Source of the DNA: Spinacia oleracea | Taxonomy: Eukaryota; Streptophyta; Magnoliopsida; Caryophyllales; Amaranthaceae | Assembly: GCF_020520425.1 (NCBI RefSeq) | Contig: NC_079492.1 | Span: 139,690,361-139,754,360 of the forward strand | Direction: 5' to 3' | DNA: 64,000 nucleotides | Shown: positions 1 through 64,000 of the stretch, piece by piece | Layout: the number at the start of each line of letters is the position of its first letter | Position numbering within the stretch: the first letter of the stretch is position 1 | Notes under the pieces: generated by a model | Database searches by the model: none | Seen by the model: the letters and a program-made list of their open reading frames with translations, nothing else | Told to the model about the DNA's origin: nothing | Program-made: the position numbers and the translations under genes

Positions 1-600
1 GAACCAAAGAATTAAGCAGGTTTCGTCTCTTAGATTGCTTTGAACTTAAATAAGGTGTCTTACAGTTCTAAAAGAAGGTACAAACTGGAGCATGGGACAG
101 TGGCAATTGTTCTGCTTAGGACGTGCATTATTGAGCTACTGCATTGCTCGACAATGCAACTGATTTGGTCATTCAGAAAGTCATATGCACTTAATTTAAC
201 AATAGTAATAGTACAGTGATAACCGTAGCCCACAGGATTCCCACAGTCATGGATTGCTGTAATGTTCTTGCTTTAAGCGATGGTCAGTATTCAGATTCCT
301 CTTCTGAATTCCATACTTGTAGTTACATCATGTGTATTAGTCTGTTTTCTGATCCCTTCATTGCTTTATTCAGTTAGTTGGGTCTGTTTTTGTTTTTGTT
401 TTTGTTTTGAATATTGAATCTTGTAATTAAAATGTTGATGGGTTTAAAAAACTGGGTTGAATTTGATGATCCGAAAAAGCTCATGAAGACGGCTCCCTTT
501 TTGGTCATCTTGCAAGGGAATACTGGTCCAACTCTGGAAGTTCATAGTGCTGTTAGGCCATGTAGTATCTGTATCTGGTGTTTGTTAAGGTGTTTTTGGA
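1..600 (+). pseudogene. ABCC transporter 3'-end fragment (decayed copy)
   Basis: This is a copy of the last two exons of the ABCC gene at 2075-9028, in opposite orientation. The peptide around the second nucleotide-binding-domain signature is readable (NWSMGQ followed by [10 protein letters not shown], about 85-135). The stretch that encodes the Walker B motif in the live gene is missing, and the reading frame is then broken by stops. The terminal exon equivalent ([10 protein letters not shown], about 450-485) is also readable but shifts frame soon after. No promoter or other exons are present, so this is a dead fragment. Confidence 0.85.
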
Positions 601-990
601 GGTTATCTTGTCTTGATTGTTTCAAAGATCTGTAGTTGTGCTCAAGCCTCAAAGGGATGAATTTGTTGAGGCAGAAGAGTGCTGAGAATGGTTGGGATTT
701 GAAATTATGGGAATTTGCAAGGATATGGAAAGTCAGGACAGAAATAACCAGGCATACTAGAGAAAATCCCAGCTTAATCAACTACTCCGTGGTTTGGTTG
801 TTGATCCTGAGTTTGCAAAAGGGATGGGGTAGCAAATAGCAAGGAGGGTTGTTGATCCTGAGTTTGCTATGTGTTTTCTTCTGTTGGGTTTAACGTTGAT
901 CCCGTGCCACAGTATTTAGTGGGAATGATGTTAATAAGAGCATGTCTTTCGAAATCAATATAGATATGTGTTGTCTTAATTGAAGTATCT
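600..990 (+). pseudogene. 6-phosphogluconate dehydrogenase 3' fragment (pseudogene)
   Basis: The translation near 657-770 reads GMNLLRQKSAENGWDLKLWE and ARIW, matching the second exon of the 6PGDH gene at 12786-14765 (GMNLLRAKSAEMGWDLNLGE). Similarity continues, broken, through VDPEFAK-like residues near 800 and into the 3' untranslated region: the stretch TGATGTTAATAAGAGCATGT near 925 is also present downstream of the live gene. The copy therefore includes 3' UTR. It has frameshifts, deletions and a short repeated segment, and cannot code. It lies directly behind the ABCC fragment. Confidence 0.85.
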
Positions 991-1977
991 TGTATACTTC
1001 ATTAGGGGAGAGATACACTTGATCTATATTTATGTTCATGTAGCTCCCTCTGAATTGCATATGATATCTTGGTATTTTATCTCAGTCCTGGTAATTGTCA
1101 GAGGTCTGCAGTCTGCACTCAATAAAATAAACCACATTTACTTTGTTGTTAAATCAAGCTGGGGCAGTTCATAATTATACAAAGGATTTATTATTTCTGA
1201 AATCATTTCCATACTAGGAGGATGCCGATTACTGATTTTGAAGCTGAAAATGTGATCCTGCCAAATCCTTAGGCACTGTTAATTTGCAGAAATGGAAAAA
1301 ATGCATGCCCCTAAAAATGAGACTGGGTACACGGATTATGAGGCTTCTTTGAACCGGTGGCAATTTTGAAGGGTTACTAAATACGGATTATGAGACTTCT
1401 GGATAGGAAATTCATGCTGCTCGTATGAAGGATCTGGTGCAGTATTTGCAGCTGCAGTCGATCCAAATTCATGCTCTTAGAATCTCTTCTGCTGGTGTTT
1501 AAATAGTTACTCCGGCCGTAATTTTTGTAAGAGTTGTAATTACTACTTCCGGCTATATTTTTTCAAGAGATATAATTCCAAGGAGTATACATTTATCATA
1601 GTTGGCTTTGGGCTATATATCATCATAACCCTAGGATCTGGATACTTATCGTGTCACTAGTGACATTTTTGTAACTTTACAACTTATAGTATCTAAATTG
1701 ATTTGATTTACGAAAACTTGTCTAAGTTCTAAAACAGTCTATTATTATCAAATAGATTTAAAATTTTGATGTTAATGCTTCTATTTAAAGATTGCTAATG
1801 TATTTTTTCATTAAAATTGTATATGTAAAAGTTGCGTAATTGGATATTTAGTTTTCAACCAATAAGATTTACTTTAATGTTTTTTAAAAATATAAATAAA
1901 TTACTGCATCCGAAATTGGATATGCATTTTGCTTTGTAACCAATCTATTGAATCCTACTTAGTACATAGTACAAATT
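991..1977. other. Spacer between inverted arms; no gene
   Basis: No recognisable gene. Between about 1290 and 1503 the plus strand has coding-like debris, including a short frame HAARMKDLVQYLQLQ ending in a stop at about 1501, and two near-identical pieces GGATTATGAGGCTTCT / GGATTATGAGACTTCT. I cannot name a parent gene. The remainder is AT-rich. Confidence 0.5.
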
Positions 1978-2074
1978 CATCCCTTGAGGCTTCCGCATAG
2001 CTACAGATATTTAAAACAACGGAGATCAGATAACCTCCGAAAACACCTTAACAAACACCAGACGGCTAACAGCG

Positions 2075-5000
2075 CTATGAACTTCCAGTGTTGGACCAGT
2101 ATTCCCTTACAAGGTGACCAAAAAGGGAGCCATCTTCATTCATGAGCTTTTTGGGATCATCAAATTCAACCAACTCTCCTGCAGAAATTTCAACCAGTTT
2201 TTCAAACCCATAAACATTTTAATAACAAGATTCAATATTCAAAACAAAAACAAACCCAACTAACTGAATAAAGCAATGAAGGACTAATGCATTCAACTAG
2301 AAGTATGGAATCCGAAAGAGGAACCTGAACACTGACCATCACTTAAAGCGAGAACTTTACAGCAGTCCATGACTGTGGGAATCCTGTGGGCTACGGTTAT
2401 CATTGTACTGTTGTTAAATTCAGTGCATATGATTTTCTGAATGACCAAATCAGTTGCATTATCAATTGATGCAGTAGCTTCATCAAGCACTAGTATTTTT
2501 CTCCTCTTCAATAACGCACGTCCTAAGCAGAATAATTGCCGCTGTCCCATGCTCCAGTTTGTACCATCTTTCAGAACTGTAAGACACCTCATTTAAGTTC
2601 AAAGCAATCTAACAGAGGAAACCTGCTTAATTATTTGTTTCTTACCTAAGGCATCCAGGCTCTCAGGTTTTTCTCGGACAGCCTCCATTAGTTGACATTT
2701 TTCAAGAACCTTTACACCATTCAGAGCAACATGTTTCAGTGAGGGAAATAAGCTTAATAGAGGCCAGTATAAAGACTATAAACATGCTTTTATTAATCAA
2801 AACATTCTACTATGAATATGATGAATGCAGCAAATAAGTATGATTGTCAGGTATAAGTGGGTGAAACACACCAAAGTTACCAAATTTTGGACACTGGAAC
2901 CCTGACCTAGAATTGGAAATGTGAGTCAAGACACGGCATTCATGAAATATATCCCGGATTCCAATCGTCTTATCATGTCTTCTCACATCACAAAATATAT
3001 ATACACACAATCTAGATTTGACTTGTTTGCTAGTTCTTTTTCACAAGTCCGTTTTCAAACATGTGTAATTTGACTGTTCCCTCTTTTTTTCTAGGTTTTC
3101 TTTACAAATATGTAGATCAGATAATTAAGGTTTTGGGGTGAAATTGAAGTGTCGGATGTTTGAGTGTCCGGCACAAATACTTGAGAATAATACGATTGTT
3201 GAAGCAAGTAAAGTAACATAACCCATCACGACAGGCTTATTGCTCTTCTCTACTGATTATTTCATTATGGAAGAAATCAGTATTCCTTATGACTGACATG
3301 CCAGGGGATTTTCAGGCTTATATCATGAGAAAGTAGTCACACATAAGTGTAGGACACCATTATTTTAGCTATAAAGAATAATATCCATCATAATCCACAA
3401 AATGGTATCATCAAAACAAGAATAAATCAATTACCTCCCAAATCTCCTCATCGCTATGTTCTGATACGGGATCAAGATTGAATCTCACGGATCCGTGAAA
3501 GAGTACAGGATCTTGTGGGATGATTCCAAAGTGTGATCTGAGATCATGGAGCCCGATTGTTGAAATGTCTATACCATCTACTACAATCTTTCCCTCTGTA
3601 GGCTCCACCAAGCGAAACAATGTGCTAACAAGAGTTGTTTTTCCACATCCAGTCCTACCTACAATCCCATATTTCTGTCCACCTTCAAAGACGCAACTAA
3701 TTCCTCGAAGAACAAGGGGGGTATTTGGCCGATATTTGACCTGCTCAAATTGTTTCATATAGTTCATGATTATGTATCTTAGATGATAGTAGATGCAATT
3801 AATGTATACAATTTATCGTGCTTTAAGTTGGAATATATTTAAGATCTTTGTGTTCACACATTATATCTACAACCAATACCTTCAAGTCACATATCTCCAC
3901 GTGACCATTAGAAGGCCAATCAGGAGGAGACCGATTGTCCTCTATTACGTCTGGGGCTTCACTGACAATATGCATGTACTGCTCCAGTCTCTCCATGGAT
4001 ACCATCATATTTGCAAGATCACACTGGCTTTGTAAAGCCAACGTGGAATAACCGCTCAATGACAAACCGTACGTCAGAGCCATCGCAATAAAGCCTGCCA
4101 TGAAATCCATTGTTTAGGTGTTTCTATATACTTCCTTAAAAGAAGGTAGCTACTACTTCGTATATAGCTGAGCATTAGGATTGTAACTTTTATCTCCATC
4201 TAACCTTTTCAAAGTAAACAATTTCATCCCTTCTGCTTCAGTTTATTAAATTCATGCATCTTAATCTGAAATGCTTACTTTTTCAATATTCAACATTAGA
4301 CGGAACACTTCAACTATATGTCTGGTTATTTGTTAGCAAAAGCTAATTCAAAAACTGTTCCCTGCTTCGCATTCAAGAAAAGCTAATTCAAAATTAGGAT
4401 ACTTGTTATTTCCCAGGATTCCTTAACCTACATCTAAATTAATGTCATTAAGAGTTCAAACTACCTCATAAGAGATTATATGCGATAAATTCTTCCCTCT
4501 CCACCCCCACCTCCCATAAGACCATAGAAAATGAAAAGAGTACAAGTAATATCATAAACAAGATGAGCACATGAAAATTATAATTCTATTCTGCCTATTG
4601 ATTTACAAGAGAAATAAGAAATGATCACCTAGATTGATTCTGAGCTAATCTCTCTAAACAAACCAATGTAAATCTGATCAGTGGATGGAAGCAATTCTCT
4701 TATCAATGTCATGGCCAATGGATCAATGAGAAACTAACAGCAACTTAGATCTCCAAATCCCGACTTCTGTTTTCTTTATTGGTTCTTTTGTTTCAGTTTC
4801 TTTTTCGTTCTTTCTCCCTCCTCAAAATCCTTATTAACCCCCCAGTCCCTCCCATACACAACCCACCCCTTAAAGTACACAACTTAGATATAGCTCAAAG
4901 CTTCCTGTAAGCTAAGGAAAAGACCTGATGTAACAAATTGAGGATAAATACTAACCAGATGTATGCTCTGTATGAGGAAGCATAGTCATGAAGAAGGCAG

Positions 5001-8000
5001 AGGCTGAGATAATAATTGCGTACATTATCTCGAGATATAATATGCACCACTCATTTGCAGAGAAATTATGGAAATATGCACTAGCATTATTGTCAAGAAG
5101 ATACAAGGTCTTCAAGAAGAACTGATTTTGCTCTCCAAAAGCTCTGATTGTCATTGCTCCAGTGGCAGTTTCAGCAAAATGGCTGGCAACCAGAGACTTT
5201 GTTGTCCCCTCAAGTCTCATAAGCTCTCTGGAAGAAGCATAGTAGTATTCCTGAAAAGAACTGATAGTATCATTTCTTGAAAAAGGAAATGCATTAAAAT
5301 TAAGCCAGAAAAAGCTGCTTCCATTATGAATAACCAAATAACAAATTGCGTATAAATTGGTTTATGCATTACCTGCAAGACGCTGACCAAATAAATCGTG
5401 GGGATAATTACTACCAGAACTTCCCAAGCAAGAACAACAAACAGCGCAAATCCAAAATAAACATAAATAGTCGATCCTAGTGCGAGGCTGAATTTTAATG
5501 GTATGTCCAAGTCAACAACACTTAAGTCTGAAGATACCTGAAAGGCCAAGCATATTTGTGAGACATTGTAAATTAACTATCTAGATGAAAATCGTTCCGT
5601 GACTGAGATCTCTTACCCGGCTGAGTATCCTTCCCAGAGGTGTTGAATCATAAAAAGACATTGGAGCCCTGAAAAGCGACTCCAGCAGCTTGGAAAAGAT
5701 AGATGTTGAAGCCCTTAAACTTAGAAGATATAAGAAAAAGGTTCTTCCAAACAGAAAAAATATTGAGCCACATCCAATTGCTCCGTAAAGTACAAGAATT
5801 AAGGGTTTGCTGATGGTACTAGATTCTCGAAGGTTAGCAGCCAACAGGACACTTTGTGCAAACTGCCCCAGAAGAAAAAGACATTGCATGAAATTTGATA
5901 GTGAAAAGTATAGCAAAGCATTGCCATGTTTAAGATATTGTAGGTAAGGCTTGATTCCAGCATCTCCAAGTTCTCTTTCTTCTCGCTTAATCAATTGATC
6001 ACTAGCATTCAAATTCTCTTTGGTGTCCTCCTGAAATATCTTTGATGTTCCTGTCAAAGCTGTATCACGTAACACTTCCTTGGTGTTCTGAGATGCAGCA
6101 GAATCATATTTATTCACAAGGTTTCGAAATGCTTCACTAGTCATAAGCAACTCATTGTAAGAACCTCTTACGATCTTTCCTTCAGATACAAGCTGGAAGA
6201 GCAGGAAACACCAGCGATGTTAGTTCTAGCTAAGGATAAATATTCATCAAGACTCACTCTTAAATGCAGTAAACATTTTCATAGTCACAAAGAATAACTC
6301 TGTAGATAATGGAGCAAGAAGAAAAACAACCTAGCTAATTTATTGAGGATAATTACAATTTACAAACCAGAATTTCTTTAACATTACGACTTACCAAAAT
6401 TGAGTCGAATTTGGGAAGGAAGTCAACTTGATGAGTCACAAGCAAAATCGTCTTCCCTGATAGCGCTACCTTGACATATTGCTAGTACAATTCAAGAAAC
6501 ACTTCTTTTAGAGAACGGTACTACTACAACATGAGAGAAATTAAAGCCAGAAAGAGAAAACTTTAAGTTTACATTGAACAGATTGGTGGCAGTATGCGCA
6601 TCCACAGCACTAAATGGATCATCCAAGAGATATATGTCTGAATTTTGATACAAAGCACGAGCAAGTTGAACTCGCTGTTTCTGTCCTCCGCTAAGATTGA
6701 CTCCTCGTTCTCCAATTACAGTAAGATCACCAAAAGGAAGCATCTCAAGATCTTTTAGAAGTGAGCACTTCTCCAGGGTTTCCTGGTATCTACTTGGATC
6801 CATGATGGATCCAAACAAGATATTGTCTTGTATAGTCCCTGTTTGTATCCATGCAGTCTGAGAAACATACCCTACTTTTCCACGCAGTTGAACCTTGATA
6901 GGGAAGAGAGATACAAAGTGATAATCAGATTAAAAAAGAGAACATCATGCAATTTGCAAATAGATGAAATATATAGATAATGAGATAAATATAAACAGCT
7001 GCATCTTAATTTAGAAGGAAAAATAATACACTGAACAAGACTTACCACCCCATTAATGTGTGGAACCTCTGCAAGGATTGCAGCTAAAAGCGTAGTTTTG
7101 CCAGCTCCTACCTCTCCACAGATTGCTACTCTTTCTCCAGGACTTACCATCAAATCTACGTCCCTAAGTGTTGGTCGGAGAAAATTTCCATTCCATGCAA
7201 TTTCAGATGCTTTGATATGTATGGTGTACCCACACTCCTCCCAATTAAGCCTTGGAACGCTGGTATCCTGGTTCGGCAACTGTTGAGCCTCTATAAGCTT
7301 TATAATCCTGTTTAAGGAAACCCTTGCACCTATAAATGCTGAAAAAATCTGAGGGATATGTTTGACAGGCTCCTGAATAAGCCCTATAGTTGCTAGAAAT
7401 GTGAATACTTTGCTAGTTTTCAGAGGAATTCCTAAGACGTAGCATGCCCAAAATGTGGCTATTGGAGCCAAAATAGGTGATGACCAAAAAAGTATTAAGG
7501 AGTAACCCATCACTTTTTGAAGTCCTACTAGCCATCTGTACTGCTGGTTCCTTAAACCTTCAATGACTTTCTTAAAACGAGTCTCCCACGCATAAAGTTT
7601 CAATACCCTCATGGTCATGACAGCTTCAGATATCGCCTGTAATATCTTGTCTTGATCATTCATAAACTTAACCTGATATTTCTGCTGGAATTTTGCAACT
7701 GGAAAGTTTCCAACTACCGCCAGAACTATCATAATTGCAGTTGCAAAAGCAGCAACACCCACGCAGTAATAAACGATAAGAAACGCAAGGAACAGCTGCA
7801 AAGCTGTTGTCCATGCATGATGAAGGCAGTAGGGAAATTCACTAATTTTATAAATGTCAATGGTGACACAACTCATTATTTCCACAGGCATAGTCGTAGA
7901 AGCGGATGAAAGCTTTAACAGCTTCTCATAGATAACAGTGCACAGGACAGATCTTACCTGCAACCCGATCAACCTCATTCTAAATAACCACTGCCTTTTA

Positions 8001-9028
8001 GATAGTGATTCCACAGATTTAACAAGAAAAAGAGCTACACTTAGTGCATAACCCTCATGTTTAAAAGCATGCTTACCCTCTGCCAACTGAATGAAGGCCA
8101 ATATAAGAAGAGGGCTGCCCGATTTAGCAAGAACATTTGTCAATGCAAACAATCCTGCAACTAGGATTTCTTTCCACTGCCATAACAAAATTGTTGAAAG
8201 AATAGGAGGAGAATCTGGTGATGGTTTCTGTTTTCTTTTACTCAAAATCTCAATAAAGATAGCATGACATGTATGTGCCTTATCTGCCTTCCTTAACCCA
8301 GGTATATCTTTCTCCTCGAGAGGTTTTTCCTTGCCTTTCTTCATCATTGAGTTCAGCCACCAAAATGTCAACTTACTCAAATATCCAGCTTTGCCAAAAG
8401 GAGTAGTACTTTTATCATTAGTCTGCAAACTGTCATCTTGTGAAGGTCGAGAAAATTCCCCTTCAGTACCGTGTAAACCCGATGCTTCATAACTGCATCC
8501 TGGAACAGCTGAAAAGAGTAATAAAACAACACCCGGAAAAAGTAAGACATCCAGAACTCTGTTAACTGATATGTCTTCTCTTGCAACTGTTTCCAACAGA
8601 GAAGGTATGCAGAGAAATGCAGAAAGCAAGACAGCAAGAGCTAAAAAAACTTTCAACAGCATGGTGTATGGAACTGCTCTCTTCAGACACAAGGTAATGC
8701 TCAGCAGCAACCATGCTAAACCCTGGAGCAAAACAACTAGCCATTCATCTAAAGGCGAGATAATTTTCTCTTTGGTCAGCTTCTCAACCAGGGTATAAGA
8801 TCCTGAACCCAAATACACAACAGCCAAACCACAATTGAATATAGCAGATATAATGGCCACACCCGAAGGAAATCGAGGTTCTGGTAAAGCTGAAACATTC
8901 CGTATTGATGACTTGTGTACAAGTAGAAATATAGAAATGAAAATCACAAGTAGATCAACAAAAATTAACAAGGCATGATTGATAGGTGAATGCACATTGA
9001 AAATTATAGAAGAAGTTACTGTCTCCAT
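2075..9028 (-). CDS. ABCC10: ABC transporter C family member, ABCC10-like (full-size, MRP type)
   Basis: Eleven coding exons join to 1452 codons (1451 aa): 9028-7046, 6893-6573, 6481-6395, 6192-5617, 5537-5373, 5250-4956, 4094-3880, 3740-3435, 2709-2646, 2576-2337, 2178-2075. All junctions are GT-AG and keep frame. The order is an N-terminal membrane region, TMD1, NBD1 (Walker [10 protein letters not shown] near residue 638, LSGGQ near 728, Walker B IYLLDD near 748), TMD2, then NBD2 (Walker [10 protein letters not shown] near 1242, degenerate signature WSMGQ near 1346, VLDEA near 1367, VAHR His switch near 1401). By family this is a vacuolar or other membrane ATP-driven exporter of conjugated organic anions; the substrate is unknown. 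The ATG at 9028 is the first in frame. The open frame runs further upstream to a TTG at 9070 in a region that aligns with family N-termini, so an upstream 5' exon or a lost ATG is possible. Which ABCC paralogue this is remains inference. Confidence 0.92.
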
Positions 9029-9091
9029 CTGATCAACTCCACTGAATACTTTAAAAGTACTAGCAGTCAACTTGAAAATAAATACTCTGTA

Positions 9092-11900
9092 TGCAACTGA
9101 CTAAAAAGCAAGAAAAACACTTAGCATTCACATACAAAATGCATCAAAATATGTGTACAAACTACAAACAGCGCTTGTTCGAATTTATACATCACAATGA
9201 ACACGTGAATCATTGCAGAGGACCACATTATCAAGAAGTGTGGAATACAATACTATTTTATTATTTTAACTTAAATATATGTAGAATTTTTAAATCTATT
9301 ATCTTATTGAAGAAAACGGCTGGATGAGGGTAAAGGCCCCATTCAATTATTGGATTTACTGAGATATGCTTCATTAAGTTCCCAATCTTTTTCAAAAATA
9401 ATAACCCCACTTCATATATGTCAAAATCTTGAGGATGTGTATGTGTAGTGTCCACAAGTCTACAAGGTGTTCTTCAATGTTTTGCCGCAATCGCCGCAGA
9501 AATTGAGAGGGAAGATCTCTACTCGCTGAATATGATTAAAAGAAAATTACTGGGTGGGTTCAGTTTTATAGTGGAAGTAAAAATGTAATAGTGGGAGTAA
9601 ATGAAATTGTTAAGAGGGGCAATTTTGGGGTAATAAGAAGAAAATGGTAGGCCTGACAAGAAAAGATTTCGAAACAACGAAAAAGGTGATTGAAAAGGAA
9701 AGCAGAAACAATGAAAAAATGGGAAAAGGGATACAAAACAATTACTTAAAGTAAAATATGAGGAGAGTGCGAACAATGTCATGCCTGTTCATGAAGTTGT
9801 CCATTTCTAAATAATTAAACACAATAATGGAGATTATGCTTACCCTATAAAGTATAAACCCATTCCCAAGAACCATAGAGTGGCAGATTTTGGCCAAAAA
9901 CACAGAAGGGACATGGGGTTTGAACTTTTAATCTCTTGTTCAACAAGTGCTTCAAACACTATTGCCACTACATATAATACAAGTATTATTTTAGCTTCTA
10001 CAACTAAAAGTCAAAATCCACAAATCTTATTAATGACATGTGGGTCTAAATTAGGGCCAAATCAATAAGAAACGAACCTAATACACCAATATGGAGATTC
10101 TGAAAGATTAAATATGATCCCAAATCAAATACATGAGAGCATGCCAGATTCATACTTCTGTAATCTATAAGTGCCCCAAGTTTATGGAATTGAGGGTGTT
10201 TGGTTATTTTGGAGAAAAAACGTTTTTTGAAGTGAATTAAAGGTTTGACCATTTCAAAAAACTGATGGGAATGTTTGATTAGGAGAGGTTTGGAAGAGTG
10301 TTTTGGGATAAAAAAACTAATTTTTAAAAAAGCTCAATGTCGGAGGTTTTTGCATAAATTGAACAGCATAACTTATACTCTGTATTAGCTTTACTTCCTC
10401 ATCCTAGTCCTTCTATTAATGTCAGTCAATATAGTTAAATAAAGAGAGTCATCTTTTACATGTTTCTAGACTTGTTGTTTGGGCAAATAGGCAATATTTG
10501 CAGGACAGACATTTAAAACACAAAACTTTGAAAGATAAGTTGATGATAGTCATACAAATCATGACGCACCACATGATGTAACGAAAGACTTGATTTGCTT
10601 TGTGCAGTAAACTGCTATTGCTCAAGATATGCATTTAGACGTCAGACAACAGAGTTGGTTTATCTTATCTTAGATGCAGAACACTTCTTATCAGCAAGGT
10701 TTATCAGAAAAACATGGTTGGTGCACATTACAGATCACATAACAACAAACCACAACAACTACAGAACTTCAAGACATTAATTAATGGCAGCTGATCAACA
10801 TGGGCTCAGCACCTCAGCTCTAGTAAGTCTGCCAGCCTGGGCGGGGTTCAGCTACCCTTTCGGCCTTAAATGTAGTCCAAAGGTCCGAAGATCAAGCTAC
10901 TATTATGGATATGGTCTGGGGCTCTGGCCCTATATGTAACTGAGTGAACCAACTGATGGCCCAAACCACAGAATACTCCTAACAGTAAGAAAAGTTAACC
11001 AAATAAGGAAATTATAAGAAACAGAAGAAAAATAACTCTACTTTTTTCTGATCAACAGAAATCAAGTGCAAATTAAGTACCACCTACCCTAAATTTATCT
11101 TCATACTTTCCATTTGGGGGTGTACCAAAATCTTCTTTATACTTGCTATTTCCCATTCTACTCCATCCCATCAAAAAGTTTCTCTTTCCCAACTGTTTCT
11201 CTCACTTCATCTCTGTTCTCTCTTACCACTTTCAAATTTCTATCCTACATCTAACTTTTATTTTTAAACACGTGCAAATTCCGAGTGTGAAGATACAATT
11301 TGCATACAGGAAGTATGTTTAGACAAGGGGGGAAGAGGAATTAGATAAACACAGTTCTCGACAGCAGCAGTTAAAGAAAAGCACAATCAATAACATCAGA
11401 TCAAATCAAATCAGATGTGGAACACATCAAAAGTGCAAGTCAGTAAACATGGAGCAACATTGGCACCATTAGTCTAGTCACCCTCTTAACAAGAGATATA
11501 ATAGTCTTAGAAGATAGAAAATTACAGTCTAAGAATGTTAATGAGTATCTATGTTCCTTTCAAATTCACCGACCAAGGTAGTCTGGAGTCACTTGCTTAT
11601 GAGTCGCAAAGAAATACCGGAAACAACGCTAAGTACAGTATAAGCAACAAAATGAACTAAAGATAAATTCAAGCATATGAGAGAGATTCACTTGACAAAA
11701 TGTTGATTAGCTAAAGCCAACAAACAACAGCATAAGAAAACTAAGAGGGGAATGTTTCCTTGGGAGTAAATGAACAATAACTCAAGGACACTAGAAGTAG
11801 CAAGAAGAGATAAAATAGAAGGGTAAGCACCGATAGCGTCATGAAGACTCCAAAATCATAGACAATGCCTCACCCAGGAGATATGGAAGAGCTTAGATGC
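9092..11900. other. Intergenic/upstream region of the ABCC gene; no gene seen
   Basis: AT-rich sequence with no sustained coding frame. It holds the upstream side of the ABCC gene and TACTCTGTA variants of the dispersed 9-mer at 9083-9091 and 10376-10384. Near 11137 there is a lone Stowaway-like end (TACTCCATCCCATC) without a matching partner. Confidence 0.6.
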
Positions 11901-11909
11901 GCTGACTTC

Positions 11910-12418
11910 TTACCTTGCTGCTGTTCTGTTCAGTTTAGATGAGGAGTAAACAACCTTACCTCTCTGCTTCATGGTCAAATATTGGTAGATGATGTCCACC
12001 GAAAAGCCAAGCCAGTTCTCAGAAGTCTCTTGGTTGATAACGACCTTACTGATCAACCAGGCAGCAACCAGGAACTTCTAGCTGCATAGATTAGAGTTCA
12101 CAGTCATTTTTAGCCACTCTGTCTTGGCTTTACTACCACCACAAATGTTAAATTCATTTTTCATTTATTGCAAAGTTTTCAAACTGAACGCGACAGAGCC
12201 CAAAGATTTGAGAAGAATCAGGATCAGATAATTAACTCAGGACCAACACTGACCAACATAAGACCTCTTTATGCAAGCATGCCCTGGGGTAGGTTCTAAT
12301 GCTTCACAACAGCAATTGCAATAAAAGGTCAAATGGCATCACCCCAAGAGAAAATTTCAGCAATCATCCTACATAGTATATGATCTGCCCCCAAAGCTGG
12401 CTTTGCCAAAAATTCTTT
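11910..12418 (-). pseudogene. Two coding-like segments of unknown origin
   Basis: On the minus strand, 12077-11910 is open for 55 codons after a possible splice acceptor (CAGCTAG) and reads like protein (AAWLISKVVINQETSENWLG, then FSVDIIYQYL), ending in TAA. Further upstream, about 12418-12329 reads EFLAKPALGADHILCRMIAE and then ends in a stop. I do not recognise the family. No promoter, start or consistent splice chain connects them, so they may be remnants of a gene or part of a poorly spliced transcript. Confidence is low. Confidence 0.3.
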
Positions 12419-12785
12419 TGCTCACTTACTTTATTTGGTACAGACCAATAACTTCATTCAGCACTGAGAAAAGTACCAAGATAACATATACAAATCAGAA
12501 ATTAGCAATAAAACGATAAAATATATTAAAACGATAAAACAGAAGTACCAAGAAGAATAAGAGGATCACAATTTAGTTCACACAACACCTCTTTGTATTG
12601 ATATTCCGAAAGACATGCTCTTATTAACATCAGTTCCCGCTACCATTTCTAATGAGCTAAAACAATACTGTAACAATTCCTATGCCTAAAAAGGGATCAT
12701 TGTTGGAGGCACAAAATCCCAATTTCAATTGGAAACAACAGAAATACATGGTAAGAAAACACAGGGGAAGGGAAAAAGGCGTAGC

Positions 12786-14765
12786 TCAGTGGAGGGCAGC
12801 AGCAACATTGGGGTCACTCTTACGAGCAAGCTTCGACCACTCAGTGTGGTAAGAGCCAGGGAGATCAACCCTCTCATAGGTATGAGCGCCAAAGTAGTCC
12901 CTCTGAGCTTGAACAAGGTTAGCTGGAAGTCTGGCACGCCTGTAAGTATCGAAATAAGCAAGACTGGCGCACATTCCAGGTGTACTTATCCCAGCAGAGA
13001 CTGCCAAACCCACAACCCTTCTCCAAGCTGCTTGCCTCTGTACCATCTCCTTAGCAAACTCAGGATCAACCACCAAACTAGCTAAGTTGGGGTTCCTCTG
13101 ATATGCCTGCTTAATGCTGTCCAAGAAAACTGCCCTAATAATACACCCACCTTTCCAAATCCTCGCCAACTCCCCTAAATTCAAATCCCAACCCATCTCA
13201 GCACTCTTCGCCCTCAATAAATTCATCCCTTGAGCATAACTACAGATCTTTGAAGCATACAACGCTTGCCTCACATCATCAATCAACCTCTTCTTATCAA
13301 CCCCACCTCTAATCGCATTAACCTCTTCCTTCATCCCTGCAGCTTCCAATATCTTGGCTGCATTTTCTCTCTCCTCTTTCAACCCACTTAGATACCTGCA
13401 AAGCAATGTAGTATCAAATCAATAAGCAAGCAATATACATACGGTATCCACACAATACAGTTTCGTGCAGTATAATCAGACAATTATATCATGCATCCAC
13501 ACATACCAAGGATGTCAACATCCACATTCCATCAACATTCAATAACTAGAATCAGATACACATGCAAATATCCAAAGGACACCCAAAGTCAAATTCAACT
13601 TCCATATCATAAACACCTTCATGAATAGTCTGTCACATCATCCAAATCCTTCATAATTCAACACAAGACATGATATCACTAAGAAAACCATATCAGTTGC
13701 CTTTCCATCACCAATTAAACCAAGTGCATATCAGAGCATCCATGAGGGTGTAACTTTACACTCCTTACTTCGTGTATGACAATTACAAAAGGCAGATAGT
13801 ATCTAACATCAGTTTCACACAAAACATCATATACAGAGAAATAAACAGATGCATATAAGATTATAAACATCGAAAACAATTGAATTCAGGTAATACCTGC
13901 AATCCAAAGAAGCAGCAATGGTAGGAGCAGCAACAGAGAGTTCAGCAGCTTGTTGAACAGTCCATTTGCCAGTACCTTTCATCCCAGTCTTATCCAAAAT
14001 CTTATCAACCAAACCTCCATCCGCTAAATCATCCTTCACCTTAAAGATATCCGCAGTAATCTCAACCAAAAAGCTCTCAAGCTCACTCTTATTCCACTCA
14101 TCAAAAATCTGACCCAATTCCTCATTGCTCAATCCACCCACATTCTTCAACACATCATAAGCCTCCGAAATCAGCTGCATATCACCATACTCAATCCCAT
14201 TGTGCACCATCTTCACGAAATTCCCGGACCCACCTTCTCCGATGTATGTAACACAAGGCCCATCATCGACTTGAGCAGCAACCTTCTTCAAAATGTGTTG
14301 GATATTGTCGTACGCCTGGAAATCTCCGCCGGGCATGAGCGAGGGGCCAAAACGAGCGCCTTCTTCGCCACCAGAGACGCCCATACCGAGGTAGAGGAGG
14401 CCGTTGGAGTGAGCGTCAGATAAACGACGCTCTGTGTTTTGGTACCACTCGTTACCTCCGTCGATGATAGTGTCACCAGGTTCCATAAAGGAGGCAAGAG
14501 AAGCGATAGTTTGATCAACGGGGGAGCCGGCTTTGACGAGGATAACGATGGATCTGGGGCGTTCTATGGAGAGGACGAAATCGCGAGGAGTGTAGTGGCC
14601 AGAGAGCGGGAGATCGCCTTCTGACTTGGCGCGGTCTAGGGTTTCATCGACCTTGGAGGCTGTGCGATTGTAGACGGAAATAGGGAAGCCTTTCTCGGCG
14701 ATGTTGAGGGCGAGGTTTTGGCCCATTACGGCGAGGCCGACGAGACCGATTTGAGAAGCCGCCAT
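12786..14765 (-). CDS. PGD: 6-phosphogluconate dehydrogenase, decarboxylating, cytosolic type
   Basis: Two exons, 14765-13897 and 13395-12786, join in frame (GAT TGC AG|G TAT CTA) to 493 codons, 492 aa, the usual size for the plant enzyme. It oxidatively decarboxylates 6-phosphogluconate to ribulose 5-phosphate, making NADPH in the oxidative pentose phosphate pathway. The N-terminal Rossmann motif GLAVMGQNLALN is at residues 10-21, the substrate-loop GVSGGEEGARFGPSLMPGG at 129-147, and the catalytic Lys185 and Glu192 lie in KMVHNGIEYGDMQ. There is no transit peptide before the dinucleotide fold and the C-terminus (AALH) is not a peroxisomal SKL-type signal, so a cytosolic location is inferred. 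The 5' leader (about 14766-14880) is rich in CT on the coding strand. The single 501-bp intron splits the coding region at residue 290. A decayed partial copy lies at 600-990. Confidence 0.95.
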
Positions 14766-14942
14766 TGTTGAGAAGAGAGAGAAAGTGGAGGAGGAAGAGT
14801 GTGGAAGGGGAGTTGGTGAGGAGAGAGAAAGAAGGGGAAGATGTATAAATGGAGGAGAGAGAAAGGACGGACTCGTCGAGGAAGTGAAGGGACAGTGACC
14901 TTACAGGGAGCGGAGATAGGGGGGAGGTTTGAAGGTAGGAGG

Positions 14943-15016
14943 AAGATTAATTAATTAAAAATTAAAATTAAAATTAAAATTAAAATTAAAATTAAAATTA
15001 AAATTAAAATTAAAGA
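14943..15016. repeat. AAATTA/AAAATT hexamer microsatellite
   Basis: About eleven nearly perfect copies of a 6-bp AT unit lie roughly 180 bp upstream of the 6PGDH start codon. Such repeats vary in length between individuals. The promoter-proximal position could affect spacing of upstream elements, which is inference. Confidence 0.9.
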
Positions 15017-17467
15017 AGAACGGAGTAGGAGATGATTAATAATTTTGTTAGCAAATTAATCTACTGCTCTATGATTGCTTTACGTAATCAATCAGCAGTG
15101 CACCACAATTAGAAATATGGAGTGTATTTCATTTTGGCCTTTTAGGATAGCAAGCAGCCTAAATCCTAATAGAAACTAGAAAGTCTTACAAGTTATATCT
15201 GGACTTGAGTCTTGAGGGGTAAGGAGCAGCGAAAGTTATCACTTATTTTAGCAAAGGTGGTTGTTGAAACTAATAAAAATAGCGGTTGATTTTGAGTTAT
15301 TTGGTATAAATAGTTGTTCAATGCTCTAAGACTCTAAGTCTAAGTAAATGGATTTGGATTCCTAGTCCTTTTATAGTCATATAGTCATATACTCATAGTC
15401 TCATACGGCGTAAAATGGAGTAGGAATGAACATTTCCTGAAATTTACTTGTATATGAAAAGCGTGTAAAACATAAACTTATGCTATGTTTAGGGTTATTG
15501 ACATAGTAAGAAACAAGGGTATGTATTAATTTCGATATTTTATGTTACAATGTCGTGTAAATATTAATCTAACACACGGAGTATATGGGTTATGATTCTT
15601 GTGAAGTGTAGAGTACTATAAAATATTGAATCATTGATGTTTGTGTTCGCAGTAAAATATACTTACTAATATGAATAAACTACGAGAGTATTAAATAAGA
15701 CTCACAATTGTCCAAATTTCTACTCCGTATGATTTTTATAGGTGAGAAAAAATACAAGAAACCGCTCTTCTCGTAATCAGGATTCTATGATAAAAGATAA
15801 TATTTCATACGTAGAACCTAGGCCCTAGCCGGAGGACTGTCCTAATCCAAGTTACCAAAAGCCATTTGATTAAGTAGTACTGTACTCTGCGTTGGAGTAG
15901 GATTTAGGAATGTGACTTTAGTCAATCAACATGGGTGGCGCCATCCACATGCTTAGTTGTATGCACAACTTGCATCATGGGCTCTCTATCTCAAAGAAAC
16001 GCCAAAACTGAGAGACAGGAATACACATTTGAATCATGAATCAACTCACAGTCGCACATTTTATTTATTTAAGTAGCTCCATAGACGAGACATCTTTTAT
16101 CTTTTCATTTTCAAAACGCTTTTGGTAGACGTTGTGGACTTTCCATTGCCCCAAAAGTTTTCATCAATAGCATCAGCATCAGCATCAGCTGTTCTTAGGG
16201 ATCACAAGTTCTAAGGGTATACGAGTAACTGTTTTTTCTTTTCCTTTTTGAGGAAAATGAGGACAATCGATCATAGTCACCTTCATTAAGAAAATATAGA
16301 TTCAATCAATCTAGTAATCTACCCAGGCCAGAATCACAATGTGGTCCCCGCCGAGAAAAAAACAGAATCATAAGTTGGTAAGTTGCAGAATCTTGTTTTC
16401 TTTTTTACTCAAAAAAAACGGAGTAACTCCGTAATCAGCTAGAGTACAGTTACCTAATCACTCTACGAGGCTGAGGGTCATACACACATCAATAACTACT
16501 CCGTAATCGTTAATATCAACATATTTACATAGTTAAGACAGACCTGAAGAAAATAGGAGACGTTTCGGGGAGACAGAAGTGTAAGGCTAAAAGATGGAGA
16601 CATACCAAGTATATATTACCAGATGTTCAATCCTATTCAACACATTGCTTAAAAAATGTTTGACCTCAATTTTCAGTTCTGAAAACTTCACTTCACTTCA
16701 CTTCAGACCTGGTTAGTTCAGTTTATAAAGAACACACCCAAAACGGGAAACAAAAAACATGAACTTCAACTCCATTTATACTTTAATTCATTTTCTAGCC
16801 ATCAGAGTCAAGAGCTAACTGCAACCTCGATAAAATTCCAGAACGAATGCACCCAAAACAGAAAACATCAACTTCAATTCAATTATTATAGCTAAATACA
16901 ATGTTCTCATCTCCTAGCCATCAAATTCAGGAATCAGGAGCTAACTGCAACCTCTGTAAAGTTTCATCACTAGACAACATATTACTCCGTACTCTACAAT
17001 GCACCATCAACTGTTTTATTGCCAACCTAAAAACACAGAAAAGTACGATAAAAAGAAAACGAGCATGCACAAAGCCCAAAATAGAGGAAGGCCTTGTGTT
17101 CAACAAATTAATGTTCCATATTTCCATTCACAGTTCAAAGACTATACGAAACTTACAAAAACTAATGAAGGAAAACAGCTTTCATCTGAAGCTGACATTT
17201 ATTTGATCCATGATCAGTGACCATAACCTAAGCAGGAAAAATAAGGAATTCAATAAGTCCGATTTGATGTATGTATGATCAACATTCAATAATACATAAA
17301 ACACTCATGTACTTTACTAATCAACATAATGTCTCTCAAATGGATAAATAGAATTTGTACTAGTCTCACAGCGGTAAACAAATTGCTGACTGTGGTCTGT
17401 GACCATATCCAAAATCGTAACAGCCGCAGTAACAAGGAACATACGAGTTTCTCCTGTTCACAGATCA
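15017..17467. other. Intergenic region and 3' flank of V-ATPase E gene
   Basis: No gene recognised. Exact copies of the 9-mer TACTCCGTA occur at 15721-15729, 16497-16505 and 16983-16991. The part nearest 17467 is expected to carry the 3' UTR of the V-ATPase subunit E gene. Short open frames here have no protein-like features. Confidence 0.6.
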
Positions 17468-20400
17468 TTATGCAGCGGCAACAGCAAAGAGCTGCTTGCG
17501 GATCTGCAATAGAAAAAACATACAGATAAATCGAGGAACATATTTCATTTCTGTTACCACTTTTGTGCAAGAAAAATGCATCATGACAGGACCATTAAGA
17601 ACTCAGGAAGAAGGGAAAATAGCCAGAAACACTTCATTTCTTTCCAAAAATCTACTCCTAGTTCCTACCATCCGGAGTTCATCACATACGGAGTACTATT
17701 TAGGTGTCTAAAAAAGTTGTCACTTTTCCTAAATCACAATGGTTTTATAGTACACGGGGTCTGAACATGGGATGATGACAGACATAACACGTCTATTACG
17801 CAGGGTTTTGTATTGCGCAACAGTACAAACATGTCGATTCTTGATTTTAAGGGGTTGTGACAATGTGACAAATAATTCCAGAAAAGGAGGTAGTTTCCGA
17901 GTAGTGTTGATTATGTATACGGACCAGTTACCCACCATGACAGACAGTGAAGCTCCACAAGCCATGGAACTGTTCACAATAGTTTGAGAATGAAAACTAC
18001 TCCGTACATCACAAGCACAAAGCATTACAGATAAGAGTGAAAGCATAAATCACCTGAGGAAGTTTCTTCCTGAATGCGACCTCCAATCTTGCATCAAGAG
18101 TGTTCTCAAACACAATTTTGCCATCTCGAGAAGCCAGAACGACACCTCCAGAGCTAGAAACAAGACGCAATACAATTACACCACTTGTGCAGTAATTATA
18201 CAAAATGCAATACAATTATGATAAAAAGTGATTTCAATCAAAAACTTTTCAGTGACAATTCGGCAACAAACCTACTTAAGTCTGCCTACAAATTTCAAAA
18301 TGAAGTAGCAACATCTTACACAGCCAAATCAACTTATTCCATCCCAGAGTTGAAATATTGTAAATGTAAACTTACCAATGAAGACCATGTTCCTTGTGAT
18401 GACTAGGACCAGCTGGGAGATGGATGCTGTCAACAATTATCTCAGGAGTGTGTACTTCTGCTTTCTCTGCATATTCTTCTTTAGCTGAATTAAGAACATG
18501 CTCCACCAGGTGCACATCATCCTCTCGGCAGCGCAACAAGACACCAGGTTCTCTCAATCTAAGCAAACTCTGGAAAAGGAATATTTTCACGGATCATTTC
18601 AGCCCGCACTATTTCAATTAAAAATAAACATTATAAATGTAGCTAAAAATCACAGACATTATCTTTTAACTGCCAACAATCACCTAGCTAAAGAAGTCAT
18701 CTACTTTATAATTAAGAAGCATTCAAGGGATATAACAGGAGATGACTTCATTACAGCTCAAGTACAAGTTCAACTAATCACTTTAGACAAGGAATTCCAT
18801 ATACCAGCAGAAAAGGACTGTGAAAAACTCATGGCCTATGTTACTCGGACTCCTCCTTTGACCTCAAGTACCCGTGTCGGATCCTCGACACTTGGACATG
18901 GGTATGGACACTCCGACACTTCATTTTGGTCTAAAATTAAGGAAATTTTCCTCAATTTAGCCGTGTCGGGCAGTTGGACACGTACCCGTATCCGACACTC
19001 ATACCCGAGTCTAAGTAACATAGCTCATGGCAGCAGACAGGGTATTCCATTCAAGTCAATAATACAAGACTAGACAGATGGAAAATATCAACTAACCTGA
19101 ACAACGAGCTCTTTCAAAAGCCTTTTATAATGATGATGGTCACCACTGACACGGAGCAGCTCTTTGGCTGCTTCTTCTTTCATGGAGTTAACTAAGTCGT
19201 CTTGCGCTTGAAGGACCTTGATCCGAGATGCATTCAGCTGCATGGAGTACTCTCTGCCAAACGAAGCAAATAAAAAAGTGTTAATTGGACTAGCAGTTTC
19301 CTCGGATAACAGCACTCCTGACTAAACTATGCTAATTCTGGTCATGCAGACTGCAACACATTATCAGCCTCTACCTCCATATTAAGCATGCACGCACATA
19401 CAAAAAAACCAGACATACTTTTGGTTACAACTGTACTATAATTATTGTTTACTTCTAATAAAAACATTTACTTCTTCTAACTACTCCCTCCGCAGTCCGC
19501 ACCACAATACATCTCACACTTGCCTTTTTCTAACAAAACTCCCATCACTTCTCCTCTGCGTCCTCTCTACATCCCCACCGTCCCTTACTTTTTCTCTATA
19601 TATCCATTATTCTAAATATCTGTACCAAAAAGCAAGTGTAATTGTATTTTAGATCATAATTGAATGGTAATTTCTTTCATGAGTGTACGTTTATCCGCTC
19701 AATTGATTGTTAACATTTGATAGTATATTATTTTACCAAAAAGTAACATATAGGATTACACAGCAAATGCAGCAGGGCGTATTTCACACAATTTACATCC
19801 TGGAAAAGGTAAAATAATGCTGATTGGAAATGACTCCTTAAACTAAATATCCCCATGTGAAGAACTAAGCAAATCACAAAATCCAGCACAATGATTTAAC
19901 CAATCAGTCAATCCACCAATCTCTAACTTGATCGATCCACAATTGACAAGAGAAATAAAAGGTGTAAGTCCAAAATTTTATCCAATCAAGCAAATTTTGA
20001 TCTAAAAATCTGACAGGTACTCCCAATCAAAGAAGAATCAGAATCCTAGAGGTTTATGAGCTGACATGTGACATCTTAATAAAAGATTCTAGTGCGTAAA
20101 GGGATTCTTCCGTTCTTCCTGTAAAATTATACAACATTAAAACAAACCTGACCTTGATCTTAAAGTCTAGTTGAAGGGAACTGATGCATTAGCAATCATA
20201 GATCGACGCAAGGATTTCAATCAAGAGACAAGATATAATATCACGCCAATGACTATTTCAGATGCATTTTGAGTCAAACTAATCCTAATACAGCGTCAAA
20301 AGCAATTTCCGCCCCTATTTTCTTCGATTATCACTGCGTTTCATCTGGATCAAAAATAAGTGATTTATGAGGCAATTGAATTCACTTGGATCATCAAAAC

Positions 20401-20948
20401 ACTATATACACCACGTTCACCCTAAACAATAGCCAAACTTATGCATCCATAGCCTTTAAACTAACCTAGCATCCATAATAGTCAATGCTTCCAATCATAT
20501 CACAAAAATCAAAGTTTAGCAATAGCATAGTCAAAGTAACAACCTGAAATTAAGCAGCGAATTAAACAATTCAATTGATAAACAGCAAGAAAAAAAATTA
20601 CATTTTCCGGCGAACTTGAACTTGCTTCTCCTTGCGCTCGTACTCTTGCCTGATCTTCTTCTTCTCCGCTTCAACTAACTGCAACTTCTCAATATTGAAC
20701 TCCTGCAAGCCAAAAATCAAAAAATCAACCGAATTCAATCAATCAATTTCTCCAATCACAAATAAAAATTTACAAATCAATAGGAAAAACTCTACAATTC
20801 TAAATCTCAATTAACAAAAAAATCAAGCAGAAATCATGAGATTTACCTCTTCAGCAGCGACGGAGATCTCGTTAGCTTTCTCCTCCGCTTCTTGGCGGAT
20901 GAATCTAACCATCTGCTGGATCTGCTTCTGAACATCGGTGTCATTCAT
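17468..20948 (-). CDS. VATE: V-type proton ATPase subunit E
   Basis: Six exons on the minus strand (20948-20847, 20702-20602, 19253-19097, 18569-18376, 18153-18054, 17503-17468) join to 230 codons, 229 aa, the usual plant length. Every intron is GT-AG and phases match. Subunit E forms the peripheral stalk (with G) that holds the V1 catalytic head of the vacuolar/endomembrane proton pump. Readable hallmarks are the N-terminus MNDTDVQKQIQQMVRFIRQE, a long charged coiled coil in exons 1-3 (EAEKKKIRQEYERKEKQ), then the globular part with GVLLRCREDD and ASRDGKIVFENTLDARL, ending LFAVAAA. The start is the first ATG of the obvious family N-terminus. Intron 3 carries a MITE at 18836-19023. A 9-mer TACTCCGTA lies in intron 5 at 17998-18006. 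Confidence 0.96.
18836..19023. mobile_element. hAT-type MITE in V-ATPase E intron 3
   Basis: A 188-bp element has terminal inverted repeats starting CTATGTTACTCGGACTC and ending GAGTCTAAGTAACATAG. It is flanked by a perfect 8-bp target duplication, CTCATGGC (18828-18835 and 19024-19031). Eight base pairs is the hAT hallmark. There is no transposase, and it sits inside an intron well away from the splice sites. Confidence 0.88.
19491..19540. mobile_element. Single Stowaway-like end (truncated MITE)
   Basis: TACTCCCTCCGCAGTCCGCA near 19491 has the typical Stowaway terminal motif, but I find no matching inverted end downstream within the same intron (intron 2 of the V-ATPase E gene). It is probably a decayed or truncated copy. 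Confidence 0.45.
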
Positions 20949-21462
20949 CTTCGGATCTGTTGAATTTTTCTCTCTCCTACTTCGATTCGGTGAGAGAGGA
21001 AGATGAAGATCAGTTCTCCTTCAAAGTGTCGATGAATGATTTCTCTTCTCTCTGGTAGTAAATTATTGGGGGAGAGTTTGTGAGTCGGACAAATACTGGT
21101 GATAAGAAATTTGCTGGAGAGAGAAAACGGAAAAAATAAAAATAAAAATAAAATAATGAGAAATTGGGTAAAAGAGTGAGCTGGCACGTTGGGGAATATT
21201 CACGAGGGTGTTTGCTGTTGTAATCTGGGTAAGTGGTTAAAACTTTAAAATATAAAAGGAAACTCACATGAAATTTCAGGCTTTTTGGCTTTATCAATCT
21301 ACCTTCTTCGCTTGGACTTCTGTTTGTGTTTGATCAGGGAGGTGTCACAGTGTTAATTACTTAATTTTAATACAAACTTTTGTATAAGGCGGTACAAACT
21401 CGTGAGATGTTTAATTATTGAGTGTTTAAGGATAATAACGTTTAAAAAAATTAAAAAAAATG
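20949..21462. promoter_or_regulatory. Upstream region of V-ATPase E gene
   Basis: This stretch precedes the V-ATPase E start codon on the minus strand. The first 150 bp are CT-rich on the coding strand, as in plant 5' leaders. I see no clear TATA box, and no separate gene. Confidence 0.4.
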
Positions 21463-21797
21463 CTCCCTCCGACCCTCCGTCTCGGAATAATCGCACTCAC
21501 TTTCCTTATAAAGTCGTACCGGAATACTTATATTGTTTCTATAAATGACATATGTTTCTAATTTTATATTGTTTCTCTCACTTATCTAAGGTCACACTTG
21601 TATTCCTAACCTCTAAAAAACATCCAAAAAAAAATCACCCCACCCCCCACCACCATCAAAAAGTTGATGCATCTCCCACTAACTATATTAAAAAAAATAC
21701 TCAATATTAACTACCATCTAATTAAATAATAAGTCAATTAAATTGTCATAAATGATGTGACGGTCAAACCGGTGCAAGTATTCCGAGACGGAGGTAG
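21463..21797. mobile_element. Stowaway-like MITE
   Basis: The left end CTCCCTCCGACCCTCCGTCTC and the right end (reverse complement CTACCTCCGTCTCGGAATA) form terminal inverted repeats. TA follows the right end. There is no coding potential. The left end has an internal partial duplication of CCTCCG, and the left TA is not preserved (TG). Confidence 0.8.
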
Positions 21798-22214
21798 TAT
21801 ACAATAAAAGTTAGGATAATCTTCTCTCAACATTGTATCCTAACTTATCTAAAGATATAAAATAAGAAAATTTATTATCTACGTATGGGACAACACAAAT
21901 TCTTATTTACATGGGGTGTACGATAAATATTGTACACCGAAATTATAGTTGACGTAAAATGCTTAAAAGTTACCTTTATATATGTAAAAGTTATCTATTT
22001 TTTTAGTGATAAGTTTTTTCATTTTAATAAAAAATATTTCTTCAAAATCAGATAATGTATAAAATTAATCATTTAACACTTTAAAATGCTTATCTGTCAA
22101 TTTTCAGAAAGATCGACTATCATAATTATTCAATAGTAATTGTTTGACACATGTATCTTCCACGGGCAATGACTTTATCACTGTAAAATATTTATGATCA
22201 ATAAATTATCACCT
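21798..22214. other. AT-rich stretch without features
   Basis: I see no gene, repeat or regulatory structure here beyond high AT content. Confidence 0.5.
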
Positions 22215-23540
22215 TCAATGAAAACATGTCGTATATTTTTTTTCGATGGCTAATATAAGACCATTATGAAGAGCTATTGCTTCAGCAAGAAGTGTAGAGG
22301 AGGTTCCTAGATTATACGTTCGACTAACAACATTATTTCCTAGGTGGTCCATAATTACTACACCAGTTGTTCCAGAGTTGTTACGCACTGACTCATCAAA
22401 GTTAATTTTCACAATACTAGGGGTCGGAGGTGTCCAAGCAACTTTCATGATACATAGAGACTTCAAAGCAGTATTATTATTAGTGTTATCATCTAATGAA
22501 TCAAGATATGTACGCATATTCCATTCAGTAAAGATCCTAAAAGCTCTACTACATATTCCTGACGATGAGACAGGAGATTGTCTGAAAATGTGAGCATTAC
22601 GTGTTTACCAAATACTCCAAATAAAAGTTATGATATTTTTATCCAGTGAGATTACGTTATTATAGAGTTCACGGAAAAGAGTAAGGACAGATCAAAGAAG
22701 CTAGCTTGAAGATTAGTGCCAAGCCATTGAACTGAGGCGTTTGTATCCCAATATTCTCTAACAATGGGACAATGCAGAAATAAATGGTTGCGTTTCTCTT
22801 GAAGTAGCATAGAAAGGGCAACTATTATGAATGTTAATATGACGATATATAGGACAAATTATCCCGGGTAGGGAGACCTTTATGCAGTAATTACCAAACA
22901 AAAACTTTAATTTTGGGGAAGTATATCTAGCTTCCATATCCAAGAAAAATCTCATTTAGAGGGTGAATAAAAATTACGGGCTAGTCATTTAGTAGATTTA
23001 ATCGTAAAATCACCATTACTAGAAAAACCCCAACAAGTTTCACATGGTAAATCATTTACTGGTAAAGAAATTTCTTTGATAGTTTGCACAACAAAAGGTG
23101 GCAAGAGCAAAGATAGGGCATGAATATCCCAAGTTCGGTCATTTGTGATTAAATGATCGATTGTAAGATCCAGATTTTGGATTATTGAAATATCTAAGTT
23201 CAAATAGTTGACTAAATTGGTAGAAAAACACCAATTGTCGAGCTAGAAGAGGACATTAGATCCCTAGCTTATTTTCCACCCGAGCCCCTTGAGAAGAAGG
23301 AATTTGGAGAATTTTTGTTCCAAATCCAAGAGTCCTTTGCCTGAGGTTTACATTCAAAAAAGGTATTATGTTGCAAATATTTGGCATGGATAGTCTGAAC
23401 CCATAAATTATTATGATAAGAGATTATCTTACAACTTAACTTTTCCAAGAAAGCAGAGTTAATGGCTTTCGTTTTTCGCCCAAATTTATAGAACCCTAAT
23501 TGGAGCGGACTAAAATTCAATTGGAGCAACAGTAGGATTC
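22215..23540 (-). pseudogene. LINE-type non-LTR retrotransposon remnant (3' part of ORF2)
   Basis: The minus strand carries, in order and with frameshifts: a segment typical of the region after the reverse transcriptase (AINSAFLEKLSCKIISYHNN, 23529-23269), a linker (23203-22985), a zf-RVT-like piece (SPKLKFLFGNYCIKVSLPGI, 22955-22758), and a plant RNase H-like domain (WTPPTPSIVKINFDESVRNN, GVVIMDHLGN; 22517-22215). This is the usual domain order of plant L1-type elements. No catalytic RT core or first ORF remains. It is 5'-truncated and dead. Confidence 0.8.
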
Positions 23541-23699
23541 AATTCCAGATTTGCAATTCTGAGAAGATTAAATTAGTCAGAAAATTGAAATTAAATGAAT
23601 CCATCATCTGAATCCCTCTTTTATTTGAATAAATCAATCAGAAAATTGAAATCAAATTGAAAAGGGGTAAATTACGATTGGAATTGTAAAATACTCACC

Positions 23700-23813
23700 A
23701 TTATTGTTTTGGAAACTTCTACTTTCTGGATTCGCAGCCGGAGTATCCTGGAAAGGAAAAATCGACCGAGCTTGAGTGACGTTGTGTTGAATTTCTGAGT
23801 AGGCGGAAGCCAT
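23700..23813 (-). pseudogene. Orphan first exon of an unknown gene, cut off next to the LINE remnant
   Basis: The minus strand has a CT-rich leader (about 23890-23814), an ATG at 23813 and an open frame MASAYSEIQHNVTQARSIFP followed by FQDTPAANPESRSF. It ends at a good splice donor (AATG|GTGAGTATT, about 23700). About 160 bp further on the LINE remnant begins and no second exon is found. The leader, start and donor all look like a real plant gene. I do not recognise the protein. Either the next exon lies far away beyond the LINE, or the gene was truncated. Confidence 0.45.
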
Positions 23814-24020
23814 TGAAGAGCAGATTCGAAAGGATTGAGAGAGAAAGGGAGATGGAGTTGATAGTGAACGGACGTGTGTTCTGGGTAATTTTAGGGCTTG
23901 GAATCAAAGTGGTTTAATTAGGGGGAGGGTATTACCGTCTTTTTTTTGGGGACACGAAAAGTTAATTTATTATTTTAACCTCAGCTGTTCCTTTATATAA
24001 TAGAGATAATAGAGGTTTAT

Positions 24021-24520
24021 TTATTTATTTTTAAGTATGTAACTTTTTAAAACCTTTGCAACAAAGCCAGTGTTGTTAACTTCTCTCCAACAATAACCCT
24101 TCAAGCTATGAACATAAATTTTACTACTACAACTGAACATAATACCCTTGTAATCGTCGTTTCTGTTATCGAAGATTTTGTTAAATCCTTGATCTTGACG
24201 CAAGAAAAAAACCCAACGTGATCTTGATTTTGTTATCGTTGCAAGACCCTACCTAAGAGTCCCAACGTGATGTTGGAGGCAAAGGTAATGCGACGACTGG
24301 TGAAGATTCAGTGAGAGAGGCCAAATCTACCGAGTTTATTGATTCGGATGTAGAGTTTATTCTTAAAGTCGGACGATTGAGAATGACGGGAGTGAAAATT
24401 GGTAAATTCGCGATTAAAAATTAGGGTTTGATAGTATTTGGAAACATATTTGAAATGAACCAGTGATTTAATTTGTAATTTTGTCAGGATTTCAGTGACG
24501 ATTATGTATGTGGGAACTTT
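24021..24520 (-). pseudogene. F-box gene remnant
   Basis: A minus-strand frame from about 24520 reads VPTYIIVTEILTKLQIKSLV with downstream residues YVSKYYQTLIFNREF, an F-box motif plus the usual following segment. It stops at 24308. Near 24110 another short frame reads SSKIYVHSLKGYCWREVNN, typical of the F-box-associated domain. The central part is missing. The gene is internally deleted and non-functional. It lies head-to-head with the F-box/DUF295 gene at 24766, suggesting a small local F-box cluster. Confidence 0.65.
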
Positions 24521-24658
24521 GCCCATCCTGGCTTGTGTCCGTCTATTGAGAAACACAAAATACGGAGTATTATGTTAGAATAAGGTTCATATTAGGAATA
24601 TAGTATCGTAACAACTAATAAGTATTTGGTTAGGAGTCCATCGATCTGTGGGTATTTG

Positions 24659-24666
24659 TATAAATA
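24659..24666 (+). promoter_or_regulatory. TATA box of the F-box/DUF295 gene
   Basis: TATAAATA lies about 100 bp upstream of the start codon at 24766, at a sensible distance for a plant core promoter with a short 5' leader. Confidence 0.6.
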
Positions 24667-24765
24667 GCTAACGATAGTTAATGAGAACACCCATTAACCT
24701 CTCAAAAGAAAAGAAGAATAAGACACCAATTAAGCTAATCAAAGCTATTAATTAGGATAACAACA

Positions 24766-26481
24766 ATGGTTTCTGATTGGTCAATGTTGGTTAATGATCT
24801 ACTTTGTAAAATAGCATTGAAAGTAGATGATGCAGAAGACTTGATTTATTTCTCAGCGGCATGTTGTTCATGGCGTCATGCTTATACTATGGTTAAAAGC
24901 AAGTGGACCGCAAAAATGCCATGGTTGATGTTAACGGAGAAGACCAAACATAACCGTAATCGTCTTCGTAAAATATATTGTCCTAGCAAGAAAAAGTGTT
25001 ATCAATTAAAACTCCCTCAAACTTTTGGGGCTAGATGTTGGGGTACATCCTCTGGTTGGATTGTAACAAGTGATCTTAAACTAGAGTTGCATCTATTTAA
25101 CCCGTTAACTCAGGTTCGCATTCGCCTCCCTAACCCTCCTAAATATAAACTTGACCTACATCAACTAAGAAAGTTAGGAGTATGTGTATGTGATAGTCTT
25201 GCCAACAACAATAACGACGTTGTCAAAGAAAATGAAATTAATTTTGCGTGGGAAAGAACACGTCAAGTGGAAAAGTTAATTGTTTTAGGAGACGACAAAG
25301 ACGATTATGTTGTTGTGGTTATATATAGTGCTGCTATGGGCCGCGTAGCTTATATAAGGCCGAACGATAAAGCGTGGACATTAGTTACAACGCCAGATTC
25401 GACTCCCCCATATTGGTCATGTGTAGCGTATAGACCTGGTTATCGGGCGGGGCGGGTCAGGATCGGTGCGGATCAAAAGAGGGTCGGGTATTGAAAGGTT
25501 TATTTTTAGCGGGTCGATAATGGGCGGGTCATTAGTGGGCGGGTCAATAAACGAGCAATGAAAAATGAAAAACAAAAGAGCCATGTGCAAGTACAAGTAA
25601 ATACGAAGCTATACACGTAATTTTTTGTATCATTACTATTTTAATTTTCAAAATAATTGTAGTATAAGTTTGACCCTATAATGACCATGTCCAATAAAGA
25701 CCCTGTCCAATAAGAGCTCTGCCCAATAAAAGCCCTATTAACTTGACCCTAACCCTATAACCATTGGACTACCCCGTCCAATAACCATGTCTAGTAGCGT
25801 ATGATGTTGTGCGTCGCGGTTCACAAATTCTGATCTTATATGGTAGTGGTGGGTTAGGGTGTTTCGACATTAATGATAATAAGAATGTAGATGATGATCA
25901 AGTTCAAGGCGGACAATCTGTAACAGCCATGGAATATGTGCCTCCGGATTTGAAACGTATGCAATGGATACATATGGGGCATCGTACTCTATACTTGGTG
26001 GAGGCGTTTGATGACATTCTTATGCTTCTTCGTTACTCCGTATAAGTTTACCATGTGGGATGGTGTGAATGATCCTCCTAATGAAGAAGATATTGTCTAT
26101 GATCCTCCTCCTAATGCAGATATTGATATTGACTTTGATCTTCCTAATGAAGATATTGTCTATGAAACAGTAGATATTGAAGTACACAAGCTTAATTTTG
26201 ACACAAAAAAATGGGATGAAATTAAAGATATAGGTGATGTCGCATTATTTGTGGGAAATAATTGTTCTATGGCAGTTCGTGCATCAGATATTCCTAATTG
26301 CAAACGCAATTGTATTTATTTTACTGATGATGAGGTGTCTCTCTGGTTTAGACCCAAACTTCACGGAGGACATGATATGGGAGTTTTTCATCTAGAGAAT
26401 GATGAAATTGAAAAGGTTTATGAAGGAGATGATATACATTCAACATTCTGCCCTCCTTTATGGTTTTTGCCTAAGTTTTAA
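24766..26481 (+). pseudogene. F-box/DUF295 (KIB-type) gene broken by a MITE and a 7-bp scar
   Basis: The N-terminus MVSDWSMLVNDLLCKIALKV with FSAACCSWRHAY resembles the degenerate F-box of the plant DUF295 (KIB beta-propeller) family. The C-terminal part has the family signature VDIEVHKLNFDTKKWDEIKD followed by GNNCSMAV and NCIYFTDD. Two lesions interrupt it: a 363-bp hAT MITE (25431-25793) with an 8-bp target duplication, and a 7-bp insertion CTCCGTA (26036-26042). Bridging these two (24766-25430, 25802-26035, 26043-26481) gives 446 codons (445 aa) in one frame with no other stop. The gene therefore died recently, or functional alleles still exist. Such proteins usually act as substrate receptors in SCF ubiquitin ligases; the substrate is unknown. 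Confidence 0.85.
25431..25793. mobile_element. hAT-type MITE inserted in the DUF295 gene
   Basis: The 363-bp element has imperfect terminal inverted repeats, TAGACCTGGTTATCGGGCGG at the left and TAGACATGGTTATTGGACGG (reverse complement of the right end). It has a perfect 8-bp target duplication GTAGCGTA (25423-25430 and 25794-25801). No transposase. The interior has GGGCGGGTC and TGTCCAATAA direct repeats. Confidence 0.9.
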
Positions 26482-27600
26482 ATTTTGAATAGCACCATCC
26501 ACCTCCATCAGAGGAAGTATTTGCGCATATCAGATATGTATAGGCAAATACATATCAGAACAAAAGACAAAATAGGAAAAAGGACAAAAAAGAAAGTAAA
26601 TGGTACTTTTTAAAACAAAAATGGTACTTTTTTTTACAGAATGATACTTTTTTTTTACAGAACGGTACTTTTTTAAACATGAATGATACTTCTTTTTTTG
26701 TCTTTTAGCTATTTGTCTTTTAGTTGATATGTGTGTTGCCACACATATCAGATATGCGAAAAAACAACCTCTCATCCATCATCCCCTCGCCCTTTTTAAG
26801 TTTTAAATCTTGAAGACAGTTCTTGGTTGGCTTAAGAACTCGAGTTTATTTTCATTTATGTCTCAGAGATCGATATCTTAGGTAAACAAATTTCCGAGTG
26901 ATTGCCATGAAATTCTTGAAGTTCCATTTTACATACCTTGGTTACTTTGAAGATTCAGCTGTGAGCTTGTGAGTTGTGACTATGGGCATTTTTGAGGCTA
27001 TCATTTTGTCTTTTAATGGCTTGCAATTTAAATGGTATGCATCTTCTCAAGTTGTTTTCAGTTTAGAAAGATTATTGTCGTCAAATGGGTTGGTTCCGTG
27101 CTTCTATGGTTTTAGGTTTTCTGGTGGCTTGGTTTTCATGGAGCTTGTTCGTTTATACGGCTTTTTTGAGGAAGTGTTTCAGAAGATGTTCAAAAAGCCA
27201 GACCTAATGTGCAATATTATGCATTTTCTATATAAGTGTAGATTTATTTATTTTTGGTTTATTTATGAATTGGCTTGTTGGCTCATGATTATCTTTCTAT
27301 TTTATTTTAGTCTACTCTATTCTATTCTAGTCGTCGAGTTTATGTTGATCTTTCTATTTTATTTTACTCTATTCTATTCCAGTCTTCAAGTTTTAATGTG
27401 ATAAAGGAGATAATCAATGCTTTTCTAAAGACTTGCTTGGATAAATTAGCATTTGCGTAACATTATTTTATTTGTGTATGAATGAGAATTTGCCTAATTA
27501 TTGGACTAGATCAAGCTTTCATTTTGTAAAGCCAAAGAGAGAGTATGGATTTACATACTCCATTCAATGTTTTTTCAGTCTTACGTTACAATGTTGCATT
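26482..27600. other. 3' flank of DUF295 gene with a small minisatellite
   Basis: From about 26598 to 26700 there are four degenerate copies of a unit containing ATGGTACTTTTT / ATGATACTT followed by an A- or T-rich tail, about 28 bp each. A related unit, in the other orientation, forms the array at 53259-53401. A 141-codon open frame at 26976-27401 is hydrophobic and low in complexity; I do not consider it a gene. Confidence 0.6.
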
Positions 27601-27629
27601 TGAATTAACATTCAGCCTTGCCTCCACTA

Positions 27630-27770
27630 TAACTAGTATTTTATGCACGCGATCCGTGCGTGGATTTTAGAAATTTTATTGTGCCTAGTATTTCATGCAT
27701 GCGATGCGTGCGGAATTTTAATTTTATTGTGCCTAGTATTTCATGCAGGCAATGCGTGCAGAATTTTACA
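27630..27770. repeat. Three tandem copies of a roughly 50-bp unit
   Basis: The unit reads approximately TGTGCCTAGTATTTCATGCA, then a short GC-rich palindrome-like part (GCGATGCGTGCGGA), then AATTTTATT. Copies start near 27630, 27682 and 27732 and differ by a few bases, mainly in the GC-rich part. Confidence 0.75.
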
Positions 27771-27969
27771 AAATCATTGGCAAAGTCCATATTTTGCGAT
27801 ATTGAGGTCATACAATACTCGTAGCCTTACATGACGAATTATCGAATCGTATGACCAATTAAAGCTATTAAAAAACTTAACGTTATTTTTATACAACTAA
27901 CATATCCCATCGAAAAACCAAAACTGAAGTACTGAAAGTAAAGTTATTAAACATACAAAATAGTAAGTA

Positions 27970-28137
27970 TCACTTTCTTCTTTTGCTTGCAATATATTTG
28001 TTTAACCACATGCACTCCTCCGCCCAATCGAGATGCAACAAATAACCAACCGTATACGAATGTTCAGGATTAAAAGCTCTGTTTCCGAAACATGAAAATA
28101 CTTTTTCCATCACTCGATTACGTCCATTAGGCTGCAT
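27970..28137 (-). CDS. 55-codon open frame of unknown function (possible terminal exon)
   Basis: The minus strand is open from ATG 28137 to TGA 27970. It has a protein-like composition: HSYTVGYLLHLDWAEECMWL followed by NKYIASKRRK, with a basic C-terminus. Just upstream, TTTTTTAACATTCATGCAG resembles a splice acceptor, so it could be a last exon rather than a complete gene. I do not recognise the family. No other exon was found nearby. It could also be transposon-derived. Confidence 0.35.
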   Translation of the reverse strand: MQPNGRNRVMEKVFSCFGNRAFNPEHSYTVGYLLHLDWAEECMWLNKYIASKRRK

Positions 28138-28506
28138 GAATGTTAAAAAATATATTAAGATGTAAAAACAACATGATCGAGTTAATTATAAAAAAAAATT
28201 ATCTTGTTAGAGTATTAGATTGAAACCTGTTGAAAACTGATTTTATTTCAGTAGCTAAACAACCTAATTTAAATATTTTATTTTGTTTCCTTTTTCTTTT
28301 CTGCTAAAACAAAAATTTCAATTTAAAATAAAATAAAAAGGCAAATGAATTAGTAAATTAAAGTAAATATTTTATTTTGATGCTTTTTATTTTTATTTTC
28401 CGCTAAAATAAAAGTCTATTCATTTTCGTTTTAATAAAGTTCGAAGAACGGACCTGTAATCAAACATAACTTGTCAAGTTAATAAGAGATAGGGTCTTTT
28501 CGGAGA

Positions 28507-28811
28507 ATGGGCCGGCCCATTTCGTTCGGATATGTTGACAATAGGGTCTTTTCTTTCCAAATTCTAACCCTAATTTATTTTTGTTGCTCCTTTCTCTCTC
28601 ATTCTTATCTGCCGCTCTCCTCTCTCTCCTGAACATATTAGATTTTTGTTTCTCTTGCTTGCTATCACTCCGTTCTCTCTCCTCATTGCTACTTTCCTTC
28701 ATTTCTCTCCTCAGAAAATGGTTTCTCATATTATCCCTCCTTTTCTCTCTCCTCTTTCCAACTATTTTAAGTTTTAACATCTTAGAAATTAAAAATGGCG
28801 AAAACCTTCAG
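28507..28811 (+). promoter_or_regulatory. Orphan housekeeping-type promoter, leader and start codon
   Basis: The palindrome ATGGGCCGGCCCAT (28507-28520) contains two overlapping site II (GGCCCA/TGGGCC) elements. It is followed by a telo-box TAACCCTAA (28565-28573), a long CT-rich leader and ATGGCGAAAACC at 28795. This combination is typical of ribosomal-protein and other growth-related plant genes. The frame runs only MAKTFRNR before it enters the primer-binding site and LTR of the Gypsy element. Either a gene was cut off here by the element, or a promoter fragment was carried along with it. Confidence 0.5.
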
Positions 28812-28820
28812 AAACCGTTT

Positions 28821-28837
28821 CCCCGGCAACGGCGCCA
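28821..28837 (-). promoter_or_regulatory. tRNA-Asp-type primer-binding site next to the truncated LTR copy
   Basis: TGGCGCCGTTGCCGGGG on the minus strand is complementary to the 3' end of plant tRNA-Asp. It follows the LTR end by five bases, as in the intact 5' end of the element at 37670-37686. A primer-binding site here is unexpected for a 3' LTR. Confidence 0.85.
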
Positions 28838-28842
28838 AAATT

Positions 28843-29763
28843 TGACAGGCTAAATCGCACTCCTATCAAAGATAAACCTAACGTTCACCAACTAAAAATA
28901 TAGTAAGGGAAGCAGGGATCGTATCCACAGGGAAACAGTGTTCTTTCTACTATTAATTAACTAATCTAGACTACTGGTAACAAAGAGTTGGATTGGTTTG
29001 TACGTATATTAAACTAAGGCAAATAATCAAACTAGAATATTACAATATTAAGGAAATCTAGGGCAGCGGTTCACCATAAACACAGACCGGGATTGGACAA
29101 CAGACAATAACAATCAATTAACAATCATAACTAGGAAATCATGCATCTCTCGAATCTTATGAATTCCTTAGGATAGAACAACTAGCGGGCTCTCGCTACG
29201 TACTAGAAATAATTCCTATCTAATAGCCACAGACCAAAAACATCAGATTTATACCTCTCGGCGCATAATCTAAGGTTAATCAAACTCAAATCAAAATAGT
29301 CCGGCCGAACAGAATTGACGAGCAATAATAATAAGCTATAGAAATTATAATCAATCAACCAAATATCATGTCCACGTATAATCCCAATCATGCATTCAAG
29401 GATCCCCTAAACCCTAGAAATTAAACTACTCACTCATGATAATAAATAACAAAGCAATTAACATAATAGAAAACATGATTAAAGAAATAAACTGAATTAG
29501 AACAAGAAGCAATACCTAATTGAAGAACAATGAATAATGAAAGCTGGAATTTTTGATTGAAAATAAAACTAAGTGTTGGAACCAATTTGAGAGAATAATA
29601 AGCTAAGAAAATAAACTAAGGTTAAAAACTAATAAAAAAGGTGTCACTAAAAATATAAGGGGCTAGTATTTATAGTTTGCCCAAAATCGGAAATAAAAAC
29701 TCGCGAAATATGCTGGAGGTTGGCGTCGCCCGATCGGGCAATGTGCTCGATAGTCGGCCCGAT
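28843..29763 (-). repeat. Truncated Gypsy LTR (copy B)
   Basis: The sequence is almost identical to 37692-38612. I see only two differences over about 920 bp: C/T near 29305 versus 38155, and T/A near 29631 versus 38482. It keeps the LTR terminus (TGACAGG on the plus strand), the TATA box at 29667-29674 and one GCCCGATCGGGC palindrome (29728-29739). It breaks off inside the palindrome region, at about 29763, into Copia sequence. Confidence 0.9.
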
Positions 29764-30430
29764 TGGTTCAATAATGTATGCTATGATATGTACACGCCCG
29801 GATGTTGCGTACGCACTCAGTGCTACGAGCAGATACCAGTCAGACCCAGGAGAGGCGCATTGGACTGCTGCCAAGAATATTCTGAAGTACCTGAAAAGGC
29901 ACAAAGATGACTTCCTGGTCTATGGTGGAGTTGATGAATTAATTGTTAAAGGCTATACGGACGCAAGTTTCCAAACCGACAGAGATGATTTCAGATCACA
30001 GTCTGGGTTTGTCTTCTGCCTCAATGGGGGTGCAGTAAGCTAGAAAAGTGCTAAGCAAAGCACCATTGCGGATTCTACAACTGAAGCGGAGTACATTGCT
30101 GCACATGAAGCAGCAAAGGAAGCTATATGGCTAAGGAAGTTCATAGGTGAACTTGGTGTAGTCCCCTCCATTAAAGGACCAATAGCCCTGTATTGTGATA
30201 ATAACGGAGCTATTGCACAGGCAAAGGAGCCTAGACACCACCAGAGAGTCAAGCATGTACTTCGTAGATTTCACCTTCTACGAGAGTTCGTTGAAAGAAA
30301 AGAAGTCGAGATAAACAAGATTGGAACTGATGACAACATATCAGATCCATTGACTAAACCTCTGCCGCAGGCGAAGCACAACTCGCACACTGCAGCTATG
30401 GGAATCAAGCATATTGGAGAATGGCTTTGA
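29764..30430 (+). pseudogene. Copia pol C-terminus (end of RT plus RNase H), one nonsense mutation
   Basis: The frame encodes the end of the Copia reverse transcriptase and the RNase H domain, with recognisable motifs: CTRPDVAYAL, YTDASFQTDRDDFRSQSGFV, ADSTTEAEYIAAHEA, LYCDNNGAIAQA and ISDPLTKPL. At about 30041 a TAG replaces the Trp usual in this position (AVS-stop-KSAKQS). The frame has no start and is cut off at its 5' end by the junction with the Gypsy LTR. Confidence 0.9.
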
Positions 30431-31609
30431 TATCCCTGTTTAATGTTTTAAAGTTTTAGAGTTTAAATCTTTGTAAAACATTATTGGTTAATCATTCACA
30501 ATAAATGAAAAGAATTCATTTTTCCATTTAATTTGTGGTTTATTAAATGATGAGTCCCTTCAATTTGACGATATATTCAAGATAGACTGTCAGGACCAGT
30601 CCTGTGACTAAGAAATGTCTATCAAGTGAACTTGAATGTCAAAGGTTGAAAATGGTCCCTAGTCGGAGTTTTCTATAAAATTGGACGCATAGAAAACGTT
30701 AGACGATTAGAATGCAAGATGACTAGTAGTTCTGTTTCTTGAACTATGTGGACATGGCAATGTCATAATCATTTGCATAGATACTTACTTTGGGAAGACT
30801 AGTATCGGACAAGACCTATGAAACTTTACTGTAAGAGATGAAAATCTGTCATAAGTAAATTTCATTAAAATTATTAGACACTAAATCCTCAATACATGAG
30901 TGATTTGAGATTACTTGTTTGAGAACTGGTTGCTTTGACGTTGACCAACCGTCGCACCGTAAAAGGAGGCTATAAAGGCAACGCTCAGGTAATCACCTAT
31001 CAAACGAAGTCTAATCTCAAGATTGCAAGATTGGGATTGTCCTCCCATAAATCGGGATGAGATGCTTAAAAGTTGTACAAGGCCACTCGGAGAGCTAGAA
31101 ACTGTGAAATGCATGGCCGTGCTCGGATGAATCATAGGCTATGATTATCTGTTTATTTGATCAGTTGAACTCTGAAACCGAGGAACACCTCTGGACATAA
31201 TAAGGATGACAACTCTTACCTTATGTTCAAGAGCAACCATCGAGCGACAAAGGAATTAGGAAATGCACACTTGTCCCTAAGGACAAGTGGGAGACTGAAG
31301 GAAATAATGCCCTTGGTCCAAGTATGCATTCTATGTTAAGTCTAATAAGTGCGGTTCAGTATTAATTAACAAGTTAATAATTCAGTAAGATCAAGTGAGA
31401 TGAATGCCTAGCTAGAGGCCGCTTCAGTTCAAGTGGAATTAATGATATTAATCCACAGCTTACTCTTGACTGAACCCGTAGGGTCACACAAATAGTACGT
31501 AAACGGATCAAGTATTTAATGGCATTAAATACTCCATCTATGGATATTCGGAATCGACGGATCTTGGTTTCAGTGGGAGCTGAGATCGTCACAGGCAAGA
31601 AATGAATAC

Positions 31610-31930
31610 TCCGGAAATGATGATATTGCCGGAAACGGAAATATGGATCGTATCGGAAATATAAATATTATCCAAGTCGTAGATGTTGCCGGAAACGGAA
31701 ACATGGTACGTATCAGAAAATATTATCGGAAATGGAAATATTGCCGGAATCGGAAATATTGCCGGAAACGGAAAAATTGTCAGAAACGGAAATATTATCG
31801 GAATCGGAAAATAATTCCGGAAACGGAAATATTAAATATTTGTTCGAAACGGAAATTAATTCCGGAATCGGAAATATTAAATGTTCTTCGTATCGGAAAA
31901 GAATTCCGGAATCGGGAATTTAATCGGAAG
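31610..31930 (+). repeat. Minisatellite in Copia LTR (GCCGGAAACGGAAATATT-type unit)
   Basis: About fifteen degenerate units of roughly 16-26 bp share the core GGAAACGGAAATATT or GGAATCGGAAATATT. Array position upstream of the LTR TATA box suggests a U3 enhancer-like repeat. Open frames read through it are repeat artefacts. Confidence 0.85.
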
Positions 31931-32290
31931 CGTATCGTACGAATTAGCATCGGACGAGGCCCGCTAGACGAAGGCCCAGCACGAAGCCAGGCCATCGCCC
32001 AGCGAGCCGCACGCAGCAACGCACGCCTCGACCAGGCCCAGCGCAAGGCCAGGCCCAGCCAAGGGCGCGCGCGCGCACGCAGCACCGCACATGGGTTGTG
32101 CGCTTGTCGCAAGGCCTGCGAAGGTGCACGGCTTGTACGATGCGTGTGCGGGAAATCCTAATTCTATTAGGATTCATGCGAAGATTAAAATCCTAATCTT
32201 ATTAGATTTGCTTTGTTATTTAGAGTCCTAATAAAGTTCTAATTAACAAATCCACATCCTAGTAGGATTACAATTCCTTTTCCATACCTC

Positions 32291-32298
32291 TATAAATA
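32291..32298 (+). promoter_or_regulatory. TATA box of Copia LTR
   Basis: TATAAATA, followed by AGGGCC, lies in the downstream third of the LTR on the same strand as the Copia coding sequence, the expected place for the U3 promoter. Confidence 0.6.
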
Positions 32299-32668
32299 AG
32301 GGCCTAGGGTCATTATTTATACACAAGTTTTCAAGTATTCAAAGCTAGGATTTTTAAGCAGAAAAATCAGCCATAACTCTTGCCCATTTAGCCGAAAATA
32401 AGTAGTACCTTAAAGGCGATTCTAGTTGGTCAATCTTAAGGCGGATCCGGACGTGCTGTGGACTATCTACGGAGGGACGACACTTGGAGTCTTAAAGACT
32501 TGTTCTTGTTCGGTTCGGGCGCAGCTAGGGAAGGCACGCAACAAAGAGTATGCATCTAAACTATGTTAAATGATTATGTGTAAATAATATGTTTTCCTGG
32601 CTTTATGGTTTTTCCGCATGATTTATGAATTGTCATATGTATCATAACCTAACAAAACACACATATCA

Positions 32669-32684
32669 AACTCCCCCAAGCTAG
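32669..32684 (-). promoter_or_regulatory. Gypsy polypurine tract
   Basis: On the minus strand AGCTTGGGGGAGTT immediately precedes TGATATGTGTGTTT, which is the first 14 bp of the Gypsy LTR (compare the 5' LTR start at 39151). This fixes the 3' LTR start and shows that the Copia element inserted 14-15 bp into it. A similar tract (GCTTGGGGGGTG) is at about 34185-34196. Confidence 0.75.
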
Positions 32685-35015
32685 ATCCTTGCTTGTCCCT
32701 AAGCAAGAAAATCATCGATGAATACAAGACCAACTTCACCCCCACCATATTTCAAAATGAAAAACATAATTCAAGGCAAAATCTAACGAGCATGCATCAA
32801 TGTCAACCAATCAAATCCACCCAACCACAAATCCTCCCTAACAATCGTCACGCAAAGCGAACCACAAGTGCACAATGGAATTCAAGACTAGTGCTCACAC
32901 ACTCATCACTCATTTATGTGGCGGGTAAAAGATGTACCCGTTCGCTCTCCTCCCAACATATAAGTGAACAATGCCCTCCCAAACTCACAACACTCGTGTG
33001 TCTAGAAAAACATACACTCAACCTAGTAGTCGACTTGAAATGTGTCATGTCATAACTTGCATTGATAAACAACTATTTTCACATAAGTACGACTCTATGC
33101 ACAAAGGTCGGAAGGTCTTCAAAGCTTGTAATGTTAGGCTTAGGTAAGGGTGCGGTAAATTTGGGTATAATGTGAGCTTTAAAGCCTTGGCTTTGGGGAG
33201 CATAAATCCTAAAAACAACCGTGATCAATCAATATAATGACCCTAATCTCCCACTCAACACATGACAAAACAACAAATAGCCAACACCATACTTTCTTGC
33301 CTTTTTTCACAATTGTAACCAATCACTCATAAGGATATGAATTTGCAGAACTTGATTGAAACAACACTTTGAACTTTTTATGAGAGTAATAGATTTTTCT
33401 CTTTCTTTTCTTTTTCAATCTCTCTTTTTTTTTCTTTTTTCTTTTTTAGCAACCTTCACATTTGTTTTGTTCTTTCATCTCTTTTCATTTTCAACTCATT
33501 TTCAACAACAAACATGATAAGACGAACTCCATTTTCAATACCCACTTTGTGCTCAAAATGTAGCACACTACAACTCCCTCACCTCACTACTATTATCTCC
33601 CCGAAGCTAGGCTTGGGACTAGTAACCAATGGGGTTTTTCATTGGCTTGTAATATGGATAGTCACCGAATAAAAGGGCACAAGCAACAACATGGGTAGAA
33701 AAGGAGGGGACAAATGTATCTAATTTCATCTGAAGGCTACCTAAATAGAAAAATGCCTTCGTCCTCCACAATGTGCATGAATATGAGTCATAAAACACTA
33801 CTAATAGTTGCACATCAATACTCAAAATCAATGACACACCAGGAAGCTATCACACATCCTAACCAAATTAACTAGTCAAGCACCAAGTCCACAAATAGTT
33901 AGTCGGAGTTGACTCATGTTAAGGCATCAAAGCAATCGAATATCAAATCATGGCTAACACATCTACATTGCCCATCATCAAATACCAAGAATCAAAACAA
34001 TTTTCGTTCAAGGGGCACAGGGAAGCATGATATTGTATTCATCGGAACGTATTTTTGTATTTTTTTTTTTCAAAGCAATAAACTACTCTAGAAAACATTA
34101 AACACACCAAAATAAACACACAAAAATAAGTAAATGCAAAAATAAAAGGAAAAACATACCTAATATGTACAAGTGAGTGAAACACCCCCCAAGCTAAATC
34201 AGACAATGTCCTCATTGGCTCAAGGGGTATCATGAGGAAAGTGAGCAACCCGTGGCTTATTTGTCGCTGAGTCGCAAATCGCCCGATCGGGCAGCAGATC
34301 GCCCGATCGGGCGAATTTCGTACCTTTTCGTTGAATCTGTGCGCGCCCGATCGGGCGCACCTCGCCCAATCCGGATTGGGCGAAACGCAATGCCTTGTTT
34401 TATTGACTTTTCTCAGCCCAAAATCCTTCCTTGACCTTTCTACGACGTCATCATCAACCGCCCGATCGGGCGGAATTTCGCCCGATCGGGCATTTCACTC
34501 GCCTTTTGTGTCGATCGGGCCACTTTCGCCCGGTTGGGCAATTTCCCAAATTTTTCTTTGTATCGACACGCGCCCGATCGGGCGCTCTTCGCCCGATCCG
34601 GGTCGGGCGAAATGCAAGCTACTCCGTTTGGCTTTGATTCAACTTTTTCGAGCTTGGGGCCTTAGACCTGCATAACATTAAACACCAAAACCGTAAAATA
34701 CACTCATCTCGCCTCTCCAATACCAAGGACTACACTGAATCACACACTTGATAAAAAATTATACTAAAACACACAAAACGAAAGCCTAAAGTACACTACG
34801 GAAAGCAATAAATGGATAGTTAAGTACTCATCCCCTATTAGATTGGTGTAATGTCCCCATTACACAATCTCAGTTTATGCACAGACAACGAAAGGAAGGG
34901 GATAAGAGCCACGACAACTCATCGAATGGGGGCACCAAAGATGGTGCCATCTGGTGTCAAATCAATTGCCTTGGATGAGCTATGTGGCGCGGGGGGTGAC
35001 AGACCACGACCCCGA
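32685..35015 (-). other. Non-coding interior of the Gypsy element
   Basis: In an autonomous element this region would hold reverse transcriptase, RNase H and integrase. None is recognisable in any frame. It has a TC-rich block near 33395-33450 and the palindrome array at 34281-34609. The absence of pol makes this a gag-protease-only, non-autonomous element. Confidence 0.75.
34281..34609. repeat. Array of GCCCGATCGGGC palindromes (Gypsy interior)
   Basis: Exact 12-bp palindromes are at 34281, 34301, 34345, 34460, 34480 and 34572. Longer 20-bp forms are CGCCCAATCCGGATTGGGCG (34363-34382, a perfect palindrome) and a one-mismatch version (34590-34609). They come in pairs 8-10 bp apart. Parts of the array match, in opposite orientation, the array in the LTR at 38577-38710; for example a palindrome, GAAATTCC, a palindrome and GGTTG are identical. 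Confidence 0.95.
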
Positions 35016-35864
35016 TCATGAATGCGATGCCCACCGTTCACCGAACTTTCGGGTCTCAACATCATCAAATCGTGCTTCCCTTTGAACCCATGCCGAAGAG
35101 TTCATACTCCGATTACCTCCACCTGCAAAACAATTTGAAACATGCTCTTTTTCCGAAGGATTGTTGGAGTTAGTATGAGTCAATTTAGTATTAAAATAAT
35201 CATTAGAAAAATTGACTCCAAAACATGACTCCTCTACCATAGGGCTCTTAGCAACATGGGTTAAATTGAAAGTAACCTTGTCATCCCCCACATTTAAGGT
35301 CAGCTTGCCATTCTTGACATCTATGATTGCCCCCGCAGTGTGTAGGAAAGGTCGACCTAAAATAATAGGAATCTGCCTGTCCTCTTCCATGTCCAACACA
35401 ACAAAATCAACAGGGATAAAAAATTTACCTACTCTAACAGGCACATCTTCTAGAACACCTAGGGGGTATTTTACAGATCTATCAGCCATTTGCAGAGTTA
35501 TGTTGGTAACTTTTAAATCACCCATGTTCAACTTAGTACATACAGACAAGGGCATGACACTAACACTGGCACCTAAATCACATAAGGCTTTGTCAATAAA
35601 AAGGTTGCCAATATTACACGGGATTGAGAAACTCCGAGGGTCCTTCAACTTGGGTGGAGACTTATTCTGTAGTAAGGCACTACATTCTTCAGTAAATGCA
35701 ACAGTCTCCACCTCACTAAATGCTCTCTTCCTAGTCAAGATGTCTTTCATGTATTTAGCATATGCAGGTACTTGAGTAATTAATTCAGTGAAAGGGACCG
35801 TTACCTGCAGATTCTTTACCACTTCTAAGAACTTACCAAACTGCTTGTCTAGCTTGTTCTTTAG
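35016..35864 (-). pseudogene. Gypsy aspartic protease region
   Basis: This is in frame with gag after a TAG at 35865-35867. The retropepsin-like active-site segment reads CDLGASVSVMPLSVCTKL; the canonical D-T/S-G is D-L-G here, as is common in Athila/Tat-type plant elements. Further on, VDFVVLDMEEDRQIPIILGR and PFLHTAGAIIDV are typical of the C-terminal half of the protease fold. The N-terminal part KLDKQFGKFLEVVKNL with YAKYMKDILTRKR is the usual linker in this group. The frame ends at 35016 with no reverse transcriptase following. Confidence 0.8.
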
Positions 35865-35867
35865 CTA

Positions 35868-36302
35868 ACGATGAGGGAAGGGAAGTTTGATAGGTGGAAC
35901 TTGTATCTCAACTTTCTTCTCAACCCTTGTGTCAGCTTCCTTATCCTTGACCACCTTCTCACTTTCTCTTGGCACAGCACCACTAACAGATACTTCAACC
36001 CCTTCCTCTATAGTCATAGGTGGCCCATCATACTCATATCCACTCCGCAAAGTGACAGCATTTGCAGACTCTCTGGTCACAGGCTGTGAAGGGAGTTGAC
36101 CCTTCGGTCTCTCTGCAAGAGCAGTAGCCATTTGTGCCAACTGTTTATCCATGATCTTGTTATGAGCAGTGATGGCATCGATTTTAGCATCCTTTTCGCT
36201 CAGAGATCTCTGCAATTCCAACATCATATTCATCATCTCTACAAGCATGGGATCAGGTTGTGTGGGTTGAGGTTGTGGAGGAAAACCAGGTGGTCCACTA
36301 GG
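35868..36302 (-). pseudogene. Gypsy gag-protease linker between two TAG stops
   Basis: The segment is in the same frame as gag upstream and protease downstream, bounded by TAG at 36303-36305 and at 35865-35867. It contains LELQRSLSEKDAKIDAITAH, a coiled-coil-like stretch, and TLRSGYEYDGPP, a conserved linker motif in this Gypsy group. Both stops could each come from one CAG (Gln) codon by C-to-T change on the coding strand. Confidence 0.75.
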
Positions 36303-37559
36303 CTACGGGTTGTAGTTACTCCGCGGTTGGTAGGGTTGCTGTGGTGGTGGTTGGTAAGGTTGTTGTGGTGGTGGAGGGTGTTGAATCTGGTGGGGGTTCT
36401 GAACATTAGTACTCCTATATGATAATAGGGGGTTGTTTTTATACCCCTCATTGTATGAGGTGGAGTACGGATTGTTCTGCTTGTAGGCCTGGAATGCATT
36501 GCATTGTTCAATAGAGCTCTTACATTCCGGTGCATAATGACCTGGCATCCCACAACGATTACAGACATTGGCCAACTGAGCACTCATTGCGGCGACACTA
36601 GCTTGTTGGGTGGCTTGGGAAGATGCGATCTGTATATTGTCCAGCTTGTGATGTAGGGCAGTTAGCTGAGCAGTAAGCTGTTCAATAGAGTTCATCTCAT
36701 GCTTAACACCACGATCGGTAAAACCTCTAGGATTCCCATATTGGGCACTATGGATGGCTATCTCCTCAATCACCTCTAAAGCTCTAGGCACCTCCAGTTG
36801 CATAAATCTTCCACTGGCAGCTGAATCCAAAAGACACCTAGACTCATTACCCAGACCATTATAGAACTGTTGAACCAGGAACCAGTCCTCCAAACCATGG
36901 TGTGGGCACTCTCTTTGCAAGTCCTTGAATCTTTCCCAAACCTCGAACAAACTCTCATCTGCTTGTTGAGAGATACCTAATATCTGTCCCCTTAGACGAG
37001 CTGTCTTCTCAGGTGGGGAATATTTAACATAGAATGCAAGGGCCAAAGAATTCCAATCGGTGATTTTCATAGCTGCGCGGTTGAGACTGTTAATCCATAG
37101 CTTGGCCTTCCCACTCAATGAAAATGGAAAGAGTATCTCCATAGTCTGCTCCGGTGTTAAATTCTTCTGCTTAATGGTGGCACAATACTGAATGAAAGAC
37201 TGAATATGGAGATTGGGATCTTCACCCTTTTCCCCACCGAATTGGTGTCTCTCGATCATGTTTATCAGCTGGGGTTCAATCTTGAAATTCTCGACCGCAA
37301 TGGAAGGCATGATTTCCTTGGGAAGCATAGACAGACTTGGTTTAGAATAGTCTGTAAGCCTTGGCACAAGTGGGGGTGGTGGTGCTTGGTCACCCATCTC
37401 TGAATCTGTATGGAATAGATTGCTAATCAGATAGTCGGATTCAGAGTCAGAATAGTCTCTCAACTGTTCAACGAATCTACGCCGTCTACGAAAGGTCCGT
37501 TCAGGTTCAAGATCGAACGAAGTCAGATCGCTGGTATGGACAGTCCTGGGCATAAACAA
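36303..37559 (-). CDS. Gypsy (Athila/Tat-like) gag polyprotein
   Basis: The 418-codon frame contains the plant retrotransposon gag domain (AKLWINSLNRAAMKITDW, WERFKDLQRECPHHGLEDWF, QFYNGLG) and a CCHC zinc knuckle CNRCGMPGHYAPEC at residues 333-346, which binds RNA during packaging. A Pro/Gln-rich tail follows. It begins about 110 bp after the primer-binding site. The frame is intact up to the TAG at 36303-36305; protease follows in the same frame. It forms virus-like particles in related elements; activity here is unknown. Confidence 0.85.
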   Translation of the reverse strand: MFMPRTVHTSDLTSFDLEPERTFRRRRRFVEQLRDYSDSESDYLISNLFHTDSEMGDQAPPPPLVPRLTDYSKPSLSMLPKEIMPSIAVENFKIEPQLINMIERHQFGGEKGEDPNLHIQSFIQYCATIKQKNLTPEQTMEILFPFSLSGKAKLWINSLNRAAMKITDWNSLALAFYVKYSPPEKTARLRGQILGISQQADESLFEVWERFKDLQRECPHHGLEDWFLVQQFYNGLGNESRCLLDSAASGRFMQLEVPRALEVIEEIAIHSAQYGNPRGFTDRGVKHEMNSIEQLTAQLTALHHKLDNIQIASSQATQQASVAAMSAQLANVCNRCGMPGHYAPECKSSIEQCNAFQAYKQNNPYSTSYNEGYKNNPLLSYRSTNVQNPHQIQHPPPPQQPYQPPPQQPYQPRSNYNP

Positions 37560-37669
37560 GCAAGAACTAGAAAATAGTCGTGAGATCCGGTCTCAAGGAA
37601 CGGGAGTCCCTTGAGAAGTGACAAACAATAATCTAGAAAAACAATTAATAACAGAAAATAAAACCGTTT

Positions 37670-37686
37670 CCCCGGCAACGGCGCCA
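37670..37686 (-). promoter_or_regulatory. Gypsy primer-binding site (tRNA-Asp type)
   Basis: TGGCGCCGTTGCCGGGG on the minus strand, five bases after the 5' LTR end at 37692, is complementary to the 3' terminus of plant tRNA-Asp. It is the start of minus-strand DNA synthesis. Confidence 0.88.
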
Positions 37687-38515
37687 AAATTTGACAGGCT
37701 AAATCGCACTCCTATCAAAGATAAACCTAACGTTCACCAACTAAAAATATAGTAAGGGAAGCAGGGATCGTATCCACAGGGAAACAGTGTTCTTTCTACT
37801 ATTAATTAACTAATCTAGACTACTGGTAACAAAGAGTTGGATTGGTTTGTACGTATATTAAACTAAGGCAAATAATCAAACTAGAATATTACAATATTAA
37901 GGAAATCTAGGGCAGCGGTTCACCATAAACACAGACCGGGATTGGACAACAGACAATAACAATCAATTAACAATCATAACTAGGAAATCATGCATCTCTC
38001 GAATCTTATGAATTCCTTAGGATAGAACAACTAGCGGGCTCTCGCTACGTACTAGAAATAATTCCTATCTAATAGCCACAGACCAAAAACATCAGATTTA
38101 TACCTCTCGGCGCATAATCTAAGGTTAATCAAACTCAAATCAAAATAGTCCGGCTGAACAGAATTGACGAGCAATAATAATAAGCTATAGAAATTATAAT
38201 CAATCAACCAAATATCATGTCCACGTATAATCCCAATCATGCATTCAAGGATCCCCTAAACCCTAGAAATTAAACTACTCACTCATGATAATAAATAACA
38301 AAGCAATTAACATAATAGAAAACATGATTAAAGAAATAAACTGAATTAGAACAAGAAGCAATACCTAATTGAAGAACAATGAATAATGAAAGCTGGAATT
38401 TTTGATTGAAAATAAAACTAAGTGTTGGAACCAATTTGAGAGAATAATAAGCTAAGAAAATAAACTAAGGTTAAAAACTAAAAAAAAAGGTGTCACTAAA
38501 AATATAAGGGGCTAG

Positions 38516-38523
38516 TATTTATA
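38516..38523 (-). promoter_or_regulatory. TATA box of Gypsy LTR
   Basis: TATAAATA on the minus strand, followed by CTAGCCCC, is within the LTR and downstream of the palindromes, consistent with a U3 promoter. Confidence 0.6.
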
Positions 38524-38576
38524 GTTTGCCCAAAATCGGAAATAAAAACTCGCGAAATATGCTGGAGGTTGGCGTC

Positions 38577-38710
38577 GCCCGATCGGGCAATGTGCTCGAT
38601 AGTCGGCCCGATCGGGCGAAATTCCGCCCGATCGGGCGGTTGCAAAATGCCCAGAACAACGCCCAGAATGACCGCCCGATCCGGATCGGGCGAAGCCCGC
38701 CCGATCGGGC
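38577..38710. repeat. Palindrome array in Gypsy LTR U3
   Basis: Exact GCCCGATCGGGC at 38577, 38606, 38626 and 38699, and a perfect 20-bp palindrome CGCCCGATCCGGATCGGGCG at 38673-38692. The array lies just upstream of the LTR TATA box, where enhancer sites are expected. Confidence 0.95.
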
Positions 38711-39151
38711 GCGTGTTGAAACTGCACGATCCTCTATCTTCAAAACGTCATATCTCCTTCGTTATTCGTGTGAATTAGGCGAGTGACCACTTGTTGGAAA
38801 GATATTGAAGTCTAGAATCCAACCCAATTCGAATTACATCATTTAGAGTTGTAGAACTTGAATTATGCTTAAAATAGTGGACTATAGTCATTTTTGTACT
38901 TCCTTCGTTATTCGCTTTGCTTCAAAACTCTTCAAACTTAATGTTTGTGCTCTCGAAAGTACATAATTTCTTGTATTGATTCAAATGAGTAGGAAATGCA
39001 CAAAAATATGCTAATTCCTACAATGATGAACCTGAAACTACAAACACACTACAAGGAGCACATTAGTACTAAAAATCGCTCTGAAGAGCTCATTTGAGAT
39101 CAAAAGTACTAAGGGACGGGGGTAAAAACTCTATATAAAACACACATATCA

Positions 39152-42100
39152 CAAGTGTATCCCGTAAATAAATATGGAGGGAATAACATTTTTTACAAAA
39201 TAAATTTTGTATATCTTGGGGGACCGTGCGCGCTATCGCACGGTCCAACAACAAAGATTTTCGAAATAAGAAAGAAGAATGTTGTGCTTGTAAACAGAAA
39301 TGAGAGTACTCGGGATTTCGGTTAGGTGAATTATGAAACTGATTCGGAGAAACTAAAGAGGAGATAAAGAGTGACATTATAACTTTTTAACTAATAAATT
39401 GGATTTATGGGTTTTATATCAGACTTCAGCTTCAATGGTGATATGAAGGCCCAAGTCAAAAGATTGCACGAGGACGAAGAGATAGATCAAGAAAAAGACT
39501 GGGATCGAAATAGAATGAGATTGCATCAACAACAACACCAGTTGACAGATAAAATATTATGGAACGGAGAGAGAAAGCGATGGAGAGAAAATAATGCTAA
39601 AAATCAATATGACAGAAATATTTGACGGAAATAAAATAATTTGAATTGAATGTAAATCAACGCTAGCAACCGGCTCTTTTGTTATTGGACTTGCCCTCTC
39701 TTACACAAAAAAAAATGAAATATGCATCCTGAACCTTGAGCTATTGGACCATTTACTCAAAAAACGAGCTTATGATTCGTGCAATGAACAGATGAAATCA
39801 AATTTGTTTATGCAATATTATTAATTACTCGTAAATGATGTTATAAATATGAAATATTTTTAATAAACTAATATTTGTTATATGTGATTGATAAAATATG
39901 GATACAAATTAAAAATAACGACGTAGTAAAATTTTGAATTTGTGCAAAACAAAATTAGCAACTTAGCCAATTAAGCATGGTGTTATAATATGTACGTAAA
40001 ATACAAATTTAAAACTTGTTATTTTCAATTTATTTAAACTTTTTTTGGGAAAAGTGAAAAAAATAATTATGTTAAAGAAAAATAAGTTGAGTTTAAAAAA
40101 CATAATAGCTAACTGAGTTTTCTAAAAAAAGTTAGTGATAAATTTTTTCACTTTAATACATATTATCCGTTCAAAATCATTACGAATGAATAAAGGTAAA
40201 TTGTTTATCCATCAATTTTTGTTATAATACAAAAGTTAATCAAACATGTCTAAAGTTACCAAAAAAAAAGTTAAAATTTACTCTGGTGTACAATAAATTT
40301 ATTATATACCTTAGGAGTGCAAAACCTTTTGGTCTAAATATGTTTATTCAAAAGAAATTGTTTATACTTTGTACTCGAATTTTATAATTTTTTCCTTATC
40401 TTTTCATTTAATAGTTCCTTAATCTTTTAAAAGGGAAACAAATTTAGGAATTTTTTTGTTTTATTTTATATTATTTGTTTAGGGGTGAGTTTAAGGTGGG
40501 CATGGATACAAAGGTGGGTGAAGGGGCAGAGATGTGTGTTTTTACCCCTCGATATAATGATTGGGAGGGGTGGTTACCGCTCCTATCATAGGTGGTGGGG
40601 ATGGAGATGAGAATTTTAGATGGGTCAGGGTCTGAAGGCTGTGCCTCTCCCCTTCCCGCACCGTCTCGCCTCAAAGTCATCTCTAGTTAAATAAAATAAA
40701 TTGTGGGGGTAAGTTTTAAGTGATCGGATAATGAGGCGAGTTTTAAGTGGGTATGAGTGTATGTCACTTTAAGGTGAACGGTGAATGAGAATAAAATTAT
40801 GATTCACAATGGTGATGAATGAGGATGAAAACAATTTTGTTTATATACCGTTATTAGTTTTAACTTTTTTAATAAATAAGACATCGAAGGGGACAATGAC
40901 AAATGTATCCATCATTAATTTTAATTATGAGAATATCTATAAGATTTATTTTGATGATAATTGTCTACCACTAAAGATTAAATTTATATTTAGATTATAA
41001 ATCACGCATCGCATAGATACTACTGTTGATGCTATAAGCAAACAAGTATAGAACCTTCTGTTGTAGGGTGATCAAGGTTTCCATGGATACTGTCCTTAGG
41101 GACGACCGACCTCCTACGATTGGAGGTCTCGCTCGTGAATGAGTAATTTCTTAAGAAACTACCAATTTGAGCTCAATTAATGTTTAACAAATGCGAAATG
41201 GAACGAGTCAGATTAACAACAAACAAAGACAAGAAATATCATTGATTGATATGTAATAAAAATTAGACAAACATTAAATCACGAGGATGATACCTCCACG
41301 GTTGAATGCTTGGAAAGATGCTCTAGCGCTGGTATACCTCGAGTTTTTCAATATATAAGGAACGCTAAGAACTATGTTATGCAACTGTTAGGCTACAAAG
41401 CCTAGGCTAAGTATGTGCTAAAGCTAAAGGCTAAATAGATTAGAAATGTTATCTGTTGTTGATGTTGTCTTCAATTTTTTTCATTGGTTATATATACTAA
41501 TCCTTTGTTGCGGTTGAAGTACGGTTAAGGAAAGATGGGAGTTATATCCCTTAAACGCCATAGTGGAAGAAAAAACATGTCTTATGTCAGTTCATGGTCA
41601 CGTCATCCACTTCCCCCTTCCTTGACTCGGTCTGTGCTTCTCCTTTATTATGGATGACATTAAGTCTTCACCCTTAGGATTTGCTCGTCTTGGCTTCACT
41701 CATTTTGGGATGACCTTGCTCTTATTTTTTTACCTTTACACTTTAAGTCTGACCATATAATGTGGATCCAAACCTTATTTTTTGAATCCATTTAATCGAT
41801 CGCATACCCTTTTTAACGATAAATTATCTTTTGAGGGCAATTATATAGAGGTTATTAAGTCGTATTTTAAAGTGCTAATTTTGTTAAAAGCTTGTGATTT
41901 TAATGAAAATTATGATTTATATGGAGGTGAATTTTGAAATAAATAAATTAGATGATGAATTAGTATTGAGAGGTAAAAAGGGCGATGGAGTGGAAGATGT
42001 TGAATGGATATATAAATTAATGGTGAATTAATGTTGAATGAGGAATATGAAGTGGCAAAGGCGTTGAAGCTGTAAATTGCATACTTCGTATACCATGCAA

Positions 42101-42248
42101 CAAAAGAAAATTTCCCAAAAAATAAAATTCATGGATGAAAGATGGGGATCGATGACACGTGTCATCTATTCATCCATGGTTTTCCTTTTTATAGACTAGG
42201 TATAGATATTTCATGGAACGTATTTGTTGGATCATTTGGTGATAACTA
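39152..42248. other. AT-rich flank with one perfect hairpin; no gene
   Basis: No gene recognised. A strong hairpin GGACCGTGCG-loop-CGCACGGTCC lies at 39221-39246 (10-bp perfect stem). A 72-codon frame at 39407-39625 is polar and low in complexity and is not considered a gene. A TACTTCGTA variant is at 42082-42090. Confidence 0.55.
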
Positions 42249-42543
42249 CTCCCTCTGTCCCTTAATACTCGCACCGGTTTGACCGGTGCGGAGTTTAAAA
42301 CACTTGAATTGACTTATTAATTTAATGGGTATAGTTGATAGTGGGGTATTTTGTTTAATATAGTTAGTGGGAAATGTGTAAGGTGTAGCGGGGTGTAAAA
42401 TGATTTTTTGTAGGTTGTGGGTTAGTAGGTAAGTGTGAGAAATAATATAATATTGGTAAAAAAAATTCATTTATAGAAGCGGTGCAAGTATTAAGGGACA
42501 ACCCGAAAAGGAAAGTAGTGCGAGTATTAAGGGACGGAGGGAG
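42249..42543. mobile_element. Stowaway-like MITE
   Basis: The ends CTCCCTCTGTCCCTTAATAC and (reverse complement of the right end) CTCCCTCCGTCCCTTAATAC are inverted repeats. TA dinucleotides flank at 42247-42248 and 42544-42545. No coding capacity. Confidence 0.88.
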
Positions 42544-42651
42544 TAGTTGTTAAAAACTTGTCTGGTAAAAATGTTCGATAAAAGACGGACACTTATAATT
42601 TTGTGGTAAATGAGAAACGTTATGCTAAACCAGATTTGCATATAATAGATA

Positions 42652-42900
42652 CTCCCTCCGTCCTAGATTAATTGTTACACTTACTTTTGCACATAGTTTT
42701 AGGTGATAAGTGGTTGTTTGGTTATCAATTGTTATTTTATTGAAAAAGTAGATGTGATAGGAGTTAGTGGGGTATTTTTTTAATTGAATGAGAGAGGGTG
42801 TGGGGACAAAAAAGAATTTAGTGGGAAGAGAGAGACAATATAATAATTGTGGGGTCATTCTTAATTTAGAAGTGTAACAACTAATCTGGGACAGAGGGAG
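42652..42900. mobile_element. Stowaway-like MITE
   Basis: The ends CTCCCTCCGTCCTAGATTA and (right end, reverse complement) CTCCCTCTGTCCCAGATTAG are inverted repeats. TA flanks at 42650-42651 and 42901-42902. A different family from its neighbour at 42249. Confidence 0.88.
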
Positions 42901-43189
42901 TAGTAAGAAATCATAAGTACGTTGACAATGTAAGTATCATTAATTTTAGGAGCACAAAAATAAGGCAAAAGATTATGGATAGTTCCTAAGTTTAGTTTTG
43001 GTATAAAAATAAGGGATATTGATGATTTCCTATACAAATTAATTAATCTAACTAAGATTATAAGGGACATTACTGTAGTGCTAAGGTCTTGACTATATTG
43101 TACCTTGACTATATATATACTTGCTATGTCAAGAAAAAGAAAGAAAAAAAATTTATATATAAACTCTGTATAAAAGAAACAAGGAATTG

Positions 43190-43756
43190 CGGGGGCCTAT
43201 GCTTGGTTAACTATTCTGAACAGAATGATAACTTGTGATAACTTGATTAAAATTAGTGTGCATTGTAGTTTGCAATGTAGCCTGTGCTCGATAGAAAACG
43301 AATCAGTCAATAACCTTTTCTTTGATTGCGAGTATGATAAAGTTGTTTGGAGTACCATTCTTCAATGGCTGGGAATTTGTAGAAGGCATGTGACGTGGGA
43401 TATGGAACTACAGATTGCTGTTAATCAGTTTCATTCTATGGCAGCTCGTCAGTAACTCCATAGAATGGCTCTTGTTACTACTGTGTATGTACTGTGGAAA
43501 GAAAGAAACATGAGGAAATTTCAGACTGTTTTCCGAGACCATGATGTTGTAGTGAAAGAGATCCAGTTCATGGTTCATGCGAAATGCTTCCTAAATCCTA
43601 ATAAGCTTAATAGTGTATTAGCTTAGTTTTGTTTTGGTGGTTTGTTTTGTTTGTTCTGAAGCTTGTTTCAGATTTCGTTGGTGTGGTTGTATGAAGTTTG
43701 TACTTAACGTTTATTTGGTGATTAATAAAATCCTATTTTACCCAAAAAAAAATAAA
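43190..43756 (+). pseudogene. LINE 3'-end fragment with poly(A)
   Basis: The plus-strand frame reads like the C-terminal zinc-binding segment of plant L1-type reverse transcriptases: CSLQCSLCSIENESVNNLFF, VVWSTILQWLGICRR, and after an in-frame TAA at about 43453, MALVTTVYVLWKERNMRKF. About 110 bp after the final stop the sequence ends in AATAAAATCC and an A-rich tail (43745-43752). This is a severely 5'-truncated insertion. Confidence 0.8.
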
Positions 43757-45075
43757 TACTAAACAAAGTACAAGCAGTCAAGCACCTAGGATCCTTCCTT
43801 CCGATCCATTTAGGATAATAATGGTAATGTTTTAATATAGTGTTAACCTATAAACTTAACTATTCTTTTAGACTTATTCTCTCCAACGGAAAAACGGTTA
43901 AAATAAGAGAGATATGGAGGACATGAAATTTTATTCAAGCCCATTATCTAAATTTATGAATTTGTCGATGGAACAATTTAACAATACATCTATTGAGCAC
44001 TCAAATTGTGGTAATCAATATAATATGAATAAGTTACTAATATATTGTTAGTGTGAGATTAGGGGACAAAACTTTCCCAAAATATGAATGAACTAGAAGC
44101 GTAACCAACAAAACATAATGAAAATAAATAGTGAACAAAACCGAAAAAAAAACAACGGAGGGAATACTACAATTCTCATTATATTAGACTAATTTGATTT
44201 TGTACAAATTAAGTATTTTGATTTGTAAACAGTGTATATTGCATGGGTACAAGTGCACATGTGCTACAACAGGCTTATGATTAGATCTAAATATTGCTCG
44301 TGATATGTGCCTCAAATTTTAAATAACATGTTTGACAACTATTTTAAAATAGTAAAATATAATGTTAATGTATATATATATTTAAGTTAAACATCAGAGT
44401 ATTTAATTTTGGCATCACTTATTATAAAATAATGTGTAGCAATTAGGAAAATGATACTCAATGAATTATTTTTATGGACTTGCTATATTTTTTCTATATT
44501 TGTTGTTACCAATTTTATTTTTTCACTCATCAATATATTAAATTCTAATTATGTCGTCATTTAAAAATTTTAAAAGTTGTCAAATAAAATATCAAGAAAG
44601 AGACGAATAGGATTAATCATACGAGACAAGTAATTGGAGTTTTTTATTCAACTGCATCATGCATCTTGAGAGAATCTGATCTGGTAATTTATCAAATTGT
44701 AACAAATTTATGATTAACTTTCTAATGTAGTAGCATAAATGTTGATGTGAAACTTTGCATATTCAATGATTTGTAAATATAAAGCGTAAATTTCTTAAAA
44801 CGTGTGTTGAATGAGTTGTAAATTTGTGATCATCGAACTAAAATTATCGTAGTGCATCTTAGAACTATTTTTTTAGCACGGAATAATTGGAAAACTTTAG
44901 GAGGATATTTTCCCCATACATTAGGATAGCCACTGTCGGGGATAAACTCTTAGCAGAGTGATCACATGAGAAACTAATTTAATATTTTTATATTTTAGTG
45001 CATTTAAAATTCATAGGATATTTTGAAACATTATGATTATGTTACTATTTATTTCCACAATAGTTTTACAATATA
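43757..45075. other. AT-rich intergenic stretch
   Basis: Very AT-rich, with no gene, clear repeat or inverted termini that I can see. Confidence 0.5.
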
Positions 45076-45399
45076 CTCCATCCGTATTTATTTAAGGGAT
45101 ACACTTGCCTTTTCCGGCCGTATTTATTTAAGAGATACACTTGCCATTTTTAGTAATTTATCAACACCACCATCTAATAAATAATACATCTAATTTATCC
45201 TATGACCCACCATCATATTAAACAAATAATTTCATAAACTCACCCCACCTCCCACCCCCCCAAAATGACATGGTCCCCACTTGGTTACTTATTAAAATAT
45301 CTACCCAACCCCAATTACTTTATTATTTTATTTCATTCAATTTTTCTTCTTAATACCCGTGCCCGGCCAAGTGTATCTCTTAAATGAATACGGAGGGAG
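45076..45399. mobile_element. Stowaway-like MITE
   Basis: The ends CTCCATCCGTATTTATTTAA and (right end, reverse complement) CTCCCTCCGTATTCATTTAA match. TA flanks at 45074-45075 and 45400-45401. The left end has a tandem duplication of CCGTATTTATTTAAG-GATACACTTGCC. Confidence 0.88.
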
Positions 45400-45956
45400 T
45401 ATTAATCATCTACACCATCACAAAATACAGAGTATTATTTTTCTCATTTTTGGATCTTTTCATTAGTATAGTACTGGGCGGCCTATTGGCTCTATAAATA
45501 ATTAGGCACTCATTTTGAGGGGGTTGTAATTGTATGTTTGTCCACTAATTATGAAAGAAAATTAGTTCCAATTCAGAGTTAAGGTTACCTTAGAAATCAA
45601 AATGAATATTGTGTATAATATAGACTGGACATGTGCATATTTTACTTTTATTTTTATAAAAATGAGTATGCAAATCCAAACAAAAATATCGTAGTTGGTA
45701 AATTAACAATAAAGGGTGCAACTATAAGTTTAGTGCTTTAAAGCATACACCAATAATAAAACCATCGCCAATGTCAATTTTTTTTTTTGATAAAACCATC
45801 CAAGATTAGTAAATAAAGCTTGAATACTTAAGCAATAAGATGTTCACTAACATATAAATCATAAGATTTTTTAAACCGTTCAATTACACGGGTATTATAC
45901 TAATTACATTAATTACTTTTTAATACCCTCATACAACTTCTCCTTTTACCTTGATA

Positions 45957-46104
45957 TCGAGTTGATTTGATTTGATCTACTCCGAGTATTTGCTCTTAAC
46001 ATTAATTTAGGTTGATTTGATTTGATCTATTTCTATTATTTGCTCTTACCATTTATCTCGAGTTGATTTGATTTGATCTGATCTATTTCCATTATTTGTT
46101 GTTA
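45957..46104. repeat. Three tandem copies of a roughly 60-bp unit upstream of HPGT
   Basis: Units contain GAGTTGATTTGATTTGATCT followed by ATTATTTGCTCTTACCAT. Copies begin near 45957, 46010 and 46058. The array lies about 350-500 bp upstream of the HPGT start codon and could overlap its promoter. Confidence 0.75.
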
Positions 46105-46456
46105 CCATGGATCTTATGTCACATGTACTTGGAAAAGACAATAATTCAACATTTTTGGGCAAAGTTTGGAAGTTTAAGTAGGGGGTGGAGTAAAATGAAC
46201 TCCAACTAGTCAGTTGAAGTTGTTGCTGACAACAGAAACGCGAAAGTAACCCCCACACACATTATGAGTTCAAAACTTCCATGATCCATCATCATCATCT
46301 TCCATTTCTCCAATTTCACCATCTACAATTCATCGAGACATCTTCAATTTCTGAATTTCCAGAAATCCAATTCGATTAATCTCTCAGGTAAACCCTAGAA
46401 AAACCTAGAATTCAAATATTCTGCAAACTGAACCGAAATTAGACAGAGACGAAGCA

Positions 46457-49400
46457 ATGCAGAGTCGAGGATCGAGTCAACGGCTCACAGGTTCGCCAAC
46501 CAGGTCTCGAATTTCTTCACTTATGCTCGCTATGTTCGCTACCATGGCTTCCATTTACGTCGCCGGCCGGTAAATTATCTCTTGATTTTTCTCTTAATCT
46601 ACGTTACATTTTTTCTTACATTCTTAATTTGTAATTTTTAGCTGTAATATGAGTTTCTCATTGATCACAATGCGATTGATTTTATTTTTATTTTGGAAAT
46701 TTTGGTTGGAATTTGATCATTTTGATTGGTAGGTTGTGGCAAGATGCGGAGAATAGAGTTTTTATGATTAAGGAACTTGATAAGAGGACTGATCAGGTAT
46801 AATCAATTTTTCTTCTATGTTTTTGCTCCATTTACTTGATAAGTTTGCCAATAGTATGCGAAAATTACTAAGTATTATGCTCCATTTATTTGGTTGATTT
46901 TTCTATTTATATTTTCCGGATGATTGATGTGTGAAGGTAGTAGTATTGACGTGTGAAAATGTTATTGTTAGTGCATTTTGAGTTTCAGTTCAGTATCTTT
47001 TAGGAAGAATGTTATGAGTACGGCCCTGTTCTATTCCAAAGAATATAGTAAACATCAGTCTCAGTCTGTAAAAACAGTTGGTTTTAGGCCAGTAAGACTG
47101 GTAGAGGTGAAGAAAACGTGATCTCAGTTGATTTTGGTGAATAGTGGCAATAAGAGGATGCAAATGCAATATAAAGCATGAGTTAAAAGGATTGGTGAAT
47201 TGGTTCAAAATTGGGGGATCAGTTGGATATGTTTTAGTGATATGGCTTGGGTCGTTGCTTACACTTTTGTCTAATGTGTTTCAGCCTATGTCTTGTCCTG
47301 TTGTTGAAGAATATCAGACTATATAATCCATAAGAAACTTAAGTTAATTTCTGACAACATCTTGAAGCTTGAGAAGGGATTGCTTATGCTTGTTAGTATT
47401 CATATTTCAGACTATTCACTTTCATCCTTTTTTCTTTTCACTGTCTGTATTTTTTGAGCTCAATAACATGACACATCAAGTGCCTCAATTTCATGGCTTC
47501 CACTGGAAGTTGACACGTAATTGGGTAATATCCCTTCGTGCTGTCTTCAATCATTGTTGTTTGGAGAAGGCGGGGGAGATTATTTTTACATGTTGAAGTC
47601 CATTAGTCTCCTGAAGAATTGCATATTACCAATTGTTATTTCAATCTTGATTCGTATATAAGTTTCATATGATTTTTTGAACTTAGTTTGGGAGAAACGT
47701 GTAGAACCTTTTACTCTTTGAAAGAAAATTGACAACAAATTCTTACTTCCAGGGGCATTCTGCTATATCTGTTGATGACACATTGAAAATTATAGCTTGC
47801 CGGTAAGTTGTCTACTACTCTACTCTTTTTTCTGTCAAGCGGGGGTGGGGGGGAGGGGGGGGGGGGGGAGGGGGGGGGGATTGAATGTATTGATATAACT
47901 AGGATCCAATTACAGAGTTTTTGAAATCTTATTCTGATATCAATTACAGGGAACAGGAAAAGAAATTATCAGCTATCGAGATGGAGCTGGCTGCTGCTAA
48001 AAAGGAAGGATTTGTTTCAAAATTCTCCATAGGGAATGATGTTAACGGTAAGAAGAAGAAGCTTTTAGCTGTTATCGGAATTTCTACACAGTTTGGTCGG
48101 AGGAGGAACAGAAATGCAATTCGAAAAGCTTGGATGCCAACCGGTAATGGATTCTATCTGTAATCCTCGTTAAAGTTAGATGTAGCCTTTTATCCTTAAA
48201 AAAATAAAAGGGAAAGTTAGGTGTAACCTTATAGTTCCATTTGTGTGTAGGAGCTGCATTGAAAAAGCTGGAGAATGAGAAGGGAATTGTACCGAGATTT
48301 GTGATTGGAAAAAGGTTATGTTCTATTGGTGTGGAATCATGTTAAATGTTAAATATCACTTCTGTTTTCTTAAACTTTAATTGAAACTAAACAATCTTGC
48401 AGTGCAAACCGTGGGGACAGTTTGGACAGAGATATTGATGCTGAAAACAGGCAGACCAATGATTTCATTATTCTTGTATGTTGGATCTCCGTATTCTCTC
48501 TATATCTTAATCCTGTCTCACATGAGGACTTAGCTTGTTTAGCCATGAGCTGTGTCCCTGTAGGATATTGTTTGTTCTGTTTAGCTGCAGACTGAGTGTT
48601 TATTGCATACTACCTTGAAGTTTGAACTGTCGTAATGCTCTTTTTCTTATACATTGTGGTTGATCTTAAGCTAATGCTGCTATGAACAAATGCATCCATT
48701 ATAGGGTGATCATGTAGAGGCACCAGAGGAGATTTCTAAAAAGATAAAATTGTTTTTCGCTTATGCTGCTGAAACATGGGAGGCTGAGTTTTATGTCAAG
48801 GTCAACGATGATGTTTATGTTAAAATTGGTATGTATATCCAGTTGATTATTGACCAGCATGTGAATAAATGTATATTGGCACACATGCTCATACACATTT
48901 TCTCTCAAGAGAAATTAAGCTCTAAGTTTCATCCTTTATCATGCAGATGGCCTCGCAGCTGTTCTTTCTGCAAATTTGGATAAGCCTCGAATCTATATCG
49001 GGTGCATGAAGTCAGGGGAAGTTTTCTCTGAGCCGTAAGTGAAGTCCTGACTTTGGAATATGGGAAATTGATATTTTGTCGTTATTTCATTCATTCTTGT
49101 CTTATACTCTATCTATTTTTGAATCACATACTTATGTAAGTTATGTTTTGGATTTCCAGGGGTAACAAATGGTATGAACCAGATTGGTGGAAATTTGGTG
49201 ATGGGAAATCGTAAGTAAATCTGCCTTTATTTTTGTACCCCCCGGCTTATGCCTGTCTACAACTCTACATTATGTGCATAAAATTCTGTCAAATCTATGC
49301 TTGTTGGGTTTGCTTTCCTATACTGTTCACAGTATCTTGGTTAACAATGAACTGAAATGCACCCGAACAAAATGGTACAAGCACATTCATGTTACAATTT

Positions 49401-51292
49401 CTCTTAAAATTTCACCTGAGAACTTACATTAAAACATATTATTCCTGTAGGCTCTGTCTCCTGTTTTAATGGCTTTATTACGTAAATACTCTAGAACATT
49501 GGGATGCTGTAAATTTTTATAACTAACCTTGTATTTTGTCAACTCGACTTTACGGTTCAGTTGATTGAGTGGGAATTGGGGAAATACAAATTATCTTCTA
49601 TTTGAACTTTGAAGTACTTTACTTGTAAAGGATTTAAATGAAAGTAGGTTTTCAATTATTTTATTAGTTTGCGCAGAAACTCAATGCATTTTCTTGAGTG
49701 GAATTAAGTATGTTGCCCTTTTGGGAGGAGGGATAACAAAAGTGATTAAGATTGCAGTGAGAATGCAATCATGAGCCTTGTTGGACAAAGGGAAGGGGGG
49801 AAGAGGGGGGTGGGGGGTTCACCCTCGGCTCTTTTGTGAAGGATAGTAATCATAGTATCTTCACATGTGTGGAAAATGGTAATATTTTCTTCTCCAATCT
49901 ACTTATTTGCTTACCAAATAATAAGATGGAAAACGTTTGCCACCCACATAAGTGGAGCAGGTGCACAGTATGTAATTATTCATTTGCTGCTTACATCCAA
50001 TTCCTCATATGTGACAAGTGGCTCCAATGTCTATCCCAGAAGTTTCACTGACAATATGAGGAAGTAAAAGAAGTTAGGATATCTATACAATGAAAGGAAA
50101 CCAACAAATTAGTCTAGGATGCCTTGCAATTATAATAGGAATGATCAAGTTATTATTTATCAGTGACTTAACTGTAATCATATTCGATTAAATTGTTATC
50201 TTTTGTTACTAGGCTAGCCATACACTTCACATATTTCTAGCGTTTCACATGGCATCAGAAAATTATACAAGTCTTCTTTGGCCTCAGTTTAATTTGCCTA
50301 AAGGAACTGTTTGTGTATGGTAGGTACTTCCGACATGCTTCTGGAGAGATATTTGCAATATCGCAGGAATTGGCTCAATTTGTATCAATAAACAGGTTAA
50401 ATGTTTCCCTGCTCCCCCCCTCCCCCCGGTCTTATTCACAAATGAAGCATGTGCGTGACACATATTCGTGCAAACTCTTATTTGTGTGCTAGTGGCTGAG
50501 TCAGCTGAAATAATTATTGATTTGCAGATCTATCCTACGAACCTTTGCCCACGACGATATTAGTGCTGGATCCTGGTTTATTGGACTTGATGTGACGCAC
50601 GTCGATGAAGCAAAGCTTTGCTGTTCTTCTTGGTCAGCAGGTATCTCTCGTGAATTCTGACCAACCCAAGAAGAAATAGGGATATCAGGAGTGGGGGACT
50701 GGGGGTTACCTTCCCTTCTGTGAAATGCAAAACTGATTAAATGTTTCTGATCTGCAATGTTTATGCCACATTCTTCTTTTCATGTTCAAATTGGTTGACC
50801 AAAATGTTTAATATTTGAGTCTTCTGTTGTATTGAAGTGGGCATTTGACTGTCGTCTTGAGACACTCTGTAAGTGCATTTGCAGCTATCATTGGTGTACA
50901 CTCTGTAACTGCAGTTGTCGTTGCCCGCTGGTGTATGCTTTCTGAATAATGTGCCTATTAGCATGTTGTTCTATTTGTTTTGATATTGTTGAGGCATGCA
51001 TTTCCACACACACAAACTCCACATGTAGAAGTGTAGAACAGGGGAAATGTTCTCAATACTGAGTATTGTGAAATTGGTTAGTAAGTACACAGATTTGCTA
51101 AGGTGTACAAGGTTTTTTATTTTGGTAAAATATTCGGTGCTGATGAGCATGCAAATACTATCACAAAGGTGTTACATTGTCATAAGAGAGATTTATTTTT
51201 TCGATGTTGACTGAAGAGCCCTTATAAAAGTGGAGGGTGTGCTTAACCTAAATCTTTGAATTGTTTCAGGTGCTGTGTGTGCCGCTGTTTGA
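46457..51292 (+). CDS. HPGT: Hydroxyproline O-galactosyltransferase, HPGT type (GT31)
   Basis: Twelve exons (46457-46569, 46733-46796, 47753-47802, 47950-48143, 48251-48314, 48403-48475, 48705-48828, 48947-49034, 49160-49210, 50324-50395, 50528-50640, 51270-51292) join to 343 codons, 342 aa, all GT-AG. The protein is a type II membrane protein: a short basic N-terminus, a membrane anchor at about residues 22-37 (LMLAMFATMASIYVAG), a stem (VDDTLKIIACRE), then the GT31 galactosyltransferase domain with AVIGIST, RNAIRKAWMPTG, FVIGKS, the metal-binding DxD-type motif NDDVY (220-224), YIGCMKSGEVFSEP and HDDISAGSWFIGLDV. Arabidopsis HPGT1-3 add the first galactose to hydroxyproline in arabinogalactan proteins in the Golgi, and this protein matches their full-length layout. 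Which of HPGT1/2/3 it corresponds to is not decided. Introns 3, 9 and 10 carry unusual G or C tracts. Confidence 0.94.
47841..47880 (+). repeat. Poly-G tract in HPGT intron 3
   Basis: About 40 bp are almost only G, broken by single T or A, on the transcribed-sense strand, 70 bp before the intron 3 acceptor at 47950. Several runs of three or more G close together could form a G-quadruplex in RNA or DNA. The exact length should be distrusted, as homopolymers are error-prone in assemblies. Confidence 0.9.
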
Positions 51293-51840
51293 CTTTGCGT
51301 GGAAGACATTATGTATCTACGCAATATAAATTTTTATGGAGACCATTCTTTTGCCTCAGCGCACGGCCCTTGGTGTACATTGAGAATGATCGGTTGCTGC
51401 AACTGTAAGTCGATTCTGTCTAATCTTAAGGACATGTGAGACCTTCAGCAACGACCAGCTCATATGTTATGATTCTTAGAATAGGTCAACTCAGTCCCAG
51501 TAAGAGCATTGATCACAGCTCGGTATTCAGTCTGTCGAAGTTACACATCTGAAGGAAATTAGTCCATTTCCCTTACTGTATATACACCAAATTTTGACAC
51601 ATGACATAAAGAAAATGTGAACATACCACCCCCACCCCCCGAAACCCCCCAAAATAAACATCAGATTAGAGTTTATGTAATTTTCCCAGAGTGCGGACTG
51701 AAAGTTCAATCAAAATTACGAGGCATATTTTTTACTCCATTAGGTACTTAATCGTTATATTGCTCTCAAAATCTAGCCCTGTAATACGATACTTGATCAT
51801 CAAGCTGCTCTTGAGTTCTAGCCCTGTGATACTTCTTTTT
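51293..51840. other. 3' flank of HPGT
   Basis: This contains the expected HPGT 3' UTR and downstream sequence. No gene recognised. Confidence 0.5.
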
Positions 51841-52055
51841 TCTTGCTTGAAACTGTAAATTCTGATCAACCGAGAAGTTGTTTACCAGTTGATCTGAATT
51901 TACAGTCTAAATGCAGAAGAATAACATTTGTCAGGTTTAAAATTACTTCTTTTTTCTTTCCTGAAACTGTAATTTCTGATCAACCAAGAAGATGTTACTA
52001 GTTGATCAGAACTTACAGTCTTGATGCAGAAAAATAGGATTTTATTAGGTATTAA
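51840..52055. ncRNA. Tandemly duplicated foldback (two 59-nt hairpins)
   Basis: A unit of about 113 bp is repeated in tandem, and each copy contains an inverted repeat. In copy 1 the arms are 51850-51870 and 51888-51908; in copy 2 they are 51964-51984 and 52001-52021. In each, about 19 of 21 positions pair, around a loop of 16-17 nt. The stem sequence is ACTGTAAATTCTGATCAAC. Small-RNA precursor is one reading; a foldback transposon remnant or simple repeat is the alternative. Expression is unknown, so the RNA type is tentative. Confidence 0.4.
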
Positions 52056-53258
52056 ATTAAACTGCTAAATGCATTCCAGATAATTTTGTGTAGCTATCAT
52101 TCATAAAACAGTCTATGAACCACATTCTCAAAATTGGATTACAAAGGGTGGCACCGCCCTGATGCTCATGTGCCTAATCTTTTTACTGTTAGGTCAAAAA
52201 TAGAAAAGATTCCATCATGAAAATTAAGAAATTCACTCTCCTTATATCTTATTTGTTGAATGGTCTTTTTCAGTGTTCATTAAGACTAAGATTAAGTTAG
52301 GTGCATTTGGATAATCTTTGGTGCCATTTTTTCTGACAAGCCATTTACCAAACCACCACTCCTGATACACTTTCCTTATACATGGCTTGCCAGTCTACCA
52401 TAGAACTTTCTTTGTCTAAAGACAATTTTGTTCTTTTGTTAGGTTTTCTATATTTCCTTTTGCTCCCTTTGTGGAAGTAACCCCTTTCTATACGGCGACT
52501 ATATGGTTAGTCCGTTAACAAGTTTGTAGACACGGTCTAGATTGCACGCCACGGACTAATATCCGGTGCCTTCAGCGCCCTGTGATGGGCACGGGCTAGA
52601 CCCATTTAATTATTACTCCGTAACATATAAAGAGAAAACCTTATGATATATTTTAGGGCAAAGTCTCATAATAATATAATACGATGAGGACTCAAGGAAG
52701 CATCGAAGGAAACTAGGAAAGAGTTAATGGGGGGAGGTTGTTGAAGAATAATTACTACTAGTTGTTGGAAGAGTTTGTAGAAACGGTGAATGCCGTTTTG
52801 TTTGATCATGCATGCGTGTAAGTGATGTGTCTAATGAAGTTTATTCTTTTAATTTGGGCTGGTGATGGAGGAAGCCTATTATTTAATCAAGTTGAATGCG
52901 ACATCTTACTTGGGAAATAATCAAATTGAATGTGACATCTTATTCTAATTGTTAGGGTCATTTGCATTATGGAATAACTTGTTATCGTTAAGTAGTTACA
53001 TAACCAGTACGACTAGCTACTACATGATAAACCATGGGAATTTAGTGTTTATATGTGCACTTTCACTCGGGACTTTGAGTATGATGTTACATATTGTTAT
53101 GTGAGTGCAAATAGGGGGCGCGTTTGGCAAAACAAGTTGTTGAATGTTGAATACTTGGATTTAGCTTACCGAACGTGTAAATAAAAAGAGGAAGAACTAG
53201 TCGAGCTCGGCGAGGCGGCATGCTGTGATGTGTGAGCAAACACATTACAACGCTAAAC
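52056..53258. other. Intergenic; no gene
   Basis: No gene recognised. One exact TACTCCGTA is at 52614-52622. Two similar pieces (GAATGCGACATCTTA / GAATGTGACATCTTA) lie near 52896 and 52928. Confidence 0.5.
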
Positions 53259-53401
53259 ATGTACCATTTTATTTAAAAAAAAGTATCATTTCGTTAAACA
53301 GGGTATCATTTCGATAAAAACATGTACCATTTCGTTAAAAATAGTACCATTTCATTAAAAACAGAGTACCATTTCGATTAAAACATGTACCATTTCATTG
53401 A
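53259..53401. repeat. Minisatellite, GTACCATTTCGTTAAAAACA-type unit
   Basis: About seven degenerate copies of a 19-25 bp unit with the core GTACCATTTC or GTATCATTTC and an A-rich spacer. The unit is related to the one at 26598-26700 on the other strand. Confidence 0.85.
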
Positions 53402-54915
53402 ATTTTTTTGATGCTATATTTTTGTAAAAACATAACAGCCTGCGATTTTTACCTCCTTAGAACTAGTCGGTTTTTCATTATTTAAATTTTGAAATTAAGC
53501 CTTGTATATTTTATAAGCTCATGCTTGTTTTTCAAATGCGTAGCTAAAATTGCCATCCATGTCTACAAATACAGCATTAACAGTGCTCATTTTGACTACT
53601 TACATTCATCTGACCATAAAAGTAATTTATGTTTCAATGTTTGGTAGTTAAGTCATTGCATACGTGTTTTAAACTTTAAAACCTAATAAAGCATGGATTA
53701 AGCTAGTAGTTCCTTCCCAATGGTTCGTTGCACCTAATTCTTCTGGAATCTTCTGGAGCAATAGGAAAAAGAATATTACTAGCATGGATTTCTAGATTTA
53801 GCCAACAAAGTTCCATTTACTTTTAAATTTTGTGTACTCAAATTAAAAGGCATTTTCAATTCGACTAGTTTTTGGTGTGATTGTTAAAGTTATCCACACA
53901 CCAAACGATATAAAAGTAAATGTATGATGAAAAAAAATGTTGTTTTCGTATTTAAAGTTCGCTTCAAATAAAATGTTAGTCTAATTTTTTTTTTTTTTTT
54001 TTTTTTGTGTGAATGAGTCAAAAGGGCACTACAAACTTATAATAAGGGCGGGGGGTTAGAACCTGAAATTTATCGTATAAAAATTCTAACTCTTAACCAC
54101 TAGATAGATACCTCATTAGGTGCATTTGATCGTGGAAGGAATTTCTTACTGCATGGTTTATGATTCTTTACTTGTATCATTTTGCCTTTTATTTATTTTG
54201 GGGGATCATTTTCTCCTATTTTTTTTTTCCTGGATTTGTTTTATTGAGATAAGTATCTTCCCTTTTGATGTTGGTCCCCTTCTTGTTCTTTGTTCATTAA
54301 TATTGCTCATAAACCTTATGCAATTATGTAGCGCTGGTTTAGACACGAATTATTCCGCTTTATCCTCCGAAAAATAGATCCACTAAAATAAATATTTATA
54401 TTGGGGTACATAATTTAATGTACTCTATAAAACAAAAGAGTTTTCTCAAAATAATAATAGTAATATAAACAAGAGAGGAAATTTCAATCTAAAATAGATC
54501 TAAAATTTTAATATTTGTCATTTATTTGAACATGCGCTCCTGTATAAAATGTTGATGGGGACTGACTCTATGATTTTTTTTTCTTTATAAATATTTTTCT
54601 AAGAAAGTAATGAAATAAATAACTTTTAGACAATATCAAAGGCCAAAATAAATAAATATCAACATGACATAGCTAGCTGGATGCAACAATATTAGTTACG
54701 GATATCTATTTTTATTACACCATTTATGTCAGCAAACTTAGACCAATATACATTATGCAAGAGAGAAGATATAATTTAAATGAAAAATCAATAATTCGTA
54801 CTAAGCCTGACTGTAATTGCAATATTAGCATTCTTGTTCTAAATCTGCCCCTAATATTGTACGGAGTACTATGTCGAAGGGACCATTTTATATTAAATAT
54901 ATATAGCATACGAAG
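53402..54915. other. Intergenic; T-homopolymer at about 53982-54006; no gene
   Basis: No coding sequence recognised. A T run of about 25 near 53982 precedes TGTGTGAATGAGTCAAAAGG and a degenerate sequence with GGTTAGAACCTGAAATT that resembles decayed transposon ends. An exact TACGGAGTA (reverse form of the 9-mer) is at 54860-54868. Confidence 0.5.
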
Positions 54916-54924
54916 TATAAAAAA

Positions 54925-56706
54925 CGGATTTTTCATGAAATACCCCCGAATTATGGCGTAATTCACCAAATGCCCCTCGACTTTCAGAAATTCACCAAAT
55001 GCCCCTCACAAATGACTTAATACCCAAAATACCCTTACTAATGACGCGCCGTTAGTCCTCCGTTAGCCTAATTTTTAAATTCACCAAATACCCCTATTTT
55101 ATTACTTATTTCATATAATACCCCTATTCTGAAACTTAATTCACCAAATACACATAACTTAAAATTACCCATTTTGATGCTCAGCGGCTAGTTTTTATGT
55201 TTGAAAATTAGCCGTTGCTTATTGTTTGCTTATAAAAACCCCTTTTCTGACTATTTATTGTAGTTTTTCTATTGTTTTGTTAATTTCATATCATTTTTGT
55301 CATGAGTTTTCTTTCAAAATCATCATCCACACCCATGAATCCACATATGTAAGAGTCCCAAACAATTTCTAATATTATGGGAGGAAATTTCCATCTGAGG
55401 CTGCGATACAACACTCAGTAAGTTTCAATTATGATCCAATAAGTTCAGGCCTCATCCAGTAAAGACAATGTACTTTAGCTGAGCAAAAGGCCAAAAAACC
55501 CCATTTTCAAAGGGATCTTATGTAAGTGAAGCTGAAGTAATTCAATCTAAAGCTAACACCTTAATTTTCTTATTGTCCAAATGGTAAAGAAACTAAGAAA
55601 TCAAGTTCAATAACACATACATTTTTATCACAACCTCGATTTCAACTTGGATTCATGATGTGAAAATCTTGAGTTTGGAGGCAAATCTTTGTGCCAAGAT
55701 TCATGTTTTTTCACTGGTTCATGAGCTTTGGAACATACCTTAGTTTCATTTTTTTTTCTTGTTCCCTCAAATCCAAAAATAGACATTTGTCCATAAATCT
55801 GACCATGTCAATAAGACCTAGCTCAAAAGAAAAGTGGGAAAACCTTTATGCCTCGACTGTAAGGTTGAGAGAAAGTTAGGAGATTGAAGAAAGATGTTTG
55901 GAGGCAGTAGAGACAAGAGACAAAAGGGAGTTAACGTTAAATATGTGGCATGGAAGCAATAGAAGCCGAGGTAGCTGGAACATATGCGTTAGAATAAAAT
56001 TAATAAGAGCTTTATTTTTAATCTGTTTGCATATGTTAAAGATATTTCCCATATTGAAAAAGGAATACCTTCCGATTGCGTGGTAAATATAATTAATTGG
56101 TCACATAAAGAATAAGGTACAAAAGAAGTAGCTATTTTCTTGAAGAGTTGCGACGTTTTGAGGTGTTTTTAGGAGTGTTTTCTGTTTTAGTGTTGTACCG
56201 GAGCTTCAGATTGAGTGTTGTATCAGATATTCGGATGTCAAATTTTCTCCCATGATAACAAAATTTATTTGGGACTCTTACATATGTGGACTCATTGGGT
56301 GTGGATGATGATTTTGAAAGAAAACTCATGACAAAAATGATATGAAATTAACAAAATAATAGGAAAACTACAATAAACCGTCAGAAAAAGAGTATTTATA
56401 AGCAAACAATAAGCAACGGCTAATTTTCAAACACAAAAACTAGCCGTTGAGCATCAAAATGAGTAATTTTAAGTTATTGGTATTTGGTGAATTAAGTTTC
56501 TGAATAAGGGTATTTGGTGAAATAAGTATTAAAATAGGGGTATTTGGTGAATTTGAAAATTAGGTTAACGGAGGACTAACGGCGCATTATTAGTAAGGGT
56601 ATTTTGGGTATTAAGTCATTTGTGAGGGGCATTTGGTGAATTTCTGAAAGTCGAGGGGCATTTGGTGAATTACGCCAAAATTCGGGGGTATTTCATGAAA
56701 AATCCG
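54925..56706. mobile_element. Non-autonomous MULE with about 500-bp terminal inverted repeats
   Basis: The left end CGGATTTTTCATGAAATACC is repeated inverted at the right end. The inverted repeats extend about 500 bp (54925 to about 55420 and about 56200 to 56706) with moderate divergence. A perfect 9-bp target duplication TATAAAAAA (54916-54924, 56707-56715) is the Mutator-like hallmark. The roughly 780-bp interior shows no transposase. TIRs contain repeated TTCACCAAATACCCCT words. Confidence 0.9.
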
Positions 56707-56715
56707 TATAAAAAA

Positions 56716-57938
56716 ATTACTCCGTAGCTTTTATAGGGTTTTATCCTCGTCAGAAAAACTTAAGTTTGTGATACGCTGTAAAATTCCCGAGGCTTATAAT
56801 TAAGGTTTACACTCTCATTTTTTTTTTTTTGGAGTATACGCGCGACAACATACAATACGCCTGTATATGAAGCTTAATTCTTCGTTGTAATTTTGTAAAA
56901 GTTCTTTGAATTAAGAATTTAATTGAAAGGCAACCCTAACCGGAATGTCAACTACGTAGTATCATAATTGGTTAAAGTTTGGGAGTCAATATTTAAGAGC
57001 TAGATAAGCTTGTGTACTAAAATGTTTTTCCTCACTCCTTAATGCTCTATTCTCTTATCCTTATCTATAATCTATAATATTATTAAAATTCCAAAGCAAG
57101 ACATGTCATACCGCCATGTGTCGTATTTTATTCAACATGATATAGCACCACATACACGAATATGTGGCACTCACAATACTCTCTCTCCACTTTGTGGGCA
57201 AGCTCATCATTACTACTCCATAGCATCCCCATGGTATGAGGTTGTAGTGACTGCTGAGTCACTGACAGCCTCGGCCCATGAGCCATCATCCAACAAAAAT
57301 TTGACATCTGTCACCTACTTGCTTGATTTTTCTGCACAACTCCTTTCATTTCAGCTTATATAATTAATAAATGTAGGAGAGAGAAAGTTGTGAGGAGGTT
57401 TACCATTGTAGGAAAATGTAAAAGGTAACTCATAATAGTAACTCAAGATAGTGGAAGATGATGTGGAATATGATATAGATGAGAGATAAATATTTTTTTG
57501 TTTGTAAGCAACCTCGCCATTGTTCAAGCTCTTAGCCTTTTAGCTGAATTCCAATTATCCATTCATTTACAAAAAATGTATCTAACAAGATTCGAACCAA
57601 TGATCATCTTTACCTTTAATATATTGCATTTCAAAGTTACAACTAAAATGAATCTAAACAATTGGTAAAACATATACAAACAAATAAAAAGAATTAATTT
57701 TTATTTATCACAAAACTATGATATCTCCATTTTATTTCAACAACTATGTATGTTTAAAAATACTAATATCATATTACCAGCAATGACCAATGATCCGGGC
57801 CATCGCTCGGACCAATAGCACTAGTTTGTTATTAAATCATACCATACCATACCAAATAAACAACAAAAAACACTCATAACAAAAATTTAGATCAGACCAA
57901 GTCAAGCCAAACTAAGTAAAGAGAACAAAATCTAAGTC
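56716..57938. other. Intergenic; no gene
   Basis: One exact TACTCCGTA at 56718-56726, overlapping the edge of the MULE flank. A frame at 57103-57363 of 86 codons has no protein-like features that I recognise. Confidence 0.5.
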
Positions 57939-58296
57939 CTTATCCACAGGTCCGGCCCTAGGGGGTAGGCGAGGGGTGCAACCGCCTAGGGTCCAAGGCG
58001 AAAGGGGAACAAAATAATTGTCTATCCGGTAACTTAGTACTAGTAATAAACAACGTATTAAATACACATGTTATTCCCTTGGCTGATTGGTAGAAAGTGG
58101 GTTCTAAAGTTTTGATATCTACTAGAGGTCTAGGGTTCGACTCCCCTTACTAACCCTTTTCTTTTCTTTTCTTTTTAAACTTTGTCAATATTTATTTTTA
58201 TTTTTGTGTTTTACCTTGAGTTTATGTACGTAGTATTTGACTTTTAGTACTCAGTTCTAATTGATATAACTATATGTGAGCAAAAAAATGCTTATT

Positions 58297-58565
58297 CACT
58301 ACAACAAATTGTACCATTAACGACGGGAAATCCCGTCGCGAAAGGCCAATAATCGGTGATTAACGACGGGGTTTCCTGTCGCGAACCCGTCATAAAAGGG
58401 GGCCGTCGTTAATAGAAAATCCCGTCGTTAATCCATCGTAAAAGACATTTGCGACGGTTGATCCCGTCTTTGTTTGGTTGTTAGCCCCGTCACAAAAGGC
58501 TTTTGCGATGGAATTTTTGACCCGTCGTAATTAGTTTGTCGTTAAAGATACAAATGTTTGTAGTG
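58297..58565. mobile_element. CACTA-type MITE
   Basis: It begins CACTACAACAAA and ends TTTGTAGTG, with a 3-bp target duplication ATT on both sides, both CACTA hallmarks. The 269-bp body is filled with sub-repeats of ACGACGGG / CCCGTCGT in both orientations. It is nested in the hAT element and so is the younger insertion. Confidence 0.93.
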
Positions 58566-58838
58566 ATTTGATGGATTATGGGTTTATAATTTTTAAAATA
58601 GATAAGCATTTTAATGAAGACAAAATTAGTTGATATTTTTATATGCTCAAATTGAACCTTTAGTTTCAAAAAATATCTCTTTACGCATATTAATTATCTT
58701 GTAATTAAGTGAGTATTTATTTTATTGAAATATTTCAAGAAATCGACTAGAGCCGGGTTTTGAAATTCTAGGATCCTGCAAAGGAGATATAGTAAGTTTT
58801 TATTGATTTGAATTCAACAATATAATGGATTTCACAAA

Positions 58839-58845
<7 letters not shown>

Positions 58846-58876
<31 letters not shown>
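58846..58876. repeat. (AT)n microsatellite
   Basis: About 14 AT dinucleotides preceded by an A run, near the right end of the hAT element. Confidence 0.9.
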
Positions 58877-58878
<2 letters not shown>

Positions 58879-59672
58879 TCAGTTAAAGACGTATTATTTT
58901 GGAAGGGGTCCAAATCCCTTATTTCGCCTAGGGTCCTCAAAATGTCAGGACCGGACCTGCTTATCCATCAAAATAAAATGAAGTATTCTGTATTTCTTAC
59001 TCTATTTCACATGGAGTATTAAAACCCTAAAATATTCATATTACTAGGATACTAGGATTTGAGATCGAAATAGGGGCAAATCTAATTAATATCTAATAAA
59101 AGAATAACAAAGAATAAATTTTGGGATTTGTATTTATTTGTGCTATGATGTATCCCTTGAATTATCAAGCGGATTTTAAGTTTGGTACTTTGGTGCTTAG
59201 TGAAAGAATTAAAGGAAGAGTATATATCATGAATTCATGATCCCACCATATCCACATTTCGAGGATCTTTCACTTTTTTTTTTGTCTCTCAAAATTCCCA
59301 ATATCAACGGGTTGGTCTCTTCTGGACCTTTGTTTACCACAATACACATAATAGTCGACATATATCCATAATTGGACATTAAGGATAGGGGACTAATTCT
59401 TCGCTGTTGTAGGAAAGTTCAAAATATGGTTTATGCATTTGGGTAAATAATGTTTATTGTCCATCCTATTTTTAAATAAACATATAGTTTAAATACAAAG
59501 AACATATTGTTTATATCTAAAGAATATATAGCAAATGAATATATAGTTCATATCCAAAGAACATAAAATTCAAATATTTCACTTGTACATGTACATTAAA
59601 ATCATTCTCCATGTTTATTAGATTCTCAATTAACATTCATCAGGGTGCACAATGAGCACCAAGCATTCGGAT

Positions 59673-60229
59673 TAGAGCTGGCAAAAATTGACCCAACCCA
59701 CCAACCCAACCCGAACCCAACCCAATAATAAAGGGTTGGGTCAAGATTTTCAACCCGTTTAATTAAATGGGTCAACCCAACCCAACCCGTTTAATTAAAT
59801 GGGTTGGGTCAGGTTGAAATTTTCAACCCGAAAACAACCCGTCTAACCCGTTTAAGTGCAAGCAAGTATGTAATATATATATGTATAATGTGATTTGAAA
59901 GATTTTATTTCTCATTTTCCCTTCAACATTGAATAATTATTTGACGTTTTGATTCATGTCAAATACATATTGAAAAATTACTTTTTGCAATGAGATATGC
60001 CATAACAAAATCACCTCGCAATTCTATAGTCAAATCAATTTACAATTAAAAGTGGGAAAAAAAAAATTAAACGGGTCAACTTCAGGTCAACCCGTTTATA
60101 GTTGGGTTGGGTTGGGTTGAAAATCTCAACCCGTTTAATTAAACAGGTCGGGTTGGGTTGGGAAAATCTCAACCCGTTTATAAATGGGTCGACCTGATTT
60201 CGACCCAACCCAACCCATTGCCAGCTCTA
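59673..60229. mobile_element. hAT-type MITE rich in AACCC words
   Basis: The inverted ends TAGAGCTGGCAA / TTGCCAGCTCTA are flanked by a perfect 8-bp duplication ATTCGGAT (59665-59672 and 60230-60237). Both subterminal regions are dense in AACCC and CAACCCGTTTAATTAAA motifs in both orientations. These resemble telomeric repeats but are subterminal transposase-binding-type repeats here, by inference. Confidence 0.93.
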
Positions 60230-60662
60230 ATTCGGATGTATAAACCAAATTGCGGTTTTGAATGGGTATTCGGTCCTTGAAGGACTTTAATGGAGAAACA
60301 TTAAAAAGGAGGATGTTTGTCGTATGTGGCTGCTTAATCAGCCTTTGCCTTGTTTGATTATTTTTTAAGTTTAAAATTCGTTTGGTACAGTATTTTGTTT
60401 CTATTAACTTTCTTTTGAGAAAAATTAAAACAAAGTTGTGAATAATATGTAATTTTTTATTTTTTTTTACCATCCGGTTCACTTTTAGAGCTAATCTGGA
60501 TTTGGGGCGAGTTTTGAGTAGATAGTTTTAATCCCCTCCAAAATGTTGTAGCGGGGGGATCAAACACGTGGTCCTCCCTACCAAATTAAGCCTTAATCAC
60601 CACTGAACCAACAAGTAATTGGTTTTGTTGCCAGTTTTTTAAATCACCACGATTGTTATTTA

Positions 60663-60916
60663 CTCCTTCATTCCTTAAAAGATTGTCCCATTTGGCTTTC
60701 CACGGTCTACAAGACACGACTTAAAACGTAAATAACTCTAATTCTACACGCGTAAAATTATAAAAAGTTGATATATTCCTAATATATATATTGAAACGAA
60801 TCTAACAAGACCCACATGACTATATTATTTCTTATAGGCTAATGAGAATTCATTGTCAAAGTTTTCAAAGTTTGACCAAAAATTGCAATGGAATAATCTT
60901 TTAGGAACGGGAGGAG
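60663..60916. mobile_element. Stowaway-like MITE
   Basis: The ends CTCCTTCATTCCTTAAAAGA and (right end, reverse complement) CTCCTCCCGTTCCTAAAAGA match, with TA at 60661-60662 and 60917-60918. Confidence 0.85.
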
Positions 60917-61063
60917 TACATTTTTTTTTATAGCAGTGTAACTTACAAATGGGGGCGGGAGGATTTGATCCTGAGACATCGCAGACAGACCCTCAATATC
61001 AAAAATAAGTATGAGTAATTTCAAGTTCATTGTTTAACCTTACTTCCTGAATCATAAAATCAG

Positions 61064-61097
61064 AAGAGAAAAAAAAAAAAAAAAAAAAAAAAAAAAA
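61064..61097. repeat. Poly(A) tract
   Basis: About 30 consecutive A. It may be the tail of an unrecognised retrotransposed fragment or simple sequence. Confidence 0.85.
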
Positions 61098-61108
61098 CAG
61101 ATACTGAG

Positions 61109-61392
61109 GCTCTATTTGGTAGGGCATAAACTATTTTCATTGTAAAATGATTTTCATGGAAAATATTTTTCAAGGGAAAATACAATTCCAAACTAGTTTT
61201 CCTTTGTTGGTACCTTAAAGGCAAATGGGAGAAGATGGTGAAGATTGAGGGGAAGAAAAGAGAGGGAGGTAAAGAGTAAAGAAAGAAAAGTGGTTCCCTA
61301 CTTTCAAATGGAAAAGGGTTCTCCATCTTGGAGGGAGTCATGCATGGAAAATCGTTTTCCATGAAAATATTTCACGCCCTACCAAACGGAGC
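61109..61392. mobile_element. MITE-like inverted-repeat element (GGCTCTATTTGGTAGGGC ends)
   Basis: The left end GCTCTATTTGGTAGGGC and right end (reverse complement) GCTCCGTTTGGTAGGGC are inverted repeats, and ATTTTCATGGAAAATATTTT words follow on both sides. I do not find a clean target duplication, so the superfamily is undecided. Confidence 0.7.
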
Positions 61393-63147
61393 ATGATAGG
61401 AAAAGTTTGTGAGTAGGTTGTTTGTTTTGTTTTAGCTTACCATGCTTTTTGCTTTGTTTTGGGGCTAGCTTCTCTCTTCTCTTTCACCAAAACAACAACA
61501 ACAAAAAAACAGTCGACATAGATGAAATGGCGTGTTCTTATGTTCAAAACACATAATAAAATAAAAAAGGAAATAGAAATAAAATGGCTCCACCAAAAAC
61601 CTAGTCCCTCCCTTTCAAACCCAAAGTGAGTGGTTAATGGTGCTTGCCGACTAACTAGTATCAAACCCCCAAACTCCTTGATTGATGAAATAACATCAAA
61701 CCCTATTATTGATACGTAATGAAATACTCACCATTTTCTTTTCTTATTCTTAAATAGAAACACGTGGATTTATTATGAATGAAAAACACTAAACCCATAT
61801 TACTTACTCTTTAAGGTATACTTGTGATAATAGGAAATTAGGAATCAAATTAGTGGGGTATGGTTGTTAATTAATGTTTGATGGAAGAGTACGTATTAAG
61901 GAGAAATAGAAGATCATAGCTAGCTAACCTCGCATTAAAGGTAATAATAACTTATCCCTCTTGGTTGCTATTCCAACCAAATTAAATAACAATATGTGGT
62001 TTATGTACCACTATATATAGTGAACACGCTTTCTAACAAATATAGTTCACATTCAAGGAAAATAGAATTTGAACTCAAAGATCGAATATAAAGTAAAGAA
62101 TAACCGAATATAGAGTTTAAATGCAAATATAACATGTAGTGTAGTATTCCTTATAACGCATGGATTGAAACAATTTTTCATGTTTATTGAGTACACAAAG
62201 CATGTTCATTGGGTGCACATTGAACACTATGCATCCTAGTGTATAATCCAAATTATGTCAAAATAAGGCATATACACCTTATACAATACGAAGTATATAT
62301 TAATTTTCACTATATTCTTAATTCCTTACATTATTACTCTATATTAAACTACATACTTCGTATAAGAGTAACTGTATTCTAGCTTGCGTGTTATAATCTT
62401 AAAATAAAACATGAGAACATGTTGATGGTTTTGTACGACAACGACGTTGATCATTTATCTATGAGACTTAATTATATGTATACAATAGGTCACATGTTTG
62501 AAAACCTCAACAGCGTCACCTGTTTATAATTTGGTATGTCAATCTCATTCGGGCCAAAAAAGACAGCCTATAAGTCTTTAGAACACAAACATTCACAAGA
62601 TCACAAAGAAATCAAACCCTGAGCATCTTTGATAGATCAACATAGGAAATTACTAATGAGTTAAGAGTAATGAAACATGTATGCAAGTGGTATCTGAATT
62701 TGGAATACGTACTAAAATTAGGTATCGGTGGGGTCAAAACTGTAATTGTTTGACATTATCCATATGTAATATTTGACTGGCCGTTGTTAAAGGAAATCTT
62801 GTTCCATGGTCGTATTCATTACTCGATTATTTATGTTTAACATGTTTGCTTACATGCATACAACAATATTCTGATCAAGTCAAATTTAATACTCCTTCGT
62901 ATAAATAAAGTCAAGCACCTTTTCTTTATTTCACACTATTTTAGTCTTAAACCGCATTTCAACATTCAAAAGACAATATTCTTTACCTAGTCTACCACGG
63001 TGCGTATGACTTACTCTATTTTCGACATCCCTATCCAATCTTTTAGACCAGTGAAAATGTTAATGTGGGGCGTTTTTCGTAAATTTATTCATAAACCTTT
63101 CATATTTTTTTGATAAATCTAACTTTTTAATAATCTATAATAACATA
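61393..63147. other. AT-rich intergenic; no gene
   Basis: No gene recognised. TACGAAGTA and TACTTCGTA variants of the dispersed 9-mer are at 62287-62295 and 62354-62362. Confidence 0.5.
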
Positions 63148-63450
63148 CTCTCTCCGTCTCTTTTTATTTTTTAAGTTTGGTATTTTTCACGCGTTTTAAC
63201 GAATAATTAATTTGCATTGAAATCCCTCAATCTTTTTATTTAAACGAGATAAATCAAAATTCTGATATTGGGAAATGAGAAAATTTTAATGTCCCAATGG
63301 AAAAGTGTGAGAGATTAAATGACCCAATGAATTTGATTGGTTAAAATAATGATTGGACACAAATTTTGATAGAATACTAAGTTATTTATGTGATAATATA
63401 AAAGGAAATGTAAAGAACATTTTAAAATACCCAAAAAGAGACGGAGGGAG
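63148..63450. mobile_element. Stowaway-like MITE
   Basis: The ends CTCTCTCCGTCTCTTTTTAT and (right end, reverse complement) CTCCCTCCGTCTCTTTTTGG match, with TA at 63146-63147 and 63451-63452. Confidence 0.88.
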
Positions 63451-64000
63451 TACTATTTTCCTATTTACTGTTTTTGTGGCAAATCATTAATTATTTTGAC
63501 TGTATTTGGTGGTATATATATTTAAAAAAATTGTCAAATACTAGTGGGAGACTGCATAATTCATGTGTATTTTCATAATATTAAAAACTTCAAAAAAAAA
63601 CAAATTATAACGTACAATTAAAGATATAAATGGTCATGTAAAGATGTGTGTGGGAGAGTGCATAAGTGAAAGTTGGAAGATTTTTTCAAAATGGAAAGAG
63701 TATTTAAAAGAATTATAAATTAACCGTCAAATTATTTACTGAATTATGAGTCATAGTATTATTATTTAGGGTAACTAATACTTCATTATTTAAAAAAGTG
63801 TTCCTAAAAATACCATAATCATTCACCACCAATGATTAGCTAGCTAAGAAGTTGGAAGGGGGCACTTGTTGAAATCGACTTACTTGGATAATGATTTTTA
63901 TTTTCATAATCATATAACAACCTTTTAAGTACTCCATCCTATACAAGTTATTTTACAAATGTTGATTTAATTAAATTTAGATTTAGATTCAGATTCAGAT
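63451..64000. other. AT-rich end of window; no gene
   Basis: No feature recognised. Confidence 0.5.

Follow-up and report, generated by a model that had tools for sequence, protein, structure and literature searches.

Palindrome arrays at two sites of an Athila-clade Ty3/gypsy retrotransposon family in Spinacia oleracea: a putative cis-regulatory module

In Ty1/copia retrotransposons, including the Sireviruses, integrase precedes reverse transcriptase. Sireviruses carry palindromic repeated motifs before the TATA box and before ENV, with a CGG...CCG core signature in 12 of 13 elements (Bousios et al. 2010, PMC2829016). In maize, Sirevirus LTR palindromes are hotspots of small RNAs (Bousios et al. 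2016, as cited in PMC10760457), and Ty3 elements are described, in the part of PMC10760457 drawn on here, as generally having no obvious structure peak. A primer binding site (PBS) of the tRNA-Asp type located 5 bp beyond the LTR has been given for Calypso and Diaspora (PMC1142308), and an extra internal polypurine tract has been noted for Athila4 and Calypso (PMC2829016). The word stem "palindrom" does not occur in the main text of PMC1142308 or PMC6317226, and in the available text of PMC11963269 on Retand it occurs in a reference title only.

Here we describe palindrome arrays in a 64,000-nucleotide stretch of S. oleracea DNA (the window, meaning the whole stretch analysed) and in related copies from the same genome. 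The element in the window is a defective Athila-clade Ty3/gypsy copy on the minus strand, which retains gag-pro only and is without reverse transcriptase (RT) and integrase (IN). Its features are as follows.

37692..39151, minus strand: 5' LTR, 1460 bp, TGATATGTG...CCTGTCA; first 15 bases common with the 3' LTR stub at 32668; ends 5 bp before the PBS
38577..38711, no strand: U3 palindrome array, 5 units (four 12-mers and one 18/20-mer), LTR positions 441-575
38673..38692, no strand: long form CGCCCGATCCGGATCGGGCG in U3
38516..38524, minus strand: TATA box CTATAAATA, first base 38524, 52 bp downstream of the U3 array
37669..37686, minus strand: PBS TGGCGCCGTTGCCGGGGA, 5 bp (AATTT) beyond the LTR end
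36303..37592, minus strand: gag (Retrotrans_gag); zinc knuckle scoring under the Pfam threshold; terminated by an in-frame stop
35016..35864, minus strand: aspartic protease region
34281..34608, no strand: interior palindrome array, 10 units (6 perfect 12-mers, 1 symmetric 18-mer, 3 broken)
34284..34617, plus strand: diverged duplication within the interior array, 34284-34390 versus 34512-34617, offset about 228 bp
34590..34609, no strand: long form CGCCCGATCCGGGTCGGGCG, one single-arm change
34363..34382, no strand: long form CGCCCAATCCGGATTGGGCG, compensated pair, both changes CpG transitions
34186..34195, minus strand: internal polypurine-like AGCTTGGGGG, just after the interior array
32673..32682, minus strand: terminal polypurine-like AGCTTGGGGG, before the 3' LTR stub
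32654..32668, minus strand: first 15 bases of the 3' LTR, followed by an apparently Copia-like insertion
28812..29766, minus strand: LTR remainder and PBS, matching 37661-38615 at 99.7% identity; truncation point no more than a few bases from a palindrome centre

We take the PBS TGGCGCCGTTGCCGGGGA to be of the tRNA-Asp type from its presumed complementarity to that tRNA. The same type would be assigned by analogy with the elements described in PMC1142308. The insertion in the 3' LTR was called Copia-like from its sequence, and its two RNase H-like ORFs had no Pfam matches. Between the protease and 32682 one minus-strand ORF of at least 110 aa was present (34039-34494), which spans the interior array and had no Pfam match, and a Pfam search of the minus-strand ORFs of at least 110 aa found no ATHILA-type ORF in the window copy. 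Inspection by eye of the plus strand beyond the interior array showed no clear TATA box. An Rfam search of 28000-40000 returned no match in the arrays and a single match, snoR71, inside gag.

The 12-mer GCCCGATCGGGC occurs 11 times in the window, at the places reported in an initial annotation of this DNA, and in none of 100 dinucleotide shuffles. Six exact copies are in the interior (34281, 34301, 34345, 34460, 34480 and 34572), four are in the LTR (38577, 38606, 38626 and 38699) and one is in the truncated LTR (29728); when up to 2 mismatches were allowed, 15 were found in the window against 0.28 expected. The copy at 29728 is not independent, since 28812-29766 is a copy of 37661-38615 that has 3 differences over 955 bases, and the distinct palindromes therefore number 10. 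Both of the 20-bp long forms reported earlier, CGCCCGATCCGGATCGGGCG and CGCCCAATCCGGATTGGGCG, are present, and the LTR group does lie just upstream of the TATA box, with 52 bases between the last palindrome and CTATAAATA. The three broken interior units are at 34509, 34528 and 34591. The interior array runs in the opposite orientation to the LTR array, and sub-blocks of 37 bp (100% identical) and 50 bp (90%) are common to both. Within the interior duplication, mismatches were found at 7 of 54 palindrome positions and at 30 of 70 spacer positions. Helical phasing of the units was not significant (P 0.17 for the LTR, 0.13 for the interior), and the homology of the equal spacing of 29 is uncertain because only 3 of 17 spacer positions match. 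The literal 12-mer was not found in the literature that was text-searched for it.

The initial annotation would have been refuted by an array unique to this copy, but relatives with the same arrays occur in the genome. The 14-mer CGCCCGATCGGGCG is present 5,719 times in the 894-Mb genome, against 0 for its reversed control. Relatives were chosen, among the matches listed, by exact 14-mer match within the initial 2.6 Mb of contig C1, and they carry both arrays, one in U3 directly before TATA and one after pol. All 15 genome LTR copies have a TATA-like sequence at the corresponding alignment position, and in 9 it is exactly CTATAAATA. In a relative that retains pol (C1:1.91 Mb), RVT_1 is in L067:8526-9716 and rve in L068:713-1753, so that reverse transcriptase precedes integrase, as in the gypsy order. 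Its second array lies between integrase (PF00665) and an ATHILA ORF (PF03078, L068:2905-4155, E=1.4e-9), and by eye no TATAAA-type box was seen between the interior array and this ORF. In 12 further stretches all 14 long R/U5 matches have 1-5 exact palindromes upstream, a count that does not remove the selection bias, as these stretches were also chosen by palindrome. A 39-bp R/U5 fragment (L061:236-274) lies outside this count and could not be judged. Viral contigs contained neither the exact patterns of the paired palindromes nor that of the LTR-PBS junction, and a gag search in them gave 2 pattern matches, neither of which was confirmed. A spaced palindrome pair was found in 23 contigs of a bacterial and archaeal genome collection, all with bacterial titles, and these were set aside as unrelated.

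Among 16 aligned LTR arrays, some of which are probably paired LTRs from a single element and thus non-independent, the p-distance was 0.031 in the palindrome slots versus 0.266 in the spacers and 0.264 between array and TATA; the upstream 110 gave 0.297 and the TATA core 0.141. Most of U3 has diverged by at least a quarter in the copies compared, and the TATA core is more variable than the 12-bp word. Between two LTR groups, split by eye, the values were 0.032 for slots, 0.370 for spacers and 0.523 upstream, and in 7 interior arrays the slots gave 0.055 versus 0.294 and 0.301 for their surroundings. When every exact 14-mer was masked, which lessens the selection bias and does not remove it, the slot p-distance was still 0.049 (LTR) and 0.081 (interior). 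Low divergence of this kind would be expected of a site for a dimeric regulator, one of the roles initially proposed. Homogenisation of units could be the source of part of the conservation, and the apparent loss and gain of whole units suggests remodelling by recombination.

It had also been proposed, from a compensated pair of changes, that selection or a copying process preserves dyad symmetry. In 145 units, defined by at most 3 mismatches per 12-mer and at most 4 per 18-mer, we counted 2 compensated pairs and 49 single-arm changes, a count that misses badly decayed units because relatives were picked by the 14-mer and units and slots by similarity. Random placement predicts 0.95 compensated pairs, with a P of 0.24 for at least 2; the pair put forward as evidence consists of two CpG transitions, and single-arm intermediates of both compensated pairs occur in relatives. 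Judged by paired against single-arm changes, the measure that came with the proposal, a symmetry-preserving process is not borne out, whereas a conserved site is, the palindromes being far less diverged than their surroundings. The exact letters are kept, not the symmetry as such, and the 49 single-arm changes against 2 compensated pairs favour a sequence-specific dimeric protein site over selection for a hairpin or cruciform.

The reading that we prefer, with a probability of about 0.6, is that the palindromes, as putative sites of a dimeric host protein, form a cis-regulatory module in a large family of Athila-clade Ty3/gypsy elements. The 12-bp dyad, with a half-site of approximately GCCCGAT, would most likely be bound by a dimeric host DNA-binding protein and be repeated as an enhancer array. 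The U3 array would drive the LTR promoter directly downstream, and the second array would most likely serve the expression of the ATHILA-type ORF, which it separates from integrase. Identical palindromes may recombine, or slip against one another, with gain and loss of units as the outcome; this would explain the cassettes common to LTR and interior.

Exchange of this sort might also build arrays with no regulatory role, if a recombinogenic palindrome multiplies and homogenises itself through slippage, template switching or unequal exchange in reverse transcription. Palindrome-to-palindrome alignment gaps in L044, L046, L052 and L048, an extra unit in L046, 20-bp unit expansions in L045 and L056, the near-identity of the LTR and interior cassettes and the one LTR breakpoint at a palindrome centre are consistent with neutral amplification. 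Homogenisation alone, however, should lead to motif drift among lineages, yet the letters are the same between groups whose upstream sequences differ by 52%, and the arrays stay in the same two places; we consider this explanation unlikely. The CpG content of the arrays (observed/expected 1.40 in the LTR array and 1.56 in the interior array, 0.64 in the window) and their location in CpG-island-like stretches (38481-38830 and 34151-34730, 2 of 7 such stretches in the window) would fit arrays that the host keeps as targets of methylation or silencing, or else an element resembling an unmethylated CpG island. This we regard as very improbable: the CpG density is a consequence of the motif, methylated CpGs are expected to decay faster and yet those of the arrays persist, and the non-CpG letters of the motif are kept as well.

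The palindromes may instead be selected for secondary structure, be it hairpins or cruciforms with a role in the stability, dimerisation or packaging of the RNA, or dsRNA for host small-RNA pathways. Predicted folding is strong enough to keep an RNA role as a rival, with z of -6.3 for the LTR array (0 of 200 shuffles) and -9.2 for the interior array (0 of 100). Among 3195 110-nt folding windows, four with starts at 38561-38621 rank 4, 9, 12 and 15, and sixteen starting at 34241-34541 rank 8 to 435; the small-RNA hotspots at maize Sirevirus palindromes (PMC10760457) point in the same direction. All three 20-bp-spaced cassettes that were folded give a 14-bp stem between their two palindromes, but in both interior 22-bp-type cassettes each palindrome folds on itself, so that no single hairpin form is common to the cassettes. 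Compensated changes are not in excess, and the U3 array, being upstream of TATA, would reach the genomic RNA at its 3' end only; the packaging role offered in the initial annotation, or a role in the 5'-leader RNA, thus fits the LTR array poorly. Structural selection seems to us decidedly improbable. Under the preferred cis-regulatory reading, a 14-mer present 5,719 times in one genome would offer a ready handle on the host factor controlling an abundant element family.

The arrays described here resemble the Sirevirus motifs (PMC2829016) in being high-copy GC-rich dyads with an LTR cluster directly upstream of TATA and a second cluster after pol, upstream of an extra ORF, which is ENV in Sireviruses and the ATHILA ORF in the pol-retaining relative (likened by position). 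In both systems the clusters coincide with CpG islands and the motif is kept while its flanks diverge. The Sirevirus motif comprises at least 8 dyads per element, clustered in the LTR upstream of TATA (PMC2829016), and the window copy has 5 LTR and 10 interior units. In contrast to Sireviruses, the core here is CCCG...CGGG and not CGG...CCG, the host is a Ty3/gypsy element of the Athila clade with gypsy gene order in the relative, and the PBS differs from the Sirevirus TATCAGAGC. An inverted interior array and two unit lengths (12 and 18/20) are found here and are not mentioned for Sireviruses in the portion of PMC2829016 available to us. The maize Sirevirus LTR likewise has a palindrome-rich cis-region with strong predicted RNA structure, although the Copia motif there is CACCGGACNNNGTCCGGTG (PMC10760457). 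The 5-bp PBS spacing, the ATHILA ORF-1 of the relative and the post-pol coding region are shared with Athila, Calypso and Diaspora (PMC1142308, PMC6317226), from which the window copy differs in lacking RT and IN. The internal polypurine-like tract of the window copy likewise has a counterpart in Athila4 and Calypso (PMC2829016). Retand also has family-specific repeats between pol and the 3' LTR; unlike the palindromes here, these were called by tandem-repeat search and are located with antisense TRP28 ORFs (PMC11963269).

A two-site layout found in unrelated superfamilies speaks for a constraint common to them, not for a peculiarity of Sireviruses, and makes the expression of post-pol ORFs in plant retroelements testable by transcript-start mapping. 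We suggest, tentatively and with more doubt than confidence, that Athila elements and Sireviruses have independently come to share a two-promoter design, in which one dimeric host factor, acting through family-specific palindromic enhancer arrays ahead of the LTR promoter and of the post-pol ORF, would turn on the genomic RNA together with a distinct mRNA for the extra ORF. Such a design, if true, would answer how plant endogenous-retrovirus-like elements express that ORF. The Athila arrays look like an independent Ty3/gypsy version of the Sirevirus layout, built on a different motif.

The window element is on the minus strand; its gag and protease were identified by Pfam, and two in-frame stops interrupt gag-pro. 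From the protease to the terminal polypurine-like tract there is only one minus-strand ORF of at least 110 aa (34039-34494), which spans the palindrome array and has no Pfam match, so the copy is without RT and integrase. Its parts are as follows.

39151 to 37692, minus strand: 5' LTR, 1460 bp
Starting 5 bp past the 5' LTR, minus strand: PBS
LTR positions 441-575: LTR palindrome array, five units (four 12-mers, one 18-mer)
Starting at LTR position 628, 52 bases past the last palindrome: TATA box
Past the protease, minus strand, in order: interior array, AGCTTGGGGG tract (34195), 1.5 kb, second such tract (32682), first 15 bases of the 3' LTR
Interior array: ten units (six perfect 12-mers, one symmetric 18-mer core at 34364, three broken at 34509, 34528 and 34591)

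No larger minus-strand ORF was found in the 1.5 kb separating the two AGCTTGGGGG-type tracts. The 3' LTR appears to be interrupted after its 15 bases by a Copia-like insertion, whose two RNase H-like ORFs have no match in Pfam. The Copia-like stretch also holds degenerate CGGAAATATTNCCGGAAA-like tandem repeats (31651-31923; nested periods of 18, 36, 45, 54 and 73), and at 31901-32100, in GC-rich DNA inside a putative Copia LTR, the RNA fold predicted to be the most stable in a 110-nt scan (-79.5 kcal/mol at 31961 on the minus strand). A snoR71 match (Rfam RF00097, 48.9 bits, cut-off 40) lies at 36892-36998 on the plus strand, antisense to gag, and the Rfam family may be retroelement-derived. 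An inverted pair of about 495 bp and 92% identity (54924-55417 and 56212-56707) is possibly two short DNA transposon copies or a foldback.

The window contains 11 copies of the 12-bp palindrome GCCCGATCGGGC; 100 dinucleotide shuffles gave no copy. Sites with at most two mismatches to it number 15 against 0.28 expected. Because the copy at 29728 is contained in a 955-bp repeat of 37661-38615 that has three differences, the distinct copies are ten. This downstream LTR copy (28812-29766) is followed by a PBS, unlike a normal 3' LTR, which suggests an LTR-internal-LTR-internal tandem that was truncated later; the remnant joins Copia-like coding sequence, cut at a palindrome centre or a few bases off. 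Closely spaced GCCCGATCGGGC pairs are also present in 23 contigs of unrelated bacteria, 3 of them Mesorhizobium.

In the spinach genome (894 Mb, 242 contigs) there are 5,719 exact sites of the 14-mer form, CGCCCGATCGGGCG, and none of its reversed control. Twenty array regions fetched from contig C1 comprise 15 LTR and 6 interior arrays, one locus having both, and a TATA-like sequence stands at the aligned place in all 15 LTR arrays (exact CTATAAATA in 9). With the window copy included, palindrome columns differ by 0.031 in the LTR (16 rows) and 0.055 in the interior (7 rows), and spacers in the same alignments reach 0.27 and 0.29. For the upstream flank of the LTR array (110 bp) the value is 0.30, and for the TATA core 0.14; between two LTR groups, split by eye, the values are 0.032 for palindromes versus 0.52 for upstream DNA. 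Loci had been selected by an exact 14-mer, and the palindrome difference was therefore also computed with masking, which gave 0.041 (LTR) and 0.063 (interior) with one exact 14-mer masked per row and 0.049 and 0.081 with all masked; since palindrome slots are similarity-defined even then, and some rows probably pair up as the two LTRs of a single element, all these divergence values are to be taken as indicative. Twelve further stretches contain 14 long R/U5 matches, and all 14 have between one and five exact palindromes upstream; a 39-bp fragment allowed no judgement. The arrays are real, common to the relatives sampled, and conserved.

Four family LTRs in one orientation, 4.55-4.58 kb apart with a fifth 6.1 kb on, lie at G000:C1:848500-878200 (L061-L063); no gag match was found there, and together they probably represent non-autonomous elements in a head-to-tail tandem. 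One relative with more of its genes retained (C1:1.907-1.916 Mb, fetched as L067 and L068) has, in order, LTR, gag-pro, RT (PF00078), integrase (PF00665), palindrome array, a PF03078 ORF and AGTTTGGGGG, and this one relative places the second array between integrase and ORF. The ORF is ATHILA ORF-1 (L068:2905-4155, E=1.4e-9). From array to ORF there is a CT-rich stretch, no TATAAA-type box was seen, and an ATG at L068:2689 reads as being in favourable context. The window copy is missing RT, integrase and the ATHILA ORF, and so its array adjoins the internal polypurine-like tract.

The initial annotation had proposed that dyad symmetry itself is preserved, and had suggested counting compensated against single-arm changes as the test. 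The 23 array stretches (21 fetched, two in the window) yielded 145 units under a limit of 3 mismatches for the 12-mer and 4 for the 18-mer; 112 are perfect and 33 changed, with 49 single-arm changes versus 2 compensated pairs. Random placement of the same changes gave a mean of 0.95 pairs, and at least two in 24% of trials. Both changes in the window's pair are CpG transitions (one such chance pair in the window alone, P = 0.20), and relatives carry the single-arm intermediate for both pairs. With pairs at chance level and intermediates present, the proposal is not supported: dyad symmetry is not under repair, and what persists is the letters.

The LTR and interior arrays share two inverted cassettes (37 bp at 100%, 50 bp at 90%) and unit spacings of 22, 20 and 29, and at the 29-bp spacing the spacer letters match at only 3 of 17 places. 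Within an interior-array duplication (offset about 228 bp), mismatches affect 7 of 54 palindrome versus 30 of 70 spacer positions (Fisher P = 3e-4). Fixed helical phasing of units is unsupported. Read from the unpolarised LTR alignment, L044 and L046 appear to have lost stretches that extend from a palindrome to its neighbour, L046 also to carry an extra unit, L052 to have shrunk to a single unit, and L048 to hold a fused unit that once more forms a perfect palindrome; interior arrays have 20-bp expansions in L045 and L056. Recombination among identical units would multiply copies and keep them alike, which explains both features within one element; however, it gives no account of the same word being kept between diverged groups.

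Strong RNA folding is predicted for the LTR array (z -6.3) and the interior array (z -9.2). Palindromes in clusters fold in any case, however, and no excess of compensated changes accompanies the folding. A packaging role, also raised at the outset, found no support. The observations are best fitted by an enhancer array, on which a dimeric, sequence-specific host factor would act: letters are conserved above symmetry, the array stands directly upstream of the TATA box, and the second cluster precedes the extra ORF. A regulator site is the best of the three roles first suggested. Given the GATC core, plant GATA-type factors might be candidate binders.

Among the matches listed in open-licence PMC, titles and abstract openings mention no such arrays in the LTRs of Athila or of any other Ty3/gypsy element; full texts may hold an earlier description. 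Maize Copia LTRs have structure peaks, and Ty3 elements are generally without an obvious peak, according to Martin et al. 2023 (PMC10760457). Bousios et al. 2010 (PMC2829016) report that 13 Sireviruses carry palindromic repeated motifs upstream of the TATA box in the LTR and, in the nine ENV-bearing elements, mostly upstream of ENV; the motifs coincide with CpG islands. The Athila motif differs in its letters (CCCG...CGGG, unlike CGG...CCG) and in superfamily, whereas the two-site layout of the Athila arrays is the same as that of the Sirevirus motifs.
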